This document shows positions 1 to 64,000 of a stretch of DNA of 64,000 bases, piece by piece; within the stretch, counting starts at the first letter, position 1, and each line of letters begins with the position of its first letter. Position numbers and translations under genes: made by a program. A model generated the notes under the pieces. The model worked only from the letters and a program-made list of their open reading frames with translations. It did not search any database and was not told the origin of the DNA. Source of the stretch: Cheilinus undulatus (Eukaryota; Chordata; Actinopteri; Labriformes; Labridae); contig NC_054875.1 of NCBI RefSeq assembly GCF_018320785.1, forward strand, positions 18,168,632 to 18,232,631. Reading direction: 5' to 3'.

Positions 1-279
1 AAGACAGCTATAAGAACTGTAAACATGTGCTATCTATTTAAAGTTTTGCCACTGATTAATTCTGGTTTACCTTTTCCAAAAAGTATTTTCTGACATGTCC
101 CCCTGGCTTTCTGCTTTAATTTTAATTTCTCTTTATTTTTGTTGTCCTTTACTGTTATTCAATTTAATTTTATTTGCATTTCTTCTTCTTTTGCCAAATC
201 ATTTCTACTCTCATTTTTTGAAAATTGTATTTGATTGAATGTATTCATATATTGTACATTTCAATTCTAAAATAAAGTT

Positions 280-298
<19 letters not shown>
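1..298 (+). mobile_element. Poly-A-tailed 3' end of a LINE-like retroposon
   Basis: This AT-rich, non-coding stretch ends in an AATAAA signal (271-276), a short GTT and an A-run. That is how polyadenylated LINE 3'UTRs end, and a retroposed mRNA tail would look the same. No coding sequence lies upstream in the window, so the family cannot be named. The reading rests on the tail alone. Confidence 0.35.
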
Positions 299-318
<20 letters not shown>

Positions 319-320
319 TA
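280..320. repeat. A-run followed by (TA)n microsatellite
   Basis: Seventeen A residues (280-296) run into an uninterrupted TA dinucleotide tract (297-320). It probably grew from the poly-A tail of the retroposon on its left. Confidence 0.9.
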
Positions 321-2746
321 GGTTCGACCATTAACTGAAGCTACAGTGGTCTCTAGTGGTGGGAGGTTCATTAAAGAGAGTAAAGACAGGGATTTATAAC
401 ATACTCAGTTGTTGTTTTTTGGATAATGTTGATATTTATTTTTTTTTTACTAGTAGTTCAAATAAATTTGTTTTGAATACATTTAAATTCAATTCATTTT
501 TGTATTTTGTTTGCTTTTTAATAAGAGGAGCTGGGTGGTTTACTACAGCCTCATGTAACCCATTGTAAAACAATGAAAAATATGTATTTTAGGTTAATGT
601 ATAACAGAAGACTGTGTAATTAACCACCAGACTTCTTGAAGTTTATTAAATTAAGTTTCAAAATCATGAAAAATGAGGCTGTAGTATATGCTCTGGAATG
701 CTGTGAGTATGTTTGCTGAATACATTGAAACCATGCACACTCAAAGGAATTATTATTCTTTTTCAACTCCAAAAATGCACAACCAGAAGGCTCATTCTCT
801 GCCAGGCCTGCTCATAGCCAGAATCAAATTTGTTTCATGTCAGATGTATACTTTTGTAAATGGTAAATGGACTTGCTTTTCTAGTCTACTCAAAGTGCTT
901 TTACAACACATGTCACACCTACCCAGTCAGGGCCTTTTGCTTCATTTCAATCTACATTCATTTGGAGGTTTGGAGGCTATAGAGAATTGATTATCAGTAT
1001 TAGTTATTATCCCCATTCATATGCATCCATACCCATTTACACCCCACTGACAAAGCAGTGGGAGCAATTTGGTGTTAAGTGTCTTGCCCAAGGACAAATT
1101 GACATGGGACTGAAGGAGCTGCGGATCGAACGCACAACCCTATAATTGCAGGACAACTGACTCTACTGAGCATCTTTGTACTACAGAGTGTGAATTGAAT
1201 TTGTCATCATGCATATAAACACATGTTCAGGCCCCCTAATGTTTCATTTTTCAAGTGTATGTGTGATGCAAGGATAGATTCCTTTCCTTTGTTTTTATGG
1301 GACATCTAAATTGTTTGCTGCTAAATATACTCTAAAAATCAAGGAAGTGAGGGCTTTTACTGTGACAACAGAAAGAGTATATTGTTGGCCATACTGCTTT
1401 CGTGGCTAGCAGATTGTATGGAGTCACAACTGCTGCTTTGAGAGAGAGATAGACAGCCATAGCCCACTTAATGAGCACATGTTTATAATATACGCCTTAA
1501 GAATATGTATCTGTATCTACCAGTAGAATCACTGCCTGTGTGTGAAGATGCTTTAAATGTGATTAATGAAATTCTGCTCATGATTTTGGCCCAATTTTGG
1601 CAAATAATGAATATGCCCATACTGTATATTCCCATCCATATACTGTACACTAGCATGCAGCCTGAATTGGCCCGACATGGCACAGGGTCTTCTCTCATTT
1701 GTAGTCTGTCAGGTTACTACAAGGAATCAGTGTAATCAAGCTGATTTGGTCTCTGATGCATGCTCATGTGAGGACTTGCTGTTATACTGCAACTATCCAC
1801 AGGGTGGCCACATACTGTATTTCTGGCGCTGTATGTTGTCCATCATTTGGGTTTGGTGCTAATACTATGCTTTATCATGCAGGAAACTGGTGTACTGTCT
1901 TAATTCAGAGACAGGGAAATTGCACTCTCAAAAAGTCTGAAACAGAAAGGTGACACTGAAAATCGCAGCTTTCATCAAAAAGTTTGTATTCATCATGCCA
2001 GCTTAATAGTAGAAATGCTACTTACGTTTGCCCATTGTTTAATAAGTTTGTCAGGTTGAGGGTAGGAAAAACAAATGTTAAACAATTGCATGCAAAAACA
2101 TTAGATAAGACCAACATATGAAACAATAAAACAAAATTTTAAATGAGAACTTCCACTTTGTCCTCAGTCTTAGATGTAGTCAGGGTAAGGCACACACAAC
2201 AATGCAGTTGTAAAAGTGGAGGACTTGTTTCCCCCCCGCTGATTGTCGGCTAATATGCACAGCCTGCAAAACAAGCGAAGCTTTTTAAAGAGTGGTGGCT
2301 CACTTAGTTGAATATTCACTAATAATGGCTGACAGGTGGATTACTGTAAAACTCACCAAAGGTTAAGTCATTCCTAATGAAACTTTTTTTAATCTAAATT
2401 TATTTTGGGGGGGGTTGCTTGAATAGATTTAGGAGTTTCAAGAAGGAAACAAACATCTTAATGCATCTTAAAAATAAAAATATCATCTAATGCTTTTTCC
2501 TCCTGTGATTTAGTTCAATTTGTGAAACTACCATGTATTCTAGATTCATCGTTAAAAGTGTTTTAAAAAAAACAATGTTTTTGTAGCATTATCCATTGTA
2601 AATTTACAGACAGTATACTGTAGTTATTTTCCTTTTTTACATTAACAAACTTAAATATGAAAACATACATTCAGCACACACCCCACCCACATAAAAGACA
2701 TAACATTAGATACTCTCTTCCAAATACTAATTTGCAAGAAAAAATA
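321..2746. other. Stretch without recognisable gene
   Basis: AT-rich DNA. All open frames are under about 100 codons, overlap one another on both strands and match no family I know. A dispersed repeat lies at 1005-1185. Upstream ppih exons should lie here or left of the window; I looked for the cyclophilin N-terminal coding sequence and did not find it, so this may be ppih intron or flank. Confidence 0.5.
1005..1185. repeat. Dispersed repeat containing the 'gtcttgcccaagga' core
   Basis: The block around 'gagcaatttggtgttaag' and 'gtcttgcccaaggac', followed by a 'gatcgaacgcacaacc' segment, resembles an interspersed repeat common in ray-finned fish genomes. No termini or target duplications are visible, so it is treated as an old fragment of unassigned class. 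Confidence 0.45.
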
Positions 2747-3702
2747 CAGTGCCAAGAAAAAGTATTTGCCCCTTTTCTGATTCCTGATTTTTTTTTTTGC
2801 ATATTTATTACACTTAAATGTTTCGAATCATCAAACCAACCCAAGTAAATACAAAATGCAGTTTCTAAATGATGATTTTATTTATCGATGGGAAAAAATG
2901 CAAACCTATCTGGTCCTATGTGAATAAGTAATTGCCCCCTGAACCTAATAACTGGTTGTGCCACCCTTGGCAGCAATAACTGAAATCAAGCGTTTGCGAT
3001 AACTGGTGATGAGTCTTTCGCATCGCTGTGGAGGAATTTTGGCCCACTCCTCTTTGCAGAATTGTTTTAATTAAGTCATACTGGAGAATTTTCAAGCATG
3101 AACTGCCCGTTTAAGGTCACACCACAGCATCTCAATTGGATTTCAGTCCAGACTTGACTTGGCCACTCCAAAACCTTAACTTTTTTTTTTTTTTTTGAGT
3201 CATTGTTGTACTCTTGGAGTAATTTTGGTTGGCCCACCACTCTTGGGAAGGTTCAATTGCTGTTCCCAGTTTTCTCCATTCGTAGATAATGGCTCTGACT
3301 GTATTCACAGGAGTTCCAAAGCCTTGGAAATGGCTAAAACAAAGATAATATGAGCGATTTCCACTGGAGTGATGACGATGTGCTGTTTACTGTGGAAATG
3401 AGGATATATGTATAAACCGGAGTACACCAGGCATGGGTGTGGCCAATTACTGTTTCACATACGGCCAGATGGGATTGGATTTTTTTTTCCCTTAAATAAA
3501 ATCATCATTTAGAAACTGCATTTTGTATTTACTTGGGTTGTCTTTGTGAGATATTAAAATTGGTGTGATGATCTGAAACATATGAGTGTGATAAATATGA
3601 TAAATATGCAACTATCTTTTCAGCTTAGTTTTAAGACCCAAACCCTCCCCTTCCCTGTGGGTCTTTCAATAACAAATTGATGAGATATCTTTACAATACA
3701 TT

Positions 3703-3837
3703 AAAAAAAAACAAAAAACAAAAAAACAAAAAACAAAAAACAAAACAAAACAAAAACAGAAAAACAATAAAATAAATACATAAATAAATAAATATTTAAA
3801 AAAATTAATTAATAATTCCATATTTCCATATATACAT
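3703..3837. repeat. A-rich low-complexity tract (AAAAAC)n / (AAAT)n
   Basis: Runs of A broken by single C, then AAAT units. It sits in the L1-like 3'UTR just left of the L2 insertion point. Confidence 0.75.
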
Positions 3838-4060
3838 CATTGCGCATGCGTCGGATGTGTGAGGACGCTGGCGTGTTTGTCGCCGCTTCACAATCCTAAG
3901 AAAACTGTCTGCTTTCGCTTAACATTGATTATTTCTTGTAGTTCTGCTGTTCCTCTGCTGTTGCTAAACCATCCAGTCAAGCGCTGATTGATATCAGTTA
4001 GCTCTAACTTTGTTACAACGAACCTTGTGTTGTTGTCAGCCGAAGTACTCACCGCCCCAC

Positions 4061-4434
4061 AGCTGTTAGCATCCTCCGGCTAACCTCTAGCCCCCTGTCT
4101 TAGCAAGTGTCCCACAGGAGCTCCGACTGTGCTTTTCCCCTTCGAATCTTGAGCATTCTCTCCTGACCACCTGTGGATCTTCCATCAGGTTTTCCCAGCT
4201 AGACGCCTGTGAACCGTAATTCCTCTCGGATTAGCTGTTAGCTCGTAGCTGCCGATCAGCTGTTAGCGTCCTCCGGCTAACCTCTAGCCTCCTGGCTTAG
4301 CTAGTGACCCACCGGAGCTCCGACTGTGCTTTTCCCCTTCGAATCTTGAGCATTCTCTCCTGACCACCTGTGAATCTTCCATCAGGATTTCCTGGCTAGA
4401 CGCCGGATTAGCTGTTAGCTTGTAGCCGCCGATC
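4061..4434 (+). repeat. Tandem duplication in the L2 5' leader
   Basis: Two successive units start with 'agctgttagc' at 4061 and 4258 (period 197 bp) and share long identical blocks such as 'ttcgaatcttgagcattctc'. The second unit lacks about 20 bp near its end. Repeated 5' monomers often carry internal promoter function in LINEs; that role is inferred here. Confidence 0.8.
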
Positions 4435-4509
4435 AGCTGTTAGCCTCTGTGGGCTAGCGGCTAGCTAGCTAGCAGCAGCCTGCTCCCACTGCTTCCTCGC
4501 ACAGCTAAC

Positions 4510-7500
4510 ATGGTGCTCTTCAAATACTCGCCCCAGCAGCTTCTCAACCTCATCTCTTTCTCCACTCCAGTCTGTCTTACAGACATTAAATCCCTTGGCC
4601 TTCTGCATCGTCCTCGTTATATCCACAGAGCACAGAAACAAAAGTGTGTTTACTCCAGCCATGCCGTCCCCACAGTCCAGTCGGACCGGTGCCCTGCCTA
4701 CTCTCGACGACGTCATCACAACAAACTACACGTACAGCTCATTAACCTGAGACCTCTCAGATGCACCAACGTCCCTCCCACTCCCCTCTGCTTATCATCT
4801 TCAAACATTTCCACAACATTTATGCTGCAAAATGCCCGGTCCATAAACAATAAAGCCCACCTCATCCATGACATCATCACAGACAGGAAAGTAGACTTCT
4901 TATGTCTGACTGAAACCTGGCAAAGCCCAAACGACTACTTCACACTAAATCAAGCAACCCCACCTGGCTATGTGTATATCCAAAAACCTCGCACCACTGG
5001 TGGCGGTGGGGGGCTGGCCGTGATATATAGAGAAGATTTCCAGGTTAAGGAGCTACCGGCACCCAGCACCTCAGCTCTCGAGTGTCTAATCATCTCTCTC
5101 ACTGGATCAGCTCTGCTTCAGATCGTCCTCATCTACCGGCCTCCCAAAGCAAACTACCACCTTCCTGTCTGACCTGTCTGAGCTCCTCACCTCTGTCTGC
5201 TCCAGGTCTTCTTCCATACTTCTCCTTGGAGACTTCAATATCCACGTTGACTCCACCAGCTGCACACTCACCTCCGAATTTCTATCACTACTGGACTGCT
5301 TCAACATCACACAGCATGTCCAAGGACCCACCCACTCCAAAGGTCACATACTGGATCTTGTGTGCTCCACTGGTCTCACCCCATTCATTCCACAATGCCT
5401 GGACCTAGCCATCTCAGATCACCATGCTGTTTTCTTCTCTATCCCCACCCCCCTCCCCAGACAGCTTACAAAACGCAACATCACTTTCCGTAACCTCAAG
5501 TCAATAAGCATCCCAGCCCTCAAGAACATGTTAGCCACCAACCTGACCACTACACACCCTATAACCACAGTTGATGCCCTGGTGAATCACTATAATACAG
5601 CACTATCCCTCAGCCTGGATTCTCTCCCCCCTCTGAAGACTCGCTCAGTCTCCTTTACCCACCCAGCCCCCTGGTACACTGCTGAACTCCGCTCCACGAA
5701 GGCTTCTGGCCGACAGCTGGAGAGACTTTCTAAAAAATCTGGCCTCACCGTCCATCTGGAGGCCTATAAAGAGCATGTGCGCTCCTACAAAGAAGCTCTC
5801 TCCAGAGCAAAGTCCAGCTACTACTCATCCCTCATCAGTGACCAGCAAAACCATCCCCGGATGCTCTTCTCCACAATAAATAGCCTTCTCCGCCCCCTTG
5901 ACAACCTTCATCCCCCAGCCAACTTCGACCGCTGCACTAGGCACCTGCAGTTTTTCCAGGATAAAGTTGCCTCCATCCAGCAGCAACTTTCATCTGGACC
6001 TCCGCATCAGGATTTCACTTCACACCAGGACACCGCTCCTCCGCCTCACTGCCGTCTTTACTGCTTCACACCCGTTGACACTCTCCAAGTGGCCAAATGG
6101 GTCAAGAAGGCCAAGGCATCCACCTGCTCCCTCGACCCCATGCCCACACCACTGGTGAAAGCATCTCTGTCTGTTCTGTGCCCCATCATGGTAGACATCA
6201 TCAATACCTCATTATCATCTGGAATTGTCCCCTCATCCTTCAAAACTGCCTCAGTAACCCCCATCATCAAGAAGCCTGGGTCAGACCCGGAGGACCTCTC
6301 CAACTATCGACTGATCTCCAACCTTCCCTTCATCAGCAAAATTCTCGAAAAAGCAGTCGCTGCCCAACTCCAGCAACACATGTCCAACCATGAGCTCTAT
6401 GAACCTCTTCAATCAGGATTTCGCACTCACCACAGCACTGAGACCGCCCTTATCAAAATAACCAATGACCTCCTCACAGCTGCAGATTCTGGACACATCA
6501 ACCTCCTTATTCTCCTTGACCTAACCGCTGCCTTCGACACAATATCCCACACCATCCTCCTTGACCGCCTGTCTCACCATCTTGGCATCACTGGTACAGC
6601 TCTCTCCTGGCTTCACTCATATCTCTTACAAAGAAAACAGTTTGTTACCATCGGCACCTCTCACTCATCCCCCGCCCCAGTTAACCAGGGCGTGCCTCAA
6701 GGCTCTGTTCTTGGACCTCTCCTTTTCACCATCTACATGCTTCCCCTTGGACAGATTATTCACAAACACGGTCTCAGCTTTCACTCTTATGCAGCTGACA
6801 CCCAACTCTATCTCAGCACCAAACCATCCACTCAGCTCCCTCCCCACTCCCTGGTAAATTGCCTCCACGACATCAAAGCCTGGATGACCTCTAACCAACT
6901 CAAACTCAACAGCAATAAAACAGAGCTCATGGTTGTGGCCCCCAAAGCGCTGCTGCAGAAGGTTGGAGATCTCATGCTCGATGTGGACGGGACCTCAATC
7001 TGTCTGTCCTCCGAGGTCCGAAACCTGGGCGTCATCCTGGACTCCACCCTCTCCTTCCAGTCCCACATAAAGTCTGTCACCAAATCTGACTTCTATCATC
7101 TCAAGAACGTCTCCAGACTCCGACCATCACTCCCTGATTCTGTGGCTGAAACACTCATTCATGCTTTCATAACCTCCCGCCTGGACTACTGTAATGGAGT
7201 CCTGTCTGGAGTTCCCAGCAAAACCCTGGACAGGCTTCAGTACGTCCAAAACTCTGCAGCTAGAGTTCTCACTCGCACTAGACCCTGGCAACACATCACT
7301 CCGACCCTCATCCACCTCCACCGGCTCCCTATCAAGTCCCGTATCAACTACAAAGTCCTCCTCCGCACATACAAATCTGTCCATGCTCTGGCTCCCCAGT
7401 ACCTTTCTGATCTCCATCCATACACACCATCCCGCAATCTTCGATCTTCAGACACCAGCCTACTTTCCATGCCCAAAACCAAACTCCGAACCTATGGAGA

Positions 7501-7633
7501 CAGAGCCTTCAGTGCTGCAGCTCCCACCCTCTGGAACACTCTTCCTGCAGACATTCGTAGCGCTCCATCTCTGGACATTTTCAAAAAACGTCTCAAGCAA
7601 TACCTGTTCACCACAGCCTACAGTCTTCACTAA
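4510..7633 (+). pseudogene. L2 LINE endonuclease-reverse transcriptase, disabled
   Basis: The first frame (4510 to about 5151, about 214 aa) begins an APE-type endonuclease with 'LCLTETW'. A one-base insertion near 5151 shifts the frame. The second frame (about 5153-7633, about 827 aa) has 'GDFNIHVD' and 'SDHHAVFF' of the endonuclease, then the reverse transcriptase: palm motif A 'LLDLTAAFDTISH', the 'QGVPQGSVLGPLLF' block, and motif C. Motif C reads YAAD where the family has an aspartate pair (YADD), so one metal-binding aspartate is lost. C-terminal 'RLDYCNGVLSGVP' and 'LHRLPIKSRINYKV' segments are L2/CR1-type. The frameshift and the lost catalytic residue each predict inactivity. Apart from those two changes the frame is intact, which suggests a young copy. 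Confidence 0.92.
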
Positions 7634-7850
7634 ACTACCCCTTACACTCATCCTACCCCTCACATAGTTTGTCCATGTATTTGTGTTCCTGTAAAGCGTC
7701 CTTGGGTTTCTTGAAAGGCACTATATAAATGCAAGATATTATTATTATTATTATTATATTTCATTCTCATATCAAGGACATGGAGATACCAAAAAATACA
7801 TATATATAAATGTATACATATTAATGCTAGTACAGATAGCAATATAACAT

Positions 7851-10762
7851 TTACATCATAGATCTTACAGCATTTAATGCTCCAACTCTATTTTCAATCA
7901 CAACACTACCCGCCTGATTTATCCTAGCAACTGAAAGCTTCATTATCAAAATATCTATCACTGAATTAATCCATTGCTGTATAGAGAGAGTATGTGGTGG
8001 TTTCCACCTAACTGCTAACATCTTTTTAGCTGCAGTGCATGTATGCTGATAGCCACAACCACCTTTGTGTTGGGTTAAGATTATGCCCATAATCACTGTT
8101 CAAAAGCATGAATTCATGAGAACAAGTAACTGTGACTCCAAATGCTTTAGAGAGAAGTTTAGCTATTTGTTCCCAAAATTTTCTAACTGGAGGGCACTCC
8201 CACATAATATGTAAAAATGTCCCCACTTGATTTAAATCACACAAAGAGCAATTTGGAGATGGATCAATGCTCATCCTAAAATGTTGTATAGGAGTTAAAT
8301 AAGTCTGATAGATAAAGTATTGGTTTGTTAGTTTATAATTTAGATTTTGCGATACACAAGATGTATTTTGACATACTTTAACCCAGTTGATGGATGATTC
8401 AGGGCAGTCTCTGTTCCATTTTGATGTAATTGTTAAGGCAGACTGTGATTGCTCTGGAAGTGTACTATAAATCATGGACGCATGTCCTTTAGAGAGCACT
8501 GAAACTAACACCATTACCAGGTGTAGGGCAGGTGGCCTATCAATAGAAATGTCAGCAGCATGTATGGCTGAACGTAACTGTAAAAACAAAACAAACAAAC
8601 AAACAAAAAAAAAAACGTACTGGGTGGCAATTTATAAGTTTCCATTAAGTCCTGGAAACTTTTTAACCCTCCACTATTCATAATATCTCCCAAACGGTGA
8701 ACCCCCAGGTTGTACCACTGTTGTGAAACAAAATGCTTTCCACCAGATTTTAATAGACTATTATGAAATAATGGTGTGTTGGCATGCCACTTAGATTTTC
8801 ATTTATATATCTTTTCAATTTTCTTAACATTTTTGATTGCATAACTTATTATTGGACCATACTTAACCCTGCATTTTTTAATTGTGCAAATAAGATGTCT
8901 TTTAACGAAGCTGGAACCACCAAATCTCTCTCAATATTTATCCATGGAGTTGAAAGATTGTCTTCAAACCAATTCATAATTGGATGAAGTGTAAGAGCTT
9001 GAAAATATAACTTAAAATTAGGTACAGAAAACCCCCCTAACTCCTTTTTCCTTTGTAAATTAGCCATTTTTATTTTAGGGCATCTGCTTTTCCATTGAAA
9101 TTTCACAATAATACTATGTATTTTTTTCCCAGTACCTTGGAGGAGCACATAATCATATAACTACAAAAATTTATCCTAGGCAGTACATTTATTTTGATGA
9201 TAGATATTCTACCAGGAAGAAAAATTGGTAAATTCTGCCATCTATCCAAGTCCTGTTTTATCATATTAAAATTATTGGTATAGTTCTTAGATACTGTTTT
9301 ACTAAGACATGGATATGTATGTATTCCTAAGTATTTAAAGTGAGAAACTACTGGAATATTAAATTGAGCACATTCATCTTTACTAAACTGATTTAACGGT
9401 AGTAATGCGGACTTAGTCCAGTTAGTCTAATAACTGGAGAGGAAACTAAATTCCTCCAATATAGTAAGGATGTGTGGAAGAGATTTTTTATATCTGAAAA
9501 ACAAAGAAGGACATCGTCAGCAAAAGAGAAATAGAGTGATGGGTGGATTTAAATTTAATCGGTGTAATACTATTTAATATTCTAAGAGACTGTGCCAAAG
9601 GTTCTAGAGATAAGATAAACAACATTGCAGAGATTGGATCTCCTTGACGACTGCTTCGATTTATTTTAATGGAAGGGGAACATATATTACCAGTAACTAC
9701 ACTTGCAGTCGGATTTGCATAAATTGTTTTTACCATATTAGTAAAATTTTCACCTAAACCCATGTGTTTCAACACACACCATAAAAAGGGCCATTCTAGG
9801 CGGTCAAATGCCTTTTCTGCATCAACAGACAAAATAGCTGATGATGACAGATTTTCAGAAGCTTCAAGAATATGTAGCAATTGGCGTGTATTGTGGGTTG
9901 ACAGACGTGTTTTTACAAATCCACTTTGGTCAGGGTGTATTAATTTTGGTAAATAATTCTCCAGTCGGGCTGACAGAACTTTAGAAAACAACTTAACATC
10001 AGCATTTAACAAAGACACAGATAACTAGTACACTTTGTTGGATCCTTATCCTTCTTTAACAACAGTGTTATCAGAGCTGTATTTACATCTCTTCCTAATG
10101 ATCCTTCCTGAATGGCTGTATTAAACATATCTAACATAAATGGTCCTAAAGTACACCAGAATTTTAAATAAATCTCTGGGTGAATGCATCCATTCCTGGA
10201 GATTTACCTTTTATTCATTCTACCTAAAGCTTGTTTTAATTCCTCAAGGGATAAAGGGACACCCAATTTAGCAGCTTCTTCTGCTGAAAGAGAAGTTAAA
10301 TTTAATCTCTCAAGATATGCCTCTCTTTCAACAGCAGAAGAACTGTTGTCTGAAGTATAGAGCAGCTTATAGTAGCTACAAAATCTTTGATTGATCAAAA
10401 TAGGATCGTTTGCTGTAACCCCAGTCTCAGATGTTATAGTCACTATATTTGTAGATTGATAATCAGCTTTCAATTTATTTGCCAAAAGCTGACTTGGGCG
10501 ATTACCATATAAGAAGTGGTTAAGTCTAGTTTTCTGAAAAATAAATTCAGATTTTTGAGATAATAATAAATCAAGTTTTAATTTTACCTTTGCTAAGGTT
10601 TTTCCTATTTGCTCAGTGTATTTCATTTGAAAAATATGTTCTAAGTCAGAAAGTAAATTTTCTAAATTATGAATTTCTTTGAGCTGCATTTTATTTAATC
10701 TAGAAGAATAAGAGATTGCATTATTTCTTACAAAACCTTTGATTGCATCCCAGAGAACCCTG
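7851..10762 (-). pseudogene. L1/Tx1-like LINE ORF2 fragment (linker, RT, C-terminus)
   Basis: On the minus strand, in several frames: the linker before the RT (10762-10204, 'LWDAIKGFVRNNAIS'); RT fingers and palm (about 10018-9488) with 'HPDQSGFVKTR', motif A 'SVDAEKAFDRLEW' and 'RQGDPISAMLFILSLEPLA'; motif C 'FADD' (9505-9530), after a frameshift; a 'KKELGGFSVPNFKLYFQA' region (9148-8849); and a cysteine-histidine knuckle 'CSLCDLNQVGTFLHIMWEC' (about 8250-8170) before the C-terminus ending near 7851. Frameshifts at several points, including one just before the FADD motif, make it a pseudogene. These motifs are of L1 type and unlike those of the L2 copy inside the same element. Confidence 0.88.
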
Positions 10763-11127
10763 GTGTGATAAATATGCAAAAAAAAAAAAAAAAAAAAAAA
10801 AGGAATCAGAAAGGGGCCAAATACTTTTTCACGGCATATTCATACATGCATACACACATGCATATATGCTATGTATTAACTATAACCTAAGATTCAAATC
10901 GTTCTCTATCTTTTCTGGGGTTTATCGCTGTGTTTCTTTAGATATCTTTTCTCAGTCTTTTTCCTGTAGAAGCTCTCCTAGTTCACCATTTTTCATAAAT
11001 TCCTCAAGTGGTTTCCATATTTCCCTATAATTTATTTTTCAGGATATATGTTATTCTCTTCATCAACATACAGTTTACCATAATTCAAAGTGGATTTTTA
11101 AATCTTTATTGTGGCTTACACAAAAAT

Positions 11128-12108
11128 CCACTATCTCAAAATATTGAAATATATAACACATCAATAAAAAAATATTTATAATACAGCAATGTTGACCTTC
11201 TGAAAAATTCTTCTCATTTTTGCTGTTAGTAATTGATTGGAGCTCCTTTTATGCAAATTACTGCAGCTATGTGACAGGAGGTTCTCTAAAATCTCCTGGA
11301 AGATGGCTGACAGTGTTGACTCTGGACTTGTTAAAGCACAGTGGACCAACAGCAGCAGATGACATGGCACCGCAAACTATCACTGACTGTGGAAACTGAA
11401 AACCATGGACCCTCAAGCACCTTGGATTTTGCGCCTCCCAGATCTTCCTCAGGATTCTGGGACCTTGATTTTCAAATAAATGCAAAATTTTGTCTTCCTG
11501 TCTGAAAACAGGACTTTGGACCACTGAGCCCAGTTCTTTTTCCTTAGCCCACGTGAAACACTTTTAACATCTGTGATTCAGGAGTGGCTTGACACTAAAA
11601 ACACAACACTTGTAGCCCATTTTCTGGACGCGTCTGTGTGTGGTGGCTCTTGCCACACTGATTCACGCCTCAGTCCACTCCTTGTGAAGTTACCCTAAGT
11701 TCTTGATTCTGCTGAAGACTGAGCTCACTCCTGTTGCTTATGCACCTTTTCTTACCACACATTTCTCTTCCAGTCAACTTCCAGCCTGCCCTTTCAGCAG
11801 TGGCCCTCTGTGACTTACACTCCTTGTGGAGGATGTCACTGATAATCTTCTGGACATTTGTCAAGCCAGCAGTCTTCCCCATTATTGTGGTTGTGTGAAT
11901 GAAACTAGAGTGAAAGAATAAAGGCTCAGGACACCTTTGCTTTTCCACAATATTCTAATGTTTTGACATAGTGGGTTTTAGATTTTGATTAATTGCAAGC
12001 CATAATCATCAACATTAAAACAAAAAAGTCTTGAAATGTAATTACTTTTTTTTTTTAGATTAATCTAAAATATATGGAAATTGAACTTTTTGAATGTAGA
12101 TGCACATG
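11128..12108 (-). mobile_element. Tc1/mariner-like element (copy E), decayed
   Basis: Minus-strand remnants of a Tc1 transposase in several frames (between about 11950 and 11180). They align, by shared phrases such as 'cactgactgtggaaact' and 'actttggaccactgagc', with the fuller copy at 48410-50050. The right end 'tgcacatg' abuts TA (12109). The left end is eroded around 11128. Many indels; non-coding now. It lies upstream of the first visible ppih exon. Confidence 0.75.
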
Positions 12109-12489
12109 TATATTTTCCCTAAATACCAAACCACATTTTCTGATGATTATCTGTTGGCCAGATGAGAAGCTGTGGGGGGCTGATGTGGCCCTCAAGCTGC
12201 CAGTTGATGATCACTGCTAAAAACAAAAACACAGACTGTATGTAGATAAAGTGTCACAATGTCGTAGTTCTCAGTCATTTCTCATGTTTACAGCATTTCT
12301 TTTCTACATAGCTTATGTGAGAGAAATTTCTGATTTTGCTATACAGGGACTTTAACCCATTTCAATAAATTGTGCTTATTATTATGATGAATGTTGATGA
12401 TGAGAAAAGATATACTCACCTTTCTTATTCTGTCTTTGTGATTTACTGCTCTTATCAAAGAAGATCTGACATTTTTTGTTTATTGGCAG
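12109..12489. other. Probable ppih intron
   Basis: AT-rich DNA leading into the splice acceptor 'tttgtttattggcag' at 12489. No exon of the missing ppih N-terminus is visible here. I see no other feature. Confidence 0.5.
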
Positions 12490-14475
12490 AGTGATCAAAG
12501 ACTTTATGATACAAGGAGGGGACTTTGTGAATGTGAGTATATTTGCATATTTTTGTTGTTAGGAAATTGCCTATCTCTCAGTAAAGAAAGCAACATATAA
12601 TTGGTTTCTTTGATTTCTTTCTTAACTTCACTTGAGCAGAAGATAATGTTACCACTTTATGCAGGGAAGTGTATACCATCACTAATCTCTAATAGGATTA
12701 CTGATGTGATTAAAGGAACAGTGCCAAATAGATGTGAGGGTAACAGTAGACAAAAGATTATTTTTTCACTAATCAAATTACAAAGTGACTATTAAGTGCT
12801 TGTGACTTAAAATCCTTTATTTCTTCTAAACTTAGCACAAAAACTAAGGAAATTTGTGTTTGTTAGATTATTTCTGTGTTGTAACAATGCTTCTTGGCAA
12901 TAAATCTTATACCGTTCGAAAGGCTGTTTATTTCTCTTTTAAATGGTGCCACATTTGTAAGGAACATGCATTTGTCAGATGAGCAGCAGAACTTCATGGG
13001 TTGTGTCCATGAAAAATTTGCCAAATCTTCTCTGCCAATGCCAAACAGCTTATTCTGCCATTGGCTCTTGTCCTGTTTTCTGTCCTTTTGTGAAGGGTGA
13101 TGGGACAGGTATTTGCAGCATCTACAGAGGTCCATTTGCAGATGAAAACTTTAAAATGAAGCATTCAGTGCCTGGCCTTCTGTCCATGGTAAGCATGTAC
13201 TACTCCTGAAATGTATTAGTCACCTGATTCAGGAAAGACTGGTTACTCAGACATCAGCTAAATTAAGATGCCCACTTTGCCTACAGTCATTAAATATATT
13301 CTACAATGTACTCATTGAATAACTAAAAATATAATCAGTCCTTTCAAATGGGATTTTCCTCAGCCTCCTTTGACAGAGGGATTTGCTTACTGATTTGAAT
13401 AAAAAAAAAACTTGACCATTTTAGACAAACACATTGAAGCTGCAATTGTTTTCTCATCAATATGTGTCTTGTACAGGCAAACAGTGGGCCAGGGACGAAT
13501 GGTTGTCAGTTTTTCATTACCTGCACTAAATGTGACTGGCTAGATGGGAAGCATGTTGTTTTTGGTAAGCAAGTCTATGATATTAATTGTGTGGATATTT
13601 GTTTAGTTTGTATTCTACGGAAGAGTATTAGGTATTAGTATTAGTATTTTTTTCACTTGTGAGAAAAAAGTCAGAATTCTGAGATTAAAGTCAGAATTCT
13701 GAGTTTAAAGTCAGAATTCTGAGATTAAATTCAGAATTCTGAGAAAAGTCAGAATTCTGAGATTAAAGTCAGAATTCTGAGTTTAAAGTCAGAATTCTGT
13801 GATTAATGTCAGAATTCTGACTAATCTTAGAATTCTGAAAAAAAAAATGAGACTTTTTTTTCATTTGAAGAATAAAGTCAGAATCCTGACTTTTTTTTCT
13901 CAGAATTCTGACTTTAATCTCAGAATTCTGACTTTAATCTCAGAATTCTGACTTTTTTCTGACTTTAATCTCAGAATACTGACTTTTCTCTCAGAATTCT
14001 GACTTTAATCTCAGAATTCTGACTTTTTTCTCAGAAATCTGACTTTAATCTCAGAATTCTGACTTTTTTCTCACAAGTGAAAAAAAAAATTTTTGTCTCA
14101 AATTTTTTTTTTTCAGTGGCCCCAGTGCCCTTCCGTAGTATTCTAATTTGTCTGCTGTTGCTGAAATTAACTTCCCTACTGTTTCAGGAAAACTGGTTGA
14201 TGGTTTGCTGATCATGAGAAAAATTGAGGTAAAAAGTCTTTGTTATGTTGATTTATATTTGTTTTTTATTTTGCATTTTGTGTAAGAACAATTCATTGAA
14301 AATATTTACCAAAATACTAGATATTGTTCGGGACTTGTTGGATTGTTTGATTTGAATGAAATATTCACATGACTGTTTTTTAAATCTAAAGTGGTTCTCT
14401 CAACAGAATGTCCCGACAGGACCCAACAATAAGCCCAAGCTCCCCATCATTATTGCCCAATGTGGAGAGATGTGA
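12490..14475 (+). CDS. ppih: Peptidyl-prolyl cis-trans isomerase H (cyclophilin H), 3' exons only
   Basis: Five exons read in phase: 12490-12532, 13096-13188, 13477-13564, 14188-14228, 14407-14475 (TGA). All have GT donors and AG acceptors. They encode about 111 of the usual 177 residues, including '[14 protein letters not shown]', '[12 protein letters not shown]', 'NGCQFFITC', '[12 protein letters not shown]' and the C-terminus '[10 protein letters not shown]'. This is a cyclophilin peptidyl-prolyl isomerase. In other vertebrates PPIH sits in the U4/U6 and U4/U6.U5 snRNPs, bound to PRPF4, in the nucleus. The N-terminal exons were not found and are probably left of the window or beyond the transposon stack at 2.7-12.1 kb. 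The cyclophilin core has no frame break. One intron is mostly a fold-back transposon (13616-14137). ybx1 follows in the same orientation, as in human. Confidence 0.95.
13616..14137. mobile_element. Fold-back MITE with inverted arrays of a 20-bp unit, in a ppih intron
   Basis: Termini TACGGAAGAG (left) and the inverted CCCTTCCGTA (right) are flanked by a 6-bp duplication, GTATTC, at 13610-13615 and 14138-14143. Inside, the left arm repeats a unit like 'AAAGTCAGAATTCTGAGATT' and the right arm repeats its reverse complement, bounded by 'TTTCACTTGTGAGAAAAAAG' and its inverse. About fifteen perfect AGAATTCT cores occur. No coding capacity. Superfamily not assigned. It occupies 522 of the 623 bp of this intron. 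Confidence 0.88.
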
Positions 14476-14850
14476 TCCAACATGTCTCCAACTGTATAAG
14501 AACCTTGTACCCTCAGATTCAGATTCACGGATGGTTTTGTTAGTCCTCTTCAAATACTTGACCAAGTATTTAATTGTATCGATGCCTTCTCTAACTTTGT
14601 ACACTGAAAGACCACTTAAAAGTCTGAAGTTCATGATTATGGGTATGTTTTGAGTCATGTCTGACCCCACGTTACCTGTTGCATCAATACCTAGGATTTC
14701 CTGGTCGAACCTGACTTGTGGGTTAAAACTCCCCATTTGAAATTTAATGTTCACACAATTGCTACTTTTTTTCACTGTATATGGAAACAGTTTTTTGTTA
14801 GCCTGTTGTCAGGGATGATCAATAAATAGATTTTCTAAATTTTGGATGAG
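14476..14850 (+). other. ppih: ppih 3'UTR and poly(A) signal
   Basis: Non-coding DNA after the ppih stop codon. The first canonical AATAAA on this strand is at 14821-14826, which sets a plausible cleavage site near 14840. An antisense open frame across this region is treated as chance. Confidence 0.6.
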
Positions 14851-14875
14851 ATACTTTTGGTTCATTTTTATATCA

Positions 14876-15600
14876 AAAGATTGATTTATTTAAGAACAGG
14901 TTACATGCATATTTAGAAACTGATTACATTTAATAGGCCACTGTAACATCATGTACACAATACACTATAAAGGCTTTTGGTAGCATCTTGTAGCTTTCTC
15001 CCGATTTGGTTTTCACCACATCAAAAATATGAACGAACAAACAATGAATAAACGGTCGATTTTTTAATTGAGGATCTATGTGGAGGTGTCGTCTCCAAGA
15101 CGCAAGGGGGAGAAACAGCTCTATAGGAAAAACACAGCCCTCCGAGGTATACAATCCCGTGTCAAACAATCCCTTGCTGAACAACTTCTTAACCCAGCCA
15201 TCCATACAAATCCAAGGCACCAGACCCCCTCCCCCATCCACGCTCTCCCTCTTCTGCCTTGGATACCGTTCTCATAAAAGAATCCTTTGAGATGGGAGAC
15301 TCTGTACTTATGGAAGCAGGAAGGAGGGTTTTCTCTCGCTCCCTCTCTCGGGGAAGGGGGTCGTCGTGGCGAGGCTCTCTGGGGTCAATGCTAAAGCCCA
15401 TCTTTGTGTGGGAATACGGGACTCGGCCAGTAACAGCGAGCTCTTACACATGAGCCAGTCCTCATAAAACAGTGCCAGTGGAGCATTACCATGACAATGG
15501 TTGGGGTGGGGGCTGTCTCACACTCAGTCTGGATCTCTCTGTTCTCTGCTACTGGAAGTGGTGTTTCTGGATGCACTCAGGATAATGACGGCATTAAACT
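14876..15600 (-). other. Possible unassigned minus-strand transcript end
   Basis: A block richer in GC than its surroundings (about 15080-15580) has open frames of 60-103 codons on both strands. On the minus strand it runs into an AATAAA signal at 14890-14885, 59 bp from the opposing ppih signal. The minus frame at 15401-15189 has an Arg/Glu-rich 'PLPREREREKTLLP' stretch. I recognise no family, and no convincing splice sites or second exon appear. It could be a convergent 3' exon, a noncoding RNA or old repeat. Confidence 0.25.
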
Positions 15601-16389
15601 ATTGTGCTGAGCAATGTGAGATGAGAAACATCTTTTAAATCGAATAGCAATAGGAGTCAGTGTCAGTATTCGAGCTCTTGAAATAGCCTGGCATTCCATC
15701 ATTAAGAATCAAAACTATTTAAGTAACTGACAAACAATTTTAATGATGTATATGTAACTCTTAAATAGAAATAAGACAGCATAATACTTTGTGTTAACAC
15801 TGTGGTGGATTAAAGTTATAGTTGTTGTTTATCGTGGGTGTTATGTCCTGGAATTACCTTAATGCAAAAACGGCCATGACAGGACAGGGGCTTATCGCAT
15901 ACAATATATTGTAAAATTTCAAATGTTATAATTCAGCTACTTCGTGATTTTTGTAATATGAATAACTATTTTCAATTTAACTGTTAGCAAAAACCTGCGA
16001 CCCACACATATAGGCTGCTTAGGCTGCTGAGAACTTCATGTTCTCTAAAACATACTGCAATGAGCTTTCATCCGAAATCTTCACGGGTATCATGTTTGAT
16101 TGAGAAGTAGCATAGCCTACCTCTGCACAATGCTCTGACACAGGAATAACATGAACCGCATACAATACTGAAGCTTTTCTCATTTTTACTTTCGTTTCAA
16201 GACGAATTATCCCTCAGGAAATGTCAAAATTGCGCGTGAAGTAGTAGATTGAATATGTCATATCCACAACACAATTTAAGGATTAAATTAATAACACAAT
16301 CTGAATTGAATTAAATCCCAGACCAGCACAAAATTTCCAAAATAATAATTACAGTCCAACGGGTGACAAATTAACATTTCTTGAACAAG

Positions 16390-16449
<60 letters not shown>

Positions 16450-16590
16450 TATATTAAATTTATGTAGCCTACTTTGTTAAAAAAAAAACATCGTACGACA
16501 GAGTAACCAGGTAGACACTCTGTTCCCTAAGTGTCACGGCTATCTGTTTCCCTTGTCTGGCTTTGACATCATTATGAGGCGGCTACAATG
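15601..16590. other. Intergenic stretch between ppih and ybx1
   Basis: AT-rich, no open frame of note. It contains the TA microsatellite at 16391-16446. I see nothing else in it. Confidence 0.6.
16391..16446. repeat. (TA)n microsatellite
   Basis: A nearly perfect TA dinucleotide run about 150 bp upstream of the ybx1 promoter region; probably polymorphic in length. Confidence 0.95.
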
Positions 16591-16603
16591 GACAGGTACA
16601 TTT

Positions 16604-16918
16604 TCGTTGATCCAATCACTTTTTAGCAAACGCTGCCCTCAAATTAGATTGTCAAGCACATACGCCAATAGAATTGCGCTCTGTGATGCGTTACGAATTC
16701 CAACCAATTCGAAGAGACGTTGGGCGGACCCCGACAGGAAAATTGCCCGGCACAGTTTTTCATTCTGCCCAGTTCGATCGGCAACGGGAGCGGAAAGAGG
16801 AAAGCAGAGAGCCCGAAGGCAGTAGCCCCCACCACCGCCGGCCCAGGTTACCATCTAGCACCGGGAAACATAGCAGAGAGCCGCCGCCGGCAGAAGCCAT
16901 TACCAACCAGTAGTAACC
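16604..16918 (+). promoter_or_regulatory. ybx1: ybx1 promoter and 5'UTR region
   Basis: GC and CpG content rise sharply just upstream of the ybx1 start. CCAAT motifs lie at 16612-16616 and 16704-16708, and a GGGCGG box at 16722-16727. There is no TATA box at a suitable distance, as in housekeeping promoters. The transcription start is not defined by the sequence. CCAAT/Y-box motifs are the classical binding site of this gene's own product, so autoregulation is possible but inferred. Confidence 0.55.
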
Positions 16919-19900
16919 ATGAGCAGCGAGGCCGAGACACAACAACCACCGCAGCCTGCTGCCGATGAGGAGAGCCCATCCAGCCCGGCAGCCGCAGCTT
17001 CCGCGGGGGATAAGAAGGTCATCGGTAAGACTAATAGAAACGAACTAGTTTAGCTTAGCCGCTAACGGGGGTTGAGCACAGCAAAATCAATGGGAGAAAT
17101 CAACAGTTCCCAACGATAACGAACAGATCACTGGTTCAGAAAAGGTTAATCACCGTTAATTCATTAAGTTTCTCCCAAAAAAGGCGTAAAATAAATAAAA
17201 ATAGGAATTCAACAAACGTTAACGTAATTAGTGGTTCTCTCTTGTGTCGAATACATTTGACATTGGTAATGTGTTTATTCTGTTAAAATATCATTAAATC
17301 TAAATAACGAATAATCAAAACTGTTCATTTAGCTAGAAATATGACACTAAAGTGTTTGTTGGCCGATCGGTCTTGTTGTCAATTGTAGCTCTACGTTATC
17401 TGACATAGCATGGTATTTTAATTGTATGTGATTTGTGAATAATTAAACGTTTATAATACAAATTGTGAACTCAACGTGGAAAACATGTCTGACATAGGTA
17501 AATTCATCAACCGGACCGTTTATGTCTCCCATTAATCAGCCTCGTAACGTTTATAACTGTCACAGAATGCTATTTTACCGGTTGTGGCCGTCACATGCAC
17601 GGCCGCTGAAGTTGTTTAAGGGCTAGAGTTTGTGAGACCGTTGGTACCATTTTTCATCGAACGTTATATGACCGGTTGGTGGCAGTTGACGTCGTTCCGT
17701 TTGGACGTCAACGGTTTATTCCATAATAGCCACACAACATTGATGTGCACGGGGTTATTTTATACTGGTTAATCGAATGGCTAACTATAAAGCTGTCGTC
17801 GGAAAAGCTAATATTAGCTGCTAACAGTCCCTTTGTTCACGAAAGCGACTCTGGCTCCATGTTATTAGTTTAATCTCGTATTTTCCTAGAATTTAGATTT
17901 CAAACGCATAAGCATATGCTCGTCTTGGCTGGAAATGTGACTGTATCGATGCATGGTTCCGTATGCATTACAACTTAACTGTCAACGTTTGTAGAATTTT
18001 TCCTCTAATTTCTGGCTAGAATTTCGGCCTAGCAACAGGAGTGGCAGCGTTAGCTCTTTGGCTAACGGGGCTACAATAGCCTAGCCGACCAGCGTTGGTT
18101 ACTTGCATGGCTGTAGGCGCAACTCAAAATGTCGGCCGACTTATTGTATGAATTTGTTTCACATTGTATTTTGTAGCGAGTGAAAAACGAGTAACGCCGA
18201 TAATAAAATTATAATGTTTTTATAGCCCTTAGTCGCAGTCGATGTAAACTGGGTTGTAAAGTTGCATCTGATTCTGTTCGCTGGCCTTAATCCAACCGCA
18301 TGGTTGAGAACCCAGTTTAGCGATATAGCTACGATGCTTAAAGCAACCTAAGCATGCTGCTTGCTAGCGCAGCCGGCCGCGATTCACCACGTGTGAAAGC
18401 TTGATTGCTTCAACGTGCGGCTTAAGTGGGGAAGAAGGTCCGTAGTTTCTGAACTTTGAAATGACAGCCACTATGGCCGTGTTACTGCATTTAACATGGA
18501 CCTACTGGCCGTAGTTTGATCACATCAAGGCACTGTTATTTTGTATAAACGAATATTCTCTGTATCGTGAAATAGCGTGGTCATACTGGGTACTCCCTGC
18601 TCACGTCGCACTTAGAAGTGCAGCTGGCATTGGCCTCTCCAACTATTAGGATCTATAAAAAGGCGATGGTTGGTATTTAAAAATAACAGTCAAATTATGT
18701 CAAGCCTTGCCAGTTTTTTTCTATTACGGTCAAATTACTTCACTACATCTCTGAAACATCGAAAGTGCGCACAAGCACGACATAATCTTGATATTTTAAT
18801 TTTGAAATGCCAACAGTTAAAGCTAAAGTTTGCTTGATAATTTTGTCTTCATTGTTTCTGTTTGCAGCAACAAAGGTCTTGGGCACAGTCAAATGGTTCA
18901 ACGTCAGGAATGGATATGGTTTCATCAATAGGTAAGTGGATCACAACTCCATTCCTTGTCCCTAAAGACGTAGTCACAGTGTGAATGAACATACCAAATC
19001 CTATTATAGCTTTGTTTTGCCTACATAACTGTCAGGTGTATCTACTGGTACATGTGCTGACGTAAATCCATTGAGAAATTAATCTTCTTAATAGTTGAAG
19101 CTTTGAAAGATCCTTGTATGAATCTGATTTTTTGTTGCTTTCAGGAATGATACAAAAGAAGACGTTTTTGTACACCAGGTAAGCTGTATGCATAACGATT
19201 TTTCTTTGTAAATGGTAACAAGTATAACGATCAGTATAACTGATATCTTCATATCTCTTGTTCTTTGTAGACAGCCATCAAAAAGAACAACCCGAGGAAA
19301 TACCTCCGCAGTGTTGGAGATGGAGAAACTGTGGAGTTTGATGTTGTTGAGGGAGAAAAGGTATGTTGGACTTGATAATGGTAATTCATTCTGTTTGGGA
19401 CTTTCTTGTAGGGATTAAAAAAACCTTAACCAAGCAGTTGTTTTCACTTTGTATAATTTGAGTGCCAAGCTTTCTTAATAATATTGAAAAAAAAAAAATT
19501 CCATGTACAGGGTGCAGAGGCAGCAAATGTCACCGGCCCAGGAGGCGTTGCAGTCCAGGGGAGTAAGTACGCCGCTGATAGGAACCGCTATAGGCGCTAT
19601 CCCCGGAGAAGGGGTCCTCCCCGTGGAGGAGACTACCCAGAGAACTACCAGAGTGATGGAGAGGGAGAGCCAGGCAGTGGAGGCCGTGACAAAGGCAGCC
19701 GAGAAGGGGGGGAAAGTGCCCCTGAAGGAGACTCGCAACAACAGCAGCGCAGGCCCGCTTACCCTGGCAGACGGCGTTACCCCCCATACTTTGTACGTAG
19801 ACGCTACGGCCGCCGGCCCCCGTACACCAACGCACCACGCGGAGAGATGACTGAGGTACGCCGTCACAGGGCTACTATCCTGAAGGGCACCCAGCAGTCC

Positions 19901-20807
19901 CATGATAAAATTGGGAGATTTTATAGGTTAATGTCATACACAATTCAAAATCCTCTCCTTTTAATAGTCACGTGGTTGTGAAAAGTAAATCTTGGTGTAT
20001 CGGGGGTCTTGCCAATATTTTGTTAATTTTCTCCAACAATCTCAGGTCAACCTGCCTGATTTCACTTTTAGCATTGTGAACAAGCAGTAGCAAGCTGGCC
20101 ATCTTCATCACAGCAAAGGACCATATGCAAATATCAAAATGTTTTTTTATTTATTCATTTTAATTTAATTATTTACTGATAACGCTTTATAAAGGTGTGT
20201 GTCAGTTGTTTGCTCTCTTTGCCTCTAGGGAGGTGAGGGGGATGAGAGCCAGGGAGGTCCAGACCAGGGCAACAAACCAGTGAGGCAGAATTACTACAGA
20301 GGCTTCCGACCAAGGTTCAGACCAAGGTTTGCATGTTGGCTTCATTGATGAAGGGCTGCAACAATGGGAGAGTAAAAGAGTAGGCAGACTTGTCAAACCC
20401 ACACAGATAAATTTTACCTGATGATGCCATCTGTTTTGGCAAGAGAAAATCTCCCTTTATTGCTGCCTAACTTCAAATAGCAGCTGTGCATCCAAATGTG
20501 CTCTATGTACGTTTTGCAGCTATTTTCTTAGAATGTGCTTGAAATACTTTTGGTTATTCAAAACAGGGGTCCACCCCGTCCCAGACCGGTGCGGGACGGC
20601 GAGGAGGACAAAGAGAATCAGGGCAGTGAAGGTGGTCAGAACCAACAGCCCCGCCAAAGGCGCTACCGCCGTAACTTCAACTACCGCCGCAGACGCCAAC
20701 AGACAGGTGGCAAACCCAGCCAGGAAAACAAGGAGCCTAAGACAGGAGGTGACCCATCTGCAGAGAAAACGTCCGCTCCCGAGGCCCAGCAGGGTGGGGC
20801 TGAGTAG
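16919..20807 (+). CDS. ybx1: Y-box binding protein 1
   Basis: Seven coding exons in phase: 16919-17024, 18868-18931, 19145-19178, 19271-19360, 19511-19855, 20229-20326, 20567-20807 (TAG). They give 325 aa, against 324 in human YBX1. Exon 1 encodes an Ala/Pro-rich N-terminus ('[13 protein letters not shown]'). The cold-shock domain (about residues 38-110) has the RNP1 core 'NGYGFI' and RNP2 'VFVHQ', with '[17 protein letters not shown]'. The rest is alternating basic (Arg-rich '[12 protein letters not shown]') and acidic clusters, ending 'EAQQGGAE'. The protein binds single-stranded nucleic acid, packages mRNA, and regulates transcription and translation in cytoplasm and nucleus. Start chosen for the family N-terminus and CpG context. 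Conserved exon phases argue against a retrocopy. Intron 1 (1.8 kb) is the longest. The gene ends tail-to-tail with arhgef16. Confidence 0.97.
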
Positions 20808-21490
20808 GAAAAAACCTGCCCACCGGCACCTACCATCTTTTACCATCGTCCGGGTTAGTAACTAAGCTAGTTAAGGTCTTTTCTGATCATTTTTATTTTT
20901 TAAGTGCTATAAATTTCAGCAAAAGTTAAAGAAAGAATGGGCTGTTCCCTGTGTTTTAAGTTATTTTGACTAGCTTCTGAGTAGAGGATACTAAGTTTGA
21001 GGTAATGCAGTATGTAAGAACTCGACTGGTTTAATTCAGAGAGCCCATCGACTATTATGTGATTTCCATATGAGCTGCAGCTTTGGGTTGTAGACTGATT
21101 TTCTTGTCGTGTTCACTAAATAATGAACTTTTTGTGTGTTCTTTACAGTTTTTTTGTCAACAAGAGGAAACATCAAACAAGATCTGAGCAATAAAGATTT
21201 GACTTGACGATCGTCACAAGCTTGCATCATGCATTTGACCAGATTACCACCAACTGCCTGCAGAATCTATGCAGACTTGTTTTTTTCCATTATTTTTATG
21301 TGACAGCAACAAAACATTTTGGGGAAACAGCAAATGTTTTTCTAAATCTATCCTAAGTTTTTACACCAAATGGTTTTTAAAGAAAAAAAATGGAATTTGA
21401 TATCTGGTCAGTTTGACATTTTTAAATAACTTTTTATGTATTCAAACATTTTAACAAAATGCAAGCTTAAATAAAAGTCCAGAAACCAGA
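20808..21490 (+). other. ybx1: ybx1 3'UTR, including a spliced noncoding last exon
   Basis: After the stop, 'taccatcgtccgg' is followed by a donor GTTAGT (20854). An acceptor 'tgttctttacag' (21148) opens a last exon that starts at 21149. Human YBX1 likewise splices within its 3'UTR after a matching CCATCATCCGG sequence. Poly(A) signals AATAAA are at 21190-21195 and 21470-21475. The second has a T/G-rich downstream element and is the likely main site, so two isoforms are possible. Confidence 0.75.
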
Positions 21491-21951
21491 AAAAATGTCT
21501 TGTTGTCGATTTAATTGTAGTAACATGAATATTAAACAATTACAAAACCATAGAATTTAAAGTAAAGTATTTATAGATATGTATACATACACATGACTGT
21601 AAAGGCTTTGTGATTCTTTACTTTTGTAATCACATCACACAAAAATGGTACAATAACCACTTCAAAAAGGCAGATTTTACTAGGATGAAGAGACATGGAC
21701 TTTTTTTTTCACATTTACTATTCCCCATAACAAGAAGGCCCTTGACAGCATCATGCAACCACAACACTGCAAAACTCAACATTTGAGCTAAAGATGAAGT
21801 TTTTTAGCTATGAGGTTAGGTGACAAAACTAATTAAAGCAAGTCTGAACAGTGTTTTTTTGCATGCAAACTTCGAGCCAAACAGTTGAAGGTTTAAAGCT
21901 TTTAGCCTAAACCTGTGCAAATCTGAGGACCTTGTCTTAGCTCAGCATGTA

Positions 21952-23462
21952 CACTCCCCTCCAAAGTATTGGAACGGTGAGGCCAATTCCTTTGTCTTTG
22001 TTGTAGACTAAAAACATTTGGGTTTGACATTAAAAGATGAATATGAGACAATATTTCAGCTTTTATTTCCAGGTGGATCCATCTAGATCCAATACGCGAC
22101 TAGATAGTACCTTTTGTTTGAACCCAGCCATTTTTTTTATGTGCGCAATAGTATTGGAACATGTGACTGACAGTTGTGTTTTGTTGCCCGGGTGTGTCCT
22201 TTTACATTGATTATTCACACAATTAATAGTGCTGAATGTCTACACTCAGTTTCAGATTTGGGTTTTTCCTGTGCAGACTGCATTTATAGTCAGAGGTGTA
22301 ACCAATATGAAAACCAGAGTGCTGTCTATGGGTGAAAAACAAGCAATTGTGAAGCTAAGAGAAGATGGAAAATCAATTAAAAACATTGGCCATAGCCAAA
22401 TCCATGTAACATTCAGGTACTGACAGGAAGACCAAGGAAAACGTGACCAGTTGACAACAGAAACATTGTGAGAGCTGTAAAGAAAGATGCTAAAGCTACT
22501 GTTAGTGACATCAGCAACAACCTCCAGAGGGCAGGAGTGAAGGTGTCACCATTTACTTTTCTTCATGAATGAAAGTACAGAGGCTAACCCAGATGCAAAC
22601 CACTCATTAGCGAGAAAAACAGGAAAGCCAGGCTGGAATTTGCCAAAAGTACAGAGATGAGAGTCAAACATTCTGGGACAAAGTTTTATGGACTGATGAG
22701 ACAAAGATGATAATGGTGCATAAACTTTTCACCAAAGTGATGGAAAGGCTAAGGTTTGGAGAAAGAAAAGGATCTACTCTTGATCACAAACAAACATGCT
22801 CATTTGTGAAACACAGTGGAGGTAATGTCATGGCTTGGGCTTGCATGGTTTCATCTGGGATGGGCTCATTAATCTTCATTGATGATGTAACACATGATGA
22901 CAGCAGCGAAATGTCTACGAAAACATTTTGTGTGCCAATTTAATGAAATACTCAACCAAACTGATTGGGAGATCCTTCATCATGCCCAAAACACACTGGC
23001 TAAGTAACAAAGGCGTGGAAGGTTTTTGACTGGCCAAGTCAATCTCCAGACTTAAACCCTATAGAGCATGTATTTTACCTGTTTAAGAGGAGACTTAAAC
23101 AGGTGACTGAAGGGAGTCTGAAACAAATAACAACTGAAAGAGGCTGCGGTGAAAGCCTGGAAAAGCATCACAAAAGAGGAATACAAATGTTTGGTGATGT
23201 CAGTAGGTCACAGGCTTGATGCAGTTATTGCATTAAAGTCTTATCTGTTTAATCTGTTCCAATACTTCTGATCACCTAAAAATTAGGTGTTCCATTGTAA
23301 ATAAAGCTATCTCCTAAGTGGTGTATCAGATCCAAATGTAAATACCTGGAAATAAAAACAGAAAAGTCTCATATTCAGCTTTTTGTCTCAAACCCAAATG
23401 TCTTCAGTCTACAGCAAAAATAAAGGAACTGGGCCCACTGTTCCAATACTTTTGGAGAGGAG
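21952..23462 (+). mobile_element. Tc1/mariner-like element between ybx1 and arhgef16, decayed
   Basis: Both ends abut TA and are inverted copies: left CACTCCCCTCCAAAGTATTG, right 'ccaatacttttggagaggag'. The inner inverted repeats are long. Plus-strand transposase remnants include 'LSMGEKQAIVKLREDGKSIK' (about 22320), a first catalytic aspartate block 'WTDETK' (about 22690) and 'KHSGGNVMAWACM' (about 22810). Frameshifts and internal stops make it inactive. Confidence 0.9.
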
Positions 23463-23849
23463 TATCATTCAAACTAACAACCCTGCTTAACAAAGGTGTT
23501 CATGGTAGAAACCAATGAGGATAAATGCACAAATTTTAAAATAGTTTTATATTAATATTCTGGATAGTTGGTTTGGATATGACGAGAGATAGCAGAAACC
23601 ATGGCTGTTGGATTCAAGACAAAATAGTCATGGTTACTTTTAAGGTTTGCACTCCACCATGGCTGTTTCATTGGTCATTTTGGATACTTATTATAACTTT
23701 GATTCTTTCAGTAATTGACTTGCGGGCCACTGTAAATTATTTCAGTGTTATTCAATATTATTTAACCCACAGTAAAATAAAAACAGAACACTATGAAGGT
23801 CACTCTACCCCAGGTTACTGTACCCATTTAGAATAAAGCAGTTGGGTGC
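23463..23849 (-). other. arhgef16 3'UTR / convergent intergenic gap
   Basis: DNA between the Tc1 right end and the arhgef16 stop codon. No canonical minus-strand AATAAA is visible here, so the arhgef16 3' end is undefined; it may use a variant signal or run into the transposon. Confidence 0.4.
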
Positions 23850-26800
23850 TCACACATTTGTTTCTTTGCGCAGGCGTTTCATACGTTGCACGTTGTTCTC
23901 CATGGCAGTAGGATTAGTAATCTCTGTTGCACAGCTAGCAGGGAACCAGCCTTTTTCTCCATCTCGCATTCTCTCCCCATAACACCAGGCTGAACAGAGA
24001 AGAGAGCTAATTTAATCTGTTCTCCAGTTAAATGCAAGTTTTACAACACAACACCAATAAAGCATGACCTGCATTTGATGTAGGTCATAGATAAGGACTA
24101 AATTAAGGGCAAAATTCAACCACGAAATAGCGCACCTTCTTCTTTGAGCAGGACGATGACAAGCTCAGCTTGTTGCAGTCCCAACTCATCTGGCTCCTTT
24201 GGCATGTATGCTTTTGTGGCTTCATATTGTGGCTGACCTAAAACACATTCCCATAATGCAAAACTTAATTTACAAGATATAAATCTTAATTGTAGCCAGG
24301 GTTTGTGTTTTATATTACCGTTCTTCTAGTGAAGAATAATAAACTCCTGCTCTCTGTTTTCCAAAATTTGATTGCATTAACAGTCACTGGCACACCTAGC
24401 TCTGTTTAAATATATGTAACAATGTGAAGGGAGAACTTACCAAGCCCATCCATCTATAAGTTGGGAATAATCTCTGCCTTTTTAGTCCATTTTTTATGCT
24501 CTAACGCTTAACAGAAATTTTTTATTTTACATGCATTTATAATTTACAAATTGAATGTAAACTCAAATGAATAACAAACTTTCATTGCTTTTTTGGATTT
24601 CTGGTTTCTTATAAATTGAATATGCAAACTTACCAGCTGTTGGAGTGGAATTGGCCACCCCCTTGTGTTCAGTAAGAGCAACTATCCAACGCGCCCGGTC
24701 CACCCTTCAACAGTATGAATGGCACCATTAAGTATCACTCCAAACCCTTTATTGTGCAATTGTAATTAGCACTAAAGGTTAGTTTCATTTCAGTGAACTA
24801 AACTCATTGGACAGTTTTTGTAGTCATTAAGCTATCTGTCAGTAGAGGGAGCCAAACATACAACAGGTTTCTGGTCAGCTTTTCTACGCTTACTATGAAT
24901 ATGATTGAGTTAAAGGCTGCAATACCTGGACTCAGCCACCAGAGAGATCTGCTCTGCTCTCCCTTCACTGTTCTTGCTCATCTGCAGTCTGAAGGAAAGA
25001 TAGTGGCTGTTCCTGGAAGGTGGAGACAGCTGTCCTTCTGCATCCTCACCAACCTCCACCTCCACATTCTCTGGGGTGGCATAGTCCATCACTACAAAGC
25101 TCTCGTCACTGGACATACAGACTGGTTTTAGTATTTTTTCTTTCATATATATCAGTCAAAAAAAAAATGGTCCATGACCTAAATGTAGGACAAGTCCCAC
25201 AAATAAATTGCTTGAATGACTGTTTTTGCACATTATACCCTAGGTAAACCCAGCCTTAACTTTACTTTACACTTAACAAACACATGTTCAACATTTCTTC
25301 CATGGCTATCTGCTAAGTTAATTTCTTACGTATTATGACCTGAAGACTGGAGGCTGATGTGGACTTAAACTAAAAAATGACACTGAGCTGACATTGTTTG
25401 GTGTCTCCCTAACTCAAAACAGAAAGCAGGGGACTATTGAGCTGACATGCTGAATGCAAGATTGAAGAATCTCAAAAATGCCTGCTGAACATCCACACTC
25501 CTTTGTTTGTCCATTTTCACTGCACTTTCCCCTCTGGTTTCAGTGTTTCTCTCCGTGCAGCAGCTGGATTTACTCAGTGTTAAACTGGAGTCACCAAGAA
25601 AAGTTCAAGAAAGGCTGGCATAGTTTTGTCTTTTTGAGAAGTCTGTGATAGGGTCAGTGAAGATCTAAGTCTTTGATAATTCACAGTGCAGTTCAACACT
25701 TTCCTATAGGACATTTATGACTTAATATGCAAACAAATCTGAAAAAATTGTGTTTTTTAATCCCACTGACCTCTTCTTCTTAGTGACAATTAGTACATCA
25801 TTAAATAGAAACAGGTAGTAGCTCCTTGTACTGAAAGCTCTCCAGATGCTGAGCTCCTCACTAAACACAGCAAGTTCACCACGCTTCTTCAGCCACCGTG
25901 ATGATGATACTAGAGGAAATGGCTAAAAGGACAAAAGAGTTTTCAGTCAAGGTGCATAAACTGGACTATATTCTTTAGCATAATTTGAGAAATTAGGTCT
26001 AATTTAATGCTAATTGACAATGCATACTCTGTGTACAATTGACTGAGCAAAGGTTTTTGTTGAGAAACATACTGTCAGCTCTTACCTTAATTTTACCAAA
26101 CTCCATCTGTTTTTGGATTGTATACATCTGCTCCGTCCTTTCCATCCGCCTTGCCCCATCATTGCAGCTAGAAACTAACTGTTGAAATAAATGCAAAAAT
26201 GACAAGGTATAATCAACATATTCAAAAAAACATTTTCTCTAGAGCCCACTTTCTAATGTGGAAATACTGGGTGCATCCCTTTGAATGGGCTGTTCTCGAC
26301 ATACGTACCTTGCTGATGGCATGCAGAGCCCAGACAGCAGCAAAGTATTCTGCTGTCTTATCTGGAGTTTTCTGGCAAATCGTCTGTGAGACAAGGACAA
26401 AAGTGTCAGCCTTAATCTGAAAAAGAACTGGTGTTCATACAGGTGCTTACATGAAGTTCACATTTTTCAAGTTTTGTTATGTTGCAGTCTGACATCACGG
26501 TGGATTAAAATCATTTTTTCGTATTAATCTACACTCACTACCCCACTATGACAAAGTGAAAACAGAATTTTAGAAATGTTGGCAAAGTAATTTTAAATGA
26601 TTAAAAAAACAAAACAAAACATAAAGATCACATTGACATAAGTACTCAGCTCCTTTACAAAAACACTTGAAATTTTACTCAGGTTCCTCCCATTTCCATT
26701 GATCTTTACAGAGATGTTTCTACACCTTGACTGAAGCCCACTTATTAAATTGACAGGGGATAATGTAGGAAGGCACACACCTAGAGATAGAAAGCCTCAC

Positions 26801-29800
26801 AGCTGATCATGCATATCAGAGCAAAGACCAAGCCATGAGGTCAAAGAACTGCCTCTAGAGCTCAAAGTCTTGTAGCAAGGTACATTTCTCAAACAGAAGA
26901 AGTTTGGCACAACCAAGACTCTTCCAAGAGCTTGTTCCCCAGCAAAACCAAGTCATGGGGGGAAAAGGGCTTTATAGAGAGAAGGGCCTTAATGAGGGAA
27001 TCCGATTGTCCCTCTGACTGAGCTCTAGAGATACTGTGTGGAGATGGTAAAAAATTGCAGAAGAGGAGACATCACTGCAGCCCTCCATCAATCTGGGCTT
27101 ATTGCAGAGTGGCTAGACAGAAGCTCTCTTCAGTGCAAAACAGATTAAAGCCTGCAAGGAGTTTGCAAAAAAAAAAAAAGTCTCCAAATGAAATCCAAAT
27201 GGGCTCTTGTAGCTAAGTCAGGATGACCATCGCATTCTTGGTCACCTCTCTTGCCCTTCTCCCCTGATTGCTCAATTGGCAGGCTGACAAGCTCTTGGAA
27301 GTCCTGATTGTGCCAAACTTCTCCTGTTTGACAATTATGGAGGCCACTGTGCTCTTAAAAGCAGCAGAATTTTTTTGTAGCCTTCCCTTAGATGTGTGCC
27401 TTGCAACAATGCTTTCTTTGAGCCCTGTAGGCCGTTTCGTTGACCTCATGGCTGGGTTTTTGATCTGATACGGAGATCATGATCAGCGGTGAGGCCTTCT
27501 ATAGAGAGAGGTGTGTGCCTCTCTCTATAGGGTCTTTTTCAATCAATTTAATTTAAATCAATTTAATTTAACAAAGGTGGGCTCCAGTCAAGGTGTAGAA
27601 ACATCTCTGTTAAGATCAAGAAAAATTGGAGGAACCTGAGAAAAATTTCAAGTGTTTATGTAAAGGATCTGAATACTTATTTCAATGTCATATTTTATTG
27701 TTTAAATTGTTAATCAATTTGCAAAAAAACAAAATAAAAAAAAAGTAAAAATCAGTTTTCCCCTTTGTCATAGTGGAGTGTATATTTAATAAAAACAATC
27801 TTTTCAATCAACTGTAACATCAGGCTGCATTAAAACAAAGTAGAAAAATATGAAGGGGGTCTGAATACTTTCTGAATGCACTGCATATAGCTGTCTCAAA
27901 TCACTTTTTGTTTGCATGAAGTGGGGTTTTCTGAAGGCCATAATTTGGATTGTGATGTTTTTCAGGGTTCTGTTCTGAGGAACACTGCTATTTTCAATCT
28001 AATTCTATTTCATTTTTATTCTATAGACGTAGTGCTGCACTGATGTGTTTAACTCATGACTTAGGTCAAAAACAGGGCCTTTGTGCCTTCATCTAAAACA
28101 TACTTATTTATGGAATTTCCTACAATTTCATGACAAAACTGACATCTGTTGTTTTATAGAAACAAAATACAATGATCTACGTTTGTTATCTCTAAAAAGA
28201 AATAGCTCAAAACTAACTTCTGCAAAACTCTGCTCCAGGTATGTTGACTAGCACCTTGAAGGGAACTCACATTTCGCAACTATATTTGTGTCTGAACTTT
28301 CTGAATTGATTTTGGGTCTTTTTTATTGTTTTGACTTGGTCATGTAATATTGTATTCGGTTTAATGGTCCAAGCCACTCTAACAGCCTTAAAGTTATGGA
28401 AAAATTAAAGAACATGACATGTTCATTGTGACATGAACACAATGTTCTTTAGGTAACTGCAGTCAATCTAATAATCTTTTTTTTTTTCTTTTTTTTTTTT
28501 TTAAACAGAAAATTTAATCAATAGCAACGGGCTGCTCTGACTGATCACCATATTATTTTCGCAGTGACCTGAGCCATAGATGTTGAGAGTTATTCATAAA
28601 AGAAAGCAAAGGTAAACTGACATCCAATAGCAGTGGCAGTCTGGTGACTCGCTGCATCGGAAGGATAAGGAAAGAGATCATGGGCAGGCCTCCGCATTCA
28701 CTGCTCCCTTCAATTTGCCTTAGGGTCTCTTTAAAAGCAGCGTTACTGGTCCTAACAAACAGAAAGAATCAGTAAGCTCACCTTGACATATTAGTGCATT
28801 AACTCTAGTTTCTGACAATTTTATAGCATACTCACAGCAGCTTTTGCAATGTTCTCTGCTGAAAGGTTTCATTAGAGCAGTAGACAATATAGGGCTCAAA
28901 GTGGTGGGCAGCGTGGTTCTGAACAATATCGCTAATGTCCCGGATTACTGGGTTGTCATAGTGACGCCGTTCAAGGTCCTCAAAAAAACTGAAATAGAGA
29001 GAGATTGGGAGGTTAAAAAAGAAGTGAAAGTGTTTTTCCTCCCACGGACTTAGTAATTGAGCAGGGTACATAAAGCTGTGTCCAGGCTGGACTGAGTGTG
29101 ATAACTTTAACCTTTTAAATAGTATGATATGTATATGTGTAATAAATTCTTGAATCATTTTATATGTTAATGTATAATTGTTTTCATTCTGACACTTTCA
29201 TCATCAGACAATGTAAGTAACAACAAACTATCACCTTATGTCAAAACCAAACAGCACAATGCACCATATTGTTTAAGAACCCATTTACATGATGTTTCAA
29301 GTTTGCAACTTAAGTAAGGGTTACTGAAATATCAAGTCATATTTATAAAATTGTGTAGCTGATCATTTTTGAGCCTGTAACTTCAGAATATAAAACAGAC
29401 ATCTATTTTCCCTAGTATACAAAAATTCAAAAACCTCTGGTGAAATCTATTTTAACTCCAAATTCCACGTGACCCTTTCTGTCTGAACTTTGTGTCATTA
29501 TTAGCAATATTAACACCATACATGACTTTGAGCTCCACCCATTCCATAAAAAGATGTAAAATGACACCTGAAAAACAGCCCAGCCCAGGATAGAACAGCA
29601 GAACTCTAATGCATACTGTATGTCAGACATGTCATACAACTTTCTTCCGATACATTAATTATGAGTAGTTCTGGATTCACAGGCACTGTTTCTTACGGAC
29701 AACAAAAGAATCCAAGATAAAGTGACATCTACTCCTCTTGGTTTCACTGGTTTCAATCTCATTCAAAGTAATGTTTTCAGCAATACACAGAGCAACACAG

Positions 29801-32800
29801 GCTGCTTGCAAACACATTATCACCTTAAAGCCGGGAATACCATTCAGAGCAGCAGAACCAGTTTGTTAAACATGTTTTAACGTGTCAGTGAAGCCTACTG
29901 GATACCAAAGACATACTAAGTGCCCTGATTCGTTAAATTTCCACCTTAAATCTTTTTTCAATGAGAATACAACAGAGTCATAAAGTTTAAATTATATGAA
30001 GACTAGCTGACACAGAATGCAGTGAACAGCTCCATTATGCTGATTAACACACTGATAGCATTAGATTTTACTATAGGTAATCACCTCCCTCATTTCCATC
30101 CCCCTCACACACAAATACAGCACGCAAACAAGCAAGACTGTAAGAATATGAAATGTGTTCCCACCGTCTGCTGACTTGATGGATGACCGAAATGTTGGAA
30201 AAGAGGTGATGGTGCTCTGTGGCCGTCATTGTCTTCCTCAAGGCCTCATTACTCTTGAAGTGACGTACCAGGATACCCAGGCTGTGCAGGTATGAGTGCT
30301 CTGATGTGATTATCTCAAAAATGGCCTGTCAAAAAACCATGCATAATCGTCAACCTCCTAAAATAATGGCCTAAGTCATATTTTCCAGTTTTTTAGGGGA
30401 CAGAAAAAACTGAATCAAATCTAGGGTATATGACATTTATTAACCATCCCACAAAGAAAGGTTATGACAATAGATGGCTATTGATAATACTTACAATGTT
30501 GTCAGTCAATTATTTAACAAAAGTGGATTAGATGACTTGGGCCAGTTTATGAACATGCCTTTGTGACTTGGGCAATTTTGAACCTGACTTGGCCAAATTA
30601 TTTCTGGAAAAAGTGACTTAGGCAAAGCAGTGTACTTCTTTATTCCCCAACTGCTGTGACAGATCATGGAGAAGGGTGAGAGACAAACATTTGAAAATGT
30701 TAGTGGAGCTCAGGGGACAGAGACGTGCTGCTCCATCTCTTTAATGATGGTCTCATTGTCATTTTCACTGGATGGGGTCTGATCAGAGTAAGAATAGTCA
30801 AGATCATCTCCTACCAAAAAGGAAAAACATTTTAACCCTTTTAGGCATATGTGGGTCCAAATCATGCCAGTGTGTGCTCTCTGTCATCATGGAGGAACAG
30901 AGGAACAACAGATGCATTGAGATATACTGTGTTTTGATGGATTTACCCACAGTGGAGAAATATCATAGATTTTGACTGTCTATGTTATGTTTGTAGTTTA
31001 GTTTACGTCTCCTTGATGAAAACTAAACTTACTTTAAGTAAGAGTTTTTGTCATCAAAGATCTTTAATAGCATGTCTTACACCCTTATTCGTATGAGAAT
31101 TGCCTAGGGACCTCTGATAATTTGTAATAATCATCCATGACGTCCGTGTTTTTAATCACGTACAAAATCAACCATGCCTGTAATTTGCAGAGTAAAATTT
31201 CCAGAGCAAATTACCTACCATATTTCAGTGCACACAGAGATTACCCAGGCAATACTAATCCCGTAGGAATCGGCAAATGCCTGTTAATGATGAATAACAT
31301 AAATATTTAAAAGTGGGGGATTTAGTTGCTCAGCGTGTTTTATTATGATCAGGATTGTTGGTGACCAATAAGATGGCACTCTATCTGAAGGTGAACTGAT
31401 TCAGACAGGACCAAAGGCTATTAGCTGTGTGCCATTAAAGATATATTGCAATTAATAAAACAGAAACAAAAAATACCCTGGAAGCGTAGAATAGCACTGA
31501 TGTTTGGAGAGAATATTATTTTAATAAAGCAAGTAAAGGACATTCTGCCTGATGGACTCTGCTATTTTCTGTCAGCAGGAGGCTCTAATGTTTGTGTTAT
31601 TACACAGCATGCACCCCAGATAAGCTTTTAGTTCAGCAAACATAAAAGCCAAACATCACAACAAGACATTCTTAACCCTAACAGTAGTCTAAAAGTTGTA
31701 TGGATTGGCTACAATCTGGAGCCCTCTGTTCTTGAACGAAAAGAAAACCTGTTAAGTCGCTAAGGGTCCAAAAGTGCAAAACAAGCTCCTAACCATAGGA
31801 CACTGACTGAGTGTGATCACGAAGACAGGGTGTGGCTTTACTCAGGGTTGTTGTGCAAACAATATCTGCAAATGAAAGCACAAAGTAAATGGGAAAATCC
31901 ACCCTCAAAAAGCATTACACGGATCATTTCTATAGATCTACCCAGTATGAACATAAAGTTTTGAGGGCAGGAAGACGTCTTCATCAAACTGAACAATGTT
32001 ATTCAGTGGGAATACAAAAGAGCTGTTATGTTTTCTGTGGACACACTTGGCAGTACATGTGATGCATATCGGCACATACAGAGACATACAAATGTACCTC
32101 TTGTCTCTTTCGTTCCTGAGGTGAGATGTTTGTCAGAATGCCTGTGTCCTTCACCTTTAAGAAAGACAGATGAAAACAAACACTAATGCTGCTATCTGTC
32201 TTTTCCTGAGATAAAGCTTGTTATGCAGATGGTACAGATGAACAACAACATTTCCAGCTTGTTAGACAAGCTTGGTGCACGGTCATGTTATGTAGCAATT
32301 TACATATGTAGTAGCTTTAAAACAGCTGGCTATTCTATAGCATCACTTTTAATGAATGAGTTTTACAGAGAACATGTATTATTTCAAGTGTTTAAGTCAG
32401 ACATCTAAGGTTTTGATTTAGTCTCGCTTAATGTTTCATATGTCAGTGCAGCAAGGGATACCTGTGGCAGCTGGCTCCAAGTGAGCTGTACAGGTCGGTA
32501 GCTCTTGACCACGATGCCCTGATCCTCTACAGGAGCCTCCACAACCACAAAGTCATCTAGAAGCTCATCCTGGTTCGTGGAGTGCAGGCCTCTCTCGCGA
32601 ATCTCCTGGTAGAGGCGTGGTGTAGCTAAGGATCACATCAACATAAAAAGTTAAGCCTTAATTTTAAAGTCTCAGTTTTTTATGTCACACAGAGACTATC
32701 GTGGTAGCAGAGTAGAGAAAAACAGTGGAAAAATTTAGTCCACAATAAACAGGTTTATAATAATTATCTCTCCTCTGCTCATGTATGACAGAATTCTGCG

Positions 32801-34679
32801 TTTATCACTTTAATTCATATATATCAAAAAGCTAATCAGAGGTATTCTGATCATAATAAATGAAAGATGGAAGCGTTGTTGGAATCTGTTAATGTAATAA
32901 TATGTACCATATACCACTGACAATTACAGTGTGGGAGGTGAGAATGAATGTGTTTAGAAAAATGCAGCCTACTGCCTGGATTGTGTCATTACAAATAACT
33001 TGATTAAACCCCCCCAAAAATATAGATACATTTTAGGAGGATGCACTTTTTTTTGCATGATTGCAACCGAAAACACAAAGCAGCCGGAATGTTTACAATT
33101 CAGTTTTAAAAAAAATTTAGCATCTATTTACAATTTTTGAAAAAATATCAACATTATAAAACTGTTTAATCAAACCATAAAATTATACATTTTCATAAGT
33201 AGAAAGTTGCGATATATGACATTCATTAACAAATGACCAAAGTCAGTGCTCCACAATTTGATATTTTTTTGCAATTAAGTTGTTTTGAGAATCTTTTTTA
33301 ATCAGGTCATCTACTATTGCCATAAGGAATTTTTAATTAACATGTTGAATATGCTAGTTATTGTTTTCTCACTGCATGTCTAGTTGTATGAATATCCCCA
33401 CTGTTTAAACCTAATACACAAAACTACTTAAAGGAGTCATAGTTATTTCCCATCTATTTGTAGTTCTTTAGTCACAAAAAGAGAAGTGGACATAGTGACA
33501 TATCATTTAACCTACCGTCTTTGAAGGACCCACGCTTGTTCTGGTTCCTCTTTCTTCTTCCCAGGGTTCGCTATAGAGGAGACAGCATGCAGTCTGAGAG
33601 CAACACTCTGGAATACATAAGCCTCAATAACACTCAGCATTTCTTAGATATATTTATTTTTTCTCAGCATCTTATCTCATCTTCAGCACTGTTTGTTACT
33701 TTAAAAGTTAGTTTAGTTTAGTTGTACCATTTGTAACGGTACAACTAAACAAGTGGTTGATAACAGCAAGGACTTCGCAGACTGCTGTGGAAACAAACCA
33801 TCACTACAACTACAACAAGCCTATGACTAACAGAGAATGACAATGGGTACAGGCTAAAGGCCATGCCTACTGTGGCCTTTCCAGCTAAAAATACTGCATA
33901 AATTATGCTCTGTTCTAATTTTGAAGACCCAAACTTGCATCAAAATTGACACTTTAGTTTGGCCATTAGATCTTTGAAGTTAAATTATCTAGAAATTTCT
34001 GACTAAATTATCTTCTTACAGTGTTATTAATCTGTGAGCTACAACTCCAAATTCAATTTAATTATAAATATATTAACCATTTACAGTTGTATGATAACCA
34101 ATGTACCTTGCGCCCAGGGCTGCGAGCAGGACCAGGACTTTGTGCTCTATCCTCTCTGACTGGTTTCAGTTGTGATGGTGACCCTTGTCCTGCAGCCATA
34201 GCTTCAATGTCTAGGCTGGTCACAGCCGCTCTGTATGATTTGTTCCTTCGGTTCCTCCTCAACGCAAAACCATCTCCATCACTATCATAGTCCTCCCAAG
34301 ACACATCTGGACCCTGGGCTGAGTGACGACTCCTGATACCACTACTGGAGATCTCCAGTCCCACTGGGAAGGTCACCACAGTAGTGTGGTGGCGGTTTTT
34401 AGGTCGGCTGCCTACAGCCAAATTTTTGGGGATGAGTTGATAGGTGCCAGTCTTCAGTGCTGCAGGACTTTGGGTGCTGAGAACCACATGTTGAGGCACC
34501 ACCTTCCTGTCTACTTCATCTCCCTGCAGAATGGAGTCTTCAGACTGGGTTGTTGAGGAGCTTTGTGATTGGCAGCTTTCATCACCTGGCTCTGATATAT
34601 GGAGTTCTGTAGCAAAGTGGCTCTCCAGGATTAGAGAGGCCTGGTCGGCCATGGAGCTGTCAGATGGGCTGTTGGACAT
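23850..34679 (-). CDS. arhgef16: Rho guanine nucleotide exchange factor 16 (ephexin-4)
   Basis: Fourteen coding exons join in phase (minus): 34679-34107, 33570-33516, 32625-32462, 32154-32098, 30325-30165, 28988-28836, 28751-28622, 26383-26309, 26178-26086, 25922-25771, 25108-24926, 24704-24634, 24237-24136, 23989-23850. They give 702 aa (human about 709). The N-terminus (1-280) holds the family segment '[18 protein letters not shown]' and '[13 protein letters not shown]'. DH domain about 284-475 ('[20 protein letters not shown]', '[18 protein letters not shown]'). PH about 488-622 ('[12 protein letters not shown]', 'RARWIVALT'). SH3 about 627-690 ('[13 protein letters not shown]'). It ends ETNV, a class I PDZ ligand. 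Ephexin-4 activates RhoG (and reportedly Cdc42) at the plasma membrane downstream of EphA2. Start chosen at 34679, where 'MSNSPSDSS' aligns with the family N-terminus; the exon's acceptor is at 34751. No frame break. The 26.5-27.9 kb intron segment is a Tc1 copy. Confidence 0.96.
26456..27885. mobile_element. Tc1/mariner-like element in an arhgef16 intron, rearranged
   Basis: The right end is the inverted form of CAGTGCATTCAGAAAGTATT, next to TA at 27886. The left end lacks the outer 35-40 bp but retains 'ttcacatttttcaagttttg'. Inner inverted blocks ('gagatgtttctacaccttga' near 26715 and its inverse near 27595) pair over about 100 bp. A transposase N-terminus lies on the minus strand at 27449-27213 ('[19 protein letters not shown]'). 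A short perfect hairpin, TATAGAGAGAGG and its inverse, is at 27498-27530. Inactive. Confidence 0.8.
28475..28505. repeat. T-rich tract in arhgef16 intron
   Basis: A run of T with a single C, about 120 bp from the 28622 exon end. On the coding strand it is an A-run inside the intron downstream of that exon's donor. Simple low-complexity sequence. Confidence 0.8.
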
Positions 34680-35551
34680 GGCACCCACTTCTAAGGTGAG
34701 AACCTTACTCGGCCGACTAAGACTTTCAGCAGCTACAGCATTTGAAGAGTCTGAAGAGGAGAGAGGAATAACAGCTTTAACACAAAAAACCAAGAACTTA
34801 AGTTGAAATTGCAATTGAGATATGGTGGAAAAGGAGGAGTTTCATAGTCTTTTATTAGAACGACCCACAAATACCACTGTTGACCCGTATCGGGGAACAC
34901 AAAACATCAGTAATCTCCAAACTTTGTTGAATATATACAGAATTAAACAACAGAAAAATACTTTTGAAATATTTTGTTTTTTCCTCCCATTGGAGGGGGG
35001 AGCCTCATCTGTGATGAAGTTCACAGGTCAGTCTGACGGAGCTGGCAGGTTTGTAAGTCCCTATCGAGGGACTCAACTCGTGACTCACCTCTTATTCCTA
35101 CATTGCACTCAACCCTCGCAAATCACGAAGAGTTCAGCAAATCATCACAGAAGCAACTGGGGAAGAAAATTACACGTACTCCTCTAATAATAAGGCTTCT
35201 GCAAATCTGCCATAAGCAAACATTAAACCTTCAGGTGGGGACTTGCATATTATCCCGGCTTTTGCCTTATAAACATGTCATTAAAGTGCAACGCTTAAAG
35301 TTATATCACTTGGCCTTTACAGACCGGTAATTAAAAAACTATATAGCCTACTACAATAATTCATCAATTAAATGTACTCAAAATTCCCCTGTAGCAGTAG
35401 CCAATGACTTTCCAGTTAACTTCTCGTTTTAGGACGGATTAGGGTGGGAGCAAAAAAAATGTCTGCCTCACATTCCCCTGGTTCAGAACAGAGAGGTGAC
35501 ACGCAGTTCAAGACACAAACACTGCTGGGAACAGTTAAACCGCTTTCTTAC

Positions 35552-35690
35552 CTTTGTAAGGCCGTCTTAAAAATGTAACAGTACGGTTCTCCAGGGGGTC
35601 GCTGTCTGTTGCGTTAAGAAGTGTTGCTTTGGCAGCTGCAGTCCTCCGCTTCACTTTTTCAGATATTTCTTACTCACGCACTTCCTCCTC
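35552..35690 (-). promoter_or_regulatory. arhgef16: Probable arhgef16 first (noncoding) exon and promoter
   Basis: On the minus strand, 'acggccttacaaag|gtaagaaagc' gives a strong splice donor at 35551. CpG-bearing DNA lies upstream, with a CRE-like TGACGTC at about 35726-35732. The first coding exon has its own acceptor at 34751-34752, so a noncoding exon must lie upstream, and this is the best candidate. The transcription start is not determined. Confidence 0.5.
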
Positions 35691-36157
35691 CTATTGCAGG
35701 CGTCCATTTAGTCTTGCAACCGACGTCACAACAGGTGAGTGTCAATCAATAAGCATAAAAGTAGAATCTCAATTTAGATCACTACAAGGAAAGACTGAAG
35801 GCATCTGTTTACGTTAAAAAAGCAGCTTGGAGTTTGGATTTCACAGCCATTGATGTCTGCCTTTCTTTACACTCTATTAAATATAAAATAAAAAAGTAAT
35901 GTCGGCTTAACCACGATGTGAGAAGTCAACAGATGTAGAAGACAAACTGTGTTCAAATTCACATTGACGAAATGCCCACATTTGTTGACGTTCTGAATTT
36001 CTATGTTTTTGATTTTTTTTTTTTTGTCAACTGTACAGCATGATTGACAAAATACAACTGTTTACTGCCATCTGGTGGCCAAAGAAAGACATACAGCTTG
36101 CCATTTTCCAATGTCCATTGAAAATTTATGTTGAGGACTGTTTCCCTTGTTTGATAA

Positions 36158-36340
36158 ACAGGGCAATGGATAGAGCCAGGCATGAGATAGTGGTAAATGC
36201 CATGTGGTGGACGAGCCACAGGCTGCACCCAGCTGCCCGCGTACATGTGGGGCGACCGAGGGGCGTAGCTAGGAATTCTGTGCCCCCAGAAAGAAAATTG
36301 CACACTTTGCCGGCCAAAAAAAAAAAAAAAAAAAAAAAAA
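36158..36340 (+). mobile_element. Poly-A-tailed dispersed repeat
   Basis: A GC-richer block with 'ggggcgtagctaggaattct' ends in a 25-A run at 36316-36340. The A-tail suggests retroposition. No target duplication was found and the family is not named. Confidence 0.4.
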
Positions 36341-36649
36341 GAATTTATAACTATCCTTGCATTTTAATGTATTTTTGAACTGCATAATTTCCCCGTGTTA
36401 ATGAACAATATATTTTCTTTTCTTTTCTTTTCTTTTAACTAAGGATAGATTACAATTATGTGTACTATTTCCCTTCCAGTTAGAGTATGTGTTTATTAGC
36501 TTCTTCCCAAAGTTTAACACAATATACCATTTTAGTTTTCTGACCCCCACATTAGCAAATGCTGACAATACTGCATATGGATTTGTTCAACTCTCCTCAT
36601 ATTCACAACCCTAAGAAAAAATCTTCGTCTTCCCTGCTTTCTTTACTGG

Positions 36650-36810
36650 ATCATCCTCATCTTGTGCCCCCCTCTTTTTTTGCCTCCATCATCCTTATCT
36701 TGCTATCCATCCTTTCCTCTCCTTCATCATCCTTATCTTGCTTTCTATCCTTTCTTTCTTCCCCCCATCATCCTTATCTTGCGCTCTGTCCCTGCTTTCT
36801 TCTCCATCAT
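36650..36810. repeat. Pyrimidine-rich degenerate minisatellite
   Basis: The phrase 'catcatccttatcttgc' recurs at about 36687, 36725 and 36766 (spacing 38-41 bp) within an almost purely C/T strand. Such tracts can form triplex DNA; no function is shown. Confidence 0.75.
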
Positions 36811-37833
36811 CCACATATTTTATCTCCCCATCTCCTACAAGGTCCTTCTACAAGCATTAATTGATAGAGCCTTTTAAAGCTAACAAACAATAAAACGGGC
36901 TAGTGAGGCTACATGGTGCTAGTTTTACTATCAAGCTATCAACCCTTAACAACAGCTTAACTAATTCTGTTACAGTAATGCATCAAATAATCCTTGTAAA
37001 GCCACTGTAGCTCAACAACAGTAAGAATATCAGGAGGGCCTAAACTGAAATAACACTGATTAACTAAAGACTCGACCTAATTCTGGACACTCACAAATAA
37101 AAAAAAGTCACATATTTCCACAGCCCTTGTTTGGAGAATCTCATGGATAGGTCTGTTGATTTCGTAGAGAAGTTCTGATGTAAATTTAGAAAAAAATAAG
37201 TAAATGACTAGACAGTGACGGACTGACACTGAAAAATCAAACTGGCCTTTTCAAAAGACAAATCAACATTAAATCAAATGTTAATAACAAGCTTGACCTG
37301 GAATCTTGGAGACTGAGTTGGTCAATAAATGAGCAACACCGAACAACCAAATGACGTTCAATATAATCATTGCATTACAGCACGGCAAAATTACACACAG
37401 AAAACAAACTCATTTTCTTTTTCTGATTGTGTTATCCACCGAAAACCTTTCAAAAGCTGTCCATAGAAATATATTTCCAATTCAATAATCACCCAAAATA
37501 CACAGGAGAGTTGTGCAGAATTAGCTGTTCACAGTGAGCCTATCTCTGCCTCACTCACAGCTGACAGCTGTCAGTCTCAGCTGCAGCAGCAAGGATAGCT
37601 CCATATCTGGGTCATTCCAGAATTGCGGGTACATTTTGAGTATAGAAAGAAAATGAAAAGTTGTATCGATTTTTTTCAACATTTTTTTTGTTATTCTCAT
37701 AGAACACACTTTAAATTGAACATTTTCAGTATTTGCTGAGCTTAAACCTGTAAGATTTAAAATATTCAATGCCAAAATCACTGTAGTAACAGAAAAATCT
37801 GACGACTCTGTTAGGGACAAATTGGGTCATATA

Positions 37834-38371
37834 CAGTGCTTAACAAATTTATTAGACCACCTGTCATATTTGTTTCAAAGACCATCCAGCATCATGAAGT
37901 GCTTTAATGCAGACTCTTTCATTTTCAGTGAGCTCTCCACGTTTTACCATTTTGAACAGGAATGAGGGATTTAAAACTGAATTCACCCAAATTTGAGCTG
38001 GCTCACTGGGCTTCTCTGAAGTCAGAAATTAATCAAGCATAACATTCAACCACTAAAACTCATTTTTCTATTCAGGAATGCAAGTAAATAATTATAATTT
38101 GACATATTAATCAAGAAATAATGTGCTTTACTATTTTTTCAGTCTTTTTGTAAATCAGTAAATTTGAAAATTCATGGATAACAATAATACTTATATTTTA
38201 GCATTGAAAATATCATTTGGGTTAAAGACCTTCTACATATTGGTGTATTAACCATTGCAGAAACATAAAAAATGATTTTGGTAATTACCAATGCTGTTAA
38301 TTTAGGGCAGCTGTGGCATAAACCTTACTTTGGTTAGGGTTAAGATGGTCTAATAAATTTGTTAAGCATTG
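37834..38371. mobile_element. Nonautonomous Tc1/mariner-like MITE inside the 5.4-kb transposon
   Basis: 538 bp with inverted ends CAGTGCTTAACAAATTTATT (left) and 'aataaatttgttaagcattg' (right), each next to TA (37832-37833, 38372-38373). No transposase remnant. It lies in the left subterminal part of the host transposon, so it inserted later. Confidence 0.88.
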
Positions 38372-38657
38372 TATATATAATAAACAAATCTAATATAATT
38401 TAAAATACAATCTTTCCTAAGAGAATTATTGTCTCTATATCCAATAATCCAACTTAAAGTCTAGTAAGAATGAAACTTTTTGTTTTGGAGTAATATCAAC
38501 ACATTTAAATAAGAAGTTGCCAAGATGGAGCACATTTTCTCCGATCATGGTTTTAAAAATAAATGATGGAATGCTTTGAAATTTCATGTACAGTGGGTAT
38601 ATGAGTTAAGACACAAATTCCAATCACTTTTGCAACAACAAAACAAAACAGATGATA

Positions 38658-38708
38658 AACAGAGTTGACGTTGATGGTAACAGAGTTGACTTTAATAACA
38701 GAGTTGAC
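38658..38708. repeat. Cluster of three AACAGAGTTGAC motifs
   Basis: Copies at about 38659, 38678 and 38696 lie in the same orientation, spaced 18-19 bp, inside the left part of the 5.4-kb transposon. Repeated subterminal motifs are typical transposase-binding sites; the role is inferred. Confidence 0.75.
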
Positions 38709-39188
38709 TAGACATTGTTTGAAGACCAAGGAAAACAACATTTTCTGCCTGACTATGAATATTTTAAAACAAATTTTAAATGTAAAAACAGTCATTTAAG
38801 CCAAACAAATATTTTTGAATTACAAATATTTCATTAATATGGATAATAACTGCATATTTCATGTTTTACGGATCTGACAAGTAAAAGGACTTTAAAAATG
38901 TTTGTAACTGATGAAATTGAAACTTTAAAACAATTTTTAGATGACTGTTGAACTGAAACCTTGAAAACATTCTTAAAATGTAAAAAAAAAACATTTAATC
39001 AGATAAAAGACATCTGAATTACAAATCTGTCTCTCTCTATATAAATTCATTTCATGAACTTGGATAACTTCTTACAAACCTGAACACTAAAATTATTTTC
39101 AAAATGGTTTTGACTAATGAAACTGAAACTATTAAATGAGCTTTCAGATGTTAAATACAATCATTTAATCAGAACAAAGTGATTTGAA

Positions 39189-39228
39189 TGTGTGTGTGTG
39201 TGTGTGTGTGTGTCTCTGTCTGTCTGTC
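39189..39228. repeat. (TG)n / (TCTG)n microsatellite
   Basis: Thirteen TG units followed by TCTG units, just beyond the 3' end of the transposase-like gene in the 5.4-kb transposon. Confidence 0.9.
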
Positions 39229-39366
39229 AAGTAAAATGGTTTTCAAAATGTTTTTTTTTTCCACTGATGGGCAACATCTTGTAGCAAATTCAGGGGCATC
39301 TTGTAATTGAATGTAGCTTGCCTGGATCATGGGCAGGCATGCTAACCAGTAACCTGGGCATGTGAA

Positions 39367-41550
39367 TCAGTCATTGGTGATTTCAGCCCATATTTCTTTG
39401 TTTATTTCTACATGATGTCCTGTCACTGAGGTTGGTTGTGGGATGATTCTAAGGACATCATCAAAAAATACCATAAAGTATCCTCACGGTTTGGCCAGAA
39501 GAAGCGATTTCTTCCCACTTTACGCATGCATGTGACTTTTGCATGGGTTTCACTAACATCTACAATGGTCCCAGGATAAAGTTCATCATCATATTTGATG
39601 ACACACCACTGTCCAACGATGTCTTTACTTTCCCAATTGATTTCACCTGTTGTCTATGCTTGGTGGTCTTCGGTGGTGTTGGGAAGGACAGGTTGATCGA
39701 CAGCTTGGGTGGTGGTAGAAAGGCCACACTGACCGTCAGATTCAGTGGTGGTGGACAGGTTGGGCTGAACATCAAAGTCAAACCTTTGTGACATGTACAC
39801 TCAAGAATCTGCTTAGTTGAGCAGAGACAGCTGACATCCTTGTAGATGACCTTTCTGGGTGTGAGAGTGATCATCTGATGGAGGTGCATTGTTGAAGGGA
39901 CCACCGAGAGTCATTTTGGCATCTTCCTCACAGCTTTGTCAACAGATTCCTCATCAATGTAAAACAGTTGTGTAGAGGTCTGGGCATTCAGTGGATGGTC
40001 ATATAATTTCTTAGCATTTCCTTCACTGACCATCCTGTTTGCTGTTCTTTTCAAAACTCCACCCAGTCCATCTGGAGCACTTTTGCCGTGTCCTGCTTCA
40101 AAGCTCCATGTGCCTTTGTTGAAGCCCTTCTTGAACAACTCTGTGCTCAACATGAAGAAATTGCCTTTCTGACGGTATTGGGTGCATGGTCCATCACAAA
40201 AAAATGAACTAAAGATACTGATGGATGGTTGGCTTTCACATGATCTAGCACAAGGGACAGGTGTGTCCATATAGTGGCTGGACCTTTCTCTTTTGATGCT
40301 GAGATGGTTGTGAAGCATAAATGTTTGTCCACTCCGCCCACATGAAGGATTCCCGTGTGCATAGTCGCCTGCTGCTGAGAAGATGCGAAGTGAACTGCCT
40401 GAATCTCTGCCGACAATTTGCATGCATAGTTTTTTGGAGGAATCCATGTGAATCAAACACTCACGAGATTTCATGCTTTTCTTGAGCTCATGGTGATGGA
40501 TGTTTTGTGTTTTTACGTTGAACTGATGCCTTCTGAAAACTCTCAGCTGGTCCTGGAACATATCAATCATATCTCCAAGAGACCTCTCCATGTCCTTTTT
40601 CACAGTCATGCGGACTGGTTGTGCTTCTTTCTCACTTTCTTTGTTTTTCTTCCTCCTTTCTACCATTTCAGTTGTCCACTGAATACATGTCACTGGAGCC
40701 TCAGCAACGTAGTCACGGTTGAGGTGATAAACATTGCTTCCGCATTTGATGCATTCTCCATAAAAGCATTCTTTGCTTGCAGGATCACGGCATGTTGAGT
40801 TTCCAATGATTTCTGAGTCAGTCGTCCCGAGGAGTTGGAGTGAATAAAGCTTCTGCACAAGGAAGGAGAAGTTTTCATGAACTTTACAAAGGCAGGTTTC
40901 TCTGTCAGATATGGATGGGTGGACAACCCAGAAAGGACGCATTTAACAGAAAAGTGAATACGACAGCTGACTTGATGTATTCTCAAGAAGGTATTTGCGA
41001 TGAAGATTTCTTATGGTATCATTCAGAAACCTTTTCTGCATTTTTACTTTTCCCCTTGTGATTGTTTTTTTCCTGCAGTCTAGTGGCTGACATCATCTCT
41101 CCAAAAAAATTCCTGCACTCTCTTTTGGAGCTTGGTTTGTGTTGTTTGATATTTTCGTCTTTAAAAAGTCAGTTCATTTTGGTTCCTTTTGCCAAATCAC
41201 TTCCTCGATAAACCAAGCGTGGTCTGTATTGTTTTCTGTAGTTTGCAATTTTTTATGATCTTTCCTGACACAATTTGTGATATCCTCTGTCAGTCGCTCT
41301 CTTTTTTGGTATGTTGGTACTTCTGTCTTATTTTATTCATCAGCACATTATGAAGAAAGAGAGTTCTTTGAATCCTTGCAGGGATTTTATGTCCTCTTAT
41401 CTGTTTCTGTGTTTTTGATCAAGGGGAATCAGACACTTGTTTTAATCTCTGGATGCGTTTCTGGTACTTTTTGAGAGCTGTTGTTAATTTTTTCAGCAAA
41501 ATCTTTAATTTATCAATATGTCTGTACAACTTGGAGTTCTCCCGTTTCAT
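39367..41550 (-). pseudogene. Transposase-like protein of the 5.4-kb transposon, degenerate
   Basis: On the minus strand, in switching frames. The N-terminal part (41550 to about 41090) is a Lys-rich coiled-coil-like region ('KRENSKLYRHIDKLKILLKK'). Then 'KMQKRFLNDTIRNLHRKYL', 'MRPFWVVHP', a cysteine cluster ('DPASKECFYGECIKC', about 40780), 'EIQAVHFASSQQQATMHTG' (about 40400), 'FFCDGPCTQYRQKGNFF' (about 40190) and 'EAGHGKSAPDGLGGVLKR' (about 40090). A C-terminal 'GRNRFFWPNRED' block (about 39500) is followed by a stop at 39369-39367. Internal stops and frameshifts are frequent. Similar proteins recur in many fish and invertebrate genomes as uncharacterised repeat products. The invariant Asp/His-Gly blocks could be a DDE-type catalytic core, but that is not shown here. 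Confidence 0.7.
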
Positions 41551-42334
41551 TTTTTTTTGTCCTGACCTTCTTTGTCTGAAACTATGGGACAAAAAATTAA
41601 AGTGAATTCAAAGCATCTGATTTTAATTAGGTGCACGATCAGAGCATGTGAGCAGAGTGGAGCGATGAGATTTCCCGCATATATTACACACTGCACCTTT
41701 AAGATACAACACATGTAAGAAACAGTTCAGTCTGCAACTTGACAATTAAAGAACACTTTTTTCACTACACCTGTGGCCCATTGTCCACAATAAAATAGAC
41801 TCATGGTCCTATGTGCTAATCTAACCTGGATGTCTGTGGTTCAGGGCCTGGCTCAGGACTTTGTGTCATCACTACAAGAATCTTCTTTCTTGCTCTGCAT
41901 CTCTACTGTGCCTCTCTCCAAAACCTGCATTTGTGCCTTTGCTCCCTTTCATCCAGATCGGCTACTGTTCTTATCTGTCCTGCATTCTTTTGTGCCATCT
42001 ATTTCTGTCTTTCTCCAAATTTTCAGCCTTCCTTACAGGGTCAGCGTCTCACCGTGCCCTGTATTGGCACTGTCTTTCTGCTGCTGACAGCTTCATCTGG
42101 AACCGAAATTATTGAACATCCTTAACTTGGAATGCTATACCACAAATATTTATTTTTCAATAAAATGATTCAAAAACCCTTATAAATATCAAATAACACA
42201 TATAATCAGATACGATGACTAATCAGATACTATGACTAATGATAATATAATAATCCAAAAATAATCCATAATGAAGGTAGAATAATGCAAAAATACTTAT
42301 ATGTGCTTGGAAACATTTAACTTTGTTACTCATC

Positions 42335-42386
42335 GTCAACTCTGTTATCAGTTGATGATAACAGAGTTGACAGTAACAGAGTTGAC
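42335..42386. repeat. Perfect palindrome of the GTCAACTCTGTTATC motif plus a third copy
   Basis: Arms of 15 bp, GTCAACTCTGTTATC (42335-42349) and its exact reverse complement (42357-42371), are separated by 7 bp. A further 'gtaacagagttgac' follows at 42373-42386. A variant with one change sits at about 42650-42662. All lie in the right subterminal region of the 5.4-kb transposon. Confidence 0.88.
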
Positions 42387-43028
42387 CTTTTCCACCATTT
42401 TGTACTTTAACCGTCTGTGCTAACCCCAAACAAGCTAGCACACAACATGTCTAAAAGTAGAATTATATTGGTGTATTATTATTGGTGTACTCTCGACATT
42501 TTGTACAAAATAATGAGAGAAAAAGCATTACATACCTCATACCTCACTGCCTTTCCATATTTCCCGCCAAAGAAAGTAACATCACCATCAGCAGGTCACA
42601 TGATCTCTATAAAATTTTTTGGAGATTTTTATGCAGTTTTACAGTAGTGATAACAAAGTTGACCAGAACACGGAGACACTGAAATTTAATAAAACACAGA
42701 AAGTATATATCCTATGCAAATGATCATATAACTGTTAATACTGAAAGCATAAAAAAAAGAAAATTAAACTCAATTATTTCATGTTAATTCAAGTGTGAAT
42801 CAGGAGCTGGAGCTAAGTAATGGGGGGGGGGGGGTTAGGTGTCATGTAGCTAGTATTTAAAATATAAATTGTGTCTAAAATATATATCAAGCATTTTTAT
42901 CCGAGAAAGGATAGCACTGTTAGTAATATTACTCAAAGATGATTCAATAAAGATTTTTTGGGAGGGGAATAATATAAGGTTTATTTGGGAGATGCGAAAT
43001 GTACCCGCAATTCTGGAATGACCCATCT

Positions 43029-43320
43029 ACACTCATTTAGTCCAAATATAGTATTTAGAAACCAAAAGCTTTTAACAACAATACATCTACCTACAAATGT
43101 AGTAGAATAACTCTAATTCACTTTTTCATCATTAAACTTAGTAGTCTTCTAATTAATTAATTAATTAATTAATAATACGTCACAGCACAGCTAATAATAA
43201 TGATAAAATGTGAGCTTACCTGTTCTTTTGGCACAAGCAGCCCATGATGGATGATCCCCTTGCCTCCTTTCCCTCTTCCTTTACTTGTGCAATGCTACTA
43301 AATATTCCTTAGTCTTTGTT
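43029..43320. other. Short unassigned gap
   Basis: AT-rich, with an (ATTA)-type run near 43150. No gene or element recognised. Confidence 0.6.
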
Positions 43321-43944
43321 ACCTCTGCCAAGGAGGTTATGTGATTGGGTGGGTTTGTTCGTTTGTTAGTTTGTTAGCAACATAATCTCAAAAAGTCATG
43401 GACGGATTTTCATGAAATTTTCAGGAAATGTCACAAATGCCATAAGGAAGAACTGATTAGATTTTGGGACTGATCCGGATCACCGTCTGGATCCACGAAT
43501 TTTTTTAAAGGATTCTGTAATGGGAGATAGGTCTGCACTGTTACCACTTTACACCAGAAAATGGCAGGCATGAGTGACTTATTCAAAGTTTTGGAGTGTA
43601 TAGACTTTGTAAGACATGCCTGGTCGAGGAGATGAGTTGGAGCGTAACAGAGAAAGACAGAAAATTGTAGCAACAATGCTCACAATGCTGGGAGGAATGC
43701 AGGAATATTCACCATCTGCCATGACTTTCAGTCGTCCGGTGAGACCGTGGGTGCTTCCGCCATGACAGTCCACACGTAGCAAAGCCAGTGTCTCACCTCC
43801 ACCGGGGAGTGAGTAAGCGGTGAATTAGATTTTGGAAGTCATCCGGATCACCGTCTGAATCCAGGAATGTTTTTAAAGGATTCTTCACTATTGGGAGATA
43901 GGGCTGATGGCAGAGGTCTGCGCTCTCTGAGTGCTTTTCTAGTT
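43321..43944. repeat. Dispersed repeat 'acctctgccaaggaggttat ... gtgcttttctagtt', copy 1
   Basis: It shares its ends and almost all of its body with 50058-50758. Within each copy a 'gatccggatcacc ... ggattct ... gggagatagg' segment occurs twice, with about 300 bp between. That inner module has a minus-strand open frame (43782-43579) containing 'VMADGEYSCIPPSIVS'. A widespread fish repeat family by recollection; class not assigned. Confidence 0.8.
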
Positions 43945-44688
43945 TTCCATACTGTAGTCTAAGTCTACGTTATCTCCACCATTCTCTATACTGACACACC
44001 ATTACTGACGCACCGGTAATACCGCCTATCTCATCCAAGATCAGCATCTAGTTTTACGTTTCCCTGCTCCCCTCTCGTACAAAAGCAATGCTCGGACGAT
44101 AACAACTTAGCTCATCTTCTAAATATCCACAAAACTCTCATAGCCTGCTCTCGTTCTCAGGACAGGACCGTACTGGTTCACGCTGCAGGGCTTTGGAGCG
44201 TGTTCTGATCCCCGATCAAACCAGACCTTTACGCTTTGTCTGCACAGCAAACCCGTGACCACTGTAAACAGCCTGAATATAGTGGTCAAAGGGTAAAGAG
44301 ATCGATCTGAAATGTTTTTAACTTAACATCATTTTCTCAATTTAAAATTCTTGTTATAAGTGTATTCGAGCTTTCTAATAAAGTTTCCACCAGGGTTTCC
44401 ACTTCATTCAACTCAGCGCCGATGTAACGAACACCTGGACAGGGAGCCAGATTACGACAACAACAAACACTTTATGGCAGCTACGGTAACTCTCTGGAGA
44501 CAATTCACTCCAAAAGGCAAGCATGTAACAAACACAGAACAGTCTGTTACATGAGTATTTTCCCTTTTGTCAGTAGAATGAGGAGCCATTCTTATTGATT
44601 TAAACTGTCCCCATAGCTTGGGCTGCTATGGCCCAAGCTATAGGCAAAAAATGGCCTGTTGTCACCGCTCACCTCTCTTTAAATATTT
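43945..44688. other. Unassigned intergenic stretch
   Basis: Slightly GC-richer than its surroundings, with short open frames only. I see no supported exon, repeat terminus or regulatory site. Confidence 0.55.
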
Positions 44689-46440
44689 GAGTCATTCTCT
44701 AATTAGGGGTACATTTCATGTCCACAGGTTGTATTTACAAATTTACGAAATATTAACTTTAAGCAATGATTAAATATATATGAGGTAGATTTTTTTTGTT
44801 ATTTAATACAAGAAAAGCAACAGGTTCCAGCATTTATTTAGCTAAATATTGCATGGAATTACCTTTTTGTTCCGTCCAGTTTGCTAAAGTTCAGGGTTTG
44901 CTTTTCAAAAAAACAAAACAAAAAAACCGCCCTGAAGATACAAGTTTTTATAGACTATTTTCTTCAGTTTTTGTTCAAGAGGAATCATTAAAACATGAGA
45001 AAGTTATCTTAAAAACTTTATGGCTCATTAACATTAATCAGTTCACTTTTTGTGTGTCTGAGAAATCTATGTCAACTGTGTTACCAATAAACAAATCGTC
45101 TATAACTGAGCAATGGTTTGCTCCAAGGGCACATGTCCAACACCATGTGATGCCACTTCCTTCACTGGCAGGAAATTCAATTTCAGTAGTATAAGTTTCT
45201 TCTCCTGCTCTTCAATTTCATTGATATTACTGCCTGCACATAGAGTGGGTTAATTATTCGTCAACTGTGTTATCAAGATATTTTTGTGAGCTTGCTTTAG
45301 ATTTTATATTTTTCAAACTGTATAGATATTTTACACAAATATGGGTTGATTAAAGTCATGGGTCAGTATGTTAACACGTAGTAGTTAGCATTAGGGGCCT
45401 AAAATGAAAGAAATGTCAACTGTGTTACCTGTCCAGGTGTAGCACAGCTGACAGGGATCAACACAGCACTGGCACTGCTTCTCAGCAGCAGATAACCTCA
45501 TGTCCCTAAATCACTCTGTATAATAGTATGAAACAATGCAGTTGTAACACTGAAAATGTAATTATGTAAAATACTACTTTGGAGTTCTCCAACCATGCTT
45601 TTTATGGATCAAATTATACAATGTCATCAGAAACCTATCCTTACAATCATTTCAAATTGATCAATACTCAGTGGCACCAGTTTTGTTGATAGGCGTAGGT
45701 TGCTTAAAATAATATCTATGGAATGCTGCTTTAATCATGAAGTAAAACTAAAATATGATGAAAAAAACAAAACAAACAAAAATCCCCAACAAGGTCAACT
45801 GTTTGATTTTTTTTTCCTTTTCAGGAGTTAATAAGACACCTTCAGTAACTTGTTGAAGTAATTGTAAAAGGAAAGATGTAAGGATGAAATGGAGGAAGGA
45901 TGGAAGGAAGGAGGGACAGAAGGGAGGAAGGAAAGAAAAAGCAATAACGAGAGAGGACAGATGGAAGGTTGTTTTTGGGGGAGGGGGTAAAGACAAAAGG
46001 AGCAAAGCCATTTCAAAATACTTTTTAAAACTCCCCCTTTTTACGTAAATAACTATGTATTAAAAATGTTCAATGTTGCCATGAGCTTCCAACATTGTCA
46101 AATATTTGTGATGTTGCAGACAATGTTGCCGAGGTTGACATTCTGTCAAAGTTATAAAATTAAATTAGATTTAATGTTACAGCTTCCATTAATATTCTAT
46201 GAAAGTTATCATGTTTTTATGCTTGATTTCAACTGCTAATTTGTGACATCAAAATATTTTTTTTGTCTTAAAAAAGTGCTCTTTCCTCTTCCCGTGTTAC
46301 TCCTATGAACTGTTATTTTGTCTGTCAACTGTGTTACCTGAGATTTTTGTGTCATAAATCTTTTAAATGTTGTTTAAAGTACAATAAAAGTGTTGGGGGA
46401 TTTCACTCAAGAGCTGAAATATTACATAAGCATCAGTTAT
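44689..46440. mobile_element. Divergent relative of the 5.4-kb transposon, right end not found
   Basis: At 44689 a terminus-like sequence starts GAGTCATTC and ends GGGGTACATTT; 22 of 28 positions match the TIR of the 37609 element in the same order. The following DNA carries four GTCAACTGTGTTA motifs (about 45071, 45260, 45425, 46324) and a partial one (45793). Each differs by one base from the motif in the 37609 element. No inverted partner end was found, so the right limit is arbitrary. No protein of the family was recognised inside. Confidence 0.5.
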
Positions 46441-46946
46441 CGGTACCCTTTTCCCCCCTGTGCCACGCCCTTGGGGCAACCTAACCACTAGACCCACACT
46501 ATTCAGTTGGAGGTCCTTGAGCTAAATCGGACCCTCAAGCAATATGTATAATTTCTGCACTTAAATATCTATATTAATCTAAAAATTGGCCATTTTGAAA
46601 CATGGAAACCACCCACACTCACAATTTACAGGGAGTTAAGAGCAGCACTGCTCAGTCTTCAGCCTCATTCTCTACACTCGTTTTAGTTTTGAGTTGAGGA
46701 TTCAATAAAATCATCACCTCAGAAGGTGTGCTTACTAAACAAAAAAATCAATGTTTGGCTTTCATCAATACATTCCTCTTTATGAGGAAGAAATGCTCTG
46801 AAAAACACTTGAAAAGGCACTTCCAAGTTTGTGCTGATAGTGATGCTAGAGTGCATACGTATCTTGGGTCTGCATCCAGTAGTTTCTGTTAAGTAAATAC
46901 GCTGTATAGTGTGACCAGAGGGACAGAGACCACTTGCTTCATATAA
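46441..46946. other. Unassigned intergenic stretch
   Basis: No gene recognised. It runs into the truncated left edge of a Tc1 fragment. Confidence 0.55.
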
Positions 46947-47400
46947 TTCAGTTCATGACCTCAAGATCAAGCACACTTGGGTTATACAGCAGGACAATGA
47001 TCCCAAACACACCAGCAATTCCACCTCTGAATGGTTAAAAAACAAAAGGTTTTAGAGTGGCCTTGTCAAAGTCCAGACTTAAATCTGATTGAGATGTTTT
47101 GGCATGATCTCAAACAGGCCATTCATGACGAAAAACCCTCCAATGCAGCTGAATTAAAACAATTCTGCTAAAGGGGTTGGCCAAAATTCCTCCACAGAGG
47201 TGATAAAGACTCTACCAGTTATGACGAATGCTTGCATGCAGTTGTTACCACCAAGGGTGGCACAACCAGTTATTAGGTTTTGGCAACAATAATCTTTCAC
47301 ATAGGGCCAGGTAGGTTTGGATGTCTTTTTTTCATTAATAAATGAAATCATCATTTAAAAATTACATTTTGTATTTACTCAGATAATCATTGTCATTGTC
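46947..47400 (+). mobile_element. Tc1/mariner fragment (copy C), 3' part
   Basis: The phrases 'cttgggttatacagcaggac' and 'gagtggccttgtcaaagtcc' match the transposase C-terminal coding part of copy B (55253-57895). The right inverted repeat ('aaatgaaatcatcattt') follows. The 5' half is missing. Confidence 0.85.
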
Positions 47401-48409
47401 TTTTAATAATGATTATAACTTTTACAACACTGGCCCTTCAGGTAGATGCTTTTTCAGGAAGTGGCCCCTATTCCAAACTAATTGAATAGCCCTGCACTAG
47501 ACTATCTGTGCCCCTGAAAAATGTATATAAAATGCGTATAAAACATTAATTAGCCCCATTCACAGTAAAAATCTAATCTTGAAAAGAAAATAGGGAAAAC
47601 TTTGCGAAATTAAACATGTGAAATGACCATGCAAACTCTACTTACAGGCAAAAGCTTATAAATAAACTGTCTTTTTCTTAGGTTGTGTTTTGTGGAATTT
47701 CCAATAAACACTTTAAGCCGGATCAGTAACATAACTTTTTTGGGGGGGGGGGGGGGGTTAAATCTGTGTTGGTTATTACATTACAGTTGAGCAATAAGAG
47801 GACATGGATGCCCCAGAAGTTACAGTAACACAGAAACACAGAATCAATAAAAACTAAACATAAATGCTCTTCATCATAGATTACCGTGAATATGTTTCTG
47901 TTATTGTTGACATAAACAGGACCTAAACAGGTTTGATGATTAAAGATTTATTGTCTGAAAATATAATTACACATGAATAAGCCAATGGTCTATTCAAGCA
48001 AGGCTGAGACATGTAATGTTATGCATTATGGATACATGAAAGAATAAAGTTCTGAAAGGGTCTCTATGTACACAGTTGGAATATATATAGAAAATCAAAT
48101 GGCAATGACAATTACATAATTTTAAATTTAAGTATCATATGGCATCCGATGACAGTATGTTAGAATATTTCTAAACAATCCCCAAACCAGAAACACGTTT
48201 TTCACGCTGACATAATGTGTACACTCAATACCGTTCATAAAACTATGGATCCAACATTTATATGAGAAAAAGAGAGATTGTTTTCCAGTTTATTGGAATA
48301 CTTAAGTGTAATATGTAACTCAGCAAAGTCCACTTTTCCCTAGAATTGTGTGTAGATCCAAAATAGACAAAAAATATGCCCAAAATGTGTAACTTTCTCA
48401 ATCAATCTT
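47401..48409. other. Unassigned intergenic stretch with a G-run
   Basis: No gene recognised. A 16-G run at 47742-47757 is the only notable simple repeat. Confidence 0.6.
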
Positions 48410-50050
48410 TCTCAATAAATTAGAATATCATGTAAAAGTTCAATATTTTTTGTCTCTCATTTCAGAAATTGAAACCCATATATTATATAGACTCATTACA
48501 CATAGAGTGAAATATTTCAGCCTTAATTTCTTGAAATGTTGAAGATTATGGTTCCCAGATAATGAAAACCCAAAATTCAGTCTCAGAAAATTACAATATC
48601 ACATAAGATCAATAAAAAAGGGATATTATAAACAGAAATGTCAGGCTTCTGAAAAGTATATTTATTTCTATGCACTCAATACTTGGTTGGGCCTCCTTTT
48701 GCATGAATTACTGCATCAATGTGGTGTGGCATGGAGGCAATCAGCCTGTGGCACTGCTAAGGTGTAATGGAAGCCCAGGTTGCTTTGATAGCGGCCTTTA
48801 CGTCATCTGCATTGTTGGGTCTGGTGTCTCTCATCTTCTTCTTGACAATAGAGACTCTGGGGTTCAGGTCAGACCAGTTTGCTGGTGTCTCTCATCTTCT
48901 TCTTGACAATAGAGACTCTGTGGGGTTCAGGTCAGGCCAGTTTGCTGGCCAATCAAGCACAGTAACACCATGGTCATTGAACCAGCTTTTGGTACCTTTG
49001 ACAGTGTGGGAGGTGCCAAGTCCTGCTGGTAAATGAAATCAGCATCTCCATAAAGCTTGTCAGCAGAAGGAAGCGTGAAGGGCTCTAAAATTTCCTGGTA
49101 GATGGCTGCGTTGACTGTGGACTTCAGAAAACACAGTGGACCAACACCTGCAGATTGCCATGGCAGCCCAAATTATCACTGACTGTGGAAACTTCACACT
49201 GGGCTTCAAGCAACATAGATTCTGTGTCTCTCCACTCTTCCTCCAGACTCTGGGACATTGATTTCCAAATGATATGCAAAATTTACTTTCATCTAAAAAG
49301 GGGACTTTGGACCACTGAGCAACAGTCCAGTTCTTTTTCTCCACAGCCCAGGTAAGATGCTTCTGACGTTGTCTCTGGTTCAGGAATGGCTTGACATGAG
49401 GAATACAACATTTGTAGCCCATGTCTAGGATTCATGTGTGCGAAGTGGCTCTTGATGTGCTGACTCCAGCCTCAGTCTGCTCCTTGTGAAGGTCCCCCAA
49501 ATTCTTGCATGGATTTTGCTTGACAATGCTCTCAAGGCTGTGGTTATCCCTTATGCTGGTGCACATTTTCCTACTACACTTTTTCCCTTCCACTCAACTT
49601 TCTATGAATATGCTTGGATACAGCACTCTGTGAACTTTAGCAATGACCTTTTGTGGCCTACCCTCCTTGTGGAGGATGTCAATGACTGTCTCTTCTGGAC
49701 ATCTGTCAAGTCTGCAGTCTTCCCCATGATTGTATAGCCTACTGACCCAGACTGAGAGACCATTTAAAGGCTCAGGAAAACTTTGCAGGTGTTTTGAGTT
49801 AATTAGCTGATTAGAGTGTGACACCATGACTTTCCAATATTGAACTTTTTCACAATATTCTAATTTTCTGAGACACTTAATTTTGGGTTTTCATTATCTA
49901 TTAGCCATAATAATCAACATTTCAAAAAATTTAGACTTCAAATATTTTACTCTTTGTGTAATAAACCTATATGTGTGTTTCACTTTCTGAGACAAGTGAC
50001 AAAAAATATTGAACTTTTTCATGATATTCTAATTTTTTGAGATGTACCTG
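48410..50050 (-). mobile_element. Tc1/mariner-like element (copy D), decayed
   Basis: The right end reads '...ttgagatgtacctg' against TA (50051-50052). The left end retains 'ctcaataaattagaatatc', the inverted partner, but lacks its first bases. Minus-strand transposase remnants in several frames include 'LTWAVEKKNWTVAQWSKVPF' (about 49360-49300) and 'LDESKFCISFGNQCPRVWRK' (about 49295-49235). Frameshifts and a tandem duplication (48821-48947) disable it. Same family as copy E (11128-12108). Confidence 0.88.
48821..48947. repeat. 71-bp tandem duplication within Tc1 copy D
   Basis: 'ctggtgtctctcatcttctt' starts at 48821 and again at 48892, followed in both by 'gacaatagagactctg' and 'ggttcaggtcag'. 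The duplicate breaks the transposase frame. Confidence 0.88.
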
Positions 50051-50057
50051 TATATTT

Positions 50058-50758
50058 ACCTCCGCCAAGGATGTGATTGGGTGGGTTTGTTCATTTGTTA
50101 GCAACATAACTCAAAAAGCTGTGGACAGATTTTGATGAAATTTTCAGGAAATGTCAGAAATGGCATAAGGAAGAACTGATTAGATTTTGGGAGTGATCTG
50201 GATCACAATCTGGATCGCGGAATTTTTTAAAGGATTCTGTACCATTGGGAGATAGGGCTAATGGCGGAGGTCTGCGCTGTTACCACTTTACACCAGGAGA
50301 TGGTGGACATGAGTAACTTCAATCCCAGCAGCATTTTTCGGCGTGTTTCTATTCAAAGTTTTGGAGTTTATAGAGTTTGAAAGACGCAGGCCCAGTCAAG
50401 GAGACGAGTCGGAGCGTAACAGAGAGAAAGACAGCGAATTGTAGTGAGGATACAACGCTGGGAGGAATAGAGGAATATTCACCCTCTGCCATGACTTCCA
50501 GTTGTCCAGTGAGGCCATGGGTGAGACTGTCAGTGCATCTGTTGGCAACGGCAGGCAATGCTTCCACCATGACAGTCTACCCATAGCGAAGCCAATGCTT
50601 TGCCTCACCACGTGTCCACCCCACTGGGGAGGGAGTAATCAGCAAATGTGGGGGGCGGGGGGCATGGGAATGGATCCGGGAATATTTTAAAGGATTCTTC
50701 ACTATTGGGAGATAGGGCTAATGGCGGAGGTCAGCACTCTCCAAGTGCTTTTCTAGTT
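50058..50758. repeat. Dispersed repeat 'acctccgccaagg ... gtgcttttctagtt', copy 2
   Basis: It parallels 43321-43944 along its whole length and adjoins the right end of Tc1 copy D. The inner module again has a minus-strand open frame (50570-50349) with 'VMAEGEYSSIPPSVVS', in the same relative position as in copy 1. Confidence 0.8.
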
Positions 50759-52049
50759 CAATATTTGATCCAAACACATTGCCATAAGTATTGACACTCT
50801 ATACCCAACAGGCTGCAAATTTTGAATATACAGTTGCTGTGTATCTGAATTACAGTGCATTTCTGGTGTTACAGATGTTCCTGTCTCGTAATTCTGTTGA
50901 CTGTTCATCAACAAATTATCCTCCTGACCAATGGGACAAAGGCGGGAACAGGACACAGGCAAATCAGTATCTTCTCTCTTTTTATGGTCTATTTGGGGTG
51001 CGGAGTGTGAAATTAAGGTTTTTTTCAAAGGCCATGCTCATATAGAGTTTTACAAAGATTATACTCATAATCATGAATCTGTCCTTTTCTTTTGGTAATC
51101 ACTGAAATTCAAGATTCTGGGGTCAGATATGCTTAATAGTACACCATAACATTCTTAATACACATTATGCAATACATGCACGCAACATTTCACATTTGCG
51201 ATAACAAGCTTAACATTTAGGTCACATATAGAAAAAAATGTTTTGCACTCACAGTTTTTTGAGTGATGATTATTACAATTCAATTTACACAGCTACATAA
51301 TCTTTACATCATTAAAGTAAGGTAGAGTCAAAGAAAAAGACAGCAAGCTTATCTAAAGTCACAGATTAGTTTTGAGCACTGTTAGGATTACAGTTCTGGC
51401 AGTAAAATGAAGCTGATAAGAAAGTGCTTCTATGAGCTTGAAACAAAACTATATAACATGATTAATTTGAGATATTGTCTAGATACAGAATGCATTAGCA
51501 AAATATGTCCATGCCATCTTTAGATGACTTGACTGTTATGGAGCTACATGATTCTTTACATTCTGATTATAGTGTAATGAAGGGGAACATATACTAGCTT
51601 TTCACCATAACCAAAATGGTCACAGGTGGCCCCTTCACACCGTTTCAAACTTCTCTGATTACATCTTCTATGTAAAGAAGCTTCTATTGATTTGCAGGAA
51701 GTAACAACATAGATACTTGAGATAAGCTCTATTTATTAGGCTAATGCATGCAAGTGACTTGAACAAGTTCAACCAGTGCATATTACGGGTACTGTTAACA
51801 CAGGACAAAGAGCCTATTCCCTCTCAATATAAGGGTTTCAAAGCTGGTATAGACAAAAGGGACCAAAGTATGGTCCTGTGTTTCTGAAGAGTAGACAGTG
51901 AGACAGGGTTTAGGGAAGGAAAACTCTAACCCACTGTCCCGTATAGAGTACAGGGTGGAGGAGCAGGGAGGGCTTGATGTTCTGTAAAGGCCTTGGAGTT
52001 GGCGAACGTTGGGAGTGCTGTGGGCCAGAGGAGGGGGAGATGGCCCAGG
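50759..52049 (-). other. espn 3'UTR and downstream flank
   Basis: Non-coding DNA beyond the espn stop codon. A minus-strand AATAAA lies at 51737-51732, about 315 bp after the stop, and is a plausible poly(A) signal. Left of it I see nothing supported. Confidence 0.5.
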
Positions 52050-55000
52050 TCAATGTTTGGCTATATCCCCTTTCTTCAGAATGATTTGTCGCTGCCAGGG
52101 AGCCAACTTGGTCTCGTCATAACCCAGGGTCCGTAGTCGCTCCAGCTCTGTCTTCTCCTCCATCTCTTTTGCCTGTTTGGCTTGCTGCTCTGCTTTTCTG
52201 CATGTATCCACGACGATAGGTGGAAAATGGACAAAACAGAAAAAAAAATGTTTCTAAGAGTATTTGTTGAATATGCATTTTAATTGAAAAAAAAATATCA
52301 GCAATTCTTATACTAAATTGATTTGATAAAAAAAAATAAGTTTTTTAGTCTAGTGTAGGAATACAGTAACTGTGGATTGATCTTAACATTCATGTAGTGC
52401 ATTGGATAAGCCTAAATGAAGGGCCTTTTACTGATGGACCTCTATGTAAGGGATTTTTGTCATATTGAACATGAAAGCTCAAGGCACACATTCACAGCAT
52501 AGCTTTTGTTTTGATTTAAAATACTAGTTTAAGTTCTTAAAATTTTTTGGCATTTATATTATTCACTACACTGTTTCACAGGGGACATGTTTTACCATAG
52601 CATGAGAAGCACCACTGAAACCATTTTAACAATTGGTTCACTTCTATCAAGTCTCTCAATGAGCCAGCAAGCCAGAAGGTAAGCCTGCAATAGGCTACTA
52701 TGTCCCAAAGACTTACCTAAAATAAAAAAAGCCACAGTGACACTTTTAAATTATAGAGGAAGTGAAAAAGGAGCACCATCTAAACAATAAACTCCTCAAG
52801 GTGCACGACATAAAAGATTTGCTAGACAAGGAGGTGTCAGCACTCAAAAATGTCCTTTTAGTTTTATTTAGGCAAGGCACAATGAACAGGTTTCGACTCG
52901 TGCTCTTCTTCAGCGTTGTGAACAATACCCGGAAGAGCACCTTAAATACAGGAAGCATACCAAGCATCACGGGTACAACCTTCGAAATAAAACTTTTTTG
53001 GCTTCCAGGTAGGGGTTCTACCACACAGTAATACTTTGTACAAAGACCTATGTAAGTTTCAATATAGATGTGTATTTGCAATAAATCACACCAACAATTA
53101 GAAAATGAACAACAAGTTACTGCAAGTACTAAAAGGACCCTGGGAACAACTCTCCAGTCAAAGATGTCCATTCTAAATTGCAAAATTGGCTATTCAAAAT
53201 GACAATTGAAGTAGTGATGTAATTAAAATGATAATGTTATTAAAATAACACTGAGGAAGACCAAAAGTCGAAACGCGTTCGTTGTACCTAAATAAAACTA
53301 CCTAAAAGGACATTTTTTTTTTTTTTTTTTAGATTTATTTTTTGGCCTTTTCATGCCTTTATTTGATAGAGGAAGGACAGTGGATGGACTTGGAAACACG
53401 GTAGAGAGTGGGGAGAGACATGCGGTAAAGGGCCACAGGCCGGATTCAAGCCCGGACCGCCCACGTACATGGGTAGCGCCTTAAACCACTCGACCATCTG
53501 CGCTCCCCCTAAAAGGACATTTTTGAGTGCTGACACCTCCTTCTCTACTTTTAAATTATACCCTAACTTTTTTTTCAATGAGTCCATCCTAACAGGAATG
53601 TGTGATAACTTATGCAGGTGTTAGCACGGAGCCTGGGGTAGCCAGTGCTGGCTATCCTCCAGAGATGGGCACTTGAGTCCGTGACTTGGACTCAAGTCGC
53701 TCTTAAACTGCACACATCAGTGACTTGAGACTTGACTTGGACTTATGTGCAAAAGTCTCAAGACTCGACTCAGACTCGTGATTTGGGACTCGTGCACGAT
53801 CTTCGGTTTTTAAATTTTCCATCATGATCTCTTGTCCCCCTATTATTTTTTGCCCCTTTCCTCCCCTTATGTTTGACGGTTCGTGCGCCTTTTACGCAGT
53901 ACCAACAAACAGCCGCTCTCCTCTCTTCCTCATCTTTGTTCATGCTGCATCACAATGACACACAACTGCGACGCCTACGCACACACCTACTCTGAAACAC
54001 ACGCTAAAATCTTGGTAGACTGCAGACTTCAGACTTCAGTCTGTTGAGGTCAAAAGTTTCAGAATACCTAAACTCTTTTCTCCTGCATTAAAGCTCCTCT
54101 GACCATGGAGGATCAGTGTCAGCGCTATTTTTGTGTGTGTGTGTGCGCTCCAGCTGTGTGTCTCTCTGTGTCGCCCGCGTGAGCCATGGGTGTGGGAAAT
54201 GTTAAAATATGATTTGGTTAATATTTCCTTAATGTCATATGTTTGTGGGGAACAAATTAATGTTAGAATCTCTGCATTGCTGCTTATTGATAATGAAAGG
54301 ACTTAAAAGACGATAGGAACATTAAAACTTTAAATACGTTTCATGGAGGCAGCGAGAAACAGATACAGATGGCTGTAACAGATAAATGAGTATCTAAGGA
54401 GTCCAGGAGATTTCAGCTGAATAAAGTAAAATTTAGCTCGATTTTACCCATATAAAGAAATTTACACCATAAATGATGACAGAAGTTTCTATAGGACAAT
54501 GGAGAAATACTCAGCAGACTCTGTTGAAGATCTGTCTGAATTGCTCATTGAGTTTTTATTTTATTTCAGAATAAACAGTTCATTAACAGTTAGTATTTTT
54601 GTGTTAGTATAAAATTACCACCATTTAAGAAATATATCTGACAAATAACAAGAACATTTAATCTCCAATGTCTCAGTGTCCATCTCTATCATTAAAGTGT
54701 GACTCATGTGTCTGTAGTGTTTCATATGTACACAGAGAGGAGCTTTATTGAGAGGAGGGCTGATATTAATCATGTTGATGAGGGATCTTATAGCAGAGGT
54801 ACATATGATATATAGCACATACATTCCCAACAACAGAACTGTGGCTAGTGAAACACTGAGTGGCTATTAGCCAATAGTCACATTTGCTAGTGTGAAAAAA
54901 AGTTAATGTTGAGCCCAATTCATATGTAAGTGTACACATGTGCACACCATGGCGAGATGGCCACAGAAAATACCCAACCCTACTGATAGTGATAATACAG

Positions 55001-58000
55001 TACAGGATTTAAATTCCTCAGATAGAAAAATGCAGTGGTCTAAGCAGACTGGACGTCAGAGGCAGATCAAAGAACACTTATTACAATCATTGGAGACTTG
55101 AGACTTGACTTGGACTCGTGGCCAAAGACTTGAGACTTGACTTGGACTTGCAAAAAATGACTTGTGTGCATCTCTGCTAGCCTATCTGTGTGGGCAAAAA
55201 CATGCAACTATAAAGTCTCTTTATTTGTTTATTTTTTACCCTCATTGATATGCAGTGTCGTGAAAAAGTATTTGCCCCCTTTTTGATTCCTGAGTTTTTT
55301 GCATATTTATCACACTTATGTCTCGGATCATCAAACCAATTTTGATATTTCACAAAGACAACCCAAGTTAATTAAAGATGCAGTGTCTGAATGATTATTT
55401 AATTCTTTACAGGGGGAAAAAAATCCAACCCTATCTGGCCCTGTGTGAAAAAGTAATTGCCTCCCGTTGTTAAATCATGAGTTAACTGTGATTTACCACA
55501 GTTCTTGGAAAGCTGAGTTCAATTTTACTGGCCACACCCAGGCCTGATTACCAGCAGATTTGTTGAATGACTTAAATGACTTAAATAGAAGCTGTCAGAC
55601 AAAGTGAGGTAGGTTACAAGATCTCAAAAAGAAATGCATCATGCCACAATTCAAAGAAATTCAAGAACAAATGAGAAACAAACTGATCTAGGGAAAGCTA
55701 TCAGTCTGGAAAAGGTTACAAAGCCATTTCCAAGGCTTTGGGACTCCAGCAAGCCACGGTCAGAGCCATTATCCAAAATGGAGAAAACTGGGAACAGTGG
55801 TGAGCCTTCCCAGGAGTGGTCGGCCAACCATAATTACTCCAAGAGTGCAGCAAAGACTCATCCAGGAGGTCACATAAGAATCTAGAACGACATCCGAAGA
55901 CCTGTAGGCCTCAGTGGCCTCAAATAAGGTAAGTGTTCATGTCTCAACCATAAGAAAGACACTGGGCAAAAAAGCCTCACATTTGCCAAGAAACATCTTG
56001 ATGATCCCCAAGACTTTTGGAGAAACATTCTGTGAACGGACGAGACAAAAGTTGAACTTTTTGGAAGGTGTATGGCCCGTTACATCTGGCGTAAAAATAA
56101 CACAGCATTTAATAAAAAGATCATCATGTCAACAGTCAAACACGGTGGTGGCAGTGTAATGTGATAAAAAAGACTGCTTTGCAGAAAATCCTGAAGGCCA
56201 ACGCTCGGCCATCAGTTCATGCACTCAAGCTCAATCACTCTTGGGTTATATAGCAGGACAACGACCCGAAACATACCAGCAAGTCCACCTATGAATGGCT
56301 CAAAATAAACAAAAGGTTTTGGAGTGGCCAAGTCAAAGTCAGGACTTAAAACCAATTGAGATGCTGTGGTGTGACCTTAAGAGGAACCCTGCATGATCAG
56401 ACAAGTTCATCTTGTTGGATAGATATTTGTATCTCTAAAAAATATATTGAACAAAAGAACTAGCTACATATCCCAGATGTCTGCATTTTGAGTAAATATG
56501 AGCTCTTAAACCACCATGTTTTGGTCAATGCTGATAGTGTGACATCACAGTGCCGCAGCTGTTGCTAGGCAGTAACCGTTTTTCAGACGATTTATCTGCT
56601 GTCAGCTATTGCTGCCATAACAGCTTTCATACCAGACACGAGTTTGCTGCGTGTTGGTTTTGTCTCCCTGCTGTCAAAGAAACGTCATTCCTCCTACATT
56701 TTACCTCAATAAACACTGCTACAAGTGACTGGATTAAGCTTCAACTTTTCAAAATAACAGCAGTATGTACATACTTCAGAAGTTTCTCCAAAGAAATGCT
56801 AAAGTGGACTTTTACTCTGAAAAGCGCAAACCAGAAGTGCTTTCGTTCTGTGTTTATCTTTACCTGAACCCTGTGGAAACAGAAAGCTTCATAAAGAGTA
56901 GAAGTTCGGGGAATAACTTTATTAAACAGATGCATTTTAGCTCATGGCTTTCATCTGGTTCATCAAGAAAAAGATTTCAAACATATTCTGCCGATGTGGA
57001 CTTACATATTTGCTACAATATACAATACAATATGGCTCTGTATTTATCATTTTCCTGTCTGGATGGACAGATAACTGTTCATGGTGCAAACAAAAAATAG
57101 AAGAGACCTCAAATTTTGAAATTCTCTGTGCATGAGACGTGCAACATCTCTGAGATGCAGCCCTAACACAGGTTTCCAGTCTGAATCAGTGGTTGCTGCA
57201 TAGGAATGGTGAGAAGTGCTGTGGCACTGTGACGTCACAGCGCCAGTGTGGACCAAAACATGGCGTCCTCCTGGAGAATTTATAAACTCAAATTTACTCG
57301 AAATGCAGATATCTAGGGAGTTTTTTTTTTATTTCAATATGTATATGAAGGAAAACAAATATCTATCCAACAAGTTGAACTGGTCTGACCATGCAGGGTT
57401 CCTTTTAAACAGGCAGTTCATGCTGGAAAACCCTTCAAAATGGCTGAGTTAAAACAATTCTGCAAAGAAGAGTGGGCCAAAATTCCTCCACAGCAATGCA
57501 AAAGACTCATCACCAGTTATCACAAACGCTTGATTTCAGTTATTGCTGCCAAGGGTGGAACAACCAGTTATTAGGTTCAGGGAGGCAATTACTTTTTCAC
57601 AGAGGGCCAGTTAGGTTTGTATTTTTTCCCTTTTTAAAAAAATAAAGAAGTAGTGAACACTTTAACATTTGTTTTTCAGCTGAACACTGAGGTATCTAAC
57701 TGAGTTAAGATAAAACACATCAGTGCTGGTGTTATTTCTGACATTTGCACCAAATTGATAAAAAATCTGCATTTTACGTCATTTCATTAGCTCAATTAGC
57801 TGACATCTGCTTTGACGATCGGAAACATTTTAGTGTGATAAATATGTAAAACCATCAGGAATCAGAAAGGGGGCAAATACTTTTTCATGGCACTGTATCA
57901 TTCCAACAGTATTGCTTAGTCGGGGTAGATATGTAAGTAAGAAAAGCTAGGAAAACAGAAGTAAGAAAGCGCTTTCTGATGTCTTCAGCCACTACATAAA

Positions 58001-59455
58001 CAATAGTTTAGTCTGATAATGCTTCCTGTTATTTCATTTTGTCTTTTTTTTTTTTAATTTCATTGATAGAAAATATTGAATAACATTATTGAATAACTGT
58101 CCCAATGGAAGTTATTTAACTTAAACAAATTACAGTTACTCTATTTTTAATTAAATAGCCATCATCTTCCTTACATCTTACAGCTTAAATTCATTTTAGT
58201 ATTAGTAAGTGGGAAAAAATTCTTTCTTACCTTTTTTGTTCCCTGTCACATCAGGAGAACATAAGCACAAAAAGAAAGGCATAAATATCTTAAACAAAGA
58301 CAACATCATTCCACAAGTAAACATATTATAGATATTATTTTAAGCTTTGCAAACAGCACATTACTGAACAATGCAGAAACCACACCAGAAAAAAAACCAT
58401 TTTTTTAAAATGAACAGACAAAGTGAAAAAAGAGCACAGCAAGGCATTTGAGACTCCAGTCTGCAATGCTAGCAGGTTAAAAGGTACAACTTTTCTCCAA
58501 CATTCTGTTTGCCAACATCATTGCTTGTAATAAAGCATCATGAGTTTTAAGCCACACTCTTGACTAAATGGCTTTTAGTGGCACATGTGCCAATAACAGC
58601 AGTAGTTTCATACATGTCTATTCGACTCGAAACTGACATGTTTTTGAGGAAAACCATTGATGCACACCATTATCAATTTTAACTGAAAATTCACTCACTA
58701 AATATGACACTTTGCCCATCAGTTGTAAAATGTATTATTCTGTAAATCTTCAAAAATACTGTCCATAAGTGATTATGCTTGTATGCTTGTCCCACTAACA
58801 AAAGTAGGTTAAGCTCTACAGTAAAGTATTTCACAAAGCAGAACTATTCTAAGAGACTATCATAACTGTAATAAGTGAATCTAGAAGTATTTCAATCATT
58901 AATATGTTAGTATCATTGAAATACTGGCTCAAATATCGAATTATAAATCAAGTAGGTTCTAGATTTACTTATTTTTACATAAGTAAAAATAAGTGAATCT
59001 AGAACTGTTTCAATTTTTAATATGATAGTATCATTAAAATACTGCTAATGAAGTAGAGCAGAGGTTTTCTCAAAGTACAAAATAATTAAATTTTCAAATT
59101 TGGAGGCCAAATCAAATACAGACCTCCTATACTTATTGATTTAGAAGACAAACTCTTTAACAGCCTACATATTCACTTGTGATAGTGAGTCTATTGTGTT
59201 CAGCATATATTTTAAACAGTTGTGTAACACTTCATTCAGTGTTTTCTTGGAACTTAGGCCAACAAAGTATCTTTTAAGTACTATTTAATGCCATGACCTC
59301 AGCAAAAAAATAAAATCCTAATCATTGGATTAGACACATAAACAAATATGTAGACCAAACAACTCTTTTACTCACCTCTCTTCATCCATTTTCTTCTTCA
59401 TCATGTCTCTTCTCCAGGCTGGCATTGATGCCAGGCGTGCAGCCTCTTCCTCCGC
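52050..59455 (-). CDS. espn: Espin, last three coding exons only
   Basis: Exons (minus) 59455-59376 (80 nt), 58242-58231 (12-nt microexon) and 52197-52050 (148 nt, TGA) join in phase with GT-AG borders. They encode about 79 residues: '[18 protein letters not shown]', then an Arg/Lys/Glu/Gln-rich helix, then '[20 protein letters not shown]' and 'KKGDIAKH' at the end. These match the C-terminal actin-bundling module of espin, which crosslinks parallel actin filaments in hair-cell stereocilia and microvilli. Ankyrin repeats, proline-rich and WH2 regions must lie to the right of the window. The closest alternative, espin-like, lacks this exact C-terminus as far as I recall. The 6-kb last intron holds four mobile elements. 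No disruption of the visible frame. Confidence 0.92.
52828..53545. mobile_element. Palindromic element with a SINE in its right arm
   Basis: The left arm has 'ggaggtgtcagcactcaaaa', 'atgtccttttag', 'ttttatttagg' and 'ggtttcgact'. The right arm has the same phrases inverted ('agtcgaaacgcgtt', 'cctaaataaaa', 'ctaaaaggacat', 'gagtgctgacacctcctt'). Removing the SINE (53318-53507) makes the arms co-linear. No coding capacity recognised; superfamily unknown. Confidence 0.75.
53318..53507 (-). mobile_element. tRNA-derived SINE with 17-bp target duplication
   Basis: CCTAAAAGGACATTTTT flanks it at 53301-53317 and 53508-53524. On the minus strand it begins 'GGGGAGCGCAGATGGTCGAG' with an A-box-like 'TGGTCGAGTGG', 'TTTAAGGCGCTA' as in tRNA-Leu D-arms, and a B-box-like 'GGGCTTGAATCC'. 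It ends in an A-run (T-run at about 53313-53330 on +). The head cannot fold as a complete functional tRNA and has a retroposed body, so it is a SINE. Confidence 0.9.
53660..55176. mobile_element. hAT-like nonautonomous element with 'acttgagacttgacttgg' ends
   Basis: Ends CAGAGATGGGCAC (left) and 'gtgtgcatctctg' (right) are inverted. Imperfect 8-bp flanks CTATCCTC and CTAGCCTA (6 of 8 identical) fit a hAT target duplication. Subterminal repeats of 'gacttgagacttgacttgga' occur at both ends (about 53680-53800 and 55090-55160). No transposase recognised in 1.5 kb. Confidence 0.7.
55253..57895 (+). mobile_element. Tc1/mariner-like element (copy B), split by a TTAA element
   Basis: Ends CAGTGTCGTGAAAAAGTATT and its inverse 'aatactttttcatggcactg' are next to TA (57896-57897 on the right). 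Plus-strand transposase remnants lie in several frames: HTH region about 55634-55800 ('[14 protein letters not shown]' in one frame), 'ARYIWRKNN' (about 56075), '[11 protein letters not shown]' (about 56130), '[13 protein letters not shown]' (about 56250). Frameshifts disable it. The coding sequence stops at 56380 and resumes at 57405 around the nested insertion. Confidence 0.9.
56381..57404. mobile_element. 1-kb TTAA-target (piggyBac-like) nonautonomous element
   Basis: Flanked by TTAA at 56377-56380 and 57405-57408. Ends GAGGAACCCTGCATGATCAG and, inverted from the right, AAGGAACCCTGCATGGTCAG match over about 50 bp with four differences. Related inverted blocks ('gatgtctgcatttt', 'ccatgttttggt', 'gtgacatcacagtgcc') extend the pairing to about 190 bp. 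Open frames inside overlap on several frames and match nothing I know. piggyBac elements use TTAA, but the termini do not start with the classical CCC, so the superfamily is tentative. Confidence 0.82.
58870..59044. repeat. Local duplication plus 50-bp palindrome in an espn intron
   Basis: A roughly 55-bp block ('aataagtgaatctagaa' ... 'agtatcatt' ... 'aaatactg') occurs at 58870-58925 and 58988-59044. Between them 58956-59005 is an inverted repeat with 23-bp arms (one mismatch, 4-bp loop), starting GTTCTAGATTTACTTATTTT. Confidence 0.8.
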
Positions 59456-60726
59456 CTGTAGAGTGAGACAGAGAGGGTCGAGGGACAGACAGAGATAGAG
59501 GCCCATACCAGTTAGCAAAAGGATTTTTATCCTGAATGTGGCCCTCCCAACCTACTACTGTATGCATCACCTCATTCTTTTAAAAAAATATGAATCTCAA
59601 CCTAATTTCAATTGATTTTTTTGATTTGTATCTTTATGTATATTTGGTAAGGGTAAGTAATCAAATCAAATTCTTTTCTCAGTAAAGACCTCACCAGAAA
59701 CAACTTTAAACCCACCTCTAATAGTAAAATACACTTGTCACAGGGCTACCCCATGCCCTCTAAACTGAGTAAAGCATGCATACATTAATATCACACAGCC
59801 TTTCTTGGAATACATCAAACTGGCTGAAAGGCCTGTGTCATGTTAGCTTAGCATTGCTAGCAAACAGCAACTTTTTTTTAAAAAGCCCTCTCTGACAAAT
59901 AAAACATTCAAAACTGTTTCAAGTGCTGCTCAGATAGACACACATGAATATTTTAAACTCAGAAACACATTTATTTGTTGCTAGTGATGTCAAAATGTAT
60001 TTTTGTTCACCCATTGCTCCATGTGCATTCTTGTGCTCACTTCTAAAACCACGAAGTGGCAAAGAGCAGAGCTCCGCCACTGGCTTACATAGTGGTGTGC
60101 TGGGTGGAAGGCCCCTAGTGTGGTAGATTTGGAGGTGTGTCTTTTTTTAAGATAATGTGAAGATTTTACTTACCTTTGATGTTGTTTATGATAATATGAA
60201 TTTGGCAAATTTTTATACCTTTTGCAGTCTTTAATTTTGTCTAGGAAAGTTAACTGATTTCATCTCAGCTCTTGGGCTTTGGTACCTTACCCCCACTCCT
60301 ATATAAGAGGAGGCTGGAGGCCTTGTGAGGGAGTTGGTGGTCGGTGTCAGAGCTTATTGGTCATGAGAGCCATTTCAAACGAAACAAAGTGTGTTCAGAG
60401 CTGCAGCAGAGCATTGTATAAAGCTCAGTCTTCTTCAGTTTTTGAAACCTTTGACTCCTTTTTGAGCCTAACCCAGTAGGCCATCCTTACAACACTTCTT
60501 ACTTTGTTGTTAAAAAACATCATTATGAGCATTAATGATCAAAATGCAAAAAAAGTTTAATCATTTTCAATTTAGTCGTAGGAATTTGAGCCTTTTTATT
60601 AGAAAGACTTTAAACTTATCTTACTGTCAGTCAGTCAATAGGTTTAAAGTGAAAGATATTTGTTTGTAAAATCCTTAAGATTATTGTTTCATTTATTTTC
60701 AATGCATTAACTGTGTCCCACACTTA
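59456..60726. other. Probable espn intron, left of the Tc1 copy
   Basis: No exon of espin or any other gene was recognised in this stretch. Only short overlapping open frames are present. Confidence 0.5.
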
Positions 60727-62292
60727 CACGGCGTTCCACATTATTATGCAAATGACGTTTCTCTCTGATTTTCTAAATATCAATGCAAATGACAGTCATA
60801 ATATTTTTCAAGTCATCAACAGTTAGAGTATAATTCAAATGTTTTTGAACAAACTTCATAATGATAACTATTTTTTTTTTTTAAATAAAAACCTCAAAAT
60901 GCACTTTTCCACATGTTCCACATTATTAAGCAGGCCACAGGTTTCAGCAATATGGGAAAGAAAAAGGATCTCTCTGCTGCTGAAAAGTGTCAAATAGTGT
61001 AATGCCTTGGACAAGGAATGAAAACATTCGATATTTCAGGAAAAATTAAGCATGATCATCGTACTGTCAAGAAATTTGTGGCTGATTCAGAGCACAGACG
61101 GGTTTGTGCAGATAAAGACATAATGAGGAAGGTTTCTGACGGACAAATACATCAGATTAAGAGGGCAGATTCTAAAATGCCATTACAAAGCAGCAAACAA
61201 GTATTTGAAGCTGCTAGTGCCTCTGGAGTCCCACCAACCTCAAGGTGTAGGATCCTCCAGAGGCTTGCAGTCGTGTATAAACCTACTATTCAGCCACCCC
61301 TAACCAATGCTCACAAGCAGAAATGGTTGCAGTGGGCCCAGAAATACATGAAGACTCATTTTCAAACAGTCTTGTTGACTGATGAGTGCCGTGCAACCCT
61401 GGATGATCCAGATGGAGGAGTAGTGGATGGTTGGTGGATGGCCACCATGTCCCAATGAGGCCGGGATGTCAACAAGGAGGGGGCGGAGTCATGTTTGGGC
61501 TGGAATCATGAGGAGAGAGCTGATAGACCCCTTTAGGGTCCCTGAAGGTGTGAAAATGACCTCGGCAAAGTATATAGAGTTTCTGACTGACCACTTTCTT
61601 CCATGGTACAAAAAGAGAATCGTGCCTTCTGTAGCAAAATTTTCTTCAAGCATGACAATGCTCCATCTCATGCTGCAAAGAATACCTCTGTGTCATTGGC
61701 TGCTATGGGCATAAAAGGAGAGAAACTCATGGTGTGGCCCCCATCCTCTCCTGACCTCAACCCTATTGAGAACCTTTGGAGCATCCTCAAGCTAAAGATC
61801 TATGAGGGTGGGAGGCAGTTCACATCAAAACAGCAGCTCTGGGAGGATATTCTGACGTCCTGCAAAAAAAAAATTCTAGCAGAAACTCTCCAAAAACTCA
61901 CAAGTTCAGTGGATGCAAGAATTGTGAAGGTGATATCAAAGAAGGGCTCCTATGTTAACATGCAACTTGTCCTGTTAAGATGTTTTTGATTGAAATAGCT
62001 TTGATTTCAGTAAATATGACCCCCGATGCTGCAATTTCTACAAATGACCATTTTCAGTTCTTTACAATCTATAAAATGTTTTAAAAAGCTGTTGTGCTTA
62101 ATAATGTGGAACAGTGCATTTTGAGGTTTTTATTTTTAAAAAAATATTTTTTGTCATTATGAAGTTTGTTCAAAAACATTTGAATTATGCTCTAATGGCC
62201 GATGACTTGAAAAATATTATGAATGTCATTTGCATTAATATTTAGGAACATCAGAGAAAAATATCATGTGAATAATAATGTGGAACGCTGTG
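60727..62292 (+). mobile_element. Tc1/mariner-like element (copy F), nearly full length
   Basis: Ends CACGGCGTTCCACATTATTA (left) and the inverse of CACAGCGTTCCACATTATTA (right) lie between TA dinucleotides (60725-60726, 62293-62294). The inverted repeats extend inwards for about 180 bp ('tgacttgaaaaatattatga'). It encodes a DD34E-type transposase with few disruptions. Confidence 0.93.
60952..61989 (+). pseudogene. Tc1/mariner transposase (DD34E type), disabled
   Basis: Starts ATG at 60952 ('MGKKKDLSAAEKCQIV'), then meets an in-frame TAA at 61000. An HTH region follows ('IKHDHRTVKKFVADSEHRRV'). The first catalytic aspartate block is 'LLTDECRATLDDPDG' (about 61370-61415). A shift near 61430 moves coding to the next frame ('AGIMRRELIDPFRVPEGVK', 'YIEFLTDHFLPWYKK'). 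A second shift near 61615 restores the first frame. The second aspartate is in 'KHDNAPSHA' (about 61650) and the glutamate in 'SPDLNPIENLW' (about 61760). All three catalytic residues survive; one stop and two frameshifts inactivate it. Length fits a 340-residue Tc1 transposase. Confidence 0.92.
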
Positions 62293-63019
62293 TATGTATT
62301 CAATCAGAAACACCAAAATGGTAAAACAGTCATACAGCACTCATTCACATACTTACATGTGTTGTGTGTTGAGTTTTGTGGCATTTCAATGGTCTTACTC
62401 ATCAAAGTTATCCAGACAACACAATAAACTTATTACTGAAACTGCAGTGTTGAGATTTTAGGTGGTACATTTCTTTAAACATATCTAACCATTTTGATAC
62501 ATTATACATTCAGGAAACCAAATGGATAAAAACAGCTTTTTAAAATAGCACAAATAATTTTTAATATCAGAATTCCACTCTTGGACAACCAACCCTATTT
62601 GATACAAAAGATATCAAACATTGCATAAAGGATACAGTATCCAATGATGTATTGCACAGAAAGAAAGCTTACAAAAGGTACTTTTCAATAGTTTACTTTA
62701 ATAATGGTCAGCCATTGGACAGTACAGGGTAGTGTTTTACGGAATGAGCTCTGCCAAAGCACACACAAATTGCAACTGGACCCTTTCCTTCTTTTCGCAG
62801 CTGTAATTGGAGGTAGAGCAAAGACAAAAATAGATGGAAGCCATCTTTGACTCTTATCTTGACTGATTGGGAATACATATTACCCAGTCTTTTTTCCCCA
62901 GTATTACCTTGGAAATTACAAAGCATATAAAAATGGGATAGACTTGGTAAAAGAACAGAAGGAACTATGTTCTGTTAACACCCCCCCCCCCCCCCCCACC
63001 CACCCACCCACACCCACAC

Positions 63020-63050
<31 letters not shown>

Positions 63051-64000
63051 AACCCATGTATATACATATTCCCATGTGAATAAGGTTCCTAACTGCTTGT
63101 GTACAAGTCAGATACATTTTTGTATATTTTCTAACTGGATAATTTGGACGTGAGGTATGGCATCCATAAAGGCTTAGTGACAAAAAATAATTCAAAAAAT
63201 AATTCAACCCATTTGTCTGCTTTAAATATCCTACATCCTATTCTAAACATAGCTTGTATGTATAAAATTAATTAATATCGACTGTACGACTGTTTGAATG
63301 TATCTTGTCAAAAGTTCATCTTGGAATTAGTGTAATGTTGAATTGTTGCATCCAGGCCCTTTTACAGTGGCCTCTTAGCTAGCATTGTTACAATATGACT
63401 CAATTTATCCACGTATATAGCTCACATTAATGAACACCATTACTAAATTCATATAACTGTCTTTAAAAGGCATATCACTGAATGGAGCCCAAAGAAACAC
63501 AAAGAGAGAAAACTTAATATCAAACCACTCTGTGGTTATTCTACAACCTGCTGACCACTTCATTAAGTAAATGCCATTAAACTAAAAAGAAAGGAAACAA
63601 TGAAGAAAATAATTGTTAAGACTGAAGAGATGCTCTGCCACTTTGTTTGCAAATCAATAACAATAGAAAAAAAACCCCAGATAAAATAAAACAAAACACT
63701 GGTTATCCAAATTAAGTTTCTGCTACCAACCTATAGATTAAGGGTTTTAGCACAAGGATGAATTGATCGACTTCATCCATAATAGATACAACAAGCATTT
63801 CCTCAATTCCCAGCAACTATGTAAAAATGGTCTCACCTTTGACTGAGCTTTTTAAATAACTTTTCATATATAAATCGGCCAAGTTCATGTATTCTATAAA
63901 AAGGCAGGCTGGCCAGGATATAACAGGTAAGGTAGACACTTTGTTCCTATGATAGGGAAATTTTTTTCAGTTTGTAGGCAAGTTACAGTGGGTTCCGGTC
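62293..64000. other. Probable espn intron, right edge of window
   Basis: No espn exon was recognised. A C-run/(CA)n microsatellite lies at 62981-63050. A minus-strand acceptor-donor pair near 63887-63831 frames a 57-nt open segment that does not fit espin phase (listed as rejected). Confidence 0.45.
62981..63050. repeat. C-run, (CCCA)n and (CA)n microsatellite
   Basis: Seventeen C residues, then CCCA/CCCACA units, then CA units ending at 63050. Low complexity; likely length-polymorphic. Confidence 0.95.

Follow-up and report, generated by a model that had tools for sequence, protein, structure and literature searches.

We found that the window, a stretch of 64,000 nucleotides from Cheilinus undulatus, carries a degenerate element that is probably (about two chances in three) a cut-and-paste DNA transposon of the Sola superfamily, to which it is likened by published features. 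Besides this assignment, we infer a route in which a transposase would recognise the 28-bp ends (GGGTCATT...) together with repeated 13-bp words (GTCAACTCTGTTA) that lie some hundreds of bases further in from either end. The enzyme would consist of a Lys-rich N-terminal region, a cluster of Cys and His, a catalytic core of the DDD type and a small C-terminal region. It would excise the element and insert it into a target cut with a stagger of 4 bases, which would account for the 4-bp duplications. Ends, duplication length and protein are hereby tied together for a transposase family without a Pfam or NCBIfam model among the members examined.

Ends and target site duplications

As claimed in the original prediction, the element is bounded by perfect inverted 28-mers (0 mismatches between them) and by identical 4-bp flanks (Table 1). 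It measures 5416 bp, including a nested MITE-like element that is absent from the corresponding site of the C4, C1 and C19 copies; this nested, TA-flanked element had not been mentioned in the prediction. No further match to the 28-mer with up to 3 mismatches was present in the window (mean of 0.00 in 100 shuffled controls), and the 1.17-Gb genome contained 6 such matches, four of which form two pairs while the remaining two stand singly. The pair other than the focal one, at locus C4, has a different 4-bp duplication of its own (ACAC), and this recurrence supports a DNA transposon with exactly these ends. The predicted linkage of ends and gene stood in part: the C4 pair contains no gene, so that gene and 28-mers occur together in the focal copy only, and the link is drawn because a relative of the protein at locus C22 sits inside similar, GGGTCATT-like ends. 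Ends of the form G[AG]GTCATTC were seen at 1 of 14 scanned loci (C4, at one end only).

Table 1. Features of the focal element (positions in the window)
Feature	Positions	Strand	Remarks
Target site duplication, left copy	37605..37608	.	ATCT
Left terminal inverted repeat (TIR)	37609..37636	+	28 bp; one of 6 genomic 28-mer matches
Subterminal word GTCAACTCTGTTA	37801..37813	+	2 mismatches; exact in C4 copy
Nested MITE-like element	37834..38371	.	CAGTGCTTAACAAATTTATTAGACCACC ends; sits in TA repeat
Three subterminal words	38657..38708	-	38657-38669, 38678-38690, 38696-38708
3' coding piece, C-terminal part	39450..39767	-	RFFWPNRED; one stop
Coding piece	39791..40198	-	CDGPCTQY and GHGKSAPDGLGG; candidate acidic residues 2 and 3; one stop
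Coding piece	40198..40437	-	Different frame; between candidate Asp 1 and Asp 2
Coding piece	40439..41065	-	RPFWVVHP, Cys/His cluster, candidate Asp 1 (IHMDS); one stop
Coding piece	41065..41136	-	One stop
5' coding piece, N-terminal part	41164..41589	-	Lys-rich, coiled-coil-like; three stops
Three subterminal words	42335..42386	.	42335-42347 (+), 42359-42371 (-), 42374-42386 (-)
Subterminal word	42651..42663	-	1 mismatch; exact in C4 copy
Right terminal inverted repeat	42997..43024	-	28 bp
Target site duplication, right copy	43025..43028	.	ATCT

Of the fish's own insertions that have two ends and are independent of one another, 10 in all from four end families, 7 were flanked by exact 4-bp duplications; the chance of one such duplication is 1/256 at equal base use. 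They were found for both two-ended copies of the focal family, for 4 of 6 independent insertions of the C22 family (ATAT, AGGC, GGTT and ACCT, the last three not AT-rich) and for the single insertion of the GAGTCATTCC family (C20, TCAA), and were lacking for the single insertion of the neighbour family (0/1). The three insertions without an exact repeat were C3 and C21, with none, and C1, which matches at 3 of 4 bases. TIRs are just 9 bp long in the neighbour's C21 relatives.

Subterminal words

Each of four element families has its own repeated words of 13–15 bp near its ends, and the word differs by family (GTCAACTCTGTTA, GTCAACTGTGTTA, GTCGCCCCACATGAT and GTGTTGGACGTAC). Judged from sequence, these clustered words are putative transposase-binding sites, a concrete prediction of where the enzyme would sit. 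That the GTCAACT word is merely common in the genome was considered and rejected: its 156 matches, against 143 for the reversed pattern, are at background, and its cluster in the element is therefore special. Other GTCAACT clusters exist, such as that at C1:39.10 Mb, whose spacings are mostly multiples of 20 and which resemble a tandem array. The excess of the C22 words over random sequences appears in the mismatch-tolerant count alone and not in exact 11-mers, and that of the neighbour's word is slight (6 versus a maximum of 5). A tentative and rather doubtful extension is that these families form a group, possibly outside Sola, in which 13–15-bp docking words are family-specific and fast-changing, the outermost GRG..ATT being near-fixed across hosts. 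If this were true, the change of the word with the family would make the co-evolution of transposase and word readable from sequence.

A broken, probable transposase gene and its relatives

The gene between the ends is real and broken. All peptide blocks quoted in the original prediction were recovered on the minus strand; however, they are spread over three frames, and the pieces as joined hold 7 stops, a breakage that the prediction had not noted. One frame contains RPFWVVHP together with the Cys cluster, FFCDGPCTQY and GHGKSAPDGLGG; a second contains the Lys-rich N-terminal region plus a stretch from the middle (PKNYAC...SLVHFF); RFFWPNRED falls in the third.

The suggestion that the protein is multicopy was borne out by relatives at at least 20 places in the genome, a lower bound obtained by manual grouping of 35 matches. 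The C22 relative has a stop-free frame of 531 aa, with no stop over the query span, inside a 4698-bp element with 12-bp TIRs (one mismatch). Its left end matched at 9 places, 8 besides C22 itself, every match starting at the first base, and 10 of 12 matches to its right end stopped at the last base; exact 4-bp duplications were present at three of the left-end places (C17, C15 and C7). When the wider flanks of three protein places were examined, ends were found at C22 and none at C15 or C16, and GGGTCATT ends were not found at any protein place other than C22. C22 is a same-genome relative with both an open frame and both ends, which makes it amenable to testing. C15 has long open frames arranged as an inverted pair. 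A motif-pattern search of bacterial and archaeal genomes returned 32 loci with one convincing relative. This homologue, L019, lies on a contig assigned to a bacterial bin; its collinear open frame of 705 aa (tblastn 3e-34) can be aligned over its length and retains the candidate Asp-Asp-Asp triad. For L018 and L010 the matches were short (E 2.3 and 8.1), and IMG/VR viral contigs gave no result by TIR pattern, motif pattern or protein search.

The family shows conserved D/D/D and HGK..DG.GG positions, the three candidate Asp residues being invariant in the four rows of alignment A6. In 11 of 16 rows a Glu stands three positions ahead of the His in HGK (the open frame of L019 is without it). At Asp3, 4 of the 16 rows have another residue (Ala in three, Tyr in one) and a fifth has a gap, these being mostly broken copies. 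Since this Glu is common and Asp3 is replaced in some rows, the core might be DDE instead of DDD. The AlphaFold model (pLDDT 35) was too poor to show an RNase H fold. A PDB profile match to the HRDC domain of BLM (E 1.6e-4) was discarded, as it fell to E 0.36 once the profile had been cleaned by trimming the C15 rows to their in-frame part and dropping one of the two.

The L019 and C22 proteins reached no Pfam or NCBIfam model, the cleaned profile found nothing below E 0.3 in PDB, and six short peptide motif strings had no match in the literature searched. These results, together with several duplications that are not AT-rich, would suit an undescribed, non-Sola group of DDE/D elements with 4-bp duplications, which would share the mechanism and form its own superfamily. 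We consider this unlikely, though the most credible alternative: if Pfam contains no model of Sola, a lack of matches there carries little weight, and size, duplication length and candidate DDD triad fit the published description of Sola (PMC10741241), so that this kind of element, called poorly described in the original prediction, has probably been described already. Less likely still is membership of a known superfamily other than Sola whose duplications are of 4 bp or similar, such as Kolobok, Ginger, Chapaev or Academ. Kolobok ends follow a 5'-RR...YY-3' rule, according to PMC9587614, and the GG...CC ends here, with their purine start and pyrimidine finish, fit it; the 4-bp duplications are likewise shared with Kolobok; however, the TTAA target given in the same text was found in 0 of 7 duplications. 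Pfam searches up to E 10 with the pieces from the window, the reading joined from them and L019 gave no match to the retroviral-type integrase expected of Ginger, nor to other DDE models, within the sensitivity of the HMMER filters, which weak relatives might escape. A host gene (a domesticated transposase or an ordinary multigene family) lying between inverted repeats by chance is very improbable: the stop-free frame at C22 and the C15 pair with no ends found would agree with it, but the focal frame is broken, the C4 pair surrounds a gene-free copy, the C22 left end recurs elsewhere with exact duplications, and further two-ended copies with 4-bp duplications speak against it at the focal locus.

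Comparison with Sola and other known systems

The Sola superfamily (Sola1, Sola2 and Sola3) reportedly goes back to Bao et al. in 2009. Its members are described as having a DDD transposase, a 4-bp target site duplication and a size of mostly 2–9 kb (PMC10741241; see also PMC3627910), with TIRs of 11–1124 bp, and are recorded in zebrafish, medaka and stickleback (PMC4746887). The elements studied here resemble Sola in their 4-bp duplications (7 of 10 own-genome insertions, L019 having no exact repeat), in their TIRs (28 bp in the focal family, 12 bp at C22) and in their 4.7–5.4-kb size, and may also do so in the three conserved candidate Asp residues of the presumed core. They differ in that AGGC, GGTT and ACCT are not AT-rich, whereas Sola2 duplications are described as AT-rich; in addition, clustered subterminal words go unmentioned in the passages on Sola that were consulted. 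No Sola end sequence or protein was contained in the available parts of PMC4455052, PMC5753468, PMC9033089, PMC5199201, PMC9341512 and PMC11071193.

The 4-bp duplications also differ from the TA duplication of Tc1/mariner, although the small nested element lies within a TA repeat. Duplications of hAT elements are 8 bp, and no Pfam hAT model was matched. As a mechanistic analogy only, Ac/Ds of maize, a hAT element, likewise has short TIRs and several short words near both ends, and AAACGG words of Ac bind the transposase (PMC3260210); compared with Ac/Ds, the words here are longer (13–15 bp) and lie further inside.

The focal element and its copies

The transposon was found where the original prediction had placed it, with terminal 28-mers that are exact inverted copies and ATCT on either side, and a shuffled window (n = 100) gave 0 matches to the 28-mer. 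When the pieces of its transposase-like gene were joined, the resulting reading contained 7 stops. Splice junctions could be the source of some frame changes, but splicing does not account for the stops within conserved pieces. We read the focal copy as a relic, unable to make a whole transposase. The pieces and the joined reading gave only weak Pfam matches, all under curated cut-offs, and a PDB search with the gene gave no match below E 0.1.

Coordinates of the features discussed (bare positions refer to the window)
Feature	Position	Strand	Description
Ends of focal element	37609-37636 and 42997-43024		28-bp inverted repeats
Transposase-like gene	41589-39450	minus	pieces in three frames
Nested small element	37834-38371		long inverted ends (CAGTGCTTAACAAATTTATTAGACCACC)
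Neighbour element	44689 to about 46432		next to focal element; another family; begins GAGTCATTCTCTAATTAGGGGTACATTTC
Short high-copy repeat	46529-46700
C22 element	L096:1838-6535		4698 bp; ends GGGTCATTGACG / GGGTCAATGACG; ATAT on both flanks
Possible upstream exon in C22 element	L096:4751-5113		120-aa frame
Inverted gene pair (L097)	C15:11196897-11199965		two similar transposase genes, ~0.7 kb apart
L019 element	L019:288 to 3823		12-bp inverted ends GGGCAATTCCAT

Searching the genome (1.17 Gb, 46 contigs) with the 28-mer at ≤3 mismatches gave 6 occurrences, and 0 for the reversed control: the focal pair, a pair on contig C4 (spanning 3732 bp, with ACAC on both flanks) and one lone end each on C1 and C19. 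Reading 9 kb around each lone end revealed no partner. The proposed linkage of ends and gene was partly upheld: the 28-mers pair again on C4, but that copy is without most of the coding part. Since the focal coding DNA gave 4 more matches at just 68–71% identity, gene and 28-mers coincide in the focal copy alone. At the six places, five ends are perfect 28-mers and one has one mismatch, unlike the remaining parts of these copies, which diverge by ~4–14%; bias is expected here, as the search itself selects near-identical ends. The nested element, inserted into a TA repeat of the focal transposon, is missing at that site in the C4, C1 and C19 copies.

Coding relatives, related ends and target duplications

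The protein had been expected to be multicopy, and the core of the joined reading indeed gave 35 genome matches, grouped into 20 places (lower bounds, including the focal place and the inverted C15 pair, counted as two). The match on C22, which has an open frame plus both ends, was stop-free across the 428-aa query within a 531-aa open frame. Its left end matched nine places, all starting at its first base, and 10 of 12 right-end matches finished at its last base. Both ends occurred at seven places; counting once two on C7 with common flanks, and excluding one-ended places (C16, C21, C8, two on C18, C10) and an internal C15 match, six independent insertions were obtained. Four showed exact 4-bp duplications (ATAT, AGGC, GGTT and ACCT), one on C1 had ATCT vs ATTT, and one on C3 had none. 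The C7 copies (C7:50115950 and C7:51011104) lie 0.9 Mb apart in opposite orientation, and because both flanks are identical they probably arose when one stretch of chromosome was duplicated, not by two separate insertions. Wider flanks of the C15 and C16 protein places contained no ends with duplication except simple AT repeats. The C15 gene pair has open frames of ~300 aa and near-identical arms.

Another coding relative, at C4:11.85 Mb, had a single end, GAGTCATTCCACGAG (1 hit among 14 loci scanned); a second was looked for there and none was found. Two ends resembling it (2 and 3 mismatches) bound a 2.1-kb element on C20 with TCAA on both sides. Read backwards, the pattern for this type of end gave 4 matches vs 7 forward, so lone matches at 3 mismatches carry little meaning. 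The neighbour, a nonautonomous element with four exact GTCAACTGTGTTA words, starts with a sequence close to the focal GGGTCATTCCAGAATTGCGGGTACATTTT, and no right end was seen in the window. Its relatives lie on C14, C21, C13, C9 and C10; two on C21, with ends GAGTCATTC and flanks TGCT and TAAA, were counted as one insertion because of their common flanks. The high-copy repeat (query 1840-2011) takes 27 among the 45 matches listed, with 40 of 170 candidates scored.

When species genomes of bacteria and archaea (84,980 in all) were scanned with a degenerate HGK..DG.GG pattern, 32 loci matched. One of them, L019, is clearly related; it lies on JAAEPJ010000558.1, a metagenome-bin contig of 4 kb, and we provisionally take it to be eukaryotic contamination. 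Its 705-aa open frame can be aligned with the joined reading over residues 117-698 of the latter (E 3e-34), and its outer flanks, AGAA and ATTT, show no duplication. Overall, exact 4-bp duplications accompany 7 of 10 independent two-ended insertions in the fish genome, or 7/11 with L019.

Conserved residues

Aligning C22, L019, the joined focal core and C15 (C22 numbering) revealed invariant residues including D215, N219, Q229, D296, G297, P298, Q301, W325, H332, G333, K334, D338, G339, G341 and K345, among which D215/D296/D338 form a candidate triad. The SDG..Q and HGK..DG.GG motifs may be Sola motifs. In a wider comparison of 19 rows (two C11b rows do not reach these positions, and two others represent a single place on C17), Asp1 was kept in 13/14 rows covering the site, Asp2 in 16/17 and Asp3 in 11/16 (otherwise three Ala, one Tyr and one gap). 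A Glu three residues ahead of the His was also kept in 11/16 rows; it is Ala in L019, a single sequence that weakly favours DDD. AlphaFold, given the L019 core and window pieces in one job, returned mean pLDDT 35.4 and pTM 0.29, values too low to speak for or against an RNase H fold.

Words near the ends and comparison with known transposons

The focal noncoding flanks contain 8 copies of GTCAACTCTGTTA at ≤2 mismatches; in 20 first-order random sequences, no 13-mer exceeded 5. Five further copies lie elsewhere in the window, four of them within the neighbour, whose own word is a single base away from that of the focal element. Words damaged at 37801 and 42651 are exact in the C4 copy. With some repeats left out, the best mismatch-tolerant word reached 8 vs 5 in random sequences for C22, 8 vs 6 for L019 and 6 vs 5 for the neighbour; exact 11-mers in C22 showed no excess. 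The focal word (≤1 mismatch) was absent from 18 coding places scanned with limited flanks (C5:6.03 Mb lay outside the scan), and its frequency across the genome is at background level. An analogy with Ac, whose AAACGG words are described in PMC3260210, leads us to infer that these words are putative binding sites, and this putative docking pattern is the part worth pursuing.

The focal element is a real, dead DNA transposon, and probably Sola-like, with no Pfam or NCBIfam model reached by L019 or C22. TTAA is given as the Kolobok target (PMC9587614). Sola elements are described as having a DDD transposase, 4-bp duplications, lengths mostly of 2–9 kb and TIRs of 11–1124 bp (PMC10741241), and are listed in zebrafish, medaka and stickleback and as absent in tetraodon (PMC4746887). 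For Sola2, the account in PMC3627910 gives TIRs of 12–21 bp and AT-rich 4-bp duplications.
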